Below, piece by piece: positions 1 through 64,000 of a DNA stretch of 64,000 nucleotides (position 1 is the stretch's first letter; the number at the start of each line of letters is the position of its first letter). Below the pieces are notes generated by a model that worked only from the letters and a program-made list of their open reading frames with translations, was not told the origin of the DNA and made no database searches. The position numbers and the translations under genes were made by a program. The DNA is from Neoroseomonas lacus (GTDB lineage: Bacteria; Pseudomonadota; Alphaproteobacteria; Acetobacterales; Acetobacteraceae), in contig NZ_BMKW01000007.1 in NCBI RefSeq assembly GCF_014644535.1, positions 62,001-126,000 of the forward strand, read 5' to 3'.

Positions 1-456
1 GCCGCGCATGACGCCGAAGCGCGGGCGCACCTCGTCACGGAATTTCCACTGGATATGGTAGAGGTTGCGCGGCAGGTCGCGATACGACCGGGCGAAGGAT
101 TTGAAGAGTTCGGTGACCATTTCCTCGTTGGTCGGGCCGAAGAGCATCTCGCGCTCATGGCGGTCGCGGATGCGCAGCATCTCCTTGCCGTAGTCGTCGT
201 AGCGGCCCGATTCCTTCCACAGCTCGGCGGGCTGGATGGTCGGCATGAGGATTTCCTGCGCGCCGGCGCGGTCCTGTTCCTCGCGGACGATCTGCTCGAC
301 GCGGCGCAGCACGCGCAACCCGGCCGGCAACCAGGCATAGATGCCGGCCGAGGTCTGCCGGATCAGCCCTGCGCGCAGCATCAGGCGATGCGAGGCGATC
401 TGCGCGTCGGCGGGGGTTTCTTTCAGCGTGGGCAGGAAGGCGCGGGAGAGGCGCAC
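1..456 (-). CDS. proS: Proline--tRNA ligase (N-terminal part, cut by window edge)
   Basis: Charges tRNA-Pro with proline in the cytoplasm; class II aminoacyl-tRNA synthetase. The 152 visible residues begin [18 protein letters not shown] and include the class II N-terminal segment, with the family-typical stretches [13 protein letters not shown] and [18 protein letters not shown], which precede the motif 2 region. The start is a GTG at 454-456, with an AAAGGA ribosome site just upstream; no ATG in frame fits as well. The gene runs off the left edge, so the rest of the catalytic core and the anticodon-binding domain are not visible. It lies downstream of a DUF1467 gene on the same strand, but a terminator hairpin near 732-757 separates them, so it probably has its own promoter. 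Confidence 0.95.
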
Positions 457-942
457 GGGCGGTCCTTTGCGACGGTCGTCGGCGGGAACCTACTGGCGGT
501 GGCGCGAGGCTGAAAGGGGCCAGCGCGCCGTGACGGTCTCCACATGGTCCCGGGACGGGCCTTCATGACGGCGGCAAGGCCAGCCGGTCACAATGACTGG
601 GACGATGCCCGAGCTGACTTGGTAAGAATGCTGCGATTGCGAAGGGTCTGACGACAGAAAAATACACAATCAGCGTGAGATAGCATGCTTTCCGCTTGCC
701 TTCACGTCAGCGGAAGCTCTAGAAAAAGAAAGGGCCGCGCCCCAAAGGTCGCGGCCCAAGTTTAGGGAGGAAACGCCAGTCACACGGCAGGAAGAGAACC
801 AATCTCTTCCTGAAAATAAGAATGGCCGCACACGGCCCTGGCGACAACGAAAAATACCGCAACGCAGGATGAAAAAAGCGGCGCTGAACCGCATCCTGCG
901 TAAAAGCGGAGCAAATCCGCCAACTGGATGCCACATTACGCA
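457..942. other. Non-coding stretch between proS and DUF1467 gene
   Basis: About 490 bases with no convincing gene. Open frames on either strand here lack family resemblance and ribosome sites. The only clear element is the minus-strand terminator hairpin at 721-757. The proS promoter should lie in roughly 457-720, but no strong -35/-10 pair is obvious. The piece around 600-720 is less GC-rich than the surrounding coding sequence. Confidence 0.6.
721..757 (-). terminator. Rho-independent terminator downstream of the DUF1467 gene
   Basis: On the minus strand an 8-bp perfect GC stem (750-757 pairing with 732-739, loop 740-749) is followed by a T-rich run, the complement of the A-rich stretch at 721-731. 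This is a standard intrinsic terminator. It should end transcripts coming from the DUF1467 gene about 185 bases upstream and insulate proS. Confidence 0.75.
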
Positions 943-1206
943 TCACGGCGCCGGTAGCGCAAAGGTCCCGCTGCGGAAGGAGAGCCAGTCGCTCTCGACC
1001 AGCGCGAAAATGCCCAACCAACCGATGCCCGCGACGATCGTCGTCGCGATCGCCTTGCGCAACAGATGCGTCGCGGCCGGCGTGCCGCGCCATCCGCCAT
1101 CGGCCGGGTTGCTGTCGGATACCGGGCGCGTCCCGATCGGCAGGATGCAGAACAGAACCGTCCACCAGACCAGCAGGTAGACGACAACTCCAGTGAACCA
1201 TGTCAT
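943..1206 (-). CDS. DUF1467 family membrane protein, 87 aa
   Basis: Small inner-membrane protein of unknown function, widespread in Alphaproteobacteria. It starts MTWFTGVVVYLLVWWTVLF. Two hydrophobic helices are visible, at about residues 5-24 and 54-73. Between them is a short polar loop with the conserved-looking LPIGTRP and GTPA motifs, typical of DUF1467. In many alphaproteobacteria this gene sits between rnj and proS, as here. The ATG at 1204-1206 was chosen because the open frame further upstream is only a proline-rich antisense shadow of the glycine-rich gene. A terminator lies downstream. The function is not known; the family assignment is from recall. Confidence 0.85.
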   Translation of the reverse strand: MTWFTGVVVYLLVWWTVLFCILPIGTRPVSDSNPADGGWRGTPAATHLLRKAIATTIVAGIGWLGIFALVESDWLSFRSGTFALPAP

Positions 1207-1288
1207 GGTAAATAGGTGCAGCGTTTTCGGGACGCGCGCCAGAGGGCCTGAGTCATTTGGCGCGCTCCGGCCGTAAGGAACAGTCCAG

Positions 1289-2005
1289 ATGCCGCAGATC
1301 GCCCGTATTCTCCCCTCCTCCCGCATCATCCTGCTGATCGGCGGTGTCGCGTTCGCGACTGTGCCGTCTCTGCTGCCGATCTTTAACGCCGGCGCCCAGG
1401 CCGCCGGTGGTGGAGGTGGTGGCGGCGGAGGTGGTGGCGGCGGAGGTGGCGGCGGTGGGGGTGGTGGCGGCGGAGGTAGCGGCGGTGGAGGTGGTGGCGG
1501 CAACGGCGGCGGAAGCGGTGGCGGGAACGGTGGTGGCGGCGGCAATGGCGGCGGACACGGGAGTAGCGGTGCCGGCAACGCCGGCGGACATGGGAGCGGC
1601 GGTCCCGGCAATGCCAGCGGCAACGCCAGCAACAGTGGCGGGCTCGGCTCCGGGCGCGGCGGCCCTGGCAATGCGGAGCGCGGTGACCCCGGTCACGATC
1701 GCGGCGCAGTCGCGAGTGCCCTCGGCGCATTGAACGCGGCGCACGCCTCCGCGACCGCGCGGGCCAATGCCGCACCAAATTCCCGTGTCGGGCAGATCGC
1801 CTCCTATGAACAGGCGATGCTAAGCGCGCTCGCCCTGCCGGCCTTCACCCCAACGCAGGTCGCCTACCGCAACAGCGCGATCGCCTCGGCGAGGGCGCAG
1901 GAACTCGACGACGCAGCGAACCGGCCGCTCAGCGCGGCGGTCGTTGCCCGGGTCGACAGCCTGCTCGGCCTGCCGCCCTCCGATCCTCGGCTGGGGGTCA
2001 GGTGA
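1289..2005 (+). CDS. Glycine-rich secreted protein of unknown function
   Basis: A 238-residue protein with an N-terminal signal peptide (hydrophobic residues about 13-30, likely cleavage near AGAQA). A run of 24 consecutive glycines follows (1406-1477), then Gly/Ser/Asn/His-rich sequence to about residue 125. The C-terminal 110 residues are ordinary in composition and contain LGALNAAHAS followed by APNSRVG, a pattern I recall from other alphaproteobacterial hypothetical exported proteins. An AAGGAA ribosome site lies 8 bases before the ATG. The glycine codons are mixed GGT/GGC/GGA in a repeating pattern, so the tract should be prone to slippage and length change. It lies opposite the surrounding minus-strand operon. 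The function is unknown; a surface, matrix or cell-wall role is only a guess. Confidence 0.75.
   Translation: MPQIARILPSSRIILLIGGVAFATVPSLLPIFNAGAQAAGGGGGGGGGGGGGGGGGGGGGGGGSGGGGGGGNGGGSGGGNGGGGGNGGGHGSSGAGNAGGHGSGGPGNASGNASNSGGLGSGRGGPGNAERGDPGHDRGAVASALGALNAAHASATARANAAPNSRVGQIASYEQAMLSALALPAFTPTQVAYRNSAIASARAQELDDAANRPLSAAVVARVDSLLGLPPSDPRLGVR
1406..1620 (+). repeat. Low-complexity glycine-codon repeat (GGN tract)
   Basis: Near-uninterrupted GGT/GGC/GGA codons with recurring ggtggcggcggaggt units encode the polyglycine part of the exported protein. The first 72 bases encode 24 glycines with no break; serine and asparagine codons interrupt it afterwards. On the opposite strand it reads as polyproline, which is a by-product. 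Confidence 0.85.
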
Positions 2006-2017
2006 CCGCGAAGGAAC

Positions 2018-2893
2018 TCAATGCGCGCTGGCCCTGAGCCGGTCGATCACCACGGGATCGTAGGGCCCGGCGGCGTTGAGCCCCTGGCGCCGCGCGAAAT
2101 CCACCAAAGCGGCGCGCGTCTGCGGCCCGTCGAGCCCATCGACAGGCCGGTTCCACGCGCCGGTCCTCGACAGTGCCGACTGGGCAAACCGGACCAGCGG
2201 CCGATCCACTGGCGTCACCGGGCCTTGCGCGGTTTCCGCGGCGATCCGCGCCGCGGCTTGTGTGGCCTGCGCCGGCGGCACGCGGGGCTGAAGCGCCAGC
2301 CGATAGCGTTGCGCCGCCGCGACCCCACGCCGCTGCGCGAGCGCGATGCGCGCCAAGGCCTCCGCCTCATCGGCCGCAGTCCCGATGCCGGCCACCTGCA
2401 ATAGTCCCATGGCGAATTGCGCCTCCGGCAGGCCGCGTTCAGCGGCGCGCTGGAACCAGACGGCCGCCCAGGCCGGCTCGGCCGGCGTGCCGTCGCCGGC
2501 TTCGATCAGCCGGGCCAGGCGATACTGGGCCTCCGGCGAACCCTGCTGCGCAGCGCGATGGAGCCAGGGAAGCGCCGCCGCCGCGTCGCGTCCACTATCC
2601 GTTCGAAACAGATGGCTGCCGGCGACCAGCATCTGGGCATCGGGGTCACCGAGTTCCGCCGCCGCCTCGATCAGCTGCGACGCCCGCGCCGGATCGGCTG
2701 GGATGCCGCGCGGCGGGTTCATCGCGCGCAGGCCGTCCCGCTGGAGCCTGGCGGCCTGGGCCCGCTGCTGCGCGGTGGGGAGCGGCGGCGGTTGGCTCGG
2801 CACCGGCGCGCCTCCGGCGATCAGCGCGCAGCCACCGAGCCAGGCAACAAAGGCTGGCAGCATCAGGTGACGAAGCAGTCCGTCTCGACGCAT
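2018..2893 (-). CDS. SEL1-repeat lipoprotein with C-terminal peptidoglycan-binding-like region
   Basis: Predicted lipoprotein of 291 residues. The hydrophobic leader ends in the lipobox LGGC, with Cys at about residue 22. Residues about 60-210 hold several helical SEL1/TPR-like repeats with the typical spacing (SPEAQYRLARLIEAGDG, LPEAQFAMGLLQVAGIG). The last about 60 residues (TGAWNRPVDGLDGPQTRAAL and following) resemble a peptidoglycan-binding fold. The family generally mediates protein contacts in the envelope. The start at 2891-2893 places the leader directly at the N terminus; a further upstream ATG would add an unlikely arginine-rich extension. It lies immediately downstream of rnj, 66 bases away on the same strand, and is probably co-transcribed. 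The function is not established. Confidence 0.8.
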   Translation of the reverse strand: MRRDGLLRHLMLPAFVAWLGGCALIAGGAPVPSQPPPLPTAQQRAQAARLQRDGLRAMNPPRGIPADPARASQLIEAAAELGDPDAQMLVAGSHLFRTDSGRDAAAALPWLHRAAQQGSPEAQYRLARLIEAGDGTPAEPAWAAVWFQRAAERGLPEAQFAMGLLQVAGIGTAADEAEALARIALAQRRGVAAAQRYRLALQPRVPPAQATQAAARIAAETAQGPVTPVDRPLVRFAQSALSRTGAWNRPVDGLDGPQTRAALVDFARRQGLNAAGPYDPVVIDRLRASAH

Positions 2894-2959
2894 GACCCTG
2901 ACGACCTCCCGACGAAAACTGTGCCGAATCGAGGTCGCAAAGGCCAGCATCGGGCACCG

Positions 2960-4606
2960 TCAGATGCGCAGCAGATGCACCTCGACCATCGGGCGCTTGC
3001 GTAGCCGCTTGCCCACCGCCTTGCGCAGCGCCGAACGCGCGGCCTCGCGCAGTTGGTCGTCCTCGCGCTTCAGCGCCGCCGGCAGGTCGGCAATGGTGCG
3101 GCGGAACTCGGCCGCGATCAGCACCGGGTCCGCGTCCCCCACCTCGAACAGGCCGGGGGCGGAGATCTGCGGTTCGCCGAGTACCCGCCCCTGCGCATCG
3201 ACGGCGAGCGACGCCACCACCATGCCGTTGAACATCATGCGCCGGCGGGCGGCCAACAGCGCGCCGTCGATCGGCAGCAGGCGGTCGCCATCGATCGCCA
3301 AGCGCCCGGTGGGGACACCCTCCACCACTTCCGGCCGGTTGCCCGACAGGCGCAGCATGTCGCCATCCTCGATCAGGAAGGGGATGGCGCCGCAGTCGCG
3401 CGCCAGGGCGCCATGTTCCTGCATGTGCCGCCATTCGCCATGCACCGGCACCGCATAGCGCGGCTTCACCAGGGCATAGAGCCGCTTCAGCTCGTCGCGC
3501 GCCGGGTGGCCCGAGACGTGGACCATGTGGTCGTCATCGGTCATCACCCGGCAGCCGCGCCGCGCCAGGCCATCCTGTACGCGCTGAATCGCCTTCTCAT
3601 TGCCCGGAATGCGGCGCGAGGAATAGATCACGGTATCCCCCTCCCCGAGCGCGATGTTGGGGTGGGTGTCCTCCGCGATCTTGGTCATCGCCGAGCGCGG
3701 CTCGCCCTGGCTGCCGGTGCAGATCAGCAGGATCTCGTCATCGGGCAGGTAGCCGGCCTCATCCTCGGGGACGAAGGCGGGAATGGACTTCAGGTAGCCG
3801 CATTCGCGCGCGGCAGCCTCGATATTGCGCAGCGAACGTCCGAACAGCGAGACCTGCCGGCCGGCCGCCCGGCCAGCCAGGGCGATCGATTCGATCCGCG
3901 CGACATTGGAGGCGAAGCCGGTGACCGCCACGCGCCCGGTCATGCCCCGGATCAGCGCGGCGAGGTTGCGCCGGACATCGGCCTCGCTGCCCGAATGGCC
4001 CTCCACCATCGCATTGGTGGAATCGCAGACCATGGCGAGCACGCCTTCCTCGCCCAATTTGGCGAAGGCGTCCTCATCGGTGCGCGGGCCGATCAGCGGG
4101 TCGGGGTCGAGCTTCCAGTCGCCGGTATGCAGCACCGTGCCGTGGCGGGTGCGCAGCACCAGCGCCTGGGATTCCGGGATGGAATGCGCCACCGGCAGGT
4201 ATTGCAGGTCGAAGGGGCCGAGGGTGAAGCGCGCGCGGGGCTGCGTCACCACCAGCGGCACTTCGTTCAGCAGGCCCGCTTCGGCCAGCTTGCGCGTCAG
4301 CACCGCGGCGGCGAAGGGCGTCGCATAGACCTTGCAGCGGAACTGCCGCCACAGATGCACCACGGCGCCGATATGGTCCTCATGCGCATGGGTGATCACC
4401 AGCCCGACCAGCCGGTCGCGCCGATCGGCCAGCCAGGCAGGGTCGGGCACCATCACATCGACTTCGGGATTGTCGTGGCCGGCAAAACCAAGGCCGCAAT
4501 CGACGGCGAGCAGTGCATCGTCGCAGCGATAGACACTGAGGTTCATGCCGATCTCGCCCGTCCCGCCCAGCGGGAGGAAGGCAAGGTCGCCGGAGACGGC
4601 GTTCAT
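2960..4606 (-). CDS. rnj: Ribonuclease J
   Basis: Metallo-beta-lactamase/beta-CASP ribonuclease for mRNA turnover and rRNA maturation in the cytoplasm, with combined endo- and 5'-exonuclease activity. It is 548 residues, the usual size. The metal-binding HAHEDH motif is at residues 73-78. Further conserved elements are CDSTNAM, the beta-CASP region, VHVSGHPARDEL and VHGEWRHM near residue 400. The C-terminal domain mediates dimerisation in the family. The start is five bases beyond the coaX stop, so the two genes form one transcript with birA-coaX upstream. The nuo-birA-coaX-rnj order is common in Rhodospirillales and relatives. Confidence 0.95.
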   Translation of the reverse strand: MNAVSGDLAFLPLGGTGEIGMNLSVYRCDDALLAVDCGLGFAGHDNPEVDVMVPDPAWLADRRDRLVGLVITHAHEDHIGAVVHLWRQFRCKVYATPFAAAVLTRKLAEAGLLNEVPLVVTQPRARFTLGPFDLQYLPVAHSIPESQALVLRTRHGTVLHTGDWKLDPDPLIGPRTDEDAFAKLGEEGVLAMVCDSTNAMVEGHSGSEADVRRNLAALIRGMTGRVAVTGFASNVARIESIALAGRAAGRQVSLFGRSLRNIEAAARECGYLKSIPAFVPEDEAGYLPDDEILLICTGSQGEPRSAMTKIAEDTHPNIALGEGDTVIYSSRRIPGNEKAIQRVQDGLARRGCRVMTDDDHMVHVSGHPARDELKRLYALVKPRYAVPVHGEWRHMQEHGALARDCGAIPFLIEDGDMLRLSGNRPEVVEGVPTGRLAIDGDRLLPIDGALLAARRRMMFNGMVVASLAVDAQGRVLGEPQISAPGLFEVGDADPVLIAAEFRRTIADLPAALKREDDQLREAARSALRKAVGKRLRKRPMVEVHLLRI

Positions 4607-4611
4607 CGTGT

Positions 4612-5430
4612 TCAGTCTGAATCCGATCTCAGGGGGTCGCGCAGGGCGCTGTGGTGGAAAACAGGTACGGGGTTACGGTCCGCGAGCAGGCGCAGGCCCT
4701 CAAGGGTGATGTCGGGGTCTGTCTTCTCGATGACAAGGGTCCCCTCGGCAAACAAGGAGGCGAGGCCGCCGGTAGCGACGACTTTCAGCGGACCACCATA
4801 CTCTGCCTTGATGCGGGAAATAATACCCTCAATCAGCCCGACATAGCCCCAATAGATGCCTGATTGCATCGCCGGCACGGTGGAACGGCCGATCACCGCC
4901 TGGGGACGGCCGATGCCGATGCGCGGCAGGCGGGCGGCGGCACGGTGCAACGCCTCGATCGACAGGTTGATGCCCGGCGCGATGACGCCGCCGAGATAGG
5001 CACCGTCCGAATCGACGACGTCGAAGGTCGTCGCGGTGCCGAAATCGACCACCACCAGCGGGCCCTTGTAGTGGGTGTGGCTGGCCAGCGCGTTCAGCAG
5101 GCGGTCGGCGCCGACCTCATTGGGCTGGTCGACGCGGATCTCGAAACCCCAGTTGAGATGCGCGCGCGCGATCAGCGGCTCGGTATCGAACCAGTCCCGG
5201 CAGAGCCGGCGCAGATTGTACAGCGCCGCCGGCACCACCGTGCCGATGACGCAACGCGTGACGTTGTTGGCGTTGATCCCGGCATGCTGGAACAGCGCCA
5301 GCAGCCAGACGGCATATTCATCGGAAGTGCGATCGGTGCGGGTGGCGATGCGCCAGCGGCCGAGCCACTCCTTCCCGTCGTGAACGGCGAAGACGACGTT
5401 GGTATTACCGGCATCGACGGCGAGCAGCAT
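4612..5430 (-). CDS. coaX: Type III pantothenate kinase
   Basis: Phosphorylates pantothenate, the first step of coenzyme A synthesis. It is 272 residues of the ASKHA fold. [10 protein letters not shown] near the N terminus is the phosphate-binding loop, [11 protein letters not shown] is the second conserved loop with the catalytic-type Asp, and [11 protein letters not shown] follows. The length is typical. It lies three bases after birA and five before rnj, so it is in the same operon. No other pantothenate kinase is visible in the window. Confidence 0.95.
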
Positions 5431-5433
5431 GAC

Positions 5434-6165
5434 TCAGGCGACCTCCCCCGAGGCGAGCGTCTGGATGCGCTCACCGGTGTCGAGTAGCAGGCTGCCATCC
5501 TCGGCGAGGCCTGCGAAACGGCCGGCTATCTCGGCGCCTTGGCGGCGAATGGCAAGATGGGTCCCGATCGCCGGGCCGCGGGCCAGCCAGGCGGCGCGCA
5601 GCGGGGCGAAGCCATGGGCCGCGCGCTCGATACGGCGGCGGTCGATGGCGGCGAGCAGGTCGGCCGCGAAATGCTGCGGCGAGGGCGGCGTGACGCCAAG
5701 GTCGGCGAGGCAGGCCGTCATCCGCCCCGGCACCTCCGGCGCCAGAGCGAGGTTCACCCCGATACCGAGGACGACCCAGGCGATGCCACCCGACGCATCG
5801 GCGGCGATGTCAGTGAGGATGCCGGCTGATTTGGCGCCGCCGAGCATCAGGTCGTTCGGCCATTTCACGCTCAGCGCCGACGGGTCGGGCAGATAGGGCG
5901 CCAGCGCATCGGCGACGGCGACCACGGCGAGCAGGCTCCATTGCGCGGCAAAGCGCAGCGGCTCCGCCGGCCGCAGCAGGACCGACATGTACATGTTGCC
6001 TGATGGCCCCTGCCAGGCGCGGCCCTGGGTGCCGCGCCCGGAGGTCTGGCGCAGGGCGAGGACCGCATGGCCTTCCGGCTCCCCCGCTTCGGCAAGCCGG
6101 ATCACCAGGTCCGAGGTACTGGGCAGCGCCTCATGGACATGGAGGCGGAAGCCCGGCGGGGTCAC
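5434..6165 (-). CDS. birA: Biotin--[acetyl-CoA-carboxylase] ligase
   Basis: Attaches biotin to the biotin carboxyl carrier protein of acetyl-CoA carboxylase via biotinyl-AMP. It is a 243-residue monofunctional form without the N-terminal DNA-binding domain of E. coli BirA. Visible motifs are LPSTSDL, GRGTQGRAWQGPSGNMYMS (ATP/biotin loop) and VKWPNDLMLGGAKSAGIL, followed by a C-terminal SH3-like region. The GTG at 6163-6165 was chosen because it overlaps the nuoN TGA in a GTGA junction and keeps a normal N terminus. It is therefore likely translated by coupling to nuoN at the end of the complex I operon. No repressor role is expected without a helix-turn-helix. Confidence 0.92.
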   Translation of the reverse strand: MTPPGFRLHVHEALPSTSDLVIRLAEAGEPEGHAVLALRQTSGRGTQGRAWQGPSGNMYMSVLLRPAEPLRFAAQWSLLAVVAVADALAPYLPDPSALSVKWPNDLMLGGAKSAGILTDIAADASGGIAWVVLGIGVNLALAPEVPGRMTACLADLGVTPPSPQHFAADLLAAIDRRRIERAAHGFAPLRAAWLARGPAIGTHLAIRRQGAEIAGRFAGLAEDGSLLLDTGERIQTLASGEVA

Positions 6166-7583
6166 CCCAGGATCGAGGCCACGGCCGCCTGCGCCGCCGC
6201 CACCAGCGGGGCCGGGTAGAGGAAGAACAATGTGGTGAACAGGCCCGAAGCCGCCATGACGAAGGCCGAGCTGGCCGGCCGGGCGTCGAGGGCGCCAGCC
6301 GATTCGTCGAAGAACATCACCTTCACGATGCGCAGGTAATAGAAGGCCGAGACGACCGAGGAGAGCACGCCGACGATCGCCAGCGTCCACAGGCCCGAAT
6401 CGATGGCCGCCTTGAAGACGAACATCTTGCCGAAGAAGCCGGCGAGCGGCGGGATGCCGGCCATCGAGAACATGAAGATCGCCATCCAGACCGCCATGGA
6501 CAGGTCGGTCTTGGCGAGGCCGGCGAGGTCGGAGACCTTCTCGACCGCCCTGCCCTGCCGGCGCATCGAGACCAGCACGGCGAAGGCGCCGAGATTCATG
6601 AGCAGGTAGATCGCCATGTAGATGAGCAGGCCGCGCAGCCCGGCTTCCGACGCCGCGGCGAGGCCGACCAGTGCGTAGCCGACATGGCCGATGGACGAGT
6701 AGGCCATCAGCCGCTTGATATTCTCCTGCCCGATGGCGGCGAAGGCGCCGAGCACCATCGAGAGCAGCGAGATCACCACGATCACCTGCTGCCACTGGCC
6801 CGCGAGGTCCCCGAAGGGCCCGCCGAGGACGCGGGCGAACAGCGCGATGGCGGCGACCTTGGGGGCAGCGGCGAAGAAGGCGGTGACCGGCGTCGGCGCG
6901 CCTTCATAGACGTCGGGCGTCCACATGTGGAATGGCACGGCGGAGACCTTGAAGGCCAGTCCGACGATGACGAAGACCATGCCGACGATGACGCCCGGTG
7001 TCGCGCGGGCGGGGTCGGAGAGCGTGTCGGCGATGTGGTCGAAATTGGTCGTACCGGCGAAGCCATAGACCAGCGACGAGCCATAGAGCAGCAGCCCCGA
7101 GGCGAGCGCGCCGAGCACGAAGTACTTGAGGCCCGCTTCGGCCGAGCGTTCATCGTCGCGGTTGAAGGCGGCGACGACGTAGAGGCTGAGCGAGAGCAGT
7201 TCGAGCCCGATATAGAGCGACATCAGGTCGTTGGCCGAGACCATGATGAGCATGCCGAGCGTCGCGAAGACGAGCAACACCGGGAATTCGAAGCGGTCGA
7301 TGCCTTCCTTCGCGTTGAAGTCGAGCGAGAGCGTCACGCCGGCGGCCGCGCCGATCAGGATCAGCACGCGCGAGAAGCGGGAGAAGGCGTCGGACACGAC
7401 CAGCCCGCCATAGCCGGTGCCTTCCGCGGCGCCGAGCACCAGCACCGCGGTGAGCAGGAAGGCGCCGATCGCAGCCATCGAGCAGGCGTAGTAGGCGTTG
7501 CACTTCTGCACCACGCCCACGCCGAGGATGGCGAGGCCGCAGAGGGCGAGGACGAGTTCGGGGAGAGCGAGAGTCCAGTTCAT
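6162..7583 (-). CDS. nuoN: NADH-quinone oxidoreductase subunit N
   Basis: Antiporter-like membrane subunit of complex I that takes part in proton translocation. It is 473 residues, almost entirely hydrophobic helices (about 14), starting MNWTLALPELVLALCG. The proton-channel region SAVPFHMWTPDVYEGAPTPV is diagnostic for NuoN/M/L. The stop overlaps the birA start. The gene is four bases after nuoM. Confidence 0.95.
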   Translation of the reverse strand: MNWTLALPELVLALCGLAILGVGVVQKCNAYYACSMAAIGAFLLTAVLVLGAAEGTGYGGLVVSDAFSRFSRVLILIGAAAGVTLSLDFNAKEGIDRFEFPVLLVFATLGMLIMVSANDLMSLYIGLELLSLSLYVVAAFNRDDERSAEAGLKYFVLGALASGLLLYGSSLVYGFAGTTNFDHIADTLSDPARATPGVIVGMVFVIVGLAFKVSAVPFHMWTPDVYEGAPTPVTAFFAAAPKVAAIALFARVLGGPFGDLAGQWQQVIVVISLLSMVLGAFAAIGQENIKRLMAYSSIGHVGYALVGLAAASEAGLRGLLIYMAIYLLMNLGAFAVLVSMRRQGRAVEKVSDLAGLAKTDLSMAVWMAIFMFSMAGIPPLAGFFGKMFVFKAAIDSGLWTLAIVGVLSSVVSAFYYLRIVKVMFFDESAGALDARPASSAFVMAASGLFTTLFFLYPAPLVAAAQAAVASILG

Positions 7584-7587
7584 CGGA

Positions 7588-9099
7588 TCACATCCCCGCC
7601 AGGCGTGCGGCGCCGAGTGCGGCTTCGTGCCGCACCACCAGCGCGGTCACCGAGGCTTCGAAAAAGGAGAGGAAGCTCTGTGGCGCCACGCCCATCCATA
7701 GGGTCAGCAGCACGAGCGGCGCGAAGACCAGGCGTTCGCGCGCCGACAGGTCGAGCAGGGCGAGCAGGTCCTGCTTGGCGATCTTGCCGAAGGCGACGCG
7801 CTTGTAGAGGAACAGCATGTAAGCGGCGCCGAGGATCATGCCGAGGGCGGCGCCGAAGGCGATCCAGGGGTTCACTTTCCAGGCCGCGACGATGACCAGC
7901 AATTCCCCGGGGAAGCCGGCAAGGCCCGGCAGCGCGACCGACGCCATGGTGAAGAACATGAAGACGATGGCGTAGGCGGGCAGGATTTTCGCGACACCGC
8001 CATAACGCGCGATGTCAAGCGAATGCACCCGATCATACAGCACCCCGACGCAGAGGAAGAGCGCGCTGGCGACCAGCCCATGGCTGAGCATGGTGAACAG
8101 CGCGCCGGACAGCCCCTGCACCGTGAAGGTGAAGATGCCGAGGGTGACGATGCCCATATGCGCCACGGAAGAATAGGCGATGAGCTTTTTCATGTTCTCC
8201 TGCGCCAGCGCCACAAGCGAGGTGTAGACGATGGCGATGATCGACAGCGCGTAGATGAAGGGCGCGAAGTCGACCGATGCCTGCGGCAGCATCGGCAGCG
8301 AAAAGCGCAGGAAGCCGTAGGCGCCCATCTTCAGCAGCACGCCGGCCAGGATGACCGAACCGGCCGTCGGCGCCTCGACGTGGGCATCGGGCAGCCAGGT
8401 GTGGAACGGCCACATCGGCACCTTGACCGCGAAGGAGGCGAAGAAGGCGAGGAAGATCCAGGTCTGCAGCGCCGGCGGGATGGCGTGTTCGAACAGCATC
8501 GGGATGTCGGTGGTGCCGGCGCGGAACCACAGCAGCAGGATCGCCAGCAGCATCAGCACCGAGCCGAGCAGCGTGTAGAGGAAGAACTTGAAGGACGCAT
8601 AGACGCGCCGGCTGTGACCCCAGACGCCGATGATGAGGAACATCGGGATCAGCACGCCTTCGAAGAAGACGTAGAAGACGATGAAGTCGAGGGCGCAGAA
8701 CATGCCCACCATCATTGTCTCGAGCACCAGGAAGGCGACCATGTATTCCCGCACACGGGTCTGGATGGCGTCCCAGGAGGCGAGGATGCAGATCGGCGTC
8801 AGCAGGGTCGAGAGCAGGATGAACAGGACTGAGATGCCATCCACGCCCATATGATAGGTGATGCCGAAATCGGTCAGCCAGTCGAGCCGCTCGACGAACT
8901 GGAAGCCGGCATCGGCCTTGTCGAAGCGGAACCACAGGATCAGCGACAGCGCGAAGACAATCAGGCTGGTCCACAGCGCGGCCCAGCGGGCGTTCTCGGC
9001 GACGACCTTGTCCTCGCCGCGCAGGGTCAGGATGAAGGCCGCGCCCACCAGCGGCAGGAAGGTCAGCAGGCTGAGCAGCGGGAAGCCGGCGGCGTTCAT
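7588..9099 (-). CDS. nuoM: NADH-quinone oxidoreductase subunit M
   Basis: Antiporter-like proton-pumping subunit of complex I; 503 residues with about 14 transmembrane helices. Conserved sequence includes KVPMWPFHTWLPDAHVEAPT with the channel lysine and histidines, and LIAYSSVAHMG. Its ATG overlaps the nuoL stop as ATGA, which argues for coupled translation of the two largest membrane subunits. Confidence 0.96.
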   Translation of the reverse strand: MNAAGFPLLSLLTFLPLVGAAFILTLRGEDKVVAENARWAALWTSLIVFALSLILWFRFDKADAGFQFVERLDWLTDFGITYHMGVDGISVLFILLSTLLTPICILASWDAIQTRVREYMVAFLVLETMMVGMFCALDFIVFYVFFEGVLIPMFLIIGVWGHSRRVYASFKFFLYTLLGSVLMLLAILLLWFRAGTTDIPMLFEHAIPPALQTWIFLAFFASFAVKVPMWPFHTWLPDAHVEAPTAGSVILAGVLLKMGAYGFLRFSLPMLPQASVDFAPFIYALSIIAIVYTSLVALAQENMKKLIAYSSVAHMGIVTLGIFTFTVQGLSGALFTMLSHGLVASALFLCVGVLYDRVHSLDIARYGGVAKILPAYAIVFMFFTMASVALPGLAGFPGELLVIVAAWKVNPWIAFGAALGMILGAAYMLFLYKRVAFGKIAKQDLLALLDLSARERLVFAPLVLLTLWMGVAPQSFLSFFEASVTALVVRHEAALGAARLAGM

Positions 9100-11012
9100 C
9101 GGGCGGCTCCGAAGACGAGCAGAGTAACGAAGACCGCGAGGCCCGCGATCATGACGAAAGCATAGCTGGCGACGCGCCCCGTCTGCAGGCGCACCGCCCC
9201 CTGGGCGGCGTCGACGGCGAGCGCCGCCACGCCGTTGGGGACGCCATCGATCATGCCGGCATCGACCTTCTGCCAGAGCATACGCGCGAGGGCGCGGGTC
9301 GGGCGGACGAAGATCGCGTCATAGAGCTCGTCGAAATACCACTTGTTCAGTAGGAACAGGTAGATGGCATGGAAGGTCGCGGCGAGCTTGCCGGGGATCG
9401 ACGGCGCGAACATGTACATGATGTAGGCGAGCGCGATGCCCGACAGCGCAACGCCGGTCGGCAGCAGCGCCACCCATTCCGGCACCTCATGCGCATCATG
9501 CATGATGTGGTTGTGCGGGCCGTTGACGATCGCGCCGTTCCAGAACTGCTCCCAGTGATGGCCGATGAAGTCCGGCGCGAACAATGCGCCGGCGCCGATC
9601 GCGCCGGCCGCCAGGACCAGCAGCGGCGCCAGCATCACCCAGGGGCTCTCATGCACATGTTCCATCGTGTGATGGTCCGCGCGCGGGGCGCCGTGGAAGG
9701 TCATGATGATCACCCGCCAGGAGTAGAAGGCGGTCAGGAAGGCCGCGGCCACGCCGCAGACCCAGGCGTACATCCCCACGCCGGTATGCGACGCGAAGGC
9801 CGCCTCCAGCAGGAAGTCCTTCGAGTAGTAGCCGGCGAAGAAGGGCACGCCCGCCAGCGCCAGCGAGCCCACCCACATCACCGCATAGGTGATCGGGATC
9901 TTCTTCCAGATGCCGCCCATTTTGCGCATGTCCTGCTCGTCGGACATCGCGTGGATCACCGAGCCCGCGCTGAGGAACAGCAGCGCCTTGAAGAAGGCGT
10001 GGGTGAAGAGGTGGAAGATCGCGCCCTGATAGGCGCCGACGCCGGCGGCGAAGAACATGTAGCCGAGCTGTGAACAGGTCGAATAGGCGATGACGCGCTT
10101 GATGTCGTTCTGCACGCAGCCGATCGTCGCGGCGAACAGCGCGGTGGAAGCACCCACCACGGTGACGATCGCGAGCGCCGTCGGCGCGTATTCGAAGATT
10201 GGCGACATGCGCGCGACCAGGAAGACGCCGGCGGTGACCATCGTCGCCGCGTGGATCAGGGCTGAGACCGGCGTCGGGCCTTCCATCGCGTCCGGTAGCC
10301 AGACATGCAGGCCAAGCTGCGCCGACTTGCCGCAGGCGCCCAGGAACAGCAGGACGCAGATGACCTCATAGGCCGGCATGCCGCCGATCATGGCGTCGCG
10401 ATGCTGGTCGATGGCGCCGAAGATGGTGTTGAACTCAACCGACCCGAAGGTCCAGAAGGTCAGTGCCAGGCCGAGCATGAAGAAGAGGTCGCCGACACGG
10501 TTGACGATGAAGGCCTTCATCGCTGCGGCGCAGGCGCTTTCCTTCTCGTACCAGTAGCCGATGAGCAGGTAGCTCGCGAGGCCGACGCCTTCCCAGCCGA
10601 AGAACAGCTGCACCAGATTGTCGGCGGTCACCAGCATCAGCATCATGAAGGTGAACAACGAGAGATAGGCGAAGAAGCGCGGCGTCGTCGGGTCATGCGA
10701 CATGTAGCCGACGCTGTAGAGGTGGATCATGGTCGAGATCAGCGTGACCATGCCGACCATCACCGCGCTCAGCGTGTCGTAGCGGAGCGCCCAGGACACC
10801 TCGAACCCGCCGACGTCGACGAAGGTCAGGATGTCGAGCGTCTGCGGCGCATGGCCGAGTGCAACCTGGTAGAAGGCGGTCAGGCCACAGGCGGCGGCAA
10901 GCGCCATGCAGATGACAGACGTCATCTGCGACGCCTTGTCGCCGATCCAGCGGCCCAGGAACCCGGCGATGCTGGCACCCAGCAGCGGGAAGAAAACGGC
11001 GCCGATGAGCAT
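9096..11012 (-). CDS. nuoL: NADH-quinone oxidoreductase subunit L
   Basis: Distal antiporter-like subunit of complex I carrying the long lateral helix. It is 638 residues. The motif LGLHVWLPDAMEGPTPVSAL and the helix breaker region IKRVIAYSTCSQLGYM are characteristic. The hydrophobic C-terminal extension (residues about 490-638) corresponds to the lateral helix and terminal helix. It starts four bases after nuoK and overlaps nuoM. Confidence 0.96.
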   Translation of the reverse strand: MLIGAVFFPLLGASIAGFLGRWIGDKASQMTSVICMALAAACGLTAFYQVALGHAPQTLDILTFVDVGGFEVSWALRYDTLSAVMVGMVTLISTMIHLYSVGYMSHDPTTPRFFAYLSLFTFMMLMLVTADNLVQLFFGWEGVGLASYLLIGYWYEKESACAAAMKAFIVNRVGDLFFMLGLALTFWTFGSVEFNTIFGAIDQHRDAMIGGMPAYEVICVLLFLGACGKSAQLGLHVWLPDAMEGPTPVSALIHAATMVTAGVFLVARMSPIFEYAPTALAIVTVVGASTALFAATIGCVQNDIKRVIAYSTCSQLGYMFFAAGVGAYQGAIFHLFTHAFFKALLFLSAGSVIHAMSDEQDMRKMGGIWKKIPITYAVMWVGSLALAGVPFFAGYYSKDFLLEAAFASHTGVGMYAWVCGVAAAFLTAFYSWRVIIMTFHGAPRADHHTMEHVHESPWVMLAPLLVLAAGAIGAGALFAPDFIGHHWEQFWNGAIVNGPHNHIMHDAHEVPEWVALLPTGVALSGIALAYIMYMFAPSIPGKLAATFHAIYLFLLNKWYFDELYDAIFVRPTRALARMLWQKVDAGMIDGVPNGVAALAVDAAQGAVRLQTGRVASYAFVMIAGLAVFVTLLVFGAAR

Positions 11013-11016
11013 AGTC

Positions 11017-11325
11017 TCAGCCCTTCAGGGTCGAGATATCCTCGACCTCGATCGTACCGCGGTTGCGGAAGTAGATGACCACGATGGCCAGGCCGATCGC
11101 CGCTTCGGCCGCCGCCACGGTCAGGATGAACATGGTGAAGACCTGGCCCGTGAGGTCGCCCAGCGCGCCGGAGAAGGCGACCAGGTTGAGGTTCACGGCG
11201 AGCAGTATCAGCTCGACCGACATTAGGATGACGATGACGTTCTTTCGATTGAGGAAGATACCGAACACGCCGAGGACGAGCAGGATCGCCGAGACGGTCA
11301 GGAAATGCGTGAGGGAAACGGCCAT
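11017..11325 (-). CDS. nuoK: NADH-quinone oxidoreductase subunit K
   Basis: Small proton-channel subunit of complex I with three transmembrane helices; 102 residues, the normal family size. The start at 11323-11325 ([16 protein letters not shown]) was chosen over an upstream in-frame ATG because it matches this length. Conserved membrane glutamates occur in [16 protein letters not shown] and [13 protein letters not shown]. It begins one base after the nuoJ stop. Confidence 0.95.
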
Positions 11326-11326
11326 C

Positions 11327-12010
11327 TCAGTGATGCCCCCCATGACCGTGATATTCGACTTCCTTGGGCTTGGCTTCCTCGGGCGATGGCGGTCGTTCGA
11401 TGCCGATCACCTTCAGCCCCGCACCCTGCGGCACCGAGCGCAGCGCGACGGAACCGCTACGCGCGATCTGTTCGCCGACATTCTGCCGGCGGGTGCCCGG
11501 GCGTTCGCGCAGCGTCAGGACGATGGCGCCGATCATCGCCACCAGCAGGATCAGCCCGCAAGCCTGGAACAGGTAGATGTAGTCCGTATAGAGGATGCGC
11601 CCAAGCGCCTCGGCGTTGGTCACGCCGGCGGGCATCGGGTTGAGCCGCAGCGTCATGGCTTCGGGGGCGAAGCGCCAGGTGGTGACCACCATCAGCAGCT
11701 CGATCAGCAGGATGGCGCCGATGATGGCGCCGATCGGCGCGTAGCGCTGGAAGCCCTCTCGCAACTGCGTGAAGTCGATGTCGAGCATCATCACGACGAA
11801 GAGGAACAGCACCGCGACCGCGCCGACATAGACGATGACCAGGATCATCGCGAGGAACTCGGCGCCGGCCAGCAGGAACAGCCCCGCCGCGTTGAAGAAG
11901 GCGAGGATCAGGAACAACACCGAATAAACGGGGTTGCGGCTGGTCACCACCATGACCGCCGAGGCGATCAGGATGGCGGCGAAGACGTAGAAGGCGAGAG
12001 CGGCGATCAT
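11327..12010 (-). CDS. nuoJ: NADH-quinone oxidoreductase subunit J, with histidine-rich tail
   Basis: Membrane subunit of complex I, five predicted helices in the first about 170 residues (227 in total). The pi-bulge helix region [20 protein letters not shown] is well conserved. The polar C-terminal tail after the last helix ends HGHGGHH, with four histidines in the last seven residues. This is not a core feature of NuoJ and could bind metal; this is inference. The gene lies between nuoI and nuoK in canonical order. Confidence 0.94.
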
Positions 12011-12019
12011 CGGACGGCC

Positions 12020-12508
12020 TTACCGGTACGGCGCATCGAGGCGCAGCCGCTCGGCCAGCATCGGCTCCCAGCGGTCGCCGTTATCGAGCAGCTTTTCCTT
12101 GGTGTAGATCAGCTCCGCATGGGTCTCGGTGGCGAATTCCATGTTGGGCCCTTCGACGATGGCATCGACCGGGCAGGCTTCCTCGCACAGCCCGCAATAG
12201 ATGCACTTCGTCATGTCGATGTCGTAGCGCGTGGTACGGCGGGAGCCATCCTCACGCGGTTCGGCCTCGATGGTGATGGCCTGGGCGGGGCAGACGGCCT
12301 CGCACAGCTTGCAGGCGATGCAGCGTTCCTCGCCGTTCGGGTAGCGGCGCAGCGCGTGCTCCCCCTTGAAGCGCGGACCCAGCGGGCCGCGCTCGAACGG
12401 GTAGTTGAGCGTCGCCTTCTTCTTGAAGAAGTACTTCAGCGTCAGCGCCATCCCCGAGGCGAGCTCGGAGAGCAGCAGGCTGCGCGCGACGCGGTCTAGA
12501 GCGGCCAT
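12020..12508 (-). CDS. nuoI: NADH-quinone oxidoreductase subunit I
   Basis: Peripheral-arm subunit that passes electrons through clusters N6a and N6b. Two 8-Fe ferredoxin motifs are visible, [12 protein letters not shown] and [12 protein letters not shown], each followed by a proline. It is 162 residues, normal for alphaproteobacteria. The N-terminal amphipathic helix should contact the membrane arm. It sits between nuoH and nuoJ. Confidence 0.96.
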
Positions 12509-12521
12509 GGTCAGGACCTCA

Positions 12522-13535
12522 TCAAGCCGGCAGCCAGCCGGTCAGCTTCAGAACGGCCGCCGTCAGCACCAGCCACACCAGGCTGAACGGCAGGAACACC
12601 TTCCAGCCGAGACGCATCAGCTGGTCGTAGCGGTAGCGCGGGAAGGTCGCGCGCACCCAGACGAAGGTGAAAAGGCACAGGCAGATCTTCGCGATGAACC
12701 AGATCGGACCCGGGATCCAGTTGAACGGCGCGATGTCGATCGGCGGCAGCCAGCCACCGAGGAACAGGATCACCGTCAGCGAGGACATCAGGATCATGTT
12801 CGCGTATTCGCCGAGGAAGAACAGCGCGAAGGACATCGAGCTGTATTCGACGAAGAAGCCGGCGACGAGTTCCGACTCACCTTCGGGAAGATCGAACGGC
12901 GCGCGGTTGGTCTCGGCCAGCGTGCTGATGAAGAAGATGACGAACATCGGGAACAGCGGGATGGCGAACCACACCGTCTGCTGCGCGCGCACGATCTCGG
13001 TCAGGTTCAGCGAGCCAACGCAGAGCAGCACGGTCACGATGACGAAGCCCATGCTGACTTCGTAGGACACCATCTGCGCCGCGGAGCGCATCGCGCCGAG
13101 GAAGGCGTATTTCGAGTTCGACGCCCAGCCCGCGATGATGACGCCATAGACGCCGAGCGAGCTGATCGCGAACAGGTACAGGATGCCGACATTGATGTCG
13201 GCGATCGCCCAGCCATCGTTCACCGGGATGACGGCCCAGGCGATCATCGCCAGCATGAAGGTCAGCATCGGCGCGAAGAGGAAGAGGACCCGGCTCGCGC
13301 CCGTGGGCACGATGGTTTCCTTCATCAGCATCTTGATGGCGTCGGCGAAGGGCTGCAGCAGGCCGAAGGGGCCCACCACGTTCGGCCCTTTGCGCATCTG
13401 CATCGCCGCCATGATCTTGCGTTCCGCATAGGTCATGTAGGCGACGCCGATCAGCAACGGCACCAGCAGCGCCAGCGTCTTCACGACGGTCAGGATCAGG
13501 ATCCCGATCGGGTGGTTGAAGAGGAAGTCCACCAT
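12522..13535 (-). CDS. nuoH: NADH-quinone oxidoreductase subunit H
   Basis: Membrane subunit at the quinone site; about eight helices, 337 residues. Conserved elements are [20 protein letters not shown] and the E-rich loop [20 protein letters not shown]. The start at 13533-13535 ([15 protein letters not shown]) was chosen: it lies four bases after the nuoG stop and gives the usual length, while the longer open frame reads back into nuoG. Confidence 0.95.
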
Positions 13536-13539
13536 CACG

Positions 13540-15576
13540 TCACTCCGCCGCCAGGGCCGGTGCGGGCCCATAGGTCGCGGCGCATTGCGCCATCACATCC
13601 GAGGCGCGGCTAATGACATCCGCCTGGTGATAGACCGGCAACGGCAACACGAAGGCGGCCCCCGTCACCGCGCCATTCGCCGCCGGCCCGGCCGGGTCGG
13701 TGCAGCCGACGCGCGCCACTTCGCCAACCCGCGCGAAGACCGGGCTCGTCGCCGCGAGCCGCGCGCGGATCGCGTGCATGTCGTCATAGGACAACGTCTT
13801 GCCGACGCCCTCGCTATAGGCGCGGATGATGCGCCAATCCTCCTTCGCCTCACCGGGCGGGAAGATCGCGAGGCGCCCACGCTGCGCGCGACCCTCGGTG
13901 TTCACCCAGGTCGCGTCCTTCTCGGTGTACGCGGCACCCGGCAGGATGACGTCGGCTCGGCCGGCCATCGCATCGCCATGATGGCCCTGGTAGATGACGA
14001 AGGTGCCCGCGGCGATGCGCGCCGGGTCGAAGCCATCCGCGTTCAGCAGCCACAGCGCATCGACGCCGCCGGCCAGCATGGTGGCGACATCCTTGCCGCC
14101 CTGCCCCGGCACGAAGCCGAGTTCGAGCGCGCCGACCTGGCCGCCGAACAGATGCAGCAGGTTGAAGCCATGCCAATCAGGCGTCAGCGCGCCGGTCTCG
14201 GCCGCGAGCTGCCACGCCGCCGCCAGCACCGCCGCGCCATCGGCACGCTGCAGCGCGCCGCGGCCGAGGATGATCATCGGCTTTTGCGCGGCCTTCAGCG
14301 TCTCGGCGAAGCCCTGCATGGCATCGGGGCCCACGCCCAGATGCTGCGCCGGATAGGTCAGGTCGAGGCCGCGCGGCCCGACATAGGCGACCGGGAACTT
14401 GCCGGCCGACCAGCGCTTGCGGATGCGGGCATTGAGCACCGGCGCCTCGCGACGCACGTCGCTGCCGATGATCAACAGCGCGTCGGCCTCGTCGATGCCG
14501 GCGATGGTGGAGTTGAAGCGGTAGAAATCGGGCCGCGATGCGTCGATGGTCGCGCCGTCCTCGCGGCAATCGAGGTTAGCCGAGCCGTAGGCCGCCATCA
14601 AATCCTTCAGCGCCAGGACGGATTCCGCATCCGCCAGCGCGCCGGCGATGGCGCCGATGCGGTCGCCGGGCAGCGCGGAGAGCTTCGTCGCGATGGCCGC
14701 GAAAGCCTCCGGCCAAGTGGCCGGCGCTAGCTTGCCGTCCTTCTTCACCCAGGGGCGATCGAGCCGCCGACGCTTCAGCCCATCGAAGGAGAAGCGGCCG
14801 CGATCGGCCATCCATTCCTCGTTCACCGCCTCGTTGATGCGCGGGATGATGCGCAGCACCTCGGGGCCGCGCGCATCGACGCGGATATTGGCGCCGACTG
14901 CGTCCAGCACATCGATGCTGTCGGTCTTCTTCAATTCCCACGGGCGCGAGACGAAGGCGTAGGGGCGCGACGTGAGCGCGCCGACCGGGCAGATGTCGAT
15001 CAGGTTGCCGGAGAGTTCGGAGGTCAGCGCCTTCTCGACATAGGTGCCGATTTCCATGTTCTCGCCGCGATTCGTGCCGCCGAGTTCCGGCGTGCCGGCG
15101 ATCTCGGCCGAGAAGCGGACGCAGCGCGTGCACTGGATGCAGCGCGTCATCACGGTCTTGATGAGCGGGCCGATATCCTTGTCCTTCACCGCCCGCTTCG
15201 GCTCGCCGTAGCGGGACGCGTCGGAACCGAAGGCATAGGCCTGGTCCTGCAGGTCGCATTCGCCGCCCTGGTCGCAGATCGGGCAGTCGAGCGGGTGGTT
15301 GATCAGCAGGAATTCCATCACGCCGCGGCGCGCATTGCGCACCACCGGCGTGTCAGTGAACACCTTCATCCCGTCATTCACGGGATAGGCGCAGGAGGCG
15401 ACGGGCTTGGGCGCCTTCTCCACTTCCACCAGGCACATCCGGCAATTGCCGGCGACGCTCAGGCGCTCGTGGTAGCAGAAACGCGGCACTTCCTTGCCGG
15501 CGGCCTCGCAGGCCTGCAGCACGGAGGCGCCGTTGGGGACCTCGACCTCGATGCCGTCGACGGTGACCTTGGCCAT
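13540..15576 (-). CDS. nuoG: NADH-quinone oxidoreductase subunit G
   Basis: Largest peripheral subunit of complex I, 678 residues, which relays electrons from NuoF to NuoB/I. The N terminus carries the [2Fe-2S] ligands ([18 protein letters not shown]). Next come the His-Cys3 cluster in the [14 protein letters not shown] segment and a ferredoxin-type cluster, RCIQCTRC with DICPVGAL. The rest is a molybdopterin-oxidoreductase-like domain that no longer binds cofactor in the family. It is in canonical position between nuoF and nuoH. Confidence 0.95.
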
Positions 15577-15580
15577 GGGC

Positions 15581-16876
15581 TTACTCCGCCGCCAGACGCG
15601 TGTTGCGCGCCTTGTACGCCGCGATGCGTTCTTCCATCAGCGGCCGGTAGTGCCGGATCAGACCCTGCACCGGCCAGACGCCGCCATCGGCGAGGGCACA
15701 TATCGTATGCCCTTCGATGCGTCGCGTGACGTTCTCGAGGACGTCGATTTCCTCGATCTCCGCATCGCCGGTGACCATGCGGTCCATCATGCGCTTCACC
15801 CAGCCCATGCCTTCGCGGCAGGGCGTGCACTGGCCGCAACTCTCATGCTTGTAGAAGGCCGAGAGGCGCGCGATCGCCTTGATGATGTCGGTGGACTTGT
15901 CCATCACGATCACGCCTGCCGTGCCGAGGCCCGACTTGTGTTCGCGCAGCGCGTCGAAATCCATCAGCACGTCGTCGCAGACAGACTTCGGCAGCAGCGG
16001 CGTCGAGGACCCACCAGGGATGACACAGAGCAGGTTGTCCCACCCGCCGCGCACGCCGCCGGCATAGCGTTCGATCAGTTCGCGCATCGGGATGCCCATC
16101 TCGGCTTCCACGTTGCACGGCTTGTTCACATGACCCTGGATGCAGAAGATCTTGGTGCCCTGGTTCCGCTCGCGCCCGAAGGAGGCGAACCAGGCGCCGC
16201 CACGGCGCATGATCTCGGGCACCACAGCGATGGTCTCGACGTTGTTCACCGTGGTCGGGCAGCCATAGAGGCCGACGGCGGCGGGGAATGGCGGCTTCAG
16301 CCGCGGCATGCCCTTCTTGCCTTCGAGGCTTTCGATCAACGCGGTCTCTTCGCCGCAGATATAGGCCCCTGCCCCGCGATGCACGTAGAGGTCGTAGTCA
16401 TAGCCCGACCCGCAGGCATTCTTGCCGAGCAGCCCGGCCTCATAGGCCTCGGCGATCGCGGCTTCGAGCACGACACTCTCGTTGTAGTACTCGCCGCGGA
16501 TGTAGATGTAGCCGGCAACCGCGCCCATCGCGAAGCCGGCAATCAGGCAGCCCTCGATCAGCGTGTGCGGATCGTGGCGGATGATATCGCGGTCCTTGCA
16601 GGTGCCGGGCTCGGATTCGTCGGCATTCACCACGAGATAGGACGGACGCCCGTCGGACTGCTTCGGCATGAAGGACCACTTCATACCGGTCGGGAAACCG
16701 GCGCCGCCGCGGCCACGCAGGCCGGAGGACTTCATCTCGTCGATGATCGAATCCCGACCGCGGGCGAGGATCGCCGCCGTGCCGTCCCAATTGCCACGCT
16801 TGCGCGCCGCGTCGAGGTTCCAGGGGTGCAGCCCGTAGAGGTTCTGGAAGATGCGGTCCTTGTCGGAAAGGGCCAT
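15581..16876 (-). CDS. nuoF: NADH-quinone oxidoreductase subunit F
   Basis: NADH-oxidising subunit with FMN and the N3 [4Fe-4S] cluster; 431 residues. The nucleotide/FMN region [13 protein letters not shown] lies near residue 60 and [12 protein letters not shown] around residue 95. The cluster ligands lie in [11 protein letters not shown] around residue 350, with a further Cys in ICALADG. It is one base after nuoE. Confidence 0.96.
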
Positions 16877-16877
16877 G

Positions 16878-17525
16878 TCACTCGCTCTCCGTACCGGTCA
16901 GCACCATGGGGCCGCCGACCGGCGCGCTGGTCTGCCGGCCAATGACGCTGCCCGGGGTCGGTCGCTCACCGCGCTTCAGCGCCTCGATCAGCTTCACCGT
17001 GCTCTCGTAGTCGAGGTCTTCGTAGTAGTCGTCATCGACGGCGACCATCGGCGCGTTCACGCAGGCGCCCATGCATTCCATCTCGGTCAGCGTGAAGTTG
17101 CCGTCGGCGCTGGTGTCGCCGTAGCCCTTGAGGCCGCCGGCATCCTTGCAGGCGCGCAGCACCTCGTCCGATCCGCGCAGCCAACAGGGCGTCGTGCCGC
17201 AGACCTGCAGGTGGAAATGGCCGATCGGTTTGGTGTTGAACATGAAATAGAAGGTCGCGACCTCGTAGACGCGGATCGGCGCCATGCCGAGGCGCTCGGC
17301 GATCACATCCATCGCCACGCGCGGCACCCAGGCGCTGCCCGTGAGTCGGCCCATCTGCTTTTGCGCCACATAGAGCGCGGGGATCACCGCGGAGGCCTGC
17401 TTGCCTTCCGGGTAGCGCTTGATGATGGCCGCGATCTTCGCCTCGCTCTCCGCGTCGAAGGCGAAGGAGGTCGGCTCGTCGTGCGTATGTGCGCCCGAAT
17501 CCGCATGATGATGCTCAGTGCTCAC
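16878..17525 (-). CDS. nuoE: NADH-quinone oxidoreductase subunit E
   Basis: The [2Fe-2S] (N1a) subunit next to NuoF; 215 residues. Thioredoxin-like ferredoxin ligands are in [11 protein letters not shown] and [10 protein letters not shown]. The N-terminal histidine-rich leader [15 protein letters not shown] is unusual for the family. The ATG overlaps the nuoD stop by four bases. Confidence 0.95.
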
Positions 17526-18751
17526 CGGTCGATCTCCCCGAACACCACGTCGAGCGAACCGATGATCGCCACGGCGTCGGCCAGCATGTGACCCTTGGAA
17601 AGCACCTCCATCGCCTGGAGATGCGCATAACCCGGCGAGCGGATCTTGCAGCGATACGGCTTGTTCGTCCCGTCTGCCACGAGATAGACGCCGAACTCAC
17701 CTTTCGGCGCCTCGGTGACCGTATAGGTCGCGCCCGCCGGGACGTGATAGCCCTCGGTGTAGAGCTTGAAGTGATGGATCAGCGATTCCATCGAGCGCTT
17801 CATATCCTTGCGCGATGGCGGCGTGATCTTGTGGTCCTGGATCTTGATCGGCCCCGGCTTCATCTGCGCCAGGCACTGATGAATGATCTTCAGGCTCTCC
17901 TTCATCTCGAGCACGCGCACGAGATAACGGTCGTAGCAATCGCCGCGCGTGCCGACCGGCACGTCGAACTCCATGCGGTCATACACGTCATAGGGCTGCG
18001 CCTTGCGCAGGTCCCACGCGCAGCCCGAGGCGCGCAGGCAGGGGCCGGAGAAGCCCCACTCGATCGCCTGCTCGGCCGTCATCACGCCGATATCGACAGT
18101 GCGCTGCTTGAAGATGCGGTTGTTGGTGACCAGGCGTTCCATGTCGGCGATGAAGGCCGGGAACTTGTCGGCCCAGTCGCCGATCTTCTCCTCCAGACCC
18201 GCCGGCAGGTCCTTCGCCACGCCGCCGGGACGGAAGTAGTTCGCGTGGTAGTGGCTGCCGGAGACCTGCTCGTAGAATTCCAGCAACGTCTCGCGCTGCT
18301 CGAAGCCCCACAGTGCCGGCGTGATGGCGCCGCAATCCATCACGTAGGTGGTGATGTTCAGCAGGTGGTTCAGCAGCCGCGACACTTCGGCGAACAGCAC
18401 GCGGATATACTGCGCGCGTTCCGGCACCTCGATGCCGAGCAGGCGCTCCGTCGCGATGGCGAAGGAATGCTCCATGCTCATCGGCGCGACGTAGTCGAGG
18501 CGGTCGAAATACGGCAGCGCCTGGATGTAGGTCTTGTGCTCGATCAGCTTCTCGGTGCCGCGATGCAGCAGGCCGACATGCGGGTCGGCACGTTCGACGA
18601 CCTCGCCCTTCATTTCCAGCACCAGGCGCAGCACGCCATGCGCGGCCGGATGCTGTGGGCCGAAGTTGATCGTGTGGCTGTCGCCCTCGATGGTGCGGGT
18701 GACTGTCTCGACCGGCGCCTCGCCGATCGCGGGCAGGGGCTGCGCGCTCAT
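17522..18751 (-). CDS. nuoD: NADH-quinone oxidoreductase subunit D
   Basis: 49-kDa-type subunit that forms the quinone pocket with NuoB and NuoH; 409 residues. Conserved segments include [19 protein letters not shown] and the C-terminal DVVFGEIDR, which is the universal end of this family. The start at 18749-18751 overlaps the nuoC stop as ATGA. The longer reading adds 22 residues that lie over nuoC in another frame and was rejected. nuoC and nuoD are separate genes here. Confidence 0.96.
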
Positions 18752-19410
18752 GCCGGGCCCTCCAGGCGGTTCAGATGGACCTTCTCGTCGCCCGGCAGCG
18801 AGGTCATTGCTTCCCATGGGCTCATATAGTCGAAGTCGCGGAATTCCTGGGTCAGTTGCACGGGGCCATAGGCGACGCGCTTCAGCTCCTCGTCGTAGCG
18901 CAATTCGACGAAGCCGGTCAGCGGGAAGTCCTTGCGCAGCGGATGCCCGTCAAAGCCGTAATCGGTGAGGATGCGGCGCAGATCGGGCTGGCCGGCGAAG
19001 ACCACGCCATGCATGTCCCACACCTCGCGCTCGAACCAGGTAACGCTCGGCCAGAGATCCACGACCGACGGCACCGGCGTCGCCGCATCGGTCGTGACGA
19101 CAACGCGGACGCGGTGGTTATGCGCGAGGCTGAGCAGGTTGTAGACGACTTCGAATCGCTCGGCCTTCTCGGGCCAGTCGACGGCGCAGATGTCCATGCA
19201 TTGCTCGAAGCCAAAGGCCGGCTCGTTGCGCAGCAGCGTCATCAGCGTGATCAGCTGATCACGCTGCGCCTGCACCACCAGTTCCGCACCGAAGCGTTCC
19301 AGCGTGAAGCCGGTCACCGCCGTCCCGGCAGCCTGGGCGATCGCCGCGCCGAGCACGCGCAGCGGGTTCTCGGGCACGGCCTCGACGGCCGTCGTCTCGT
19401 TCTCAGCCAC
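18748..19410 (-). CDS. nuoC: NADH-quinone oxidoreductase subunit C
   Basis: 30-kDa-type subunit of the peripheral arm; 220 residues. Diagnostic text includes [14 protein letters not shown] and the [19 protein letters not shown] signature near residue 150. The start is the GTG at 19408-19410, overlapping the nuoB stop by eight bases. An upstream ATG in this frame would add 54 residues that are only an antisense-like shadow of nuoB. Confidence 0.93.
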
Positions 19411-19957
19411 GCAGGATGGTCCCCGTCCGCCGGATCTTCTTCTGCAGCTGCAGGATGCCGTAGACCAACGCCTCGGCCGTCGGCGGGCAGCCGGGCACGT
19501 AGATGTCCACGGGCACGATGCGGTCGCAGCCGCGCACCACGCTGTAGGAATAGTGGTAGTACCCGCCGCCATTGGCGCAGGACCCCATCGAGATGACCCA
19601 GCGCGGTTCCGACATCTGGTCGTAGACCTTGCGCAGCGCCGGGGCCATCTTGTTGGTCAGCGTGCCAGCGACGATCATCACGTCCGACTGGCGCGGCGAG
19701 CCGCGCGGGATGACGCCGAATCGGTCGAGGTCGTAGCGCGCCATGTAGGCGTGGATCATCGGCACCGCGCAGCAGGCCAGGCCGAAGGTCATCGGCCAGA
19801 GCGAGCCGGTGCGCGCCCAGTTCACCACCTTGTCGACATTGGCGACGACGAAGCCCTTCTCCGTCATCTCCTCAGTCACGGCGTTGATCACGGCGTCCTG
19901 CGCCGCGCCGGGAGCCAGGGCCTGGCTGTTCCAGGCGATCTCATTGGTATTGCTCAT
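19403..19957 (-). CDS. nuoB: NADH-quinone oxidoreductase subunit B
   Basis: PSST-type subunit carrying terminal cluster N2, which passes electrons to quinone; 184 residues. Cluster ligands are visible as CC in [10 protein letters not shown], Cys in [11 protein letters not shown] and Cys in [10 protein letters not shown]. It follows nuoA by seven bases. Confidence 0.96.
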
Positions 19958-19964
19958 CGGGCGC

Positions 19965-20333
19965 TCACTCCCAGTCCAGGGCGCCTTTGCGCCATTCGTA
20001 GAGGAAGCCCACCGTCAGCACGAAGAGGAAGCCCATCATCGAACCGAAGCCGAGCCAGCCGATCCCGCCCAGCGCGATCGCCCAGGGGAACAGGAAAGCC
20101 ACTTCCAGGTCGAAGATGATGAAGAGGATGGCGACCAAGTAGAAGCGCACATCGAATCGGTGCCGCGTATCCTCGAAGGGCGCGAAGCCGCATTCGTAGG
20201 TGGACAGTTTCTCCGCATAGGGCTTCTGCCGTGCCGCGAGGAAGGCACCGCCCACCATCGCGATGGCGACGCCGCCCGCGATCCCGAGAAAGACGAGGAT
20301 CGGGAAATATTCGGCCAGCAGCGGCTGGGTCAT
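19965..20333 (-). CDS. nuoA: NADH-quinone oxidoreductase subunit A (first gene of the nuo operon)
   Basis: Small three-helix membrane subunit of complex I; 122 residues. The start at 20331-20333 ([15 protein letters not shown]) gives the family length. Conserved sequence: [20 protein letters not shown] with the loop cysteine, then [20 protein letters not shown]. It is the promoter-proximal gene of a 14-gene operon that continues into birA-coaX-rnj. Confidence 0.95.
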
Positions 20334-20438
20334 CGGAACCTTGCTCTCCCCTGCCCGCCATGCGGGAACATGGATTGTGCCGCGCCAGCCATACCGCAGC
20401 GCAGCGCGGGCGGACATTACCCGCCCTTCTCGCGCTTC

Positions 20439-20466
20439 GCCATAGTCGGTGGCGCCTTGTTTTCAA
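20439..20466 (-). promoter_or_regulatory. Candidate sigma70 promoter of the nuo operon
   Basis: On the minus strand a TTGAAA -35 element (complement of 20461-20466) and a TATGGC -10 element (complement of 20439-20444) are 16 bases apart, about 105 bases before the nuoA start. It is the only such pair seen between nuoA and the tRNA-Asp terminator. Assigned by eye. Confidence 0.4.
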
Positions 20467-20506
20467 GGATTTGCGTTACGAGGCGTTTAGCATGGGGGTG
20501 ATAACG

Positions 20507-20540
20507 AAAGCGGCGCCCGGGTTGTCCCGGGCGCCGCTTT
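20507..20540 (-). terminator. Terminator of tRNA-Asp (15-bp stem)
   Basis: A perfect 15-bp inverted repeat (20507-20521 with 20526-20540) around a 4-base loop. The outer part of the stem is AAA/TTT, giving a short U run on either strand. It lies just downstream of the minus-strand tRNA-Asp and upstream of the nuo promoter, so it most likely ends the tRNA transcript and insulates the operon. Confidence 0.75.
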
Positions 20541-20555
20541 ATTCGCTCCTGCGCG

Positions 20556-20632
<77 letters not shown>

Positions 20633-20652
20633 TTCTCCGCGGCAGGTGCGGG

Positions 20653-20681
20653 GGAATACGGCCCGGAGCGGGGCTAGTCAA
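20653..20681 (-). promoter_or_regulatory. Candidate promoter of tRNA-Asp
   Basis: TTGACT (complement of 20676-20681) and TATTCC (complement of 20653-20658) are separated by 17 bases. The -10 ends 20 bases before the mature tRNA 5' end, with a GC-rich discriminator, as is usual for stable RNA promoters. Confidence 0.55.
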
Positions 20682-20925
20682 GCGGGCTACGACAGTGATT
20701 CCGCATGAGGACGAAGATGCCACCCCCGCGGCGCGGAGATGGTGGTTCTGACCGTCCGCTGGCGTGTGCGGGAGCGGGTGGCAATCTCATCCAGCGGGGT
20801 GGCCGGGCGGTGGGTGCGCGCCATCGCCGGATACACCAGCGCCACGCCGGCAGCCGACGGGGCGTCGCTTCGTGTGAGAATCATCAGCGGCGGGCACCAT
20901 GCCGCTTTGCAACGGCCGCGGTGAA

Positions 20926-20998
20926 TGGGCGCTGACGGGTTCGAACCGCCGACATCCTGCGTGTAAAGCAGGCGCTCTACCAGCTGAGCTAAGCGCCC
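20926..20998 (-). tRNA. tRNA-Val (TAC)
   Basis: Minus-strand cloverleaf of 73 bases. Acceptor stem GGGCGCT/AGCGCCC, D-arm with AGCTCAGCTGG, anticodon loop TTTACAC (TAC), T-loop GGTTCGAAC. The 3' CCA is not encoded (the next bases are TTC), unlike the other three tRNAs in the window, so CCA must be added by nucleotidyltransferase. Confidence 0.94.
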
Positions 20999-21091
20999 TC
21001 GCGTGGCCCTCCATAGAGCAGATTCCGTTCGGGTGGAATCATGCCGAGGCGGGGCGTCTCTCCAGGCGCGGGAGGCGCCAGGAACACGAAA

Positions 21092-21113
21092 GGCCGGCCC
21101 TTGCGGACCGGCC
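21092..21113 (-). terminator. Terminator of hupB
   Basis: The minus strand forms a 9-bp stem (one G-U pair) capped by a GCAA tetraloop, followed by TTTCGTGTT. It lies 30 bases after the hupB stop. Confidence 0.7.
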
Positions 21114-21142
21114 CCTCGAGAATGCTGCCGAATCCGGCAGAA

Positions 21143-21418
21143 TCAGTTCACGGCGTCCTTCAGGCCCTTGCCAGCCTTGAAGCGAACGGTCGTGCTGGCG
21201 GGGATCTTGATCTCCTCGCCGGTACGCGGGTTGCGGCCCTTGCCGGCCTTGCGCTTGGACGTCGAGAAGGTGCCGAAGCCCACGAGGCGAACCTCGCCGC
21301 CCTTCTTCGCGAGCGCCCCTTCAATCGCGGCGAAAACCGCGTCCACGACATCGCCAGACTTCGCCTTGGGCAGATCGGTTGCCTCGGCGACGGCGGTGAT
21401 GAGGTCCTGCTTGTTCAC
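21143..21418 (-). CDS. hupB: DNA-binding protein HU
   Basis: Nucleoid-associated histone-like protein that bends DNA as a dimer; 91 residues, typical. It reads [19 protein letters not shown] at the N terminus, with the core [20 protein letters not shown], the beta-arm with the DNA-intercalating proline (EIKIPAS), and the C-terminal [12 protein letters not shown]. The start is GTG at 21416-21418, preceded by a strong GGAGGGGG site. It is the last gene of the clpP-clpX-lon-hupB neighbourhood but has its own candidate promoter and terminator. Confidence 0.96.
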
Positions 21419-21482
21419 TGGGTATCCCCCTCCGATGGTGCGGATGACAGATCGGCGAGTCGGCCGGTCCGGTCAGCGCGGA

Positions 21483-21511
21483 CACTAGGAGCGCGGGTTT
21501 GACACCGTCAA
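21483..21511 (-). promoter_or_regulatory. Candidate sigma70 promoter of hupB
   Basis: On the minus strand, TTGACG (complement of 21506-21511) and CTAGTG (complement of 21483-21488) are 17 bases apart, about 65 bases before the hupB GTG. The -35 is part of a small palindrome, TTGACGGTGTCAA. Confidence 0.45.
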
Positions 21512-21600
21512 CGACAGACCATCGGATTCGCGGCGGAAAACCGCCATTTGCACTGCATCATGCGACAACATTGCAACGGCAGCCTGGGTTTTCCACAGCA

Positions 21601-21633
21601 AAACCCCGGCGAAGCGTTGCTCCGCCGGGGTTT
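21601..21633 (-). terminator. Terminator of lon
   Basis: A 33-base hairpin on the minus strand with about 15 paired positions (one G-U) and a 3-base loop, beginning AAACCCCGGCGG and ending in GGGGTTTT. It lies 28 bases after the lon stop. A mirrored A-run makes it potentially bidirectional. Confidence 0.8.
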
Positions 21634-21660
21634 CCGGTCATCACGACAGGGGCGAATCGG

Positions 21661-24066
21661 TCAGTGCGGCAGCACGGTCCCGACCGCGGCAGCCTCCCCT
21701 GCGCGCGGTGCCGGAGTCTCCTCCGGCTCCGCCCAAGTGATGGCCTCGGGTTTCTTCACCAGCGCCCTGCCGATCACTTCGTCGACGTGGGAGACCGCGA
21801 TGATCTCGAGGTTCTTCTTCACGTTGTCGGGGATCTCGGCGAGGTCCTTCTCGTTGTCCTTCGGGATGAAGACGGTCTTGATGCCCGCCCGCAGCGCGGC
21901 CAACAGCTTCTCCTTCAACCCCCCGATCGGCAGCACCCGTCCGCGCAGCGTGATCTCGCCGGTCATGGCAATGTCGCGCCGCACCGGGATGCCGGTCAGC
22001 ACCGAGACCATCGAGGTCGCCATGGCGATGCCCGCGGAAGGCCCATCCTTGGGCGTCGCCCCTTCCGGGACGTGCACATGGATGTCTCGCTTTTCGAACA
22101 TCGTCGGCTTCAGGCCGAAGCTGGTCGAGCGGGAGCGGACGTAGGACATTGCCGCCGAGACGGATTCCTGCATCACATCGCCAAGCTTGCCGGTGGTCTT
22201 CACATTGCCCTTGCCCGGCAGCATGACCGACTCGATGGTCAGGATCTCGCCACCCACCTCGGTCCAGGCCAGGCCGGTGACGACGCCGACCATGTCCTCG
22301 GCCTCGGCCTCGCCGTAGCGGAACTTCCGCACGCCGGCGAACTTCTCGAGGTTCTTGTGGGTGATGACGACCTTCTTGGCCTGCTTGGAGACGATCTCCT
22401 TCACCGACTTGCGCGCCAGCCCGGCAATCTCACGCTCCAGGCTGCGAACGCCGGCCTCGCGCGTGTAGTACCGGATGAGGTCGCGCAGCGCGGTGTCGGA
22501 GACCGACCACTCGGTGTCCTTCAGGCCATTCGCCTCGCTTACCTTCTTCATCAGGTGGCGCTTGGCGATTTCGACCTTCTCATCCTCGGTATAGCCGGGG
22601 ATGCGGATGATCTCCATGCGGTCCAGCAGCGGCTGCGGCATGCGGAGCGAGTTCGCGGTCGTCACGAACATCACGTCCGAAAGGTCGTAGTCCACTTCCA
22701 GGTAGTGGTCGGCGAAGGTGCTGTTTTGCTCCGGATCCAGCACTTCCAACAGCGCGGAGGACGGGTCCCCGCGCCAATCGGCACCGAGCTTGTCGATCTC
22801 GTCGAGCAGGAACAGCGGATTGCTGGTCTTCGCCTTCTTCATGCCTTGGATCACTTTCCCAGGCATGGACCCGATATAGGTCCGGCGATGGCCGCGCACC
22901 TCGGCCTCGTCCCGCACCCCGCCAAGCGACATGCGCACGAAGTTGCGCCCCGTCGCCCGCGCGATGGACTTGCCAAGCGAAGTCTTGCCCACGCCAGGCG
23001 GGCCCACCAGGCACAGGATCGGCCCGCGGATCTTCGGCGAGCGTGACTGCACCGCCAGATACTCGATGATCCGCTCCTTCACCTTCTCCAGGCCGAAATG
23101 GTCAGCATCGAGCACCTTTTCGGCCTCGATGATGTCATTGCGGACCTTGGAACGCTTCTTCCAGGGGATCGACAGCATCCAGTCGAGGTAGTTGCGCACC
23201 ACCGTCGCCTCGGCGGACATCGGCGACATGGAGCGAAGCTTCTTCAGCTCCTGCAGCGCTTTTTCACGGGCTTCCTTGGGGAACTTGGTGGCCTTGATCT
23301 TGGCCTCGAGCTCGGCGGCCTCGTCCTTGCCGTCCTCGCCCTCGCCCAGTTCCTTCTGGATCGCCTTGAGCTGCTCGTTCAGATAGTACTCGCGCTGCGT
23401 CTTCTCCATCTGCCGCTTCACGCGGTTGCGGATGCGCTTTTCCACCTGCAGCACGCCGATCTCGCCCTCCATATGGGCGAAGACGCGCTCGAGCCGCGCC
23501 GTCACGGACGGCGTCTCCAGCAGCTCCTGCTTCTCGGGGATCTTGAGGCCGAGATGCGAGGCGACCGTATCCGCGAGCTTGGCCGGCTCCTCGATCTGGT
23601 TGATCGAGACCAGCACCTCGGGGGCGATCTTCTTGTTGAGCTTGATGTACTGCTCGAACTGCGAGACCACCGTGCGCGCCAGCGCCTCGGCCTCGCGCGG
23701 TTCGGCCGTGATCTCCTCGACCGGCTCGGCGAAGGCCTCGAAGTAGTTCGCGGTTTCCTTGAAGGCGGCGATCTGTGCGCGGCGGCCGCCCTCGACCAGC
23801 ACCTTCACGGTGCCGTCGGGCAGCTTGAGCAGCTGCAGCACCGTCGAGACGGTGCCGACCTGGTACAGGTCATCCGCCCCGGGATCGTCCTGGGCAGCGT
23901 TCTTCTGCGCGACGAGCAGGATCTGCTTGTCGTCCTTCATCACCGCCTCGAGCGCGCGGACCGACTTCTCGCGGCCGACGAAAAGGGGGACGATCATGTG
24001 CGGGAACACCACGATGTCCCTCAAGGGGAGCACCGGAAGGAGTTCGCCGCGGATGGTATCCGTCAT
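21661..24066 (-). CDS. lon: ATP-dependent protease Lon
   Basis: Cytoplasmic AAA+ serine protease that degrades misfolded and regulatory proteins; in alphaproteobacteria it also degrades cell-cycle regulators such as CcrM and DnaA. It is 801 residues. The N-terminal LON substrate-binding domain spans about 1-205 ([20 protein letters not shown]). The Walker [16 protein letters not shown], is near residue 357 and Walker [10 protein letters not shown], follows. The C-terminal protease domain has the catalytic Ser in [12 protein letters not shown] and the Lys in [15 protein letters not shown] possible minus-strand promoter (TTGAGC, 17 bases, AACATT at 24141-24169) lies upstream. A heat-shock type promoter would be expected but is not clear. 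Confidence 0.97.
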
Positions 24067-24205
24067 GTGACCTCACTAGGGACAGTCGGCGCCCGGCCCG
24101 CCCAAGGGCGGCACGGGCGGGGCGCCACGGCATTTCAGGGAATGTTGGACCCCTGAGGCGCCCGCTCAAGATCTTGACAGGGCGTCCTGGAACGCCCTGT
24201 ACAAT

Positions 24206-25462
24206 TCAGGCCGAGGTCTGCTCGGCCGGCCTTTCGCCATAGATGAACAGCGGCTGGGCGCGGCCTTCCGCGACCTCACGGTTCACCACCACCTCCTCAA
24301 CCGCCTCGAGCCCTGGCAGGTCGAACATGGTGGTGAGCAGGATCGCCTCCATGATCGAGCGTAGGCCACGCGCGCCGGTCTTGCGCTGGATGGCACGGGC
24401 GGAGACCGCCTTCAGCGCGTCCTCCGTGAAGGTGAGCTTCGCTCCCTCCATCTCGAACAGCCGGCCATACTGCTTGACCAGGGCGTTCTTCGGCTTGGTC
24501 AGGATTTCGATCAGCGCCTTCTCGTCGAGGTCGTCCAGCGTGGCGACCACCGGCAGACGGCCGATGAATTCCGGGATCAGGCCGAATTTCAGCAGGTCCT
24601 CGGGCTCCACCTCGCGCAGAATCTGGCCCGTGCGACGCTCATCCGGGTCCCGCACATCGGCGCCGTATCCGATGCCCGAGCCCTTGCCGCGCGCCCCGAT
24701 GATCTTCTCGAGGCCGGAAAACGCGCCACCGCAAATGAACAGGATGTTCGAGGTATCGACCTGGAGGAATTCCTGCTGCGGATGCTTGCGCCCGCCCTGC
24801 GGCGGCACGGAGGCGACGGTGCCTTCCATGATCTTCAGCAGCGCCTGCTGGACGCCCTCCCCGCTCACATCGCGGGTGATCGAGGGGTTGTCCGACTTGC
24901 GGCTGATCTTGTCGACTTCGTCGATGTAGACGATGCCGCGCTGGGCGCGTTCCACATTGTAGTCGGCGGACTGCAGCAGCTTGAGGATGATGTTCTCGAC
25001 ATCCTCGCCGACATAGCCCGCCTCGGTCAGGGTGGTGGCGTCGGCCATGGTGAAGGGCACGTCGAGGATGCGCGCCAGCGTCTGCGCCAGCAGCGTCTTG
25101 CCCGAGCCGGTGGGGCCGACGAGCATGATGTTGGATTTGGCGATCTCGATGTCGGGGTTCTTCCCGCCATGGGCCAGCCGCTTGTAGTGGTTGTGCACTG
25201 CGACCGAGAGGACCTTCTTCGCATGGTCCTGGCCGATGACATAGTCATCAAGAACCTTGCAGATCTCCTTGGGCGTCGGCACGCCATCGCGCGACTTCAC
25301 AAGCGTCGTCTTGTGCTCTTCGCGGATGATGTCCATGCACAGTTCGACGCATTCGTCGCAGATGAAGACGGTCGGCCCCGCAATGAGCTTGCGGACTTCA
25401 TGCTGCGACTTGCCGCAGAACGAGCAATAGAGAGTGTTCTTGGAATCGCCGGACTTGCTCAT
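24206..25462 (-). CDS. clpX: ATP-dependent Clp protease ATP-binding subunit ClpX
   Basis: AAA+ unfoldase that feeds substrates to ClpP; 418 residues. The N-terminal zinc domain has CSFCGK and CDECVELC (residues about 15-40). Walker [13 protein letters not shown] follows near residue 123, Walker B as [10 protein letters not shown], and the pore loop in the GYVGEDVEN region. The start at 25460-25462 ([17 protein letters not shown]) follows family practice; a longer open frame adds 50 residues of intergenic sequence. It lies about 100 bases after clpP. Confidence 0.97.
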
Positions 25463-25562
25463 GCGGTCTCCGTGTTCCCCGCAAGTACGGGAAACTGCAA
25501 CAGGAATGTAGCCCCCGGGAGCCCGGGGGGAAAGCGAAACACGGCCCGTCCGATAGGCGTGA

Positions 25563-26210
25563 TCACGCCTTCGTGGTTTCACTGGCCGGAACGGGGCGTT
25601 CTTCGACCACATGGTCGATCAGGCCGAAGTCACGGGCCTCCTCGGCCGACATGTAGCTGTCGCGCTCCAGCTTGTGCTCGATCGCCTCGATCGGCTGGCC
25701 GGTGTGCTTCACGTAGATCTCGTTCAGCCGCTGCCGCAGCTTCAGGATCTCGCGCGCCTGGATCTCGATGTCGGTCGCCTGGCCCTGGGCACCGCCGGAG
25801 GGCTGGTGGACCATGATCCGGCTGTTCGGCAGGGCATAGCGCTTGCCTTTGGCGCCGGCGGTCAGCAGCAGGGAGCCCATCGAGGCGGCCTGGCCGATGC
25901 ACACGGTGCTGACGGGCGCGCGGATGTACTGCATTGTATCGTACATGGCGAGACCGGCAGAAACGACGCCGCCCGGAGAATTGATGTAGAAAGCGATGTC
26001 CTTGGCGGGGTTCTCGCTTTCAAGGAACAGCAACTGGGCGCAGATCAGAGAAGAAACCTGATCGAACACCGGCCCCGTCAGGAAGATAATGCGTTCCTTC
26101 AGCAGGCGCGAGTAGATGTCGAAGGCACGCTCACCGCGGGCCGTCTGCTCGATGACCATCGGAACCAGAGAGTTATTGTAGACTTCGACCGGGTCGCGAT
26201 CCCGAATCAT
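25563..26210 (-). CDS. clpP: ATP-dependent Clp protease proteolytic subunit ClpP
   Basis: Self-compartmentalised serine protease; 215 residues. The catalytic triad is visible as Ser in [11 protein letters not shown], His in [13 protein letters not shown] and Asp in [12 protein letters not shown]. It starts [19 protein letters not shown], with AAAGGACA upstream. It is paired with clpX, as is standard. Trigger factor is not found next to it, as it is in many proteobacteria; the upstream neighbour is a metallo-beta-lactamase-fold gene. Confidence 0.97.
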
Positions 26211-26304
26211 GGTGATGTCCTTTCGTCCCGGTGGCGCCGAATCAGCCCACCGTCTTCGAGGCGAATGTGGGGCATACCCCGCCCCCGTGAAAGCCCTGCC
26301 TGTG

Positions 26305-27096
26305 TCAGTCCAGTGTCAGGACCATGCCGTCATGCGCCGCCTCGACCCCGGGGGGCAGGTTGGCCTGCATCCAGCCATGGTCGAGGTCGGGACTCATATG
26401 CGTCAGTATCGTGCGCCGTGGGCGCAGCATCTCCACCCATTCAAGTACCTGGTCCAGATTGGCATGCACCTTGTGGGGCCGCCGCTGGAAGCATCCCACG
26501 ACCCAGGTATCCAGGCCGTGAAGGTAGGCGAGGCTTTCCGCCGGCAATCGCACCAGGTCGGTGGAATAGGCAAAGCGGCCGATCCGGAAGCCCAGCGTCT
26601 CCATGACCGCGTGGTCCTGCAGGAAGGTCTGCACCTGGTGGCCGGCAATGGCGACCGCGTCCCCTGCCCGCAACCGCACCGGCTCCACCGCCGGGCGATA
26701 GAAGACCGGCGCGGTCGAGGGCAGGAAGGCGTAGTCGAAACGCTGCTTGAGGATCGACAACGTCCGTTCCGTGCCAAAGGCTTCCAGCGGCCGGCCAATG
26801 ATCCGGTTGAGGATGCGCACCTCATCGAGCCCCATCACATGGTCGGCGTGGTCATGGGTGAACAGCACCGCATCCACCGCGGCCACGCGGCAGGCCAACA
26901 GCTGTGTCCGCAGATCCGGGCCGGTATCGACCAGCAGGCGCCCGCCGCCCCCGCCCTCGACCAGGACGGAGGAGCGCGTGCGCTGGTTCAGCGGATTGGT
27001 CGGGTCGCAGGCACCCCACCAGCCGCCGCCATCCTCGCCACCGATCTGCGGCACGCCACCGGAACCGCCGCACCCCAGAATTGTTACCTTCAACAA
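26305..27096 (-). CDS. MBL-fold metallo-hydrolase (PhnP/ribonuclease Z-like)
   Basis: 263-residue metallo-beta-lactamase-fold hydrolase, probably a cytoplasmic phosphodiesterase. The metal motif HDHADH is in [18 protein letters not shown] (about residues 80-97), with later ligands in HMSPDLDH. The N terminus [18 protein letters not shown] is typical of the group. It directly follows tatD (four bases) in the conserved dacA-tmk-holB-metG-tatD-MBL series, which suggests a housekeeping role. The natural substrate is unknown; cyclic phosphodiesters are a family-based guess. Confidence 0.88.
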
Positions 27097-27100
27097 GGTC

Positions 27101-27874
27101 TTACGCCATCTTCCTGAACAAACGCCGAAAATTCGTGCTGGTCAGATCCTCAAGCGCCGCCATCTCCAGGCCGCGGATTTCCGCCAAAACCTTTGCAGTA
27201 TAGGCCACGAAGCCCGGCTCGCAGCGCTTGCCCCGGAAGGGCACGGGCGCGAGATAGGGCGAATCCGTCTCAACCAGCAGGCGATCGGCAGGCAAGTCCC
27301 GCGCCACATCGCGGATGTCCTGGCTTTTCGGGAAGGTCAGGATGCCGGAGAAGGACACATAGCCGCCCATTTCCACTGATTTTTCCGCCAGTTCCTGCCC
27401 GCTGCTGAAGCAATGCAGCAGGAAGTCGAACCAGCCGCCGGCGTCGCGCTCCTCGCGCAGAATGGCCAGGATATCGTCATCCGCCTGCCGCGCATGGATC
27501 GCCAGGGGCAGCCCGGCCAGGCGCGCGGCGCGGATATGGCGGCGGAAATTCTCCGCCTGAACATCGCGCGGCGCCTTGTCATAGAAGTAGTCTAGCCCGC
27601 TTTCGCCGATGCCGATGATGCGCGGGTGCTCAGCCTCGGCGGCGATTTCCTCCGGCGTGGGCAGTGGCCCTTCCGCGGCATTGTGCGGGTGGATGCCGAC
27701 CGTGCCCCAGACCTCCGTGAAGCGCTCGGTCAGCGCCTTCACCGCCGGCGCCTGGGACATACGCACGCCGATCGTCACCATGCGGGTGACGCCGGCGGCC
27801 TTGGCGCGGGCGACGACCTGATCGATCTCGGCCTCGGTGAAGTAGTCGAGGTGGCAATGGCTATCGATCAGCAT
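27101..27874 (-). CDS. tatD: TatD family metal-dependent hydrolase
   Basis: TIM-barrel DNase-like hydrolase, 257 residues. The metal-binding start is LIDSHCHLD; further ligands are in GIGESGLDYFYD, FLLHCFSS and LVETDSPYLAP. The start at 27872-27874 lies one base after the metG stop; the longer open frame is a shadow of metG. In the family it acts as a 3'-5' exonuclease or quality-control nuclease. Confidence 0.93.
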   Translation of the reverse strand: MLIDSHCHLDYFTEAEIDQVVARAKAAGVTRMVTIGVRMSQAPAVKALTERFTEVWGTVGIHPHNAAEGPLPTPEEIAAEAEHPRIIGIGESGLDYFYDKAPRDVQAENFRRHIRAARLAGLPLAIHARQADDDILAILREERDAGGWFDFLLHCFSSGQELAEKSVEMGGYVSFSGILTFPKSQDIRDVARDLPADRLLVETDSPYLAPVPFRGKRCEPGFVAYTAKVLAEIRGLEMAALEDLTSTNFRRLFRKMA

Positions 27875-27875
27875 C

Positions 27876-29450
27876 TCAGGCGGCCGGCAACTCGATCTTG
27901 CGGAACAGCGGGGCAGGCGCCGGCAAGGCGATCCCACCGGGCAGAGCGGTGCCAAGCGCGGCGATGTCGCGTGCCTCGGCCGGCACGCCGAGCTGGTCCA
28001 GCATCTTCCCCGCCGTCTCAGGCATGAAGGGCTGCAACAGCGTGGCATAGCAACGTAGCGCGGTGTGCAGGTGGCGCAGCACCACCGCCATACGCACCGG
28101 GTCGGTCTTCTTCAGGGCCCATGGCGCCTCGAGCGTGATGTAGCCATTGGCATCCCGCACCGAAGCCATGACCGCCTCCAACGCCAGGTGGAATTCCTGG
28201 CGGTCGAGCCGCTCGCGCAGCTGGCCGGGCAGCGCCACCACGCCTTCGAGGAACTCCCGGCCCACCACCGCGTCGCCAGCCTCGGGCAGCCTGCCTTCGC
28301 AGTTCCGTTGAATCAGCGACAAGGTCCGGTTGGCGAGGTTGCCCAGCGCATCCGCCAACTCGCCATTCAGCCGGTTCACCAAGGACTTGCGCGAGAAATC
28401 GCCGTCCTGGCCGAAAGGCACTTCGCGCAACAGGAAGTAGCGCACCGGGTCGAGCCCGTATTCCTCCACCAGCGAGACCGGGTCGATCACATTGCCCAGC
28501 GACTTGCTGATCTTCTGGCCTTCATTGGTCCACCAGCCATGAGCGAAGACGCGCCTGGCGGTCGGCAGCCCGGCCGCGAGCAGCATCGCCGGCCAGTAGA
28601 TGGTGTGGAAGCGGACGATGTCCTTGCCGACGAAATGCACATCGGCGGGCCAGAAGCGCCAGCGTTCGGCATTGGTGTCCGGGTAGCCCGCCGCGGTGAT
28701 GTAGTTGGTCAGCGCATCGACCCAGACATACATCACATGCTTCTCGTCGCCCGGCACCTTCACGCCCCAGGTGAAGGAGGTGCGGGAGACCGAAAGATCC
28801 AGCTTTTCCGACCCTTCGCCGAAATCCTTGAGCCCCTGGGCGACGAAGGAGCGCACCTCGTTCCGGCGGCTTTCCGGCTGGATGTCGATGCGTTCCGGGT
28901 TGCCTTCCGGCAGGTCGTAGCGACGCAGCAGTTCCGGCAGCCATTTGGACAGGCGGAAGAAATAGGAAGGCTCCCTCACCCACTCCACCGGCGCACCGGA
29001 GGGCGCATACTTCACGCCGTCGCGTTCGGTCAGTTCATCCGGGCCGTAGAATGCTTCATCGCGAACGGCGTACCAGCCTTCGTAGTCACCGAGGTAGATC
29101 TCGCCACGCTCGGCCAGCACCTGCCACAGTGCCGTGCAGGCATCCTTGTGGCGCGGTTCGGTGGTGCGGATGAAGTCGTCGTTCGAGAAGCCCATCGTCG
29201 CGGTCAGGTCGCGGAAGGCTTGGCTGACGCGGTCGGTGAAGGCCTGCGGGTCCTCGCCGGCATCCTTCGCCGCCTTCTCGACCTTCTGGCCATGCTCATC
29301 GGTGCCGGTCAGGAAGAAGACCTCATGCCCATCGAGCCGCTTGAAGCGCGCCAGCACATCGGTCGCCAGCGAGGTATAGGCGTGGCCGATATGGGGCTTG
29401 TCGTTGACGTAGTAGATCGGCGTGGTGAGGTAGATGCTTGGCTTGGCCAT
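27876..29450 (-). CDS. metG: Methionine--tRNA ligase
   Basis: Class I synthetase for initiator and elongator tRNA-Met; 524 residues. TTPIYYVNDKPHIGHAYTS contains the HIGH-type motif, and GQKISKSLGN is the KMSKS-type loop near residue 300. It lacks the four-cysteine zinc knuckle (GWYAVRDEAFYGPDEL instead) and lacks the C-terminal tRNA-binding domain, as in the shorter alphaproteobacterial form. The ATG at 29448-29450 was preferred because MAKPSIYLTTPIYYVN matches family starts. Confidence 0.96.
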   Translation of the reverse strand: MAKPSIYLTTPIYYVNDKPHIGHAYTSLATDVLARFKRLDGHEVFFLTGTDEHGQKVEKAAKDAGEDPQAFTDRVSQAFRDLTATMGFSNDDFIRTTEPRHKDACTALWQVLAERGEIYLGDYEGWYAVRDEAFYGPDELTERDGVKYAPSGAPVEWVREPSYFFRLSKWLPELLRRYDLPEGNPERIDIQPESRRNEVRSFVAQGLKDFGEGSEKLDLSVSRTSFTWGVKVPGDEKHVMYVWVDALTNYITAAGYPDTNAERWRFWPADVHFVGKDIVRFHTIYWPAMLLAAGLPTARRVFAHGWWTNEGQKISKSLGNVIDPVSLVEEYGLDPVRYFLLREVPFGQDGDFSRKSLVNRLNGELADALGNLANRTLSLIQRNCEGRLPEAGDAVVGREFLEGVVALPGQLRERLDRQEFHLALEAVMASVRDANGYITLEAPWALKKTDPVRMAVVLRHLHTALRCYATLLQPFMPETAGKMLDQLGVPAEARDIAALGTALPGGIALPAPAPLFRKIELPAA

Positions 29451-29589
29451 GGAAATCCGGTCCGGAGCTTCATCGGGTCGCGCTTCGCGGGTCATCCGGT
29501 GTCGCCGCCGGAGCCGTAAGCGCGGATTGTCGTCTTGTCGCGTCTTCCAACCGGCCCGGCATTGCCAGCGGTGCTGAAAACGCTCCGTT

Positions 29590-30591
29590 TCAGGGGTGCG
29601 CGAGCCAGGAAAGGCCCGTGAGCACGGCCTGTTTGCGGTCGAGATTCAACCGCTCGGTATCATCCGCGAGAGTGCCGAGCCTATCCCACAGCCCTGCCCA
29701 GACGGCAAGCGTATGGCACCCCATCCAGCCTGGCGCCGGCTGCCCGCGCGCGGCCTCGCGCAGGGCCGCGGCGATCGCGCCGCGCAGCAGCCCGAAGAAG
29801 ATGCCGAGGGCGACGCCCGTGCGGTCCATCGCCAGCTTGTCCGCCAGCGCGTGGTTGCGCGGCTCGCCGGAGGTCGCCAGCGCGGCAAGGCTCGCTTCCA
29901 CCGCATCCTGCAAGGCTAGGCCGCCCGCCTCCATCAATGCCATTGCCCGCCCCGGCGAGCCGGCCGCCAGCGCCACCAGCCGGGCGCGTTCCCCCGCGGC
30001 GAGGTCCGGCAGCATCCGTGCCAGCAGCATGTCCATCTCGCCGCCCGCGAGCGGGTTGAGGTCGAGCCGCCGGCAGCGGCTGCGAATCGTAGGCAGTAGT
30101 TTCTGCGGCGCCGAGCAGACAAGCAGCAGCACCGTCTTCGGCGGCGGCTCCTCCAGGGTCTTGAGCAGGGTGTTCTGCACCTGCGGCTGGTCGGCCCGCT
30201 CGGCCTCGTCCAGCACCACGACGCGCCAGCCGCCCTCGGCCGCGGTCTGCGTCAGGAATCGCACGGCTTCGCGCGCATCGTCGACGCGCAGCACGCGTTT
30301 GACGCCGCGATCGCCGGTGTTGGGTTCCAGGGTGAAGCAGTCGGCATGGGTGTCGGCGGCAATGCGGCGGAACACCGGGCTGGCCGGGTCGAGGTGCAAG
30401 GGCGGCGTGGTGTCCGGCAGGCCCGCCAGCAGCCAGCGGGTGAAGCGCCAGGCGAGCGTCGCCTTGCCGATGCCCGGCGCGCCGCAGATCAGCCAGGCAT
30501 GGTGCATGCGGCCGGAGCGGGCGGCGTCGCGCAGGGTGCGGGCGGCCTCGTCATGGCCGACCAGGTCGGGGTTGGCGCGGGGGTCGATCAT
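29590..30591 (-). CDS. holB: DNA polymerase III subunit delta'
   Basis: Clamp-loader subunit of the replicative polymerase; 333 residues. AAA+ fold with the P-loop-like CGAPGIGKATLAW near residue 36 and the clamp-loader SRC motif in TIRSRCRRLDLNPL. The P-loop ends GKA rather than GKT/S, and the zinc cysteines seen in many delta' proteins are absent, so it is probably not an ATPase. It lies between tmk and metG as in other alphaproteobacteria. Confidence 0.93.
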   Translation of the reverse strand: MIDPRANPDLVGHDEAARTLRDAARSGRMHHAWLICGAPGIGKATLAWRFTRWLLAGLPDTTPPLHLDPASPVFRRIAADTHADCFTLEPNTGDRGVKRVLRVDDAREAVRFLTQTAAEGGWRVVVLDEAERADQPQVQNTLLKTLEEPPPKTVLLLVCSAPQKLLPTIRSRCRRLDLNPLAGGEMDMLLARMLPDLAAGERARLVALAAGSPGRAMALMEAGGLALQDAVEASLAALATSGEPRNHALADKLAMDRTGVALGIFFGLLRGAIAAALREAARGQPAPGWMGCHTLAVWAGLWDRLGTLADDTERLNLDRKQAVLTGLSWLAHP

Positions 30592-30685
30592 GGGTGAAGA
30601 CGGAGGGGCTCTGCGCCAGTTGCGCGATACTCTCCGGGGGCGGAACCGGAGAGGGGCAGAGCCCCCTTCCGGCCTGCCTGCCCCA

Positions 30686-31315
30686 TCACAGCCCTACCCC
30701 CAACCGTTCACGCAACACCCCCGCGATCCCGGCAAAGACCTGATCCGCGCCTCCCGCCGCATCCACCACCGCGCAGCGCCCTGGTTCCGCCTGGGCGATC
30801 GTCAGGAAGCCGGCGCGCACCCGCGCATGGAAATCGAGCCCCATCCGCTCATATCGATCGGCGCCGCTGCGGGCGGCCGCGCGCGCCATGCCGGCCTCCG
30901 GCGCCATGTCCAGCACCAGGGTCACGTCCGGGGCAAAGCCGTCCAGCGCAACCTCGGCCAACCGCGCCCAGACCGCGCGCGGCAGCCCCTGCGCGCCCTG
31001 ATAGGCGAGCGTCGAATCGGCGAAGCGGTCACTGATCACCCAGCCGCCGATGGCGAGGAAGGGGCGGATCGTCTTCACCAGATGCTCGCGCCGGGCGGCG
31101 AAATGCAGCATGGCCTCGGCCACCGGGTCCCATGGCCCATGGCCGAGCAGCAGGTCGCGAATGCGCTCCGCCCCCGGCGTGCCGCCCGGTTCGCGGGTGC
31201 GCAGCACGGCTCGGCCGGTCGCCGCGAGCGCGTTGGCAAGCCGCCGCGCCTGGGTCGACTTCCCAGCCCCCTCGCCGCCTTCCAGAGTGATGAAGCGTCC
31301 CGGTTCCAGCATCAT
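30686..31315 (-). CDS. tmk: Thymidylate kinase
   Basis: Phosphorylates dTMP to dTDP; 209 residues. P-loop FITLEGGEGAGKSTQARRL, then the DR[YF] region in VISDRFADSTLAYQG with the catalytic arginine, and the TREPGGTPG loop. It is located between dacA and holB in the conserved cluster. Confidence 0.95.
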   Translation of the reverse strand: MMLEPGRFITLEGGEGAGKSTQARRLANALAATGRAVLRTREPGGTPGAERIRDLLLGHGPWDPVAEAMLHFAARREHLVKTIRPFLAIGGWVISDRFADSTLAYQGAQGLPRAVWARLAEVALDGFAPDVTLVLDMAPEAGMARAAARSGADRYERMGLDFHARVRAGFLTIAQAEPGRCAVVDAAGGADQVFAGIAGVLRERLGVGL

Positions 31316-31361
31316 CGGCTGGTGTGGCGCCGCCCGGCGGCTGCGTCAAACCCGCCGATCG

Positions 31362-32585
31362 TCAGCCTCGCGCGCCGAAGACGAACTGGCTGACCACCGC
31401 CGGAATGCGCGAGATCAGCCCGAGCTTCTCGACATCCGCCCCCGCCAGCAGCGGCACGCGCAACTCCGGCACCCCCTGCCCGCCGACCTGCATCTCGCCG
31501 ATCTGCTGGCCACGCGCGACGGGGGCGGTCAGCGGCGCGTCGTAATGCAGCCGCACCTCAAGGCGCGAGCGCCACTGCCGCGGCAGGGTCAGCACCAGGT
31601 CGCGCCCGCCCACCATTGGCACCTTGGCGCGTTCACCCAGATAGACCGGCACTTCCTCGATGGTGTCCTGGGCGCGGAACAGCACCACCGCCTCGAACTC
31701 GCGGAAGGCCCATTCCATCAGCCGCTCGCTCTCCTCGGAGCGGCTGCGCATCGTCGGCAGGCCGTTCAGCACCAGGATCACGCGCCGGTCGCCGCGCTTC
31801 GCACTGCCGGTCAGGCCATAGCCCGCATCTTCCGTATGCCCGGTCTTGAGGCCATCGGCCCCGGCGACACGCGACAGCAGCGGATTGCGGTTCTCCTGAG
31901 TGATGTTGTTATAGCGGAAGGACCGCATGTTGTAGAATGGATAGTATTCAGGGAAGTCGGCGATGATCCGCCGCGCCAGGATACTGAGGTCGCGCGCCGT
32001 CATCTTGTGGTCAGGGTCGGGCCAGCCCGTCGAATTGCGGAAGGTGCTGTGCTGCAGGCCGATCCGCCGCGCGGTCTGGTTCAGCAATTCGGCAAACTGG
32101 GTCTCGCTGCCGCTGATGCCCTCGGCGAGCACGACACAGGCATCATTGCCGGAATGCACGATGACGCCGTGGATCAGGTCCTCGACCTTGATCTGCGACC
32201 CGAGGTCCACGAACATCTTCGACCCGCCCATACGCCAAGCCCGTTCGCTGACCGGCAGCGACTGGTCGAGCTGCAGCCGCCCGGCCTTCAGCTGCTCGAA
32301 GACGACGTACATCGTCATCAGCTTGGACATGGAGGATGGCGGCATCAGCTCGTCGGCGTTCTTTTCGAGCAGAGTCGCCCCGGTCGCGAAATCGATGACG
32401 AGCGCCTGTCGCGCCAGCACGTCAAGCGGGCCGAGCGGCGTGTCGGCCGGCGAGCCGGCGGACTGGGTCGCGGCCGCGCGCCGGCCGCGCGGGGCCGGCG
32501 CGCGCTGCGCCAGCGCGGGCGTGGCAAGGACCGGCCCGGCCAGGCCGGCAAGAGCACCGCCAAGCAGCGTGCGTCGATCGGTCAT
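31362..32585 (-). CDS. dacA: D-alanyl-D-alanine carboxypeptidase (penicillin-binding protein, S11 family)
   Basis: Periplasmic DD-carboxypeptidase that trims peptidoglycan stem peptides; 407 residues. An arginine-containing signal sequence (TDRRTLLGGALAGLAG) ends near ALAQ. Active-site motifs are SMSK in PPSSMSKLMTMYVV (about residue 110), SGN in VHSGNDACVV and KTG in DGLKTGHTEDAGYGL. A C-terminal PBP5-like domain follows (about 310-400). It lies 30 bases after rlpA, so cell-wall genes are grouped. The symbol is by family, not one-to-one orthology. Confidence 0.93.
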   Translation of the reverse strand: MTDRRTLLGGALAGLAGPVLATPALAQRAPAPRGRRAAATQSAGSPADTPLGPLDVLARQALVIDFATGATLLEKNADELMPPSSMSKLMTMYVVFEQLKAGRLQLDQSLPVSERAWRMGGSKMFVDLGSQIKVEDLIHGVIVHSGNDACVVLAEGISGSETQFAELLNQTARRIGLQHSTFRNSTGWPDPDHKMTARDLSILARRIIADFPEYYPFYNMRSFRYNNITQENRNPLLSRVAGADGLKTGHTEDAGYGLTGSAKRGDRRVILVLNGLPTMRSRSEESERLMEWAFREFEAVVLFRAQDTIEEVPVYLGERAKVPMVGGRDLVLTLPRQWRSRLEVRLHYDAPLTAPVARGQQIGEMQVGGQGVPELRVPLLAGADVEKLGLISRIPAVVSQFVFGARG

Positions 32586-32615
32586 GCTGGCAATTCCTGT
32601 CTCTGGGGCGGCATG

Positions 32616-33482
32616 TCAGTCCACCAGGATACGTGCACCGGATACTCCTGCCGCCAGAGTCCGCTCAAGCGCCGCGTCGGCCTGCGCCGCGGTCTGGAAT
32701 GGGCCACTCCGCACGCGGTAGCGTTGGTCGCGCCGGGGGCCGAAGGCTTCGACCCGCGCGCCGGGGACCCGCGCGGCCAGGCGTTGCGCCGCATCGGCGC
32801 GCGACAGGGTGCCGGCCTCGACGAAGATCCTGCCCGGTTGCGCCGTGCCGCGCGTGACCGTCTCCGGCAGCGCGATGTCGGCGACGACGGCCGCCGCCGG
32901 CGCCGCGGCGGCGGCCACAGGAGTGGCGTCGATGCGCTGGCCGGCGGCGCGCGCGCCGGGCGGTGGGGCGAGGCTTTCGGTGGCGACGGCGGCGCGCGGG
33001 GCGGTCTCGATGGCAACCGCTTCCGGTGCGCGGCCCAGCACGCCGGCGGCCAGGGCGCGGCTACGCTCGCCATCGACCGTCAGCCGCACCTGCGCGGCGG
33101 CGCCGGGCGGGATGCCGAGCAGGTCCGCCGCGCGGTCCGACAGCCCAATCACCCGGCCCGGATTGACCGGCCCGCGGTCGTTCACCCGCAGCGTCAGCGA
33201 CGAGCCGTTTTCCAGGTTCGTCACCGTCACCACCGCCGGCAGTTGCAGCGTCCGGTGCGCGGCGAGCGCGCGGGAAGCGCTCCATGCCTCGCCATTGGCG
33301 GTGGGCGTGCCCCAGCCCGGCCCGGGCTGGCGGGTCGCGAGGCCGGTCTCGACCAGCGCAAAATCCTGCTGTGGATAGGACCAGGCGCCGCCCAGGCTGT
33401 ACGGCTCGCCGACCATGTAGCGCGGCTGCGGGGTGCTGCAGGCGGCGGCCAGCAGCAACGGCAGGAGGAAGCGCGTCTTCAA
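32616..33482 (-). CDS. rlpA: RlpA-like lipoprotein with double-psi beta-barrel and SPOR domain
   Basis: Septal-ring or cell-wall protein, 288 residues. The hydrophobic leader ends LLAAACS, a probable lipobox. The double-psi barrel (about 35-140) carries the conserved GLATRQPG, TANGE and RVNDRGPVNPGRVIGLS segments. A proline/alanine linker follows, then a C-terminal SPOR domain (about 215-288), which binds denuded glycan strands at division sites in the family. It overlaps the upstream mltB stop by four bases. Some RlpA proteins are lytic transglycosylases; activity here is inferred. Confidence 0.92.
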   Translation of the reverse strand: MKTRFLLPLLLAAACSTPQPRYMVGEPYSLGGAWSYPQQDFALVETGLATRQPGPGWGTPTANGEAWSASRALAAHRTLQLPAVVTVTNLENGSSLTLRVNDRGPVNPGRVIGLSDRAADLLGIPPGAAAQVRLTVDGERSRALAAGVLGRAPEAVAIETAPRAAVATESLAPPPGARAAGQRIDATPVAAAAAPAAAVVADIALPETVTRGTAQPGRIFVEAGTLSRADAAQRLAARVPGARVEAFGPRRDQRYRVRSGPFQTAAQADAALERTLAAGVSGARILVD

Positions 33483-34528
33483 GCCACCCGGTCCGACAGC
33501 AGCCCGACCGCGAGGCCGTAATTCACCGGCGAGTTGTAGCGCCGGATCACCCGCAGGTTGTGATGGCCGAGGAAGACCTGGCCGGCGCCGCGCGAAGGCA
33601 GCACGATCTGCGCCTCGGGCCGGTCGGTCGGCAGCGGGCCGCCATTGCCGGCACGGAAGCCCATGCGGGCGAAGTCGCGCATCGGGCGGCGCGTCTGAGT
33701 GTCGGCGCCGTCCAGGGTGAAGCCGGATGGTGGGATGACCTCGAGGCCCCAGGGCTCGCCGGCGCGCCAGCCGTTGCGATTGAAGTAGTTGGCGATGGAG
33801 GCGAGCGCATCCGCCTTGTCATCCCAGATGTCGCGCCGGCCATCGCCATCGAAATCGACGGCGAAGCGGTCGAAATTGGACGGCATGAATTGCGGCTGGC
33901 CCATCGCGCCGGCCCAGGAGCCGGCCATACGGTCGTTGCGGATGTGCCCCTCGTCGAGGATCTTCAGCGCGGCGAACAGCTCATTGCGGAAATAGGAGGC
34001 GCGGCGGCCCTCCCAGGCGAGCGTCGCCAGCGCCTCGACCACCTTGAAGCCGCCGGTATTGCCGCCGAAATTCGTCTCCACGCCCCAGATCGCGACGATG
34101 ACGCTGGGCGAGACGCTGAAACGCTGCTCGATCCGGCGCAGCAGGGCGGCGTTCTCGGTGTAGTTGCGCCGGCCGTTCTGCACCCGGGTCGGCGAGACCA
34201 TGATGCGGTCGCGATATTCCTCCCAGGCCATGCCGCCTTCGGCCTGGCGACGGTCGAGCTGGATGACGCGCTGGTTCGGCCTAATCCCGGCGAAGGCGGT
34301 GTTCAGGACGTTTTGCGACAGGCCGCGGCGACGGCCCTCCGTCTTCACGCCCTCGACGAATCGGTCGAAGGGCACCGAGGCGACCGGCAGGTATTCCGGT
34401 TCCGCGCCTGGCGAGGCGGCCGGAACCGGCGCCGGCAAGGCCGCCGTCGCGGCCGGTGCATTGTTGGAGGGCGAGGCCGCGCAGCCGGCGAGCGGCGCTG
34501 CGGCGAGGAGGATGCGGCGCGTGATCAT
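33479..34528 (-). CDS. mltB: Lytic murein transglycosylase, MltB family
   Basis: Cleaves peptidoglycan glycan strands at the outer-membrane inner face; 349 residues. N-terminal lipoprotein signal MITRRILLAAAPLAGCAA with LAGC lipobox. The catalytic glutamate is in AIWGVETNFGGNTGGF (about residue 135), and the family motif GAMGQPQFMPSNF follows. A C-terminal segment (YNSPVNYGLAVGLLSDRV) matches the peptidoglycan-binding end. It is coupled to rlpA. The start at 34526-34528 gives the lipobox a normal distance. Confidence 0.93.
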   Translation of the reverse strand: MITRRILLAAAPLAGCAASPSNNAPAATAALPAPVPAASPGAEPEYLPVASVPFDRFVEGVKTEGRRRGLSQNVLNTAFAGIRPNQRVIQLDRRQAEGGMAWEEYRDRIMVSPTRVQNGRRNYTENAALLRRIEQRFSVSPSVIVAIWGVETNFGGNTGGFKVVEALATLAWEGRRASYFRNELFAALKILDEGHIRNDRMAGSWAGAMGQPQFMPSNFDRFAVDFDGDGRRDIWDDKADALASIANYFNRNGWRAGEPWGLEVIPPSGFTLDGADTQTRRPMRDFARMGFRAGNGGPLPTDRPEAQIVLPSRGAGQVFLGHHNLRVIRRYNSPVNYGLAVGLLSDRVA

Positions 34529-34635
34529 TACCGTCAGGTGCCATGCGCTCCGGGCGGAAGCAAACACGACTTGCATGCCTTGGCCGCCTCGCCGGGAGTG
34601 CTACAACCCACAAGTTAGTCCGGAGGATAAACGTC

Positions 34636-36036
34636 ATGGCTGCCGTCACGCGCGACCTTGCTGCCTTCACCGCCGCGATCCGCTTTGAATCGCTGCCGGC
34701 CGAGGTACAGGAGCGGACCCGCTTCCTGGTGCTCGACCTGGTCGGCAACATGCTGCGCGGCCGTCACGATGCCGAGAGCACGGCGCCCCTGCTGGCTGCG
34801 GCGCGTTCGCTGGGCCTCGCGGCCGGCTCGGCGGCGGTATTCGGCGACTCGGCACGCTACACGCCGGCCGGGGCGGCGCTGGTCAATGGCACCACGGCGC
34901 ATTCGCTTGATTTCGACGACACCCATGCGGCCGGTACACTGCATCCGGGCGCGCCGGTGATCCCGGCTGCCCTCGCCGCTGCCGAGATGGTCGGCGCCGA
35001 CGGCCGCACCGTGCTGGGGGCGATTGTCGCCGGTTATGAAGTGACCTGCCGGCTGGCGCTGTCGCTGCCCGGTGGCGACCATTACGATCGCGGCTACCAC
35101 CCCACCGCGACCTGCGGCGCCTTCGGCGCAGCGGCGGCGGCGGCGCGGGTGTTCGGCCTATCGGCGGCGCAGATCGAGGATGCCTTTGGCATTGCCCTGT
35201 CCCAGGCGGCCGGGTCGTTGCAGTTCCTGGCCAATGGCGCCTGGACGAAGCGGTTCCAGGTGGGCTGGTCGGCGCTCAATGGCCTGACCGCTGCCTCCCT
35301 GGCGCGTGAGGGCTTCCGCGGTGCCGGCGAGGCGCTGGAAGGCCGCGCGGGCTTCCTGCGCGCGTATGCGCCGAACCCGAACCCGGCGCGGGCGTTGCAG
35401 GGTCTGGGCACCGAGTGGGAACTGATGGAAACGGCGGTGAAGCCCTACCCGTCCTGCCGGTATGGCCATGCCAATGTCGATGCGGCGCTCGCGCTGCGAA
35501 CCGAGTTGGGCCTCAAGACCGAAGAGATCGAGAGCGTCACCATGGGCTTGCCGAACAAGGGCATGCTGCTGGTGGGCGCGCCGACGCAGTACAAGCAGAA
35601 CCCGCAGAACATCGTCGATGGCCAGTTCAGCGGGCCCTTCGTGGTGGCCTGCGCGCTCGCCCGCGGGCATTTCGGCTGGGACAGCTATGCTTGGCTGCTG
35701 GATGCCGACCTGCGCGGGCTGATGAAGAAGATCCTGCCGGTCGAGGATGCGGAGGTCGAAGCCGACTTCCCCGAATACATGTCCGGCAAGCTGACGGTGC
35801 AGGCGCGCGGCCAGACCTTCGTGAAGAAGATCAACTTGCCCAAGGGCGAACCGGCGAACTTCCTGACCGAGGCGGAGTTGCGGGCGAAGTTCCATGGCCT
35901 GGCCGATGCGGTGCTGGGTGCCGAGCGTTCGGCGCAATTGGCCGATGCGGTGCTGAACCTCGACAAGGCGCCGGATGTGCACGGGATGATGCGGCTTGGC
36001 GCGCCGATGATGGCGGCGCGGCTGGCGGGCGAATAA
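34636..36036 (+). CDS. MmgE/PrpD family protein
   Basis: Member of the 2-methylcitrate dehydratase/cis-aconitate decarboxylase-like family; 466 residues. Typical text includes VNGTTAHSLDFDDTH near residue 95, the His/Pro-rich YHPTATCGAFGAAAAAA and KPYPSCRYGHANVDAAL near residue 275. The start has a GGAGG site 9 bases upstream, supporting the ATG at 34636. No prpB/prpC or other methylcitrate gene is nearby, so the substrate cannot be assigned. It is transcribed divergently from the mltB-rlpA operon. It may serve carboxylic-acid catabolism, which is family-level inference. Confidence 0.9.
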   Translation: MAAVTRDLAAFTAAIRFESLPAEVQERTRFLVLDLVGNMLRGRHDAESTAPLLAAARSLGLAAGSAAVFGDSARYTPAGAALVNGTTAHSLDFDDTHAAGTLHPGAPVIPAALAAAEMVGADGRTVLGAIVAGYEVTCRLALSLPGGDHYDRGYHPTATCGAFGAAAAAARVFGLSAAQIEDAFGIALSQAAGSLQFLANGAWTKRFQVGWSALNGLTAASLAREGFRGAGEALEGRAGFLRAYAPNPNPARALQGLGTEWELMETAVKPYPSCRYGHANVDAALALRTELGLKTEEIESVTMGLPNKGMLLVGAPTQYKQNPQNIVDGQFSGPFVVACALARGHFGWDSYAWLLDADLRGLMKKILPVEDAEVEADFPEYMSGKLTVQARGQTFVKKINLPKGEPANFLTEAELRAKFHGLADAVLGAERSAQLADAVLNLDKAPDVHGMMRLGAPMMAARLAGE

Positions 36037-36054
36037 ACCCGCGCCGCATTGCTT

Positions 36055-36142
36055 GGATGGGTGGCCGAGTGGTCTATGGCAGCGGTCTTGAAAACCGCCA
36101 GGGTGCAAGCCCTCGTGGGTTCGAATCCCACCCCATCCGCCA
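36055..36142 (+). tRNA. tRNA-Ser (TGA)
   Basis: Class II tRNA of 88 bases with encoded CCA. Acceptor GGATGGG/CCCATCC, a long variable arm (GGGTGCAAGCCCTC), anticodon loop CTTGAAA (TGA), T-arm GGGTTCGAATCCC. It lies 18 bases after the MmgE/PrpD stop. Confidence 0.96.
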
Positions 36143-36208
36143 GTCTACCAGCAGGGATCGCCGCCTGATCGGGATGCCGCCAGGCAGCCTGGCGGTATCC
36201 GGCGTCGG

Positions 36209-37624
36209 TCACTGCGCTTGGAAGTCGGTCTGCTCGGTGGATGCCTGTTGCTCGGTCTGCGGCGCCGGTGGGCCGCTGTAGTATTCGCGAAACACCGGCC
36301 AGATCTGCCCCCCACAGACGATGTTGCGGTTCGCCAGCGCGACGAACGCATCGTTGCGCGCCTCATTCGGCATGTCCGACACATCGAGATGGTTGGGCGG
36401 CAGGCAGGTCACGGCATCGCGAGGTGATGCCGGTTCGGACAGATAGGCAATCAGTTGTGGCAGTTTGTCGCGCTGAAGACCGAGCGACTGTCTTGAGACG
36501 ATCAGCGCGGCCATGGCGCAGACGACCAGCCCCAGCCACGGCGCGTGCCGCGCCCAGATCCTGGCGGCCTCAGCCCAGAGCCAGATGACGCCGATCGCAA
36601 CAAGGGCCACCGACCCCACCCATTGGCGCGGCAATACCCAGTACTGGGCAAGGTATGAGCACAGGCTGATCAGCAGCGAGAGGGCAAGGGACATCACGAT
36701 GAGAAGCACTGGCGCCCAGAAAGCCCGGAAATCCTTCCGCTTGTCCGCCGGCAACAGCAGCAGCCCCAGAACGGCGACGCCGGTAAGCCCGGCGGCGATG
36801 ACGTAGTGGCCGCTGAGGAATTGCGCATGGCTGTAGTCGGTGAAATTGGCCAGCGGGCCATACCGATGGAGCCATTCGAAGGGATCGAGTTCGAAAGGCG
36901 GCTGCTCCCGCAACCAGGTCATCACGCCGAGCAGGACATACAGGCCAGCACCGACAACTACCAGGATGGGATTGGCGAAAGCGAAGAGTGACGACAGGCT
37001 AAACCGCTTGCCCGTCGCGGCGCGATGATGAACATAGCCGACCAGGCAGACCGCCGGCCAATAGACGGCGAAATAGGGATGCATGACCGCGCCGAACACC
37101 GCAGCGAAGGTGCCATAGGCCAACAGGATGTGGCTTCGCGGGTAATGCGGGCGCGCGACGTAGTAGACCAGCAGGCCGACAGCCGCGGCGGGGATGGGGA
37201 TGTAGGCGCGCGCCTCGCCGACGAAATACATCAGCAGGTGCTGGCCCGCCAAGGCGGCGACCACGATGGTCTGCCATAGGATCGAGAACCCCAGGACCCG
37301 GAACAGCATGACTGCCGAGGCCATCAGGAACAGGCCCGAGAGGATCGACGGCAACCGCAGCAACGTTGCATCGATGCCCAGATACGACAGCGTCCAGTAG
37401 TTCAGCATGATGTAGATGCCGGTCTGGCCATGCTGGTTGTAGTCGGCGGTCGCGACGAACATGTCCCACGCGGCGCGCGACGTCGGCTCCGCAGCGAAGG
37501 CGAAATGCGTGAACTCGTCGATCCAGATCGGCCGGCCGATCGAAGCACAAAGCCCGACGATGTAGAGGCACAACAGCAACGGTAGCGAACGCACTGCCGC
37601 GAGCGCCGCAGAACTCATCTTCAT
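36209..37624 (-). CDS. Polytopic membrane protein, GT-C glycosyltransferase-like
   Basis: 471 residues with about 10-11 transmembrane helices and a short soluble C-terminal tail rich in Gln, Thr and Pro. The first loop contains WIDEFTHF, resembling the acidic DE motif in the first periplasmic loop of GT-C glycosyltransferases (ArnT/PMT type), and AARLP-like DATLLRLPSILSG follows, also a GT-C hallmark. It probably transfers a sugar from a polyprenyl-phosphate donor on the periplasmic side. The gene is clearly less GC-rich than its neighbours (about 60% in four sampled 60-base lines against about 77% in two lines of the MmgE gene) and it sits next to tRNA-Ser, so acquisition by transfer is plausible. 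No exact homologue is recognised. Confidence 0.7.
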   Translation of the reverse strand: MKMSSAALAAVRSLPLLLCLYIVGLCASIGRPIWIDEFTHFAFAAEPTSRAAWDMFVATADYNQHGQTGIYIMLNYWTLSYLGIDATLLRLPSILSGLFLMASAVMLFRVLGFSILWQTIVVAALAGQHLLMYFVGEARAYIPIPAAAVGLLVYYVARPHYPRSHILLAYGTFAAVFGAVMHPYFAVYWPAVCLVGYVHHRAATGKRFSLSSLFAFANPILVVVGAGLYVLLGVMTWLREQPPFELDPFEWLHRYGPLANFTDYSHAQFLSGHYVIAAGLTGVAVLGLLLLPADKRKDFRAFWAPVLLIVMSLALSLLISLCSYLAQYWVLPRQWVGSVALVAIGVIWLWAEAARIWARHAPWLGLVVCAMAALIVSRQSLGLQRDKLPQLIAYLSEPASPRDAVTCLPPNHLDVSDMPNEARNDAFVALANRNIVCGGQIWPVFREYYSGPPAPQTEQQASTEQTDFQAQ

Positions 37625-37952
37625 GCCTGCCCGGCCCCCGCGACGCCGTACCGGGGGCGTCCCATTTCCGCCTCCGATCCCGAAGATGTGAGCGACGTTA
37701 GTACGGGGCCGGGACGGGCCTGTCCACCGGTCCGATGGACCTGAGGATCGTTTCGCCGCGTGCGCCAGGCGGGGCGTGGCGATCCCGGCGCCACCATTCG
37801 TGCCGAGCCGCCCCCGACGTGCCGGGACCCGTCACCATGGCCGAGCCGGCAGGCGCGTCCGCCACCCGGGCATCCGTTGAGAATCGAGAGGCCAGAATGG
37901 CTTGCCCCTTGTTGCGGTTCCACCCAGGCGGACGCTGCACTAGGATGCGGGC
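37625..37952. other. Intergenic region between two divergent genes
   Basis: 328 bases, GC-rich, between the minus-strand GT-C-like gene and the plus-strand DsbA-like gene. A hairpin-forming repeat (GCCCCCG at 37634-37640 with CGGGGGC at 37652-37658) lies in the leader of the minus-strand gene. Both promoters should lie here, but no convincing -35/-10 pair was found. Confidence 0.5.
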
Positions 37953-38612
37953 GTGAACCTGCTCGTCCCCCCCCGCGCCCGGCTTCAGGTCGATGTCGTC
38001 TTCGACCTGGTATGCCCCTGGTGCTACCTCGGCACCCGGCGGCTGCGGCGCGCGCTGCGGGCGCGGCCCGACATCCTCGTCGACATCATTTGGCGCCCCT
38101 TCCTGCTGAACCCCGACATCCCCAGCGCGGGGCTGCCACGCCAGGAATTCCTCACCCGCAAATTCGGCGGCGAGGAGCGCGCGAAGCGCCTGCATGCCAC
38201 CATCGCCGAACTCGGCGTGGCCGAGGGCGTGCCCTTCCGCTTCGACCGCATCCGCCGCATGCCATCGAGCCTCGACGCGCATCGCCTGGTGCGCTTCGCC
38301 GTGCGCGAGGGGCTGGGCGATGCGATGGTCGATACGCTGTTCCACGGCCACTTCGCCGAGGGGGCGGATCTTGGCCATGAGGACACGCTGGTACGACTCG
38401 CCATGCGGGTCGGGCTCGACGGCGTGGCGGTGCATCGCTTCCTCGAATCGGGTGCCGATGCGGATGCCGTGCATGCGGAGAATCTCCGCGCCCATCGCCT
38501 CGGCATCAATGGCGTGCCGTGCTTCGTCGTCGCTGGTCGCAACGCCATCGCCGGCGCGCAGGAACCCGAGGTTCTGGAGCGTCTGCTCGACGTTGCGCTG
38601 GTTGATGCGTGA
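37953..38612 (+). CDS. DsbA family oxidoreductase (FrnE-like)
   Basis: 219-residue thioredoxin-fold protein with an inserted helical domain. The active-site motif CPWC is in FDLVCPWCYLGTRRL (about residues 17-31), and a cis-proline region is in INGVPCFVVAG (about 173). No signal peptide is present, so it is cytoplasmic, like FrnE and 2-hydroxychromene-2-carboxylate isomerase relatives. The start is GTG at 37953 with an AGGA site 7 bases upstream. It stands alone before tRNA-Val(GAC). The substrate is unknown. Confidence 0.9.
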   Translation: MNLLVPPRARLQVDVVFDLVCPWCYLGTRRLRRALRARPDILVDIIWRPFLLNPDIPSAGLPRQEFLTRKFGGEERAKRLHATIAELGVAEGVPFRFDRIRRMPSSLDAHRLVRFAVREGLGDAMVDTLFHGHFAEGADLGHEDTLVRLAMRVGLDGVAVHRFLESGADADAVHAENLRAHRLGINGVPCFVVAGRNAIAGAQEPEVLERLLDVALVDA

Positions 38613-38679
38613 CAGAATCCGGCGGGGGCCTTGCGCGGTCCGCTGACCGCGTCTAAGAGGGCGACCCCGCCAGAACGGG

Positions 38680-38755
38680 GGGCGCATAGCTCAGTGGTAT
38701 GAGCGCCTGCTTGACACGCAGGAGGTCCGTGGTTCGATCCCACGTGCGCCCACCA
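38680..38755 (+). tRNA. tRNA-Val (GAC)
   Basis: 76 bases including encoded CCA. Acceptor GGGCGCA/TGCGCCC, D-arm AGCTCAGTGG, anticodon loop TTGACAC (GAC), T-arm GTGGTTCGATCCCAC. It is the second valine tRNA of the window. Confidence 0.95.
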
Positions 38756-38800
38756 TTTCCTCGAAATCTATGCCTCAAGCGCCGGCGCACGCATCCGCGT

Positions 38801-39233
38801 GCTTGGCTTGCGCGCCATGCACTGGGGCGTTGGCGGCGTATGGCAGGATGGGCGCGGTCGCGCTGTGCGCTCCCGGATCGAGGCACGGCCTCGATCCGCT
38901 GTTTCCGGTGATGGTGCGGGCGTGTAGGCGTAGGCTTGGCCTGCGCGCTGTGCGTCTCCGGATCGATGCCACGCCTCGATCCGCGGTTTCCGGTGGTGCC
39001 AGTAGCAGCTCTAGCAGGCTGCGAAAATTCTCCATCGGAAGCGCAACGAAAGACGCAAATGAATCGATCCGCGCCGTCGCCTGAATCTTCCTGTCGAGCC
39101 GGGAGAGACCCACGAAACAGTGTTGCGCCGGCCGCCGTCGAAAATCGAATTTCCGCAGCCTGCTAGACGAGGGCTTGGCCCTGCGCGCCGTGCCGTCCCG
39201 GACCGAGGCGCCGCCTCGATCCCGGTGACGCCC
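38801..39233. repeat. Three degenerate copies of a REP-like palindromic repeat
   Basis: The segment starting near 38932, with related sequence at 38801 and 39171, repeats a block CTTGGC(C)TGCGCGC(T/C)GTGC. This is followed by TCCGGATCGAGGC...GCCTCGATCC and then GGTTTCCGGTG. The clearest hairpin (38874-38898) has a perfect 11-bp stem and a 3-base loop. The other two (about 38958-38983 and 39199-39224) are imperfect. The left unit is split or extended and the copies differ at many bases. No coding frame is convincing across the patch. Confidence 0.6.
39011..39166. mobile_element. MITE-like element with 20-bp terminal inverted repeats
   Basis: The left end, 39011-39030, reads CTAGCAGGCTGCGAAAATTC. 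The reverse complement of the right end, 39147-39166, is the same except for one base. The ends enclose 156 bp with no transposase gene. CTAG occurs at both outer ends, which fits either a TA duplication inside CTAG (IS630/Tc1-type) or a 4-base CTAG duplication. The interior is less GC-rich than its surroundings. It lies inside the REP-like patch. No full-length partner element is present in the window. Confidence 0.6.
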
Positions 39234-39241
39234 GTCGCGCC

Positions 39242-40036
39242 TCAGAAGCGGTAGCGGAAGCCGACCACGAAGGAATTGGCGCCTTCATACACACCGTTAT
39301 AGGTGCCGAAGATGCCGCTGCGGTGCATGTAGCGGAACGCCAACTCGTATTGCGGATACTCCGGCAGAGCAACGGTGATCTCGGGCGAGAAGAAGTTCAG
39401 CCAAGCCGACTGGTTCTCCTCCGGCCGCGCATCCGTGCCACGTTCCACCTGCGGCAGTCGCGTCACGAAATCTGGGCCCATCGACAGGCCGATGGTCGTG
39501 TAGACGTAGTTGCTCCAGGGAAAGCCGTCGTAGCGAAGATAGACGGCCGCCCAGAACTCACCGCCCTCCGTGTCGCCGAAGCGATAGGCGCTGCCAGCTT
39601 CCAGATCGACCATAAAGAAGCGCCAGAAGCGCGCCACGCGATACTGGACCGCGCCGCCGACCAGCGTGTCATCGCCCCAGGAGCCTGACCAGGGCGCCAC
39701 GATCAGGTCGCGTAGCTTGCCATCGGCCACCGAGGAACCAAGGAACAGCGTGCCCGACCAGGGCCGCGCATCGGCCAAGGCGCGCGCGCGGTCGGCGGGC
39801 GAGAGATGCGACAGGTCCGGCGCAGTGATCGCCGCCACAGCGGCGGCTGGCGCGTTTAGCGGCCCCGGCACCGGGGCGGGCTCGGATACTCGGGCCGCGG
39901 CGGGCGCGGCCACGGTGGGCAGGGCTTGCTGGCGCGGCGTCGTGACGCGTTCAGGCGGCGGACCACCCGCGGCAAGCATCAGCGCCGCAGCCACCAGGGA
40001 GGCCAGACGCGCAGGCCGGGGAAACTCAACGGGCAT
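39242..40036 (-). CDS. Exported protein with predicted outer-membrane beta-barrel C-terminal part
   Basis: 264 residues: a hydrophobic N-terminal signal (LASLVAAALMLAAGG), an alanine/proline-rich linker to about residue 90, then alternating aromatic/polar strands ending GFRYRF, with a C-terminal phenylalanine typical of outer-membrane barrels. The segment YMHRSGIFGTYNGV near residue 235 holds an H-x-S pair like that of PagL-type lipid A deacylases. The surrounding sequence is not a clear match, so this is only a hint. It is downstream of mfd on the same strand but 69 bases away. The function is unknown. Confidence 0.7.
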   Translation of the reverse strand: MPVEFPRPARLASLVAAALMLAAGGPPPERVTTPRQQALPTVAAPAAARVSEPAPVPGPLNAPAAAVAAITAPDLSHLSPADRARALADARPWSGTLFLGSSVADGKLRDLIVAPWSGSWGDDTLVGGAVQYRVARFWRFFMVDLEAGSAYRFGDTEGGEFWAAVYLRYDGFPWSNYVYTTIGLSMGPDFVTRLPQVERGTDARPEENQSAWLNFFSPEITVALPEYPQYELAFRYMHRSGIFGTYNGVYEGANSFVVGFRYRF

Positions 40037-40105
40037 GTAGGGGGCACCTTGGTCGGATCACGTTCCGATTACGTCCAGGGCCGCCGGCTGGCAACTACCC
40101 TCGGT

Positions 40106-43100
40106 TTAGGCAGCCTGTGCGCGCCGCACTAGCTTGGCCAGTGCGGTCAGCAGGTCACGCGCCGCCTTGACGCGCTGCGGCAGGTCCATCTCCCGCAACA
40201 GGGCCAGCTTGTGATCGGGGCGCAGCTTCACCTGGCCCTTCTGCGCCGTCACCCAGCCGACCATCCCGGCCGGGTCGGCGAATCTGTTGCCGCGGAAGGA
40301 CAGCACCACGCCCTTCGGCCCGGCATCGAGCTTCTCCACCCCCGCCTCCCGGCACAGTCGCTTGATGGCGACGACCTGGAGCAGGTTCTCGACCTCGGGC
40401 GGCACCGGGCCGAAGCGGTCGGCGAGTTCGGCGCCCATCGCATCCGTCTCGCCATCGGAGGCGAGCGAGCCGATGCGCCGATACAATCCCAGCCGCACCG
40501 GCAGGTCAGCGACATAGGTCTCGGGAATCAGCACCGGCAGGCCAAGATTGATCTGCGGCGTCCAGTCGCGTTCCGAATCGCCGCCGCCCTTGCCCTGCCC
40601 GGCCTTGATGTCGGCGACCGCTTCCTCGAGCATCTGCTGGTAGAGCTCGATGCCGACTTCGCGGATCTGGCCGGACTGTTCCTCGCCGAGCAGATTGCCA
40701 GCGCCACGGATGTCGAGGTCATGGCTGGCGAGGGTGAAGCCGGCTCCGAGATTGTCGAGCGTCTGCATCACCTCCAGCCGCTTCTCGGCGGCCGGCGAGA
40801 GGCGATGCGACTGTGGCCAGGTCAGGTAGGCATAGCCGCGCAGCTTGCCGCGCCCGACACGGCCGCGCAGCTGGTAAAGCTGGGCGAGGCCGAACATGTC
40901 GGCGCGATGGATCAGCAGCGTGTTCACCGCCGGCATGTCGAGCCCGCTCTCGACGATGTTGGTCGCCAGCAGGATGTCGTGCTTGCCGTCGCCGAACTCG
41001 GTCATGATGCGTTCGAGCTCGGTTGGGCTGATGCGGCCATGCGCCTGCACCACGCGCGCCTCGGGGACGATCTCGGTCAGGCGTTCGGCGACCTTGGCCA
41101 TGTCCTCGATGCGCGGCACCACACAGAAGATCTGCCCGCCACGGAAGCGCTCGCGCTGCACCGCCTCGCGCAGCACCACCGGGTCCCAGGGCATGATGAA
41201 GGTGCGCACCGCGAGACGGTCGACCGGCGGCGTAGCGATGACGCTCATCTCCCGCACCCCGGTCAGCGCCAGTTGCAGGGTGCGCGGGATGGGCGTCGCG
41301 GTCAGCGTCAGCACATGCACGTCGGCCTTGAGCGACTTCAGTGCTTCCTTGTGCTTGACACCGAAATGCTGCTCCTCATCGACGATGACCAGGCCGAGAT
41401 CGGCGAATTCGACGCTTTTGGCGAGCAGCGCATGGGTGCCGACGACGATGTTGACGCTGCCATCCTTCAGCCCCGCGCGGACCTCGGTCGCTTCCTTTGC
41501 TGTCACCATGCGCGAGAGCTGCGCGATGCGGATGGGGAATCCCTCGAAGCGCGTCGTGAAGGTGCGAGCGTGCTGGCGGGCGAGCAGCGTCGTCGGCACC
41601 ACCACCGCGACCTGCGAGCCGCTCATCGCCACGACGAAGGCCGCGCGCAGCGCCACCTCGGTCTTGCCGAAGCCGACATCGCCGCAGACGAGGCGATCCA
41701 TCGGCCGGCCGGCGGAGAGGTCCTCCAGCACATCGGCGATGGCGCGCGACTGGTCCTCGGTCTCGACGAAGGGAAAGCGGGCGCAGAACTCGTCCCAAAG
41801 CCCCTCGGGCGGGGTGGCGAGGGTACCGTCCTTCATGCGCCGCAGCGCGGCGGTGCGGATCAGCTCGCCGGCCATGTCGCGGATGCGCGACTTGGCCTTG
41901 GCCTTGCGATTCTGCCAGGAGACGCCGCCGAGCTTATCGAGCGCCACCCCCGCCGTCTCGGTACCGAAGCGCGAGAGGATCTCGATGTTCTCGACCGGCA
42001 CGAACAACCGGTCGCCGCCATCGTAGGTCAGGCGCAGGCAGTCATGCGGGGCGCCGCTGACCTCGATGGTGGTCAGGCCTTCATACCGCCCGATGCCGTG
42101 GTCCTGGTGGACGACCAGGTCGCCCTCGGCGATTTCGGTGGCATCGGCGATGAACTGGTCGGCGCGGCGGCGGCGGCGCGCCGGACGCGAGATGCGCTCG
42201 CCGAGAATGTCCTGTTCGGCGGTGACGGCGATGCCAGCGGCTACGAAGCCGCGTTCGAGGCCCATCACCACCAGGGCGACGACGCCCTCTGGCAGGGCGC
42301 GGGCGGCCTTCCAGTCATCGGCCGGGGCGGCGGCGATGTTGTTCTCGCGCAACAGATTGCCGAGCCGTTCGCGCGAGCCCTTGGTCCAGGCGGCGAGCAG
42401 CGGGCGGCGCTTGGCCTTCAACTGGCCACTGAGCAGGGTGGCGTAGGCGGCGAAGACGTTCTCGCCGGCCGTCCTTGCTTCGGTCAGCAAGGGGCCGGGG
42501 CGGCCGCCGGCCTCGATCCCCTGCCCGCCCTCGGCGCCGCCGGTGAAGGGGCTGAACAGCAGCACGGGGCCGCCGGAGAGCATCTCGTCCCAGCCCTCGC
42601 GGTCGAGATGCAGCGTGCCCGGCGGGGCGGGGCGGTAGGGCACTTCTCCCTCGGCGACGCGCACCGGCACGCGGCGGGCCTGGTAATGGTCCTCGACCAT
42701 CTCGAAGCGGGCGGTCGCGACATCCTCGGCCTGATGGTCGAGGCTGACGGAGGCGCCGGGGAGGTAGTCGATCAGCGTCGCCATGCTGTCGTGAAACAGC
42801 CCGGCCCAATGTTCCATGCCCGGATGCTTGCGCCCGGCGCTGACCGAGACATAGAGCGGGTCCTCGGCTGCCGCTGCGCCGAACAGTTCGCGATAGGCGG
42901 TGCGGAAGCGGGCGCGGGAGGCCTCGTCGAGGAACACCTCGCCGACCGGGCGCAGGCGCAGTTCGGGCACCACCTTGCCGCTGCGCTGCGTCGCCGTGTC
43001 GAAGCGGCGCATATCCTCGATCTCGTCGCCAAACAAATCGAGGCGGACGGGGTCGGACCCACCGGCGGGGAACAGGTCGACGATGCCGCCGCGCATGGCG

Positions 43101-43555
43101 TATTCGCCATGCTCCATCACCGTGCCGGTGCGGTGGTAGCCGTTGGATTCGAGGAAGGCGGTCAGTGCCTCCGGCTGCACCCGGCCGCCCTTGGCCAGAT
43201 GCATCGTCGCGCCGTCGAAGGTTTCCGGCGGCGGCACCTTCTGGGCGATGGCATTGACCGTGGTCAGAACGATGCGCGGGCGCGTCGGCTTTTCCAGCAG
43301 CCGCGTCAGGGTGGCGACGCGTTCGGCGACGATCTCGGGATTGGGCGAGACGCGGTCATAGGGCAGGCAATCCCAGGCCGGGAAGCGCAGGATTTCGACC
43401 TCGGGGGCGAAGAAGCCGATCGCATCGGCCATCCGGGCCATGCGGGCGTCGTCACGGCAGACATGGACCACCGGGGCGTCGGTCTCCGCCCGGCGGCGGC
43501 ACAGCAGAAGGGCGTCGAAGCCTTCGGGGGCGCCATGGACGGTGGCTGCCCTCAC
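40106..43555 (-). CDS. mfd: Transcription-repair coupling factor
   Basis: Displaces RNA polymerase stalled at DNA lesions and recruits UvrA; 1149 residues, the normal size. N-terminal UvrB-like region (HVCRDDARMARMADAIGFF), then the RNA-polymerase-interacting CarD-like domain (DLVVHQDHGIGRYEGL, about residue 490). The RecG-like helicase motor follows with Walker A CGDVGFGKTEVALR, DEEQHFGVKHKE and TATPIPRTLQL, then the C-terminal TRCF domain. The start is GTG at 43553-43555, overlapping the sdhE stop in a GTGA junction. The longer frame back to 43942 is a shadow of sdhE. Confidence 0.96.
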   Translation of the reverse strand: MRAATVHGAPEGFDALLLCRRRAETDAPVVHVCRDDARMARMADAIGFFAPEVEILRFPAWDCLPYDRVSPNPEIVAERVATLTRLLEKPTRPRIVLTTVNAIAQKVPPPETFDGATMHLAKGGRVQPEALTAFLESNGYHRTGTVMEHGEYAMRGGIVDLFPAGGSDPVRLDLFGDEIEDMRRFDTATQRSGKVVPELRLRPVGEVFLDEASRARFRTAYRELFGAAAAEDPLYVSVSAGRKHPGMEHWAGLFHDSMATLIDYLPGASVSLDHQAEDVATARFEMVEDHYQARRVPVRVAEGEVPYRPAPPGTLHLDREGWDEMLSGGPVLLFSPFTGGAEGGQGIEAGGRPGPLLTEARTAGENVFAAYATLLSGQLKAKRRPLLAAWTKGSRERLGNLLRENNIAAAPADDWKAARALPEGVVALVVMGLERGFVAAGIAVTAEQDILGERISRPARRRRRADQFIADATEIAEGDLVVHQDHGIGRYEGLTTIEVSGAPHDCLRLTYDGGDRLFVPVENIEILSRFGTETAGVALDKLGGVSWQNRKAKAKSRIRDMAGELIRTAALRRMKDGTLATPPEGLWDEFCARFPFVETEDQSRAIADVLEDLSAGRPMDRLVCGDVGFGKTEVALRAAFVVAMSGSQVAVVVPTTLLARQHARTFTTRFEGFPIRIAQLSRMVTAKEATEVRAGLKDGSVNIVVGTHALLAKSVEFADLGLVIVDEEQHFGVKHKEALKSLKADVHVLTLTATPIPRTLQLALTGVREMSVIATPPVDRLAVRTFIMPWDPVVLREAVQRERFRGGQIFCVVPRIEDMAKVAERLTEIVPEARVVQAHGRISPTELERIMTEFGDGKHDILLATNIVESGLDMPAVNTLLIHRADMFGLAQLYQLRGRVGRGKLRGYAYLTWPQSHRLSPAAEKRLEVMQTLDNLGAGFTLASHDLDIRGAGNLLGEEQSGQIREVGIELYQQMLEEAVADIKAGQGKGGGDSERDWTPQINLGLPVLIPETYVADLPVRLGLYRRIGSLASDGETDAMGAELADRFGPVPPEVENLLQVVAIKRLCREAGVEKLDAGPKGVVLSFRGNRFADPAGMVGWVTAQKGQVKLRPDHKLALLREMDLPQRVKAARDLLTALAKLVRRAQAA

Positions 43556-43851
43556 CGCTCCGCCCCCGGCGGCACGCCCGCGCCCGTCCGGCCGCATTCG
43601 GTGGCCATGCGGCGGATCATCGGCGTATCGGCCTCGGGCGGGATGGGCCGGCGGCCGGACAGCCAATCGGCCAGGTCGACGTCCCAATGTTCCAGCACCG
43701 CCTCGATCGCATCGAGTTCGGCCTCGGTGAAGCCGGCGATGTTGCGCGCGACAAAGCCGCCGATCATGAGATCGGCTTCCTTGGTACCACGGTGCATCGC
43801 CCGGTAGACGAGGCGACGGCGGCGAGGGTCTAGGTCCTGGGGTTCGGGCAT
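43552..43851 (-). CDS. sdhE: FAD assembly factor SdhE
   Basis: Small helical protein that promotes covalent FAD attachment to succinate dehydrogenase SdhA; 99 residues. The RGxxE motif is in AMHRGTKEADLMIGGF (about residues 18-33). It ends overlapping mfd. It is divergent from recG with only 27 bases between starts, so the promoters overlap. The recG/sdhE/mfd arrangement is usual in Alphaproteobacteria. Confidence 0.94.
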   Translation of the reverse strand: MPEPQDLDPRRRRLVYRAMHRGTKEADLMIGGFVARNIAGFTEAELDAIEAVLEHWDVDLADWLSGRRPIPPEADTPMIRRMATECGRTGAGVPPGAER

Positions 43852-43878
43852 GGGCTCCGTCCTGGCATATAGAGGGCG

Positions 43879-45999
43879 ATGGGAATCGTGTCAGCCCGCC
43901 GAGACGAGACGATGCCGCAGGGCGCCGATGCGCTGGCACCATTGATGGCGCCGATCGGCGAATTGAAGGGCGTCAAGGAGAACGATGCCCGGCTGATGGC
44001 CAAGGCCGCCGGCGGGCCGCGCGTGCTCGACCTGCTGCTGCACCTGCCCGAACGCTACCTGACGCGGCGACGGATCACCCGCCCCTCCCATGCGCTGCCC
44101 GACTCCGAGGTGCTGATCCCGGTCGTCATCAGCTCCCACAAGTCCGGCCGATCGGGCCAGGGCCGTCCCTATGTGCGGGTGCGCTGCGAGGCGGAGGGCG
44201 AGTCGGTCACCGCCCTATTGATGAACTGGCAGAAGCCCTGGGCGGAAAAGGCACTACCGGTGGGTGCGACGCGCTGGTTCGCCGGCACGCTGAAGGAGGA
44301 AGGCGACGATTGGGTCGTGGTGAACCCGCAGATCTCGGCGAAGGAGGACGGCATCCCCGAGGTCCAGCCGGTCTGGCCGCTGACCGGGGCGCTCGGCCTG
44401 CCGCAGGTGACGCGGGCGATGGGTGCGGCCCTCGCCCTGCTGCCGGAATTGCCGGAATGGCAGGATCCGCCTTTGCTGCGGCGCGAGAAATGGCCCGGCT
44501 TCACCCCTGCCCTGCGCGCCATCCAGGCGCCCGAGGCCGAACCCGGCGCGGCACCCCGCCATCGCCTAGCCTATGACGAGTTGCTGTCGGGCCAGATCGC
44601 GCTCGGCCTGGTGCGACGGAGGTCGCGCGAACGGCCCGGCCGGGCGCTGGCCGGTGGCGAGACGCTGCGGGCGAAGGCGCTGGCGGCCTTCGGTTTCCCG
44701 CCCACCGAGGCGCAGCGCCAGGCCGTCGCCGAGATCGATGCCGACCTTGCCGCGCCCCGCCGCATGCTGCGGCTGCTGCAGGGCGATGTCGGCGCCGGCA
44801 AGACGCTGGTCGCGGTGATGGCGATGCTGCGGGTGGCCGAGGCCGGCGCGCAGGCCGCGCTGATGGCGCCGACCGAATTGCTGGCCCGGCAGCATCTGCG
44901 CACCTTCGAGAAACTGTGCGACGCGGCGGGGGTGAAGGTCGCGCTGCTGACCGGCAGCGTGAAGGGCAAGGAACGCAAGCGTGTGCTCGCGGGGCTGGCG
45001 GATGGGTCGATCCCGCTGGTGCTCGGCACCCATGCGCTGTTCCAGGAGGGCGTCGTCTTCCATGACCTGGCGCTGGCGGTGGTGGATGAACAGCACCGCT
45101 TCGGCGTCGCCCAGCGGCTGATGCTGGCCGAGAAGGGCGACGCTGTGGACATGCTGGTGATGACCGCCACGCCCATCCCGCGCACGCTGCTGCTGACGCA
45201 ATGGGGCGAGATGGCGGTCAGCCGCATCGCCGGCAAGCCGCCGGGCCGCCAGCCGATCGTCACCCGCATCACCAGCCAGGACCGGCTGCCGGACATCATC
45301 GAGCGCCTCGGCGAGGCGATCGGGCGGGAGGAACGCGCCTATTGGGTGGTGCGGGCCATCAGCGGGTCCGAGCGCGACGATTCCGTGGCCGCCGAGGACC
45401 GCTTCGCCGAGCTGAACGGGCGGTTCCCCGGTCTGGTCGGCATCGCCCATGGCATGCAGGACATCGCGGTGCGCGAAGCCTCGCTCGCCGATTTCGCGGC
45501 CGGGCGCACCAAGATCCTGGTGGCGACCACGGTGATCGAGGTCGGCGTCGATGTGCCCGAGGCGACGATCATGCTGATCGAACAGGCCGAACGCTTCGGC
45601 CTGGCGGCGCTGCACCAGCTGCGCGGGCGGGTCGGGCGCGGCTCGAAGCCATCCTCCTGCCTGCTGGTGCATTCGCCGGGACTGACGGAAGGCGAGAAGC
45701 GGCGCCTGCTGGTGCTGCGCGACTCCGATGACGGCTTCGTCATCGCAGAGGAGGATCTGCGTGCGCGTGGCGGCGGAGACGCGCTCAGTACGCGCCAGGC
45801 CGGGCTGCCCGGGGCGAGGCTGCTCGACCCGCGCGAGGACCCCGAGGAGTATGCCCGGCTGGTCGACATCGCCCATGACGATGCCGAGGTGCTGCTGGGG
45901 CGCGACCCGGCGCTGGCCTCGCCGCGCGGCCAGGCGGCGCGGCTGCTGCTTGCCCTGTTCGGGCACGACATCACCATGGCGCCGCTCGACGCGGGGTAG
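43879..45999 (+). CDS. recG: ATP-dependent DNA helicase RecG
   Basis: Remodels stalled forks and branch-migrates Holliday junctions; 706 residues. N-terminal wedge/OB domain (about 1-190), Walker A LLQGDVGAGKTLVAVMAM (about 297), DEQHRFGVAQRL, TATPIPRTLLL, and the C-terminal helicase and TRG regions (QLRGRVGRG). The first ATG at 43879 was kept; a second at 43912 would remove 11 residues. The gene is convergent with the acdS group. Confidence 0.96.
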   Translation: MGIVSARRDETMPQGADALAPLMAPIGELKGVKENDARLMAKAAGGPRVLDLLLHLPERYLTRRRITRPSHALPDSEVLIPVVISSHKSGRSGQGRPYVRVRCEAEGESVTALLMNWQKPWAEKALPVGATRWFAGTLKEEGDDWVVVNPQISAKEDGIPEVQPVWPLTGALGLPQVTRAMGAALALLPELPEWQDPPLLRREKWPGFTPALRAIQAPEAEPGAAPRHRLAYDELLSGQIALGLVRRRSRERPGRALAGGETLRAKALAAFGFPPTEAQRQAVAEIDADLAAPRRMLRLLQGDVGAGKTLVAVMAMLRVAEAGAQAALMAPTELLARQHLRTFEKLCDAAGVKVALLTGSVKGKERKRVLAGLADGSIPLVLGTHALFQEGVVFHDLALAVVDEQHRFGVAQRLMLAEKGDAVDMLVMTATPIPRTLLLTQWGEMAVSRIAGKPPGRQPIVTRITSQDRLPDIIERLGEAIGREERAYWVVRAISGSERDDSVAAEDRFAELNGRFPGLVGIAHGMQDIAVREASLADFAAGRTKILVATTVIEVGVDVPEATIMLIEQAERFGLAALHQLRGRVGRGSKPSSCLLVHSPGLTEGEKRRLLVLRDSDDGFVIAEEDLRARGGGDALSTRQAGLPGARLLDPREDPEEYARLVDIAHDDAEVLLGRDPALASPRGQAARLLLALFGHDITMAPLDAG

Positions 46000-46028
46000 G
46001 ACCGCGCCGCCGGCGGCCCGGCGCGGTC
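46000..46028. terminator. Hairpin between convergent recG and the acdS-linked gene
   Basis: A 10-bp GC-rich stem (46000-46009 with 46019-46028) lies directly after the recG stop and reaches the stop of the opposing small gene. Neither side has a strong U tract, so it may act as a weak bidirectional terminator or RNA end stabiliser. Confidence 0.4.
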
Positions 46029-46311
46029 AGGGAAACAACGCGGCGGTCGGTACGCCGTCAAAGGGCAGACGCAGGTGCAGCAATTGCAGCGTCACCCCCT
46101 CGATGCCCGCCACCGCGGACCGAAAGGCCAGCGCCTGGGGCAGGCCACCGAAGTGCAGCGCCACCAGGACGGCATCGCCGCCGGCGCGGTCCTCCCCGAG
46201 AAAGAGGAGTTCCGCCCCGGCATGCGGCTGCGACAGCCGCGCCGCCTCGAACAGCCGCCGTTCCAGCGCGGCATCCGGTTGCGCCATCCGGCACAGGGCG
46301 ACGGCGACCAT
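46027..46311 (-). CDS. Small protein of unknown function downstream of acdS
   Basis: 94 residues, starting MVAVALCRMAQPDAALERRL. It is mixed alpha/beta in pattern, without transmembrane segments. It begins five bases after the acdS stop with GGGTGAGG just before the ATG, so it is probably translated as the second gene of an acdS operon. Third-position GC is high, as in real genes here. I do not recognise a family; an upstream in-frame ATG (46345-46347) would overlap acdS. It could be a spurious frame in GC-rich DNA. Confidence 0.5.
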   Translation of the reverse strand: MVAVALCRMAQPDAALERRLFEAARLSQPHAGAELLFLGEDRAGGDAVLVALHFGGLPQALAFRSAVAGIEGVTLQLLHLRLPFDGVPTAALFP

Positions 46312-46315
46312 GGCC

Positions 46316-47335
46316 TCACCCGTTGCGATAGGTGTAGCTGTAGCCATTGAGCGCCGGCGCACCCCCCAGATGCGCGTAGAGGACCTTCGACCCCTCGGGG
46401 AAGTAGCCCTTGTTGACCAGGTCGATCATCCCCTGCATCGATTTGCCCTCATAGACCGGGTCGGTGATCATCGCCTCGGTTCGTGCGGCGAAGCGGATCG
46501 CCTCATTCGTCTCGTGGCTCGGCACGCCGTAGGCGGGGTAGGCATACCCATCGAGGATGACAATCTCGTCGTCGCGCACGGCGCGGCCGAGTTCGACCAG
46601 TTCGGCGGTGTTGTCGACGATCTCGCGCACCTGCTGGCGGGTCTGCACCGGGGTGCCGGAGGCGTCGATGCCGATGACGCGGTCGGCGCGGTTGTCGGCG
46701 GCGAAGCCGACGATCATGCCGGCCTGGGTCGAGCCGGTGACGACGCAGACGATGATGTAGTCGAAGCGGATGCCCATCTCGGCTTCCTGCCGCCGCACTT
46801 CCTCGGCGAAACCGACATAGCCGAGCCCGCCGAACTTGTGCACCGAGGCGCCGGCCGGGATGCCGTAGGGCTTGCCGCCGGCATCCTTCACCGACTGGAT
46901 GGCGTCTTCCCAGCTCTTGCGGATGCCGATGTCGAAGCCGTCGGGCACGATGCGGCTGTCCGCGCCCATCAGGCGGGTCAGCAGGATGTTGCCGACGCGG
47001 TCATAGACGGCGTCCTCATGCGGCACCCAGCTTTCCTGCACGACGACGCACTTCATGCCGATCTTCGCCGCCGTCGCCGCCACCATGCGGGTGTGGTTGG
47101 ACTGCACGCCGCCGATCGAGACCAGCGTATCGGCATTCGAGGCGATCGCGTCGGGCACGATGTACTCGAGCTTGCGCAGCTTGTTGCCACCGAAGGCCAA
47201 GCCGGAATTGCAGTCGTCGCGCTTGGCGTAGATCTCGACCTTGCCGCCCAGCGCCGCGGTCATGCGCGGCAGGTGTTCGATCGGCGTCGGGCCGAAGGTC
47301 AGGGGAAAACGTTCGAATTTGTCGAGTCTGAGCAC
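46316..47335 (-). CDS. acdS: 1-aminocyclopropane-1-carboxylate deaminase
   Basis: PLP enzyme that splits ACC, the plant ethylene precursor, into ammonia and 2-oxobutyrate; 339 residues, matching the canonical 338. [11 protein letters not shown] carries the PLP lysine (residue 52) and GGVQSNHTR carries the conserved Ser79. [13 protein letters not shown] keeps the Tyr-Glu pair, and the leucine in [10 protein letters not shown] is kept. These Glu and Leu residues separate true ACC deaminases from D-cysteine desulfhydrases. The GTG at 47333-47335 has an AGGAG site 8 bases upstream and fits the family N terminus. An Lrp-type regulator is divergent, the standard acdS/acdR layout. Confidence 0.93.
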
Positions 47336-47474
47336 CGATCGCTCCTGTCGTGGAAGGGAGCGGAGGCTTAGCATCGGCACCCTGAAAGGTGCCCTCGAAT
47401 ACAATGCCATTACTGCCCTTGGCTTCCGGCCCGCTGGCGTTTAGGTCATGTACTTCGTCATATGGACGCAAAAA

Positions 47475-47954
47475 ATGGAAGATCCTTCCAACGCCTCCGA
47501 GCTCGACCGCATCGACCACCGAATCCTCCAGCGGCTGCAACGCGACGGGCGGATCTCGAATGCCGAATTGGCCGGGGCCGTGAATGTCAGCCCCGCCACC
47601 TGCCATCGCCGTACCCAGCGGCTGTTCGAGCGCGGCTACGTCACCGCCGTGCGGGCGCAGATCGCCCCGCAACTGGTCCATCGCGGCACGCTGGTGATCG
47701 TCGGCGTCGAACTCGACCGCTCGACGCCCGAGAGCTTCGCAGCCTTCGAGGACGCCATCAGGAAGCTGAGCTTCGTGCTGGACTGCCACCTGGTCGCCGG
47801 GGATTTCGACTTCTTCCTGAAGATCCGTGTGCGCGACATCGCCGATTTCAACCGTCTGCACGGCGAGCAGCTTCTGCGCCTGCCGGGCGTCCGGCAGACC
47901 CGCACCTTCTTCGTCATGAAGGAGGTGGTGGACAACGCGCTGCTCGATTTTTGA
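47475..47954 (+). CDS. acdR: Lrp/AsnC family regulator of acdS
   Basis: Transcription regulator, 159 residues from the ATG at 47475 (nine more if the in-frame ATG at 47448 is used; neither has a strong ribosome site). Helix-turn-helix: residues about 15-60, with LDRIDHRILQRLQRDGRISN and VSPATCHRRTQRL. The RAM ligand-binding domain follows (VGVELDR to the C terminus). It is divergent from acdS with about 110-140 bases between. In pseudomonads and rhizobia AcdR senses ACC and activates acdS; the same role here is inferred from position and family. Confidence 0.88.
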   Translation: MEDPSNASELDRIDHRILQRLQRDGRISNAELAGAVNVSPATCHRRTQRLFERGYVTAVRAQIAPQLVHRGTLVIVGVELDRSTPESFAAFEDAIRKLSFVLDCHLVAGDFDFFLKIRVRDIADFNRLHGEQLLRLPGVRQTRTFFVMKEVVDNALLDF

Positions 47955-48068
47955 CAAGCCACCCCGCCGCGCTGTTGCAGACGGTAACGGCGCGGGGGGT
48001 TGCATCCCGGCCCCGGGAGGGTCAAATCGCGCGCCGCCCGATATGGGCCAGCACAGGGGAGACTGCCT

Positions 48069-48797
48069 TTGCCCGCGCTGATCGAGATCGAGCGCCTGAC
48101 CAAGCGCTTCGGCGACTTCACGGCCGTGGACGACGTGTCGTTTTCCGTCGATCGCGGGGAGGTCGTGGGCTTCCTCGGCCCGAACGGTGCCGGCAAATCC
48201 ACCACCATGAAGATGCTGGCCGGCTTCGTGACGCCCACCGCCGGCACCGCGCGGATCTGCGGGAAGGATGTCGTGGACAGCCCGGTCGCGGCCAAGCGCA
48301 GCCTGGGCTACCTGCCCGAGGGCGCGCCGACCTACCCGGAAATGACCGTCACCGGCTTCCTGCGCTTCGTCGCCAGTATCCGCGGCTATCGCGGCGGGGA
48401 GGCGGATGAACGGGTCGAGGCCGCGATGCAGCTGACCCAGCTCGAGGGCGTGCAGCTGCAGCCAATCGAGACGCTCTCCAAGGGCTTCAAGCGCCGCGTC
48501 GGCCTCGCGCAATCCCTGCTGCATGACCCGCCCGTACTGGTGCTGGACGAGCCGACCGATGGCCTCGACCCCAACCAGAAGCACGAGGTCCGCCAACTGA
48601 TCCGCCGCATGGCGCCGCAGAAGGCGATCCTGATCTCGACCCACATCCTCGAGGAGGTCGAAGCCGTGTGCAGCCGCGCGATCGTCATCGCGGGCGGCAA
48701 GGTTCTCGCCGACTCCACCCCGGCCGGGCTGGTCGCGCCGGGCCGTTCGCTGGAACAGGTGTTCCGCGACCTGACCATGCCGAAGGACGCCGCCTGA
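48069..48797 (+). CDS. ABC transporter ATP-binding protein (GldA-like)
   Basis: 242-residue ATPase. Walker A GPNGAGKSTTMKML (about residue 38), signature LSKGFKRRVGLAQSLL and Walker B VLVLDEPTDGLDPNQ. The start is TTG at 48069-48071 with AGGGGA 8 bases before; the upstream ATG at 48000 lies in non-coding sequence. It is the first gene of a five-gene run (ATPase, permease, GldG-like, DUF4340, Nudix). Pairing with a GldF-like permease and GldG-like protein makes it a gliding-type ABC system rather than a classic importer. Confidence 0.9.
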   Translation: MPALIEIERLTKRFGDFTAVDDVSFSVDRGEVVGFLGPNGAGKSTTMKMLAGFVTPTAGTARICGKDVVDSPVAAKRSLGYLPEGAPTYPEMTVTGFLRFVASIRGYRGGEADERVEAAMQLTQLEGVQLQPIETLSKGFKRRVGLAQSLLHDPPVLVLDEPTDGLDPNQKHEVRQLIRRMAPQKAILISTHILEEVEAVCSRAIVIAGGKVLADSTPAGLVAPGRSLEQVFRDLTMPKDAA

Positions 48798-49525
48798 TGG
48801 GTGCGCTGATCGTCGCGCGGCGCGAACTCGCCGGTTATTTCGCCACCCCGGTCGCCTATGTGTTCATCGTCATCTTCCTGATGATGGCGGGCGCGCTGAC
48901 CTTCACCCTGGGCGGCTTCTTCGCCCGCGGGCAGGCCGACCTGTCGCCCTTCTTCACCTTCGTGCCCTGGCTTTTCCTGTTCCTCGTCCCCGCCCTCACC
49001 ATGCGGCTGTGGGCCGAGGAACGGCGCCTGGGAACCATCGAGCTGCTGCTGACCCTGCCGCTGCCGCAATGGCAGGCGGTGGTCGGTAAGTTCCTCGCCG
49101 CCTGGGCGTTCTGCGCCATCGCATTGCTGCTGACTTTCCCGCTGGTGCTGACGGTCAACTACCTCGGCGAGCCGGATAATGGCGTGATCGCCGCCGGGTA
49201 TCTGGGCTGCCTTCTGGTAGCCGGCGCCTTCCTGGCGGTGGGTGCGGCGATGTCGGCGATGACCAAGAACCAGGTCGTCGCCTTTGTCCTCGCCGTCGCC
49301 GTCTGCTTCCTGTTCACCGTGGCGGGCAGCCCCATCATCAACGACTTCCTCTCGCAGCGGATGCCGGTGCTGGCGGAGGTCGCGCGCGGCCTGTCGATCA
49401 CCGAACGCTTCAACTCCCTGGTGCGCGGCGTCATCGCGCTGCGCGACGTGGTGTTCTTCGGCTCCTTCATGGGCTTCTTCCTGTTTGTGAATGCCGTGGT
49501 CATCGACCACCGGAAGGCGGACTGA
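48797..49525 (+). CDS. ABC transporter permease (GldF/ABC-2 type)
   Basis: 242 residues with six predicted transmembrane helices, starting MGALIVARRELAGYFATPV. The ABC-2 membrane family pattern EERRLGTIELLLTLPLPQWQ (coupling segment) is visible near residue 75. The ATG overlaps the ATPase TGA by one base (TGATG), so the two are coupled. It forms the membrane channel of the GldA/F/G-like system. Confidence 0.9.
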   Translation: MGALIVARRELAGYFATPVAYVFIVIFLMMAGALTFTLGGFFARGQADLSPFFTFVPWLFLFLVPALTMRLWAEERRLGTIELLLTLPLPQWQAVVGKFLAAWAFCAIALLLTFPLVLTVNYLGEPDNGVIAAGYLGCLLVAGAFLAVGAAMSAMTKNQVVAFVLAVAVCFLFTVAGSPIINDFLSQRMPVLAEVARGLSITERFNSLVRGVIALRDVVFFGSFMGFFLFVNAVVIDHRKAD

Positions 49526-49529
49526 CCCG

Positions 49530-51476
49530 ATGAGCGGTACCTCCTCTCCCTCCCCTCGCCCGGGCACGCGGCGGATCTGGTCCTCGGCGCTCGGGCTCGT
49601 CGCGGCGGCCGCGCTGGCGATCGGCGTCAACATGCTGGTCGACCGGGTGGCGCCGCGCGCGCGCGTCGACCTGACGCAACAGCATCTCTACACCCTGTCG
49701 GACGGCACGAAATCCGTGCTGCGCGGCCTGCAGGACCCGGTGACGCTGCGGCTGTTCTATTCGCGCCGGCTCGGCGCGGCGGTGCCGGCCTATGGCTCCT
49801 ATGCCGAGCGCGTGCGCGCCATGCTGGAGGAATACGTCGCCGTCTCCGGCGGCAAGATCCAGCTGGAAGTGCTCGACCCCGAACCCTTCAGCGAGACCGA
49901 GGATCGCGCGCTCGCCTTCGGCATGCAGGGCGTGCCGGTCGACCAGTCGGGCGAGCAGATCTATTTCGGTCTTGCCGGCAGCAACCTGCTGGATGACGAG
50001 CGTTCCATCCCGTTCTTCCAGCCCGACCGCGAACGCTTCTTGGAATTCGACCTGACGCGGCTGGTCTATGAACTGTCGAACCCGCGCCGGCCGGTGGTGG
50101 GGGTGATGTCCACCCTGCCGCTGAACGGCGATCCGCGCATGATGATGATGATGCGCGGCGGCCCGGCGCCGCAGCCCTTCGCGGTAATGCAGACGCTGCG
50201 CCAATTCTATGCCGTGCAGGACGTGCCGCTCGACACCCAGCGTATCCCGGACGACGTACAGGTGCTGATGGTGGTGCATCCGCAGAACCTGTCGGATGCG
50301 ACGCAATACGCCATCGACCAGTTCGTCATGCGCGGCGGCAAGCTGATGGTCTTCGTCGACCCGTATTCCGAAGGCCAGGCCTCGCGCCCCGGCCCCGGTG
50401 GCCGGCCGCCCACCGATACCGCTTCGCAGCTCAACCGCCTGCTGAATGCCTGGGGCGTCGATGCGCCCTCCGAGGCGGTGGTGCTCGATCTGCGCGGCGC
50501 CTGGCGGGTGCGCGCCAACCCGACCGACCGGGTGCAAGCGGTGGACTACTTGGCCTGGTTCAACCTGCAGGGCGATTCCATCAACAGTTCCGAGGTGGCG
50601 ACGGCACAGCTGAACCAGGTGACAGTCGCCTCAGCCGGCCATCTGCGCCGGCGTGACGGGGCCACGGTGGAATTCGTGCCGCTGCTCCAGAGCAGCGAGC
50701 GCAGCATGCTGGCCAATGTCGAGCGTGTCCGCGAGAACCCGGACCCGGCCCGCATCCTCGCCGAGTTTCGCCCAGAGAACCTGCACCGGACCATCGCCGC
50801 GCGGGTCCGCGGCGAGCTGAATTCCGCCTTCCCCGACGGCCCGCCGCCGCCGCCCGAGGGCAGCGAGCGTCCGGCCGATTTCCCCGCCCATCGCGCCCAT
50901 AGCGACGGCGCCGCCAATCTGGTCGTTTTCGCCGATGCCGATCTGCTGGAGGACCGCTTCTGGGTGCGTACCCAGGACTTCTTCGGCCAGCAGGTGGCAA
51001 CGCCGTTCAGCGACAATGGCTCGCTGGTGGCGAACATCGTCGACACCTTCGCCGGTGGCGACGCGCTGATCTCACTGCGTTCGCGCGGTGAATCGATCCG
51101 TCCCTTCACCGTGGTGGACGATATCCGCCGTGACGCCGATGCGCGTTTCCGTCAGACCGAGCGCGAGTTGACGGAACGCCTGCAGCAGACCGAACGCCGC
51201 CTGCGCGAACTGCGTCAGGGCCAGGGCGGCGAGCGCGGCCAAGGTGCCGCCGTCATCACGCCGGAACAGCGCGCCGAGATCGACGCGGCACGCGCGCAAA
51301 TCCTGCAGACACGTCAGCAGCTGCGCGCCGTGCAACTCGACCTGCGGCGGGACATCGAGCGTACCGAAGTCTGGCTGCGCGTCGTCAACATCGCCGCGGT
51401 GCCGTTGTTGCTGGCCTTCTTCGCTATCGGCCTAGGCATCGCCCGGTCGCGCCGCCGCAGCGCGGCGCGGTCCTGA
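49530..51476 (+). CDS. GldG-like ABC auxiliary membrane protein
   Basis: 648 residues. N-terminal helix (about 16-37) follows the signature start of GldG proteins. LTQQHLYTLSDGTKSVLRGL and LRLFYSRRLGAAVPAYGSYA then lead into the large periplasmic intracellular-transport-like domain. A coiled-coil, Gln/Arg/Glu-rich segment (about 545-615) precedes the C-terminal helix (about 620-640). The run of five methionines near residue 205 is odd. It lies four bases after the permease. In Bacteroidetes GldA/F/G are needed for gliding; alphaproteobacteria lack that machinery, so the role here is unknown. Confidence 0.87.
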   Translation: MSGTSSPSPRPGTRRIWSSALGLVAAAALAIGVNMLVDRVAPRARVDLTQQHLYTLSDGTKSVLRGLQDPVTLRLFYSRRLGAAVPAYGSYAERVRAMLEEYVAVSGGKIQLEVLDPEPFSETEDRALAFGMQGVPVDQSGEQIYFGLAGSNLLDDERSIPFFQPDRERFLEFDLTRLVYELSNPRRPVVGVMSTLPLNGDPRMMMMMRGGPAPQPFAVMQTLRQFYAVQDVPLDTQRIPDDVQVLMVVHPQNLSDATQYAIDQFVMRGGKLMVFVDPYSEGQASRPGPGGRPPTDTASQLNRLLNAWGVDAPSEAVVLDLRGAWRVRANPTDRVQAVDYLAWFNLQGDSINSSEVATAQLNQVTVASAGHLRRRDGATVEFVPLLQSSERSMLANVERVRENPDPARILAEFRPENLHRTIAARVRGELNSAFPDGPPPPPEGSERPADFPAHRAHSDGAANLVVFADADLLEDRFWVRTQDFFGQQVATPFSDNGSLVANIVDTFAGGDALISLRSRGESIRPFTVVDDIRRDADARFRQTERELTERLQQTERRLRELRQGQGGERGQGAAVITPEQRAEIDAARAQILQTRQQLRAVQLDLRRDIERTEVWLRVVNIAAVPLLLAFFAIGLGIARSRRRSAARS

Positions 51477-51488
51477 GGAGCACGACAG

Positions 51489-52574
51489 ATGAACCGTCGT
51501 CAGCTTCTCCTGCTCAGCGGCGCCGCGGTCGTGGTGGTTGGCGGCGCGCTGCTGCTGAACCCGGCCGAACGGCCCGCCCCCTCGCCGGCCGGGGCGGCGC
51601 TCGCCTTCCCGGGCCTGGCGCAGCGGCTGCAATCGGCCGCGAAGATCGTCGCCACGCGCCAAGACGGCACGCTGGAAGTCGCCCGCCGCGGCGAGACCTG
51701 GGTGCTGCCCGCCAAGGGCGGCTATCCGGTGCGGCAGGAGAAGGTGCGCGAGCTGCTCGTCGGCCTGACCGAACTGCGCCTCGTCGAACCGCGCACCGCC
51801 AATCCCGACATGCTCGACCGCCTCGGCCTTGATGACCCGACGCGGGCCGGTTCGACCGCTACGCTGCTGCGCGTGCTCGATGCGCAGGACGCTGTGATCG
51901 CCGAGTTGGTCATTGGCCGGCGGCGCGTGCGCACCCAGGGCAATGTGCCGGAAAGCGCCTTCGTGCGGCGCCCGAACGAGAACCAGGCCTGGCTCGCCGA
52001 AGGGCGCATCCCGGTCGATTCCGACCCGCAGCTCTGGCTCGACCGCGACATCGCCAACCTGCCGCGCGAACGCGTCCGCCGCGTCGCCATCAACCGCACC
52101 GGCGAGCCGGCGCTGGTGCTGACCCGTGGCGAGGGCCCCGACGGCAAGTTGCAGGTCACCGAGCCGGCCGACGCCCCGCCGACTGATGAGACGAGCCTCG
52201 ATGAGGTCGGCCGTGCCTTCGAATTCCTCACCTTCCTCGATGTGAAGCCCGAGGCGGACGCCCCCGGCGAGCCGCTGGGCGAAGCGCGGTTCGAACTGAC
52301 CGACAACCTCGCCGTCGTGGTGCGGCCGCGCAAGGCGGGCGAAACGATCTGGATCGCCCTCGCCGCCGAGGGCGATGACGAGGCGGCGCGGCTGAACGCC
52401 CGATGGCGCAGCTGGGCCTATCAGGTCGGGCCGTGGAAGGAGAAGTCCTTCGTGCCGCAGATGGCCGACCTGCTCCGCCAGGAGCCGACCCCGCCGGCCG
52501 CCGAGACGCCGGCCGACGATGTGCCCGCCGCCGACGCGCCAGCGGCGCCGGATACGCCGCCGCGGCCGCAGTGA
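51489..52574 (+). CDS. DUF4340 domain protein
   Basis: 361 residues with an N-terminal hydrophobic signal or anchor (LLLLSGAAVVVVGGALLL). A DUF4340 region of repeated beta-rich units then follows (about 30-320), including VDSDPQLWLDRDIANLP, and an acidic, Ala/Pro-rich tail. DUF4340 proteins commonly follow gldG-like genes. It is probably periplasmic and anchored. It lies 12 bases after the GldG-like gene and overlaps the next gene by four bases. The function is unknown. Confidence 0.87.
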   Translation: MNRRQLLLLSGAAVVVVGGALLLNPAERPAPSPAGAALAFPGLAQRLQSAAKIVATRQDGTLEVARRGETWVLPAKGGYPVRQEKVRELLVGLTELRLVEPRTANPDMLDRLGLDDPTRAGSTATLLRVLDAQDAVIAELVIGRRRVRTQGNVPESAFVRRPNENQAWLAEGRIPVDSDPQLWLDRDIANLPRERVRRVAINRTGEPALVLTRGEGPDGKLQVTEPADAPPTDETSLDEVGRAFEFLTFLDVKPEADAPGEPLGEARFELTDNLAVVVRPRKAGETIWIALAAEGDDEAARLNARWRSWAYQVGPWKEKSFVPQMADLLRQEPTPPAAETPADDVPAADAPAAPDTPPRPQ

Positions 52575-53008
52575 CCGGCCGCGAATACCCCGACCGCCCC
52601 TGGGTCGGCATCGGCTGCATCGTCTTTCGCGACGAGCATGTCCTGCTGGTGCGTCGAGGCAAACCGCCGCGCATCGGCAGCTGGTCCATTCCCGGTGGCG
52701 CGCAGCATCTCGGCGAGACCACCGAGGCGGCCGCGCGGCGTGAGTTGTTCGAGGAAGCCGGCGTCGAGGTCGGCCCCCTGGCGCTGGCGACCGTTGTCGA
52801 TGCGATCAGCCATGATGATGAGGGGCGCGCGCTCTATCACTACACGATCATCGACTTTGCCGCGGTCTGGGTTTCCGGCGAGGCCCGCGCCGGGGACGAT
52901 GTCAGCGAGGTCGCCTGGGCGCGGCCGGAGGAGCTGGCCAACTTCACGCTGACGCCGGCGGCGCAGCTCGCCATCGCCGCCGCGAGGGACGCGCTGCTCC
53001 GCGCCTGA
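52571..53008 (+). CDS. Nudix hydrolase
   Basis: 145-residue cytoplasmic hydrolase of nucleoside-diphosphate-linked substrates. The Nudix box is complete: GAQHLGETTEAAARRELFEE followed by AGV, with the metal-binding glutamates present. It starts at GTG 52571-52573 inside the end of the DUF4340 gene (GTGA junction), so it is coupled to the ABC operon. NDP-sugar, ADP-ribose or mutagenic nucleotide are possible substrates; none can be chosen. Confidence 0.92.
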   Translation: MTGREYPDRPWVGIGCIVFRDEHVLLVRRGKPPRIGSWSIPGGAQHLGETTEAAARRELFEEAGVEVGPLALATVVDAISHDDEGRALYHYTIIDFAAVWVSGEARAGDDVSEVAWARPEELANFTLTPAAQLAIAAARDALLRA

Positions 53009-53089
53009 TGCCGCCTGGCGCCATGTCCTTGCGCAGCCGTACCGTGCACCGCATTGTGAGCGGCGAGCACAACCCTGGGTCATGCGATC

Positions 53090-53350
53090 ATGAACAAGCC
53101 TCTTGCCCTCTGCTGCTTGGCCTTTGCCGCCATCGCGCCGGCGGGCATAGCGCAGAGCACGCCTGCCGTCGTCTATTGCGTCAACAACCGCATCATGGTC
53201 GAGCGCTCCACATTGTCTCAGATGCAAAGCGGCCGCGGTCATTCCGAGATCTGCATCATCGGTCCGTCCTTCGACTTCCAACCGGATGGCGTCACCTGGG
53301 TGCGCCAGAATCTGCGATCGGATGTCGGCGGGGCCTGTCGCTGCCGATAG
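53090..53350 (+). CDS. Small secreted protein of unknown function
   Basis: 86 residues. Clear signal peptide (KPLALCCLAFAAIAPAGIA, cut near AIA-QS), leaving about 65 residues. Four cysteines remain after it: in VVYCVNN and SEICII, and two in GACRCR at the end, so disulfides are possible in the periplasm. No ribosome site of good quality is seen. I do not recognise a family. Confidence 0.55.
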   Translation: MNKPLALCCLAFAAIAPAGIAQSTPAVVYCVNNRIMVERSTLSQMQSGRGHSEICIIGPSFDFQPDGVTWVRQNLRSDVGGACRCR

Positions 53351-53450
53351 GCCATGGCATCGCCTGGCGCGCGCCGCGCGTCCATGGCCCTTCCCCAGGC
53401 GGCGCCGGCACGGCAGGCTCTGGCACAAACAAGATGCCGGAGATTCTGCC

Positions 53451-54464
53451 ATGCCGCTCACCCCCGCCCTGAACCGCCGCCGCCTTCTCGGCGGCATCGC
53501 CGGCCTCGCGGTGGCACCTGGCATCGTCCACGCACAGCCGCTGGCCGGCGGCCGCCCGGTGCGCGTGATCGTCCCCTTCCCGCCAGGCGGCGCGGTGGAC
53601 ATCACCAGCCGGCTGTTTGCCGAGCGCCTCGGCGCCGTGCTGGCCCAGACGGTCGTAGTGGAGAACCGTGCCGGCGCGGGCGGGATGATCGGCGCCGATG
53701 CGCTGGCGAAATCGGACAAGGATGGCAGCGCGATTGGCCTGATCAGCGCGACCACCTATTGCGCCGCGCCGTTCATGCATGCACGCATGCCCTTCAATCC
53801 GCAGCAGGACCTGACCCCGATCACCCAGCTGACGGACGGGGCGCTGCTCTGCGTGGTGAATGCAGAAACCGCCCGGCGCAACGGCTGGACCGATTTCCGC
53901 GCTCTCGTGACCTGGTCACGCGCCCATCCGGAGCAGGTGCGGATGGGATCCTCAGGCTCGGGCACCTCCTCGCATCTCAACATCGCGGCGGTGAACCGCT
54001 TCGCCGATGCGAAGATCCTGCACGTGCCCTATCGCGGTGGCGGTCCGGCCATCAACGACCTGCTGGCCGGCACGATCGACATGATGTTCGACGTCATGCC
54101 GGCGCTGATGCCGCATGTGACGAGCGGGGCCTTCAAGGCACTGGCCGTCTCCTCCGGCGACCCCATCCCGCTGCTGCCCGAGATCCCGGGCATGAAGGCC
54201 TTTGCCGATCTCGGCCTGGGCGAGCATTCGCTGGTCAACTGGAATGTCGTCACCGCTGCCGGCGGCACACCAGCCCCGGTCGCCCAGCGCCTGTTCGAGG
54301 CCGCGCAGACGGTCGCGCGCCAGCCTGACTTCGTCGAACGCCTGCGCCCGCTCGGCTACGGCATTGTCCTGAGCGACAGCCCCGCCGCGGCGGCCCAGAT
54401 GATCCGCGCCGAGACGCCGCGCTGGCAACGCCTGGTGGAAATCTCCGGCGCGCGCATCGAATAG
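53451..54464 (+). CDS. Tripartite tricarboxylate transporter substrate-binding protein (Bug family)
   Basis: Periplasmic carboxylate receptor of 337 residues. The signal has a Tat-like NRRRLLGGIAGLAVAPGIV ending HAQP. Bug-family segments are VRVIVPFPPGGAVDITSR, ENRAGAGGMIGADALAK, HVPYRGGGPAINDLLAG and the C-terminal RAETPRWQRLVEISGARIE. No TctA or TctB membrane genes are nearby, so it is one of the orphan receptors common in Acetobacteraceae and Burkholderiales. The ligand is unknown. Confidence 0.93.
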   Translation: MPLTPALNRRRLLGGIAGLAVAPGIVHAQPLAGGRPVRVIVPFPPGGAVDITSRLFAERLGAVLAQTVVVENRAGAGGMIGADALAKSDKDGSAIGLISATTYCAAPFMHARMPFNPQQDLTPITQLTDGALLCVVNAETARRNGWTDFRALVTWSRAHPEQVRMGSSGSGTSSHLNIAAVNRFADAKILHVPYRGGGPAINDLLAGTIDMMFDVMPALMPHVTSGAFKALAVSSGDPIPLLPEIPGMKAFADLGLGEHSLVNWNVVTAAGGTPAPVAQRLFEAAQTVARQPDFVERLRPLGYGIVLSDSPAAAAQMIRAETPRWQRLVEISGARIE

Positions 54465-54696
54465 GCGGCGTGAGGGCGCCGCCACGCCAGACCACAGCGG
54501 TCCTGCGGAAGCCAATGCTTGGCGGACCGCATATCGGCCGGGGGCAGGACCCGGCCCCGGTGCTCCACGCAGGATTTCGCCTGCGGAGGCACGTCGTTCT
54601 GCAATCGCCAAATGGGATTCCCGAAAGGTCGCTACGCCATCGTCGAAGAGGTCCGGCGGGGCTAAGTCCCTCTCCGATCCGGCGCGCGTAGCGGCC

Positions 54697-54966
54697 TTAC
54701 CCGCGCTCGGGCCGCGTCGCACTGATCAGGAACAACACCAGCGCCACGGCAAGTGGCGCCACCCAGGCCGGCAGCGTGAGCACCGGGTAAAACAGCGAAT
54801 CCCACGCCCCCGACCACAGCATGACTGACACGCCCTCCTGCAGGGTCAGCATCGCGCGCGGATTGATCTGCGAGAGCACGGTGCCGAGTGGCAATCCCCA
54901 ACCAAAGGACAGCCCCATCACGAGCGCCGCGGCGCCCATCAGCAATCCGATCAGCCGCAGGACCAT
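54697..54966 (-). CDS. Small membrane protein downstream of msrP
   Basis: 89 residues with two predicted transmembrane helices (about 5-27 and 62-83), joined by a short loop holding WSGAWDSLF. It begins one base after the msrP stop and so is almost certainly co-translated. The haem-binding MsrQ that usually follows msrP has about six helices and conserved histidines; this protein has no histidine at all. It may be an unrelated accessory. Not recognised. Confidence 0.65.
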   Translation of the reverse strand: MVLRLIGLLMGAAALVMGLSFGWGLPLGTVLSQINPRAMLTLQEGVSVMLWSGAWDSLFYPVLTLPAWVAPLAVALVLFLISATRPERG

Positions 54967-54967
54967 C

Positions 54968-55903
54968 TCATGCCCAGAGTCGTTCGTTCTGCAGACCAGT
55001 GTAGAGCGGCGCGACAAAATCCGCATAGCCATTGAAGAGCCGCGTCGGGATGCGCTCGCTGGTGCCGATCACCCGCTCGCTCGCCTGGCTCCAGCGCGGA
55101 TGGCTGACCTCGGGATTCACATTGGCCCAGAAGCCGTATTCCTGCGCCTGGATGCGCTCCCAGAAGGAGACCGGCCGCTGGTCGGTCAGCTTGATGGTGG
55201 TGATGCTCTTGCCGGCCTTGAAGCCGTATTTCCACGGCTGGTGGAAGCGGATCGGCCCGCCATTCTGCGGCGGCAGCAGCTTGCCATAGGCACCCACCAC
55301 GAGGAACGACAACTCGTTGCCGGCCTCCTCGATGGTGCAGCCCTCGGTGTAGGGCCAGGGGTACCAGGATTGGCGCAGCCCCGGCATCACCCGCGGCAGC
55401 GCCGCCGTCTCGAACACCACATACTTCGCCGAGCCGAGCGGCTTGACCTGCGACAGCAGCGCCGAGAGCGGAAAGCCGGTCCAGGGCACCACCATCGACC
55501 ACGCCTCGACGCAGCGCAGCCGATAGACGCGCTCCTCGATCGGCATGCTGCGCAGCAGGTCCTCGATGCCGAATTCGCGCGGCGTCTCGACCATGCCCTC
55601 GACCTTCACGGTCCAGGGGCGCTGCGGCAGGCGCTGGGCGGCGCGGCTGATGCCCTTGTCGGTGCCGAACTCGTAGTAGTTGTTGTAGGTGGTGGCATCG
55701 CGCTCGGCGGTGATCTCGCGCCCCGCCTCGTAGCGCGTGTTGCGCATGGCTGGCGGCAGGCCGGCGGCGTCCTGGCCCAGGGCGGGCGATGTGGCAAGCA
55801 GCCCCGCCCCCAGGCCAAACGCCTTGCGCCGGCCGAACACCAGATGCTCGGCGGTGGCCTCGCGCTCGGGGATCTCCCAGCCACGCGGAATGCGGATCGG
55901 CAT
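54968..55903 (-). CDS. msrP: Protein-methionine-sulfoxide reductase catalytic subunit MsrP
   Basis: Periplasmic molybdoenzyme (formerly YedY) that repairs oxidised methionines in envelope proteins; 311 residues. Tat signal FGRRKAFGLGAGLL near residue 25, with twin arginines. The molybdenum-ligating Cys is in YRLRCVEAWSMVVPWTGFPL (about residue 130). The C-terminal region WKYGFKAGKSI is conserved. The start at 55901-55903 has a GGAGG site upstream. The partner quinol-linked msrQ is absent nearby. Confidence 0.93.
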   Translation of the reverse strand: MPIRIPRGWEIPEREATAEHLVFGRRKAFGLGAGLLATSPALGQDAAGLPPAMRNTRYEAGREITAERDATTYNNYYEFGTDKGISRAAQRLPQRPWTVKVEGMVETPREFGIEDLLRSMPIEERVYRLRCVEAWSMVVPWTGFPLSALLSQVKPLGSAKYVVFETAALPRVMPGLRQSWYPWPYTEGCTIEEAGNELSFLVVGAYGKLLPPQNGGPIRFHQPWKYGFKAGKSITTIKLTDQRPVSFWERIQAQEYGFWANVNPEVSHPRWSQASERVIGTSERIPTRLFNGYADFVAPLYTGLQNERLWA

Positions 55904-55962
55904 GCTTATCCCTCCGTTATGCCTCAGAGATCGGTCTGACCGGCCCGAGGTCAAGCGTCGCG

Positions 55963-57417
55963 TCAGGAACCCGGCCTTGGCAAGACCACGGCCGGCGGCT
56001 GCCCCGGCGCCGTGGTGACCCGATGGAGGCGATAGGCCTCCGCCTCGATGCCATCACGGCTGCGAACCAGGCGCCCCTCGTCCTCCGGCAACGCTTCCGC
56101 GCCCGGCCAGAGAGGGGGTCCCTCCCCGCGTCTTTCGCTGCGCACTAGCAGGCCGGTTACGCCCGGTACGGGGGTCGCGAGTGAAAAATATCGCCAGCGC
56201 GGATCCATGGCGATGACGACGCGCCCTCGCGGCAGGCCAAAGGCTAGCTTGGCGGCCAGGCCATATTCCTCGGCCGCCACGAAAGCCGCGCCCTGCTGCG
56301 TCATCCGGGCATCGACCGCCGTGAGGAACCCCTCCCAACCACCAAGCCGGGCCAGGGTTGGGTCGGACCGGCGCGGCAGCGGCAGCGGCGCGGCCACGGC
56401 CTGCAGATACACCGCCCCGGTCATCACCAGCCCGACCGCCACCGCCGGCAGGCGCAGCCGCAGCCAACCGGGCGCGGTCAGCAACGCCGCGGCGGCAATG
56501 GCGGCGGCCGGATACAGGATGGCCGGCCAATTGCCCTGCACCCGGCTGCCCGTCGCCTGCCAGAGAAAGATCGCGGCGGGCGGGATGGTCAGCGCGGCCA
56601 ATAGCAACGTGGCGCCATCGCGCAGCCGCCACCAGCGATGCGCCGCCGCCGCGACCCCCACGACGGCCATGACGAAGACCAAGGGCGTCGCCAAACCGAC
56701 CTGCCCGCCGATCAACTCGCCAAGATAGCGCAGGGCGCGGCCGGCCTCCGCCGCACCGGCACGACCACCCTGCTTGGCGAAGGAGGCCCAGTCATGCCCG
56801 GCATTCCAGAGCACCACGGGGGCGAAGACGGCCACCGCCAATAGCCCGCCCGCCCAGAGCTGCCACCGCAGCAGCCAGCGCCGCGCCATGGGGTCGAGCA
56901 GCAGCCACACCACGATGCCGAAGCCGAGCAGCGCGGCGGTGTATTTGCTCAGCAACGCCGCCCCGGCCAGGGCGCCAACCGCCAGCCACCAACGCCCGTC
57001 GCCCGTCCGATGCAGCCGCGCCAGCGCCCAGATCGTCGCCGCCCAGAAGGCAATCAGCGGCGTATCCGGCGTCATCGCTACCGCGCCGACGCCGGCCAGC
57101 AGTGTCGCGTTGAACAGCGCCGCCGCCCATGGGCCGGCACCGCGGCCGGGGAACAGGTCCTCGGTGGCGCGCGCCAGTTGGACGGAGCCGATGGCCAGGC
57201 AGACTGGCCCCATCAGCCGCACCCCGAGCGCGGTCTCCCCGGCAATGAAGGTGCCGGCGCGGATGAACAGCGCAACCATCGGCGGGTGGTCCAGATAGCC
57301 GCCCTGCAAATCGCGCGACCACACCCAGTAATAGGCCTCGTCCGGCGCCAAGGGCAGGATGGCGCAGATCGCCAGGCGCAGGACGGTCAGCGCCGCCAGC
57401 GCGGCGAGCCAGCCCAT
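55963..57417 (-). CDS. ArnT/PMT-like glycosyltransferase (GT-C fold)
   Basis: 484 residues, about 11 transmembrane helices in the first 380, then a soluble domain. APDEAYYWVWSRDLQGGYLD near residue 25 contains the DE motif of the first periplasmic loop and the conserved YLDHPPMVALFIRAG. ArnT-type enzymes move a sugar (such as aminoarabinose) from undecaprenyl phosphate to lipid A; the substrate here is open. The ATG overlaps the stop of the GT2-GtrA gene (TGATG), so both act together. Confidence 0.88.
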   Translation of the reverse strand: MGWLAALAALTVLRLAICAILPLAPDEAYYWVWSRDLQGGYLDHPPMVALFIRAGTFIAGETALGVRLMGPVCLAIGSVQLARATEDLFPGRGAGPWAAALFNATLLAGVGAVAMTPDTPLIAFWAATIWALARLHRTGDGRWWLAVGALAGAALLSKYTAALLGFGIVVWLLLDPMARRWLLRWQLWAGGLLAVAVFAPVVLWNAGHDWASFAKQGGRAGAAEAGRALRYLGELIGGQVGLATPLVFVMAVVGVAAAAHRWWRLRDGATLLLAALTIPPAAIFLWQATGSRVQGNWPAILYPAAAIAAAALLTAPGWLRLRLPAVAVGLVMTGAVYLQAVAAPLPLPRRSDPTLARLGGWEGFLTAVDARMTQQGAAFVAAEEYGLAAKLAFGLPRGRVVIAMDPRWRYFSLATPVPGVTGLLVRSERRGEGPPLWPGAEALPEDEGRLVRSRDGIEAEAYRLHRVTTAPGQPPAVVLPRPGS

Positions 57418-58520
57418 CAGCGTGGCCGCCAGACCAGGGTGGAGGAGACGGCGTAATTCCACACCACGGTCAGCAGGGCGCCGGCGCCGCCGGCGAGGCC
57501 CCAATTCACCAGCCCGTCGCGCACCAGCAGCCCGGCGATGCCCACATTGGCTGCCGCCCCGATGCCGCAGACCAGGTAGAACAGCACCAGCCCGCGTGGC
57601 AGCGCCGCCCCGCGCAGCCGCCGGTCGCGATAGGTGATGCGGTTGTTCAGCAGGAAATTCGCCGTCATGGCGACGAAGGTGGCGCTCCATTGCGCCGCTG
57701 GGAAACTCAGCGGGCCGAGGCCGTAGAGCAGGCCGAGCACCATCAGATGGACCAGCACGCCGATCCCGCCCACCAGCGCGAAGGCCATGAAGCGCAACGG
57801 CACGATGCCGCCCATCGCCTTGTCCGCCAGCAGCCCGCCGAATTCGAGCAGCACCGCGGCGTCGAGCTTGCTCTCGCCCGCCTCCCGCGCGCGGAAGGTG
57901 TACGGGATTTCGGCGACCCGCAGGGGCCGGCCGGCCGAGAGCAGGACATCGAGCAGGATCTTGAATCCGGTCGCGGTCAGCCTTGGCGCCAATTCGTCGA
58001 AGAGGGCGCGCGGCAGGGCGAAGAAGCCGCTCATCGGGTCGGCGACCTTCACCGGCAGGGCGGCGTTCGCCAGCGCGGCGCCGCCATCCGATACCAACCG
58101 GCGGATCGGTGACAGGCCCTCCCCCATCGCGCCGCCTTCGACATTGCGGCTGCCGATCACGACTTCCGCCTGATCGGCCTCCAGCAGCGCAAGCATCTGC
58201 GGGAGGATGGTCTCGTCATGCTGCAGGTCGCCATCGATGACGGCAACGTAGGGGGCCGCGGTGGACAGGATGCCCTCGACGCAGGCCGAGGCGAGGCCGC
58301 GCCGGCCGATGCGCCGGATGCAGCGGACTCGCGGGTCGCGCGCGGCGATCGCCTTGGCGCGCGCGGCGGTGCCATCGGGGCTGTCGTCATCGACGAAGAT
58401 GGCTTCCCACGCGATTCCGGCGAGCGCCGCGTCCAGCCGCTCCACCATGGGGGCGACGTTGGCGGCCTCGTTGAAGCAGGGGATGACCACGGCGAGTCGT
58501 GGCGGGGCTGGCTCCGTCAT
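57417..58520 (-). CDS. GT2 glycosyltransferase fused to a GtrA-like membrane domain
   Basis: 367 residues. The N-terminal 230 are a dolichol-phosphate-mannose-synthase-like GT2 domain (AVVIPCFNEAANVAPMVERL, VDDDSPDGTAA, AVIDGDLQHDET, GSR). The C-terminal about 120 form four helices of the GtrA family (FMAFALVGGIGVLVHLMVLG). Such fusions make polyprenyl-phosphate sugars and flip them for periplasmic transferases. Coupling with the downstream ArnT-like gene makes a two-gene glycan-modification unit. Confidence 0.9.
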   Translation of the reverse strand: MTEPAPPRLAVVIPCFNEAANVAPMVERLDAALAGIAWEAIFVDDDSPDGTAARAKAIAARDPRVRCIRRIGRRGLASACVEGILSTAAPYVAVIDGDLQHDETILPQMLALLEADQAEVVIGSRNVEGGAMGEGLSPIRRLVSDGGAALANAALPVKVADPMSGFFALPRALFDELAPRLTATGFKILLDVLLSAGRPLRVAEIPYTFRAREAGESKLDAAVLLEFGGLLADKAMGGIVPLRFMAFALVGGIGVLVHLMVLGLLYGLGPLSFPAAQWSATFVAMTANFLLNNRITYRDRRLRGAALPRGLVLFYLVCGIGAAANVGIAGLLVRDGLVNWGLAGGAGALLTVVWNYAVSSTLVWRPR

Positions 58521-58571
58521 GGCCCGTGCTTCCTGCGCCGGCGAAGGCCAGAGGGCAAGGGCGTGGCCCGA

Positions 58572-60140
58572 TCACCGCCCCGGCAGCGCGCCCGGCCGGC
58601 CGAACAGGTAGCCCTGGCCGAAGGTGACGCCGAGTTCCTGCATCAGCTTCGCCTGGGTCTCGTTCTCGATCCGCTCGGCCACCGCCTGCGCGCCGACGGT
58701 GGTGGCGAGGTCGACCATGGCTGCGATGAAGCCACGGTCGCGGGCACTCTCGACGGCATTGGTGACGTAGATGCCGTCCACCTTCACGAAATCGACGCGG
58801 AAGATGCGCAGGTAGCGGAACGCCGCCGCCCCCGCGCCGAAATCATCGATCCAGACTGGCATGCCGAGCGCGCGGAGCGCATCGACGGTGCGGGTGGCCT
58901 CGGTCTCGTCCTCGATCTCGGCGGTTTCGGTGATCTCGACCAGCAGGCGGCGGGCCAGGTCGGGACTCGCCGCGAGCATGGCGCAGAGCTGATCGCGAAA
59001 GGCCGGGCTTTGCAGCGACAGGCCGGAGAGGTTGCAGGCGATGCGCGCGCCGCTGGCCGCCTGTGCCGCCTCGCAGGCGGTCTCCACCACCGCCCAGTCG
59101 AGGGTTTCCGAGAGCCCCACCGTCTCGGCGAGGGCAATGAATTCGGACGGCTGGTCATAGGGGCTGCCCGGCGTCGGGATTGGGCGCAGCAGCGCTTCGT
59201 AGTGATGCGGCTTGCGGTCGGCCAGCAGCACGATGGGTTGGAAGGCCAGCCGAAAGCGGCGTTCGGCGATGGTCCGGCGCAGCGTCATCGCGCGGTCCGC
59301 CGCGGAGGAGACGAAGCCCGCCAACCCGCCGGCGAAGCCCGCCTTGGCCAGCGCAGCATCGCCGCCGCGCGAGAAGGCCGACAGGGCGAAGCGCAACGCC
59401 CGCGTCGTCTGCAGCGGGCTGAGGCCGACCGCATCGAGCGGCAGGCTGCGCGTGGCGATCTGCCCCGGCAGCCCATGCTGGGCCAGCAGCAGCGCGACCT
59501 GGCCGGCCAGTGCCTGCACATCCGGGCCGCCTTCGGCCGGCAGCACCCCGAAGCGGCCGGAGCCGAAATCGGCCGCCACGGCCCCACTGCCGCCGTGGCT
59601 GGCAAGGACCGCCTGGATGCGCGCCGCGAGGTCCGCGCGTGGCGTCAGCGCGCCGCCGTCGCCGGTCAATTCGATCAGGCCAAGGGCGCCATGCGCGGCA
59701 TCGGCGCCGCGCAGCAATTCCTCCACCGCGCGGGCAAGGCCGGGGCCGCCCGGCAATGGCCCGCCGGGCAGTTCGGCCGGCAGCGGCGCGAAGGTCAGGC
59801 AGAACCGGCCGGCGCGGCCCGGCGCCGCGAGCCCGGCCATGCTGAAGGGGGACCGGGCGGCATCCGACAGGCGGATCGCGGTCGGGCGGATGCGTCCTGT
59901 CGCGGAGAGCAATTCTAGGGCGGTGCCGACGCCCGAGCGCTGGTCGCGCGCCACCAGCGACTGCACGGGTTCGCCAAGGAAGCTGCGGCCGGACCGGCCG
60001 AATCGCGCGGGAAAGGCACCCTCGGCGAATGTGATGCGGCCCGCCGCGTCGGCCTCGACCAGGAGTTCCGCCGCGGCGAAGGCGAAGGTGAGGAAACGGT
60101 CCGCGGCGCTGGGGGCTGGGTGGCGAACGGTTTCCTGCAT
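58572..60140 (-). CDS. EAL-domain cyclic-di-GMP phosphodiesterase with N-terminal sensory region
   Basis: 522 residues. The first about 120 resemble a PAS sensor (LLVEADAAGRITFAEGAFPA). A middle segment is poorly defined. The C-terminal about 250 is an EAL domain with key residues kept: HYEALLRP (EAL), ACNLSG (Asn), VEITET (Glu), DDFGAG, VKVDG (Lys), AERIENE, and GQGYLFGRP. There is no GGDEF partner. It is expected to hydrolyse c-di-GMP, lowering biofilm and raising motility. Start: the ATG at 60138-60140 is kept; a GTG at 60162-60164 is possible. Confidence 0.85.
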   Translation of the reverse strand: MQETVRHPAPSAADRFLTFAFAAAELLVEADAAGRITFAEGAFPARFGRSGRSFLGEPVQSLVARDQRSGVGTALELLSATGRIRPTAIRLSDAARSPFSMAGLAAPGRAGRFCLTFAPLPAELPGGPLPGGPGLARAVEELLRGADAAHGALGLIELTGDGGALTPRADLAARIQAVLASHGGSGAVAADFGSGRFGVLPAEGGPDVQALAGQVALLLAQHGLPGQIATRSLPLDAVGLSPLQTTRALRFALSAFSRGGDAALAKAGFAGGLAGFVSSAADRAMTLRRTIAERRFRLAFQPIVLLADRKPHHYEALLRPIPTPGSPYDQPSEFIALAETVGLSETLDWAVVETACEAAQAASGARIACNLSGLSLQSPAFRDQLCAMLAASPDLARRLLVEITETAEIEDETEATRTVDALRALGMPVWIDDFGAGAAAFRYLRIFRVDFVKVDGIYVTNAVESARDRGFIAAMVDLATTVGAQAVAERIENETQAKLMQELGVTFGQGYLFGRPGALPGR

Positions 60141-60187
60141 GGTCCTGCCGGTGAGGAAGAACACGCATCCTCACCGCCAGCGCTGAA

Positions 60188-60205
60188 GCGCCGGTTAACC
60201 GGCGC
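60188..60205. promoter_or_regulatory. 18-bp perfect palindrome upstream of the EAL gene
   Basis: GCGCCGGTTAACCGGCGC is a perfect dyad between the EAL gene and the NIPSNAP gene, 48 bases from the EAL gene start. It may be an operator for a dimeric repressor. No regulator gene is adjacent. Confidence 0.4.
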
Positions 60206-60279
60206 GACGTTTCAACGACCTCGCGCGCGCGGGGCGCCGTGGTCCGGTCGGGATGGCGGCGCCACCCCGGACCGCGCGA

Positions 60280-60960
60280 TCATCTGACGACGGAGAAGGA
60301 GGTCGGCTTCAGGCCCATCACGGTCTGCTGCTTCAGCGCGCCGAGGCCGCCGACCATCTTGCCAAATTCCTGCCATTCCGGGTCGTTGGCCATGGCGGTG
60401 CGGCGGCGGTCGCGGTCGCCGAAGCCCTCATACAGCCAGCAGAACACCGCCTGATTGATCGGACCGATCTCGGTCACCGCGAACATCAGCAGCTGGCCGA
60501 GGATGCGCCTCTGTACCGGCAGCCCGACCTCCTCATACGCCTTGATCCAGGCCGGCATCTTGCCCGGATGGAAGTCGTAGGTGCGATGGTCGACCACCAT
60601 ACCGGTGCCGCCGATCGCGCGCTTGAAGGCGAAATCCTTGGCCGAGGTGATCGGCGAGAAGGAAGTCGGCTTCAGGAACTTCACTTCCTGCGCCATCAGG
60701 CAGCCCGCCGAGGCCTTCTTGAACTCGCCCCATTGCGGGTCGACCTCGCGCGCCGCGATGCCGGCGTCGCGGGTGTCGATGTCGTCCCAGCCGCGCATGA
60801 ACACGAAGCGGTTGATCGGGCCGACCTCGGCAGTGAAGGTGCCGAGCGACGGCGCGCCCAGGGTGCGGGTCGAAGCCGGGAAACCATAATTGCCGAAGGC
60901 GTCGAGCCATTGCGGCTGCTTGCCCGGATGGAAGGTGTATTGGCGGTGTTCGATGTACAT
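60280..60960 (-). CDS. NIPSNAP family protein, tandem domains
   Basis: 226 residues with two copies of the ferredoxin-like NIPSNAP domain. Residues about 1-105 (IEHRQYTFHPGKQPQWLDAF) and about 120-226 (DHRTYDFHPGKMPAWIKAY) share the motif Y-x-FHPGK-x-P-x-W. Each half contains a conserved W/E-rich stretch (RGWDDIDTRD, CWLYEGFGDRD). The biochemical role is not known, often linked to catabolic operons. It is alone on its strand. Confidence 0.9.
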   Translation of the reverse strand: MYIEHRQYTFHPGKQPQWLDAFGNYGFPASTRTLGAPSLGTFTAEVGPINRFVFMRGWDDIDTRDAGIAAREVDPQWGEFKKASAGCLMAQEVKFLKPTSFSPITSAKDFAFKRAIGGTGMVVDHRTYDFHPGKMPAWIKAYEEVGLPVQRRILGQLLMFAVTEIGPINQAVFCWLYEGFGDRDRRRTAMANDPEWQEFGKMVGGLGALKQQTVMGLKPTSFSVVR

Positions 60961-61153
60961 GGCGTGTCCTCAAAAAGCGCGGCGCAGCTTCAACCGGGCG
61001 GCGACAGGGTGCAACGGGGGGCGCAAAGACCTTTTGAACAGCCCGGCATCGCCTCGCACCCCACCCGGCCACCACGTCGGTGGCCTGGAATGGGTGATGC
61101 GGGCCGCTGCCGGAAGTCGGAATGCGCCGCATGACGCACTCGCCAACGGTCCC

Positions 61154-62218
61154 TCAGGCGGCGGGCAGGATTACGCCCTTGCCGGTCGTCTGGCTGTCGA
61201 ACAGACGATAGGCTTCCTCCGCCTGATCGAGCCGCCAGCGATGCGTGAACAACGCATCCACGTTCACGCCACGATCGGCGATGTAGCGCGCGCATTCCGC
61301 CTGCCCCACGGTCGAGAAGGTCCAGGACCCGATCAGCGTCACCTGCCGGCGGAGCATGTCGGGGCTGACATCGAGCGTCACCTCGCCACCCTCGCCCACA
61401 AAGCAGGCCTTGCCCCAGGTGCGCACGCATTGCACCGCCTGGCGCCGCGCCAGCGGGTTGGAGGAGGCGTCGAGCGAGGCATGCGCGCCCAGACCGTGGG
61501 TCGCCTCCTTGATCGCGCCGAGCACGCTATTGGTCTCAGCCGGGTTGATCAGCAGGTCGGCACCGAAATCCTTCGCCCGCGCGAGCCGTTCGGGCGAGGT
61601 GTCGAGCGCGATCACCCGCGCCCCCATCTTCGCAGCGAGCAACGTCGCCGACAGCCCGACCGGCCCCTGCCCGAACACCGCGATGGTCTGGTCCCCGGAC
61701 AGGCCCAGCCGCTGCAAGGCGCCCCAGGCGGTGCCGGTCCCGCACGAGATGGCGGCCCCCGTCTCGAAGGAGAGTTCCTCCGGCAATTCGACCAGCGTGC
61801 GCGCGGGGCATTTCAGATAGCGCGCATGGCCGCCATGCCCGGTCGCGCCATAAACCTCCTTCACGCCCTCGTCGCAAAGCTGCATCCAGCCGGTGTTGCA
61901 TTGCGGGCAGACGCCGCAGCCGCGGTAGTGATGCTGCATCGCCCGCATGCCGACCCAGGCCTGGTTCGCCGGCACGCCCTGCCCGACCGCGACCACCACG
62001 CCGCAGGGCTCATGGCCGGCGATGGTGGGGCCCGAACTCGACCCGAGGCCCAGCGCGGCGGTGCGTCCCGGCCCACCCGGCGCGCGGTAGAATTTGAGGT
62101 CGCTGCCGCACATGCCGGAAGCACGCATCTCCAGCACCACCTCGCCAGGCCCCGGCGTGGGGTCCGGGAAATCCATCAGTTCGAGTTGCCGATCTCCAGT
62201 GAAGACGACGCCCTTCAT
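61154..62218 (-). CDS. Zinc-dependent alcohol dehydrogenase family protein (MDR)
   Basis: 354 residues. Catalytic zinc ligands are in SGMCGSDLKF and GHEPCGVV; the structural zinc site has four cysteines in CGVCPQCNTGWMQLC. The Rossmann motif is AVFGQGPVGLSATLLAAKMG. The start ATG at 62216-62218 has AGGAGG upstream. It is divergent from fabI. The substrate (sorbitol, threonine or other alcohol) is not resolved. Confidence 0.92.
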   Translation of the reverse strand: MKGVVFTGDRQLELMDFPDPTPGPGEVVLEMRASGMCGSDLKFYRAPGGPGRTAALGLGSSSGPTIAGHEPCGVVVAVGQGVPANQAWVGMRAMQHHYRGCGVCPQCNTGWMQLCDEGVKEVYGATGHGGHARYLKCPARTLVELPEELSFETGAAISCGTGTAWGALQRLGLSGDQTIAVFGQGPVGLSATLLAAKMGARVIALDTSPERLARAKDFGADLLINPAETNSVLGAIKEATHGLGAHASLDASSNPLARRQAVQCVRTWGKACFVGEGGEVTLDVSPDMLRRQVTLIGSWTFSTVGQAECARYIADRGVNVDALFTHRWRLDQAEEAYRLFDSQTTGKGVILPAA

Positions 62219-62393
62219 ACCCGTTCCTCCTGTTCTTGGTTGCAGCCAACCACCGTGTCGCGGCAGGGTCCAGTCGCGGCCTTCGTTGCATCGCAGCAAA
62301 ACTGCCATCCGGCGGCCGCGAAATATGTTCTAGGTCAAAGCACTGGCCCAACGGCCATGGCACGCCGGCCAACCAAGATGCCAGGAGGCTTGC

Positions 62394-63221
62394 ATGGCGC
62401 AGGACACCCGACCGACCGACCCGCTGCCACGCGTCTGGGATCCGGACAGCCGCGTAGGCGACATGTTGAAGGGCAAGCGCGGCCTTGTCGTCGGCGTCGC
62501 CAATGCCGACTCCATCGCCTATGGCTGCGCGGTCAAGTTGCGCGCCTTCGGCGCCGAGCTCGCCGTCACCTATCTGAACGAGAAGGCCGAGAAGCACGTC
62601 CGCCCGCTAGCCGAGGCGCTGCAGGCCTCGATCATCGCCCCGCTCGACGTGCAGGAACCCGGCCAGCTCGAAGCGCTGTTCGAACACATCACGAATCGCT
62701 GGGGCCGGCTCGACTTCGTCATCCACTCCATCGCCTTCGCCCCGCGCGCCGACCTGCATGGGCGGGTGGTGGACTGCTCGGCCGAGGGCTTCGCCCAGGC
62801 CATGCATGTCTCCTGCTGGTCCTTCCTGCGCATGGCCAAACTCGCCGAACCACTGATGACCGGGGGCGGCGTGCTGGCGACCATGTCTTATTACGGCGCC
62901 GACAAGGTGGTCGGGAACTACAACATGATGGGACCGGTCAAAGCGGCGCTCGAAGCCTCGGTTCGCTACGTCGCGGCGGAACTCGGCGAGAAGGGCATCC
63001 GCGCCTTCGCCGTCTCCCCCGGCCCGCTCAAGACCCGCGCGGCGAGCGGCATCGCGCATTTCGACGAGCTGGTGGCGATGGCGACCGAACGCGCGCCCGC
63101 CCGGAGGCTGGTGGACATCGCCGAGGTCGGGCGCGTCGTCGCCTTCCTGGTCGGCGGGGCATCGAGCGGCATGACCGGCGACACGATCTATGTCGATGCC
63201 GGCCTGCACAATGTCGCCTGA
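62394..63221 (+). CDS. fabI: Enoyl-[acyl-carrier-protein] reductase (NADH)
   Basis: Last reduction of fatty-acid elongation; 275 residues, a short-chain-dehydrogenase fold. VVGVANADSIAYGCAVKL is the NADH region, and the catalytic Tyr-Lys pair occurs as YNMMGPVK. It ends VDAGLHNVA. The N-terminal 15-residue extension MAQDTRPTDPLPRVW is longer than in E. coli. The start has AGGAGG upstream. A CoA-transferase operon follows after 13 bases. Confidence 0.94.
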   Translation: MAQDTRPTDPLPRVWDPDSRVGDMLKGKRGLVVGVANADSIAYGCAVKLRAFGAELAVTYLNEKAEKHVRPLAEALQASIIAPLDVQEPGQLEALFEHITNRWGRLDFVIHSIAFAPRADLHGRVVDCSAEGFAQAMHVSCWSFLRMAKLAEPLMTGGGVLATMSYYGADKVVGNYNMMGPVKAALEASVRYVAAELGEKGIRAFAVSPGPLKTRAASGIAHFDELVAMATERAPARRLVDIAEVGRVVAFLVGGASSGMTGDTIYVDAGLHNVA

Positions 63222-63234
63222 GAAGGGATAGCGC

Positions 63235-63888
63235 ATGCGCAAGGCAATCTCCGCCGAGCAGGCCGCCGCGATGGTGCCCGACGGCGCCTCGGTGATGGTC
63301 GGCGGCTTCATGGGTGTGGGCTCGCCCCACCGGGTGCTCGCCGCCCTCGTCGCGCGTGGGGCACGCGGATTGACCGTCATCGGCAATGACACGTCGCGGG
63401 CGGGCCATGGCATCGGCGTGCTGATCGATGCCGGCTGCGTCGCGCGATGCATCGTCAGCCATATCGGGCTGAACCCAGTGACGCAGCAGAAACTCATCGC
63501 CGGCGAGATGGAGGTCGAGCTGGTGCCGCAAGGCACGCTGGCCGAGCGCATCCGCGCCGGCGGCGCCGGCCTCGGCGGCGTCTTGACGCCCACCGGCATC
63601 GGCACCGTGGTGCAGGACGGCAAGCAGGTCGTCACCATCGATGGCCGCGACTTCCTGCTGGAGAAGCCACTGCGCGCCGATGTCGCTTTGCTGCACTGCT
63701 ACGAAGCCGACTACTACGCCAACCTCACCTACCGGCTGACCGCGCAGAACTTCAATCCGCTGATGGCGATGGCCGCCGATCTGGTGATCGCCGAACCGGA
63801 TGAGGTGGTGCCGATCGGCGTGATCCCGCCCGACCATGTCCGCACCCCAGGCGTCCTCGTCACGCATTTGGTCAAGAGGCCGCACTGA
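63235..63888 (+). CDS. 3-oxoacid CoA-transferase subunit A
   Basis: First half of a heterodimeric CoA transferase (family I), 217 residues. [16 protein letters not shown] and [10 protein letters not shown] are typical, as is [15 protein letters not shown]. It moves CoA between acyl and 3-oxo acids such as acetoacetate. It is followed directly by the B subunit. The exact substrate is unknown. Confidence 0.92.
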
Positions 63889-63889
63889 G

Positions 63890-64000
63890 ATGGACGCGAA
63901 GGAACTGATCGCCCGCCGCGTGGCGCGGGAACTGCGTGACAGCACGCTGGTCAATCTCGGCATCGGCCTGCCGACCCTGGTCGCGCACTACGTACCCGAG
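63890..64000 (+). CDS. 3-oxoacid CoA-transferase subunit B (5' part, cut by window edge)
   Basis: 37 visible residues, ending in the family motif [17 protein letters not shown]. The catalytic glutamate lies beyond the edge. It starts one base after subunit A stops, consistent with one operon. Confidence 0.9.

Follow-up and report, generated by a model that had tools for sequence, protein, structure and literature searches.

What does an operon whose first three proteins resemble gliding components do in an alphaproteobacterium, and does the Nudix hydrolase gene at its end share in the job? The question is raised by a locus of Neoroseomonas lacus at 48069–53008 of the window, the whole stretch of 64,000 nucleotides analysed here, in which five open reading frames on the plus strand encode an ABC ATPase, an ABC-2 permease, a GldG-like protein, a DUF4340 protein and a Nudix hydrolase (Table 1). 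The original prediction described the five genes as tightly packed with partial overlaps, and the coordinates bear this out: ATPase and permease genes overlap by one base in TGATG (permease ATG at 48797), the DUF4340 and Nudix genes share the GTGA at 52571–52574, and the two remaining junctions are gaps of 4 nt (permease to GldG-like) and 12 nt (GldG-like to DUF4340). A search for the same five-gene order in relatives recovered it, Nudix gene included, at all 49 other DUF4340 loci of the order, apart from one ATPase gene absent at a contig end, so the arrangement is not a product of chance. The operon is real.

Table 1 Features of the operon and its surroundings, with positions in the window
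Feature	Position	Strand	Assignment or remark
recG	43879-45999		Upstream of cassette
PALP-family (PLP enzyme) gene and divergent Lrp/AsnC regulator	46316-47954	- (PALP-family gene)	Between recG and cassette
ABC ATPase, GldA-like	48069-48797	+	Pfam ABC_tran; NCBIfam GldA best match
ABC-2 permease, GldF-like	48797-49525	+	Pfam ABC2_membrane_3 and _2; NCBIfam GldF best match
GldG-like protein	49530-51476	+	Pfam ABC_transp_aux and DUF7088; NCBIfam GldG best match
DUF4340 protein	51489-52574	+	Pfam DUF4340
Nudix hydrolase, Nudix box intact	52571-53008	+	Pfam NUDIX
86-residue frame	53090-53350		Downstream of operon; no Pfam match; similar frames at five loci of the order
TctC-type solute receptor	53286-54464		Just downstream
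Molybdopterin-binding oxidoreductase	54968-55954		Opposite strand to the TctC-type receptor gene

The distance from recG to the Nudix gene is 6575 nt here versus 4569–4762 nt in 11 congeners (a twelfth shows only a partial recG match), which makes the PALP and Lrp/AsnC pair look like an insertion in the lineage of the window.

All five proteins exceed the Pfam cut-offs, with 214.2 bits against 34.7 for ABC_transp_aux (PF09822, the GldG-type domain), 49.9 against 25 for DUF4340 (PF14238) and 71.2 against 21.1 for NUDIX (PF00293); the first two of these are single matches in the N. lacus genome. The NCBIfam gliding models match below their curated cut-offs in every case: GldA scores 271.1 bits (cut-off 402.6) on the ATPase, GldF 191.3 (288.5) on the permease and GldG 93.7 (389.85) on the GldG-like protein. 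The first three proteins are therefore homologues of the gliding components that fall outside the gliding equivalogs.

To place the core genes we compared genomes at two levels. For the order, 150 genomes were searched, all labelled as one family, and DUF4340 was found in 50, spread over 16 of 41 genera; the named relatives, which come from another collection, belong to the Roseomonas group of the Acetobacteraceae (Neoroseomonas, Roseicella, Belnapia, Caldovatus, Roseococcus and Elioraea). In the 49 family loci other than that of the window, the ATPase, permease and GldG genes stand upstream of DUF4340, with one ATPase absent at a contig end. At the level of the class, 143 of 385 genomes had a DUF4340 match, and 60 loci, one per family label, were taken from them for comparison. 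Profile matches placed the four core genes in order and on one strand in 53 of these 60. Three of the seven others end at contig edges (L142, L154 and L161), and four lack one or two profile matches (L110, L114, L137 and L167); at L110 the DUF4340 gene was seen by Pfam and missed by our custom profile. GldG relatives are also found in genomes from metagenomes that bear labels such as Nitrospirae and Gammaproteobacteria, and in a GldG tree the 50 family proteins separated from 55 class proteins as one clade (support 1.0). The proposal that the ABC pair, the GldG-like protein and the DUF4340 protein form one conserved unit outside Bacteroidetes thus stands: the first four genes encode a widespread, little-studied bacterial membrane machine of a known kind. 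It must often be dispensable, since 100 of the 150 order genomes and 242 of the 385 class genomes had no DUF4340 match. Clustering of neighbouring genes disclosed no functional partner, as each of the 40 clusters listed was confined to 8 or fewer of the 60 class loci.

Two further observations concern this spread. One metagenome genome titled Nitrosovibrio sp. (L223) carries a five-gene locus that includes the Nudix gene and shows 60% GldG identity, for which reason its title may be wrong. Behind its Walker motif, at the C-terminal end, the window ATPase is about 75 residues shorter than 41 of 55 ATPases from the class and 4 of 49 from the family; a tie between the short form and the Nudix gene was considered and rejected, since the long form occurs in four family loci (L060, L062, L066 and L067) and the short form in 14 of the 55 class loci.

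The predicted structure of the GldG-like protein (mean pLDDT 89.8) comprises, in order, an N-terminal helix, a thioredoxin-like domain (DUF7088), a GIFT domain (ABC_transp_aux) and long C-terminal helices; in the model, the first helix and one at the C-terminal end are probably membrane-spanning. Foldseek listed protein disulfide oxidoreductases and thioredoxins in a table without residue ranges, and these presumably correspond to the N-terminal part. A CXXC motif occurs in none of the 62 aligned GldG sequences, and 59 of them, the window protein included, contain no cysteine at all, which leaves the thioredoxin-like part without redox activity; we take it as a putative binding domain. Structural superposition of GldG residues ~184–515 aligned 212–230 residues with chains of oligosaccharyltransferase complexes (Z 16.4–19.4) and with IFT52 (Z 18.1 and 18.0). 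The table names only the complexes, and we take the matched chains to be OST48. The eight GIFT matches at Z 16.4–19.4 are followed by two of site-one protease at 14.5 and then by values from 13.2. By its fold, the GIFT domain links the machine to eukaryotic proteins of glycosylation and the cilium.

The DUF4340 protein was modelled with a pLDDT of 94.2 as one N-terminal helix and a beta-rich body; the model suggests that the helix anchors the protein in the membrane and that the body is periplasmic. Foldseek and VIA-align returned weak, unrelated matches only (best VIA match Z 5.2, r.m.s.d. 21.5), and this lack of a convincing fold match is no proof of a new fold. A sequence search of the PDB at an E-value of 1 found no relative of the GldG-like or DUF4340 protein, nor did either match PHROGs. 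The structure-related alignments cover 60 of 77 and 61 of 68 listed sequences, in addition to the window protein.

Based on these features we propose, with a probability of roughly 0.55, that the products of the first four genes make up an ABC machine of the inner membrane, equipped with an extracytoplasmic arm, that serves envelope assembly or upkeep, and that the Nudix gene is an independent neighbour. The ATPase would drive the ABC-2 permease, and the GldG-like and DUF4340 proteins would together form the periplasmic arm, which would relay the ATPase stroke to a component of the envelope and so help to build or maintain the envelope. Gene set, domains and folds rest on sequences and structure models, and from these we infer topology, arm, stroke and envelope role. 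That two large extra proteins are kept with the ABC pair over great distances points to a mechanical action, a push or a pull, on something outside the inner membrane. The stroke is modelled on the likeness to other ABC-2 systems, among which NosDFY pairs an ABC-2 transporter with a partner in the periplasm. The envelope role, which we would put at about even odds, also draws on the Flavobacterium Gld data described below and on Verrucomicrobium spinosum, where one study describes the DUF4340 domain of a DUF4340 protein as essential (PMC12283558). An envelope role, as in the proposed envelope export or maintenance machine, remains plausible for the four core genes, and a part in it is not supported for the Nudix enzyme. 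To call the system undescribed goes too far for its first three proteins, which are Gld homologues with a GIFT domain among them, and is fair for the role here: the accessible portions of the literature on GldG, GldA/F/G, DUF4340, GIFT and PA4037–PA4040 gave no function for the cassette, nor did they name a substrate or a phenotype for any copy in alphaproteobacteria. DUF4340, the hallmark of the core cassette, is present in 143 of 385 class genomes, yet we found no known substrate for the machine.

The strongest competing explanation, which we consider unlikely, is that the operon encodes a conventional exporter for small molecules such as drugs or lipids, to which the GldG-like and DUF4340 proteins would be accessory subunits. 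The operon does contain an ABC-2 permease, and its ATPase matches the DrrA drug-resistance model at 210.5 bits; this score lies below the DrrA cut-off of 312.45, however, and is surpassed by that of the GldA model (271.1 bits). In 53 of 60 class loci, moreover, the ABC genes keep the company of the two large extra proteins, and to our knowledge such proteins are unusual for plain drug pumps.

A second alternative treats all five genes as one functional unit, in which the Nudix hydrolase would act on a nucleotide or NDP-linked compound that the transporter uses or yields. Inside the family the linkage is strict: the Nudix gene directly follows DUF4340 in 50 of 50 cassettes (49 others and that of the window), a Nudix box is present in all 50 (the pattern accepts G or S at the last position, and four loci have S), and at 39 loci, with 11 exceptions, the in-frame Nudix start codon overlaps the DUF4340 stop. 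The Nudix gene is probably on the same transcript as the cassette, and such unbroken linkage with so frequent an overlap exceeds what idle adjacency usually keeps.

Outside the family the two are found apart. No Nudix gene adjoins the cassette at any of the 60 class loci, of which 59 can be judged (L149, with 161 nt behind DUF4340, has too little room, and L127 has 618 nt), and no Nudix box was found in flanks of up to 1.5 kb at 30 class loci, which overlap the set of 60, and 30 phylum loci. Among 80 named loci, a set that shares at least some genomes with the other samples, the Nudix gene was present in 36, absent from 32 in which DUF4340 is followed by room of 500 nt or more, and not judgeable in the remaining 12. 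A search of the class sample with the Nudix protein gave relatives at an E-value of 1e-20 or better in 96 of 372 genomes, at 39–58% identity outside the genome of N. lacus itself. In 56 class genomes, counted from the places listed, both Nudix and DUF4340 genes are present and never adjacent: they lie on different contigs in 49 and on one contig, at least 78 kb apart, in 7. Two more genomes (G264 and G427) also hold both and were kept out of this count, as their DUF4340 places are missing from the listing. Around 19 such unlinked Nudix genes, no cassette gene was found within 1.5 kb in any case, and the neighbours vary; one gene recurs at 7 of the 19 loci, and the one example scanned is a short-chain dehydrogenase.

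The reverse separation is seen within the order. Searching the 150 genomes with the window Nudix protein gave 56 matches at 46% identity or more and at least 117 bits (one, in G068, with a stop codon inside the matched stretch), the others reaching at most 43% and 82 bits. These 56 genomes are the 50 with the cassette plus six without a DUF4340 match, and no cassette genes were found around the six Nudix-only loci. In a Nudix tree that takes in 55 of the 56 family proteins, these 55, linked or Nudix-only, group together (support 0.87), and a single outside protein falls inside the group.

The linkage between Nudix gene and cassette is thus real but clade-specific, and the five-gene unit appears quite improbable. 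The claim that the enzyme is part of the job is not supported, and the GTGA overlap, present as described, does not bear the suggestion of an NDP-linked substrate drawn from it, as the Nudix and DUF4340 genes are unlinked in relatives, an outcome that the original prediction itself named as refuting. We conclude that the Nudix hydrolase is probably not part of the machine and is more likely an independent enzyme that became a neighbour in one clade of the family; setting it apart from the core removes one false lead on the substrate. Because the linkage in this clade is unbroken and often coupled, we keep a small chance of true partnership: in one clade the Nudix enzyme might have been recruited as a partner of the envelope machine, its translation coupled to that of DUF4340 so that the two proteins stay in proportion, to remove a nucleotide product of the machine's envelope substrate. 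This is a long shot, below even the five-gene unit; if true, the clade would run a modified GIFT-domain ABC system, one whose eukaryotic fold relatives sit in a glycan-transferring complex.

How an independent Nudix gene may have come to stand behind the cassette is suggested by recG. In four of the six Nudix-only loci (L170, L171, L172 and L175) the Nudix gene lies 6–53 nt behind recG, and at L173 it lies 1.4 kb behind; L174 has no recG nearby. In the genome of the last (G133), where the Nudix gene stands away from recG, the adjoining frame looks like MutY, on our reading. This survey shows only loci with a Nudix match of at least 80 bits. In 36 of the 50 cassette loci, the fetched stretch includes recG upstream, in the same orientation as the cassette, so that there the cassette separates recG from the Nudix gene; a 40% match at L057 was left out of the 36 as a paralogue, the recG of that genome being elsewhere.

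A RecG tree was built from 80 genomes, with G069, G139 and G029 lacking a usable RecG and five RecG pieces shorter than 500 residues. All 53 tips that carry the cassette or the Nudix gene alone form one group free of other tips, within which the Nudix-only genera fall, on weak support (0.24 for the whole group, 0.62 for the part without g8). Most simply, the Nudix gene would have come behind the cassette once, in the ancestor of one family clade. For the Nudix-only genomes, loss of the cassette is the simpler reading; alternatively, the order recG–Nudix may be older and the cassette inserted between the two, and the tree nodes that decide between loss and insertion are weak.

The last explanation, that the genes belong to gliding or type IX secretion machinery, has a chance close to nil: it has the homology to GldA, GldF and GldG in its favour and the sub-threshold scores of all three proteins against it, as well as the lack of GldL and GldM matches in the N. 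lacus genome, an absence that is weakly supported, since the GldL model was silent in control genomes too and GldM matched one control genome, below its cut-off.

Several known systems help to place the four-gene envelope machine that we favour. For its neighbour, the closest counterparts are the free-standing alphaproteobacterial Nudix hydrolases, presumably COG1051-like, which share 39–58% identity with the window enzyme and do not adjoin a cassette. In Pseudomonas aeruginosa, PA4037–PA4039 are, we assume, the ABC and GldG partners of PA4040. One report identifies PA4040 as a DUF4340 protein and PA4041, the next gene, as a mandelate racemase, in contrast to the Nudix gene found here (PMC8088628). 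One point mutation each is reported for PA4037 (PMC7078477) and PA4039 (PMC4918941), and no function for the region PA4037–PA4040 appeared in the accessible literature.

IFT52 and OST48 have the GIFT fold in common with the GldG-like protein; both are eukaryotic and come without an ABC transporter, and the common fold gives no information on function. One paper expands the name GIFT to GldG, intraflagellar transport (PMC10191852). Among the close relatives are GldA, GldF and GldG of Flavobacterium (TIGR03522, TIGR03518 and TIGR03521), the best NCBIfam matches of the homologous ATPase, permease and GldG-like protein, whereas the locus studied here stays below all three cut-offs, has a DUF4340 gene after GldG and comes from a genome without a GldL or GldM match (weak controls). 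GldJ and GldK are envelope lipoproteins. According to a Flavobacterium study, GldF and GldG are required to bring GldA to the membrane, the stability of GldJ and GldK requires GldA, and that of GldK also requires GldF (PMC9127263).
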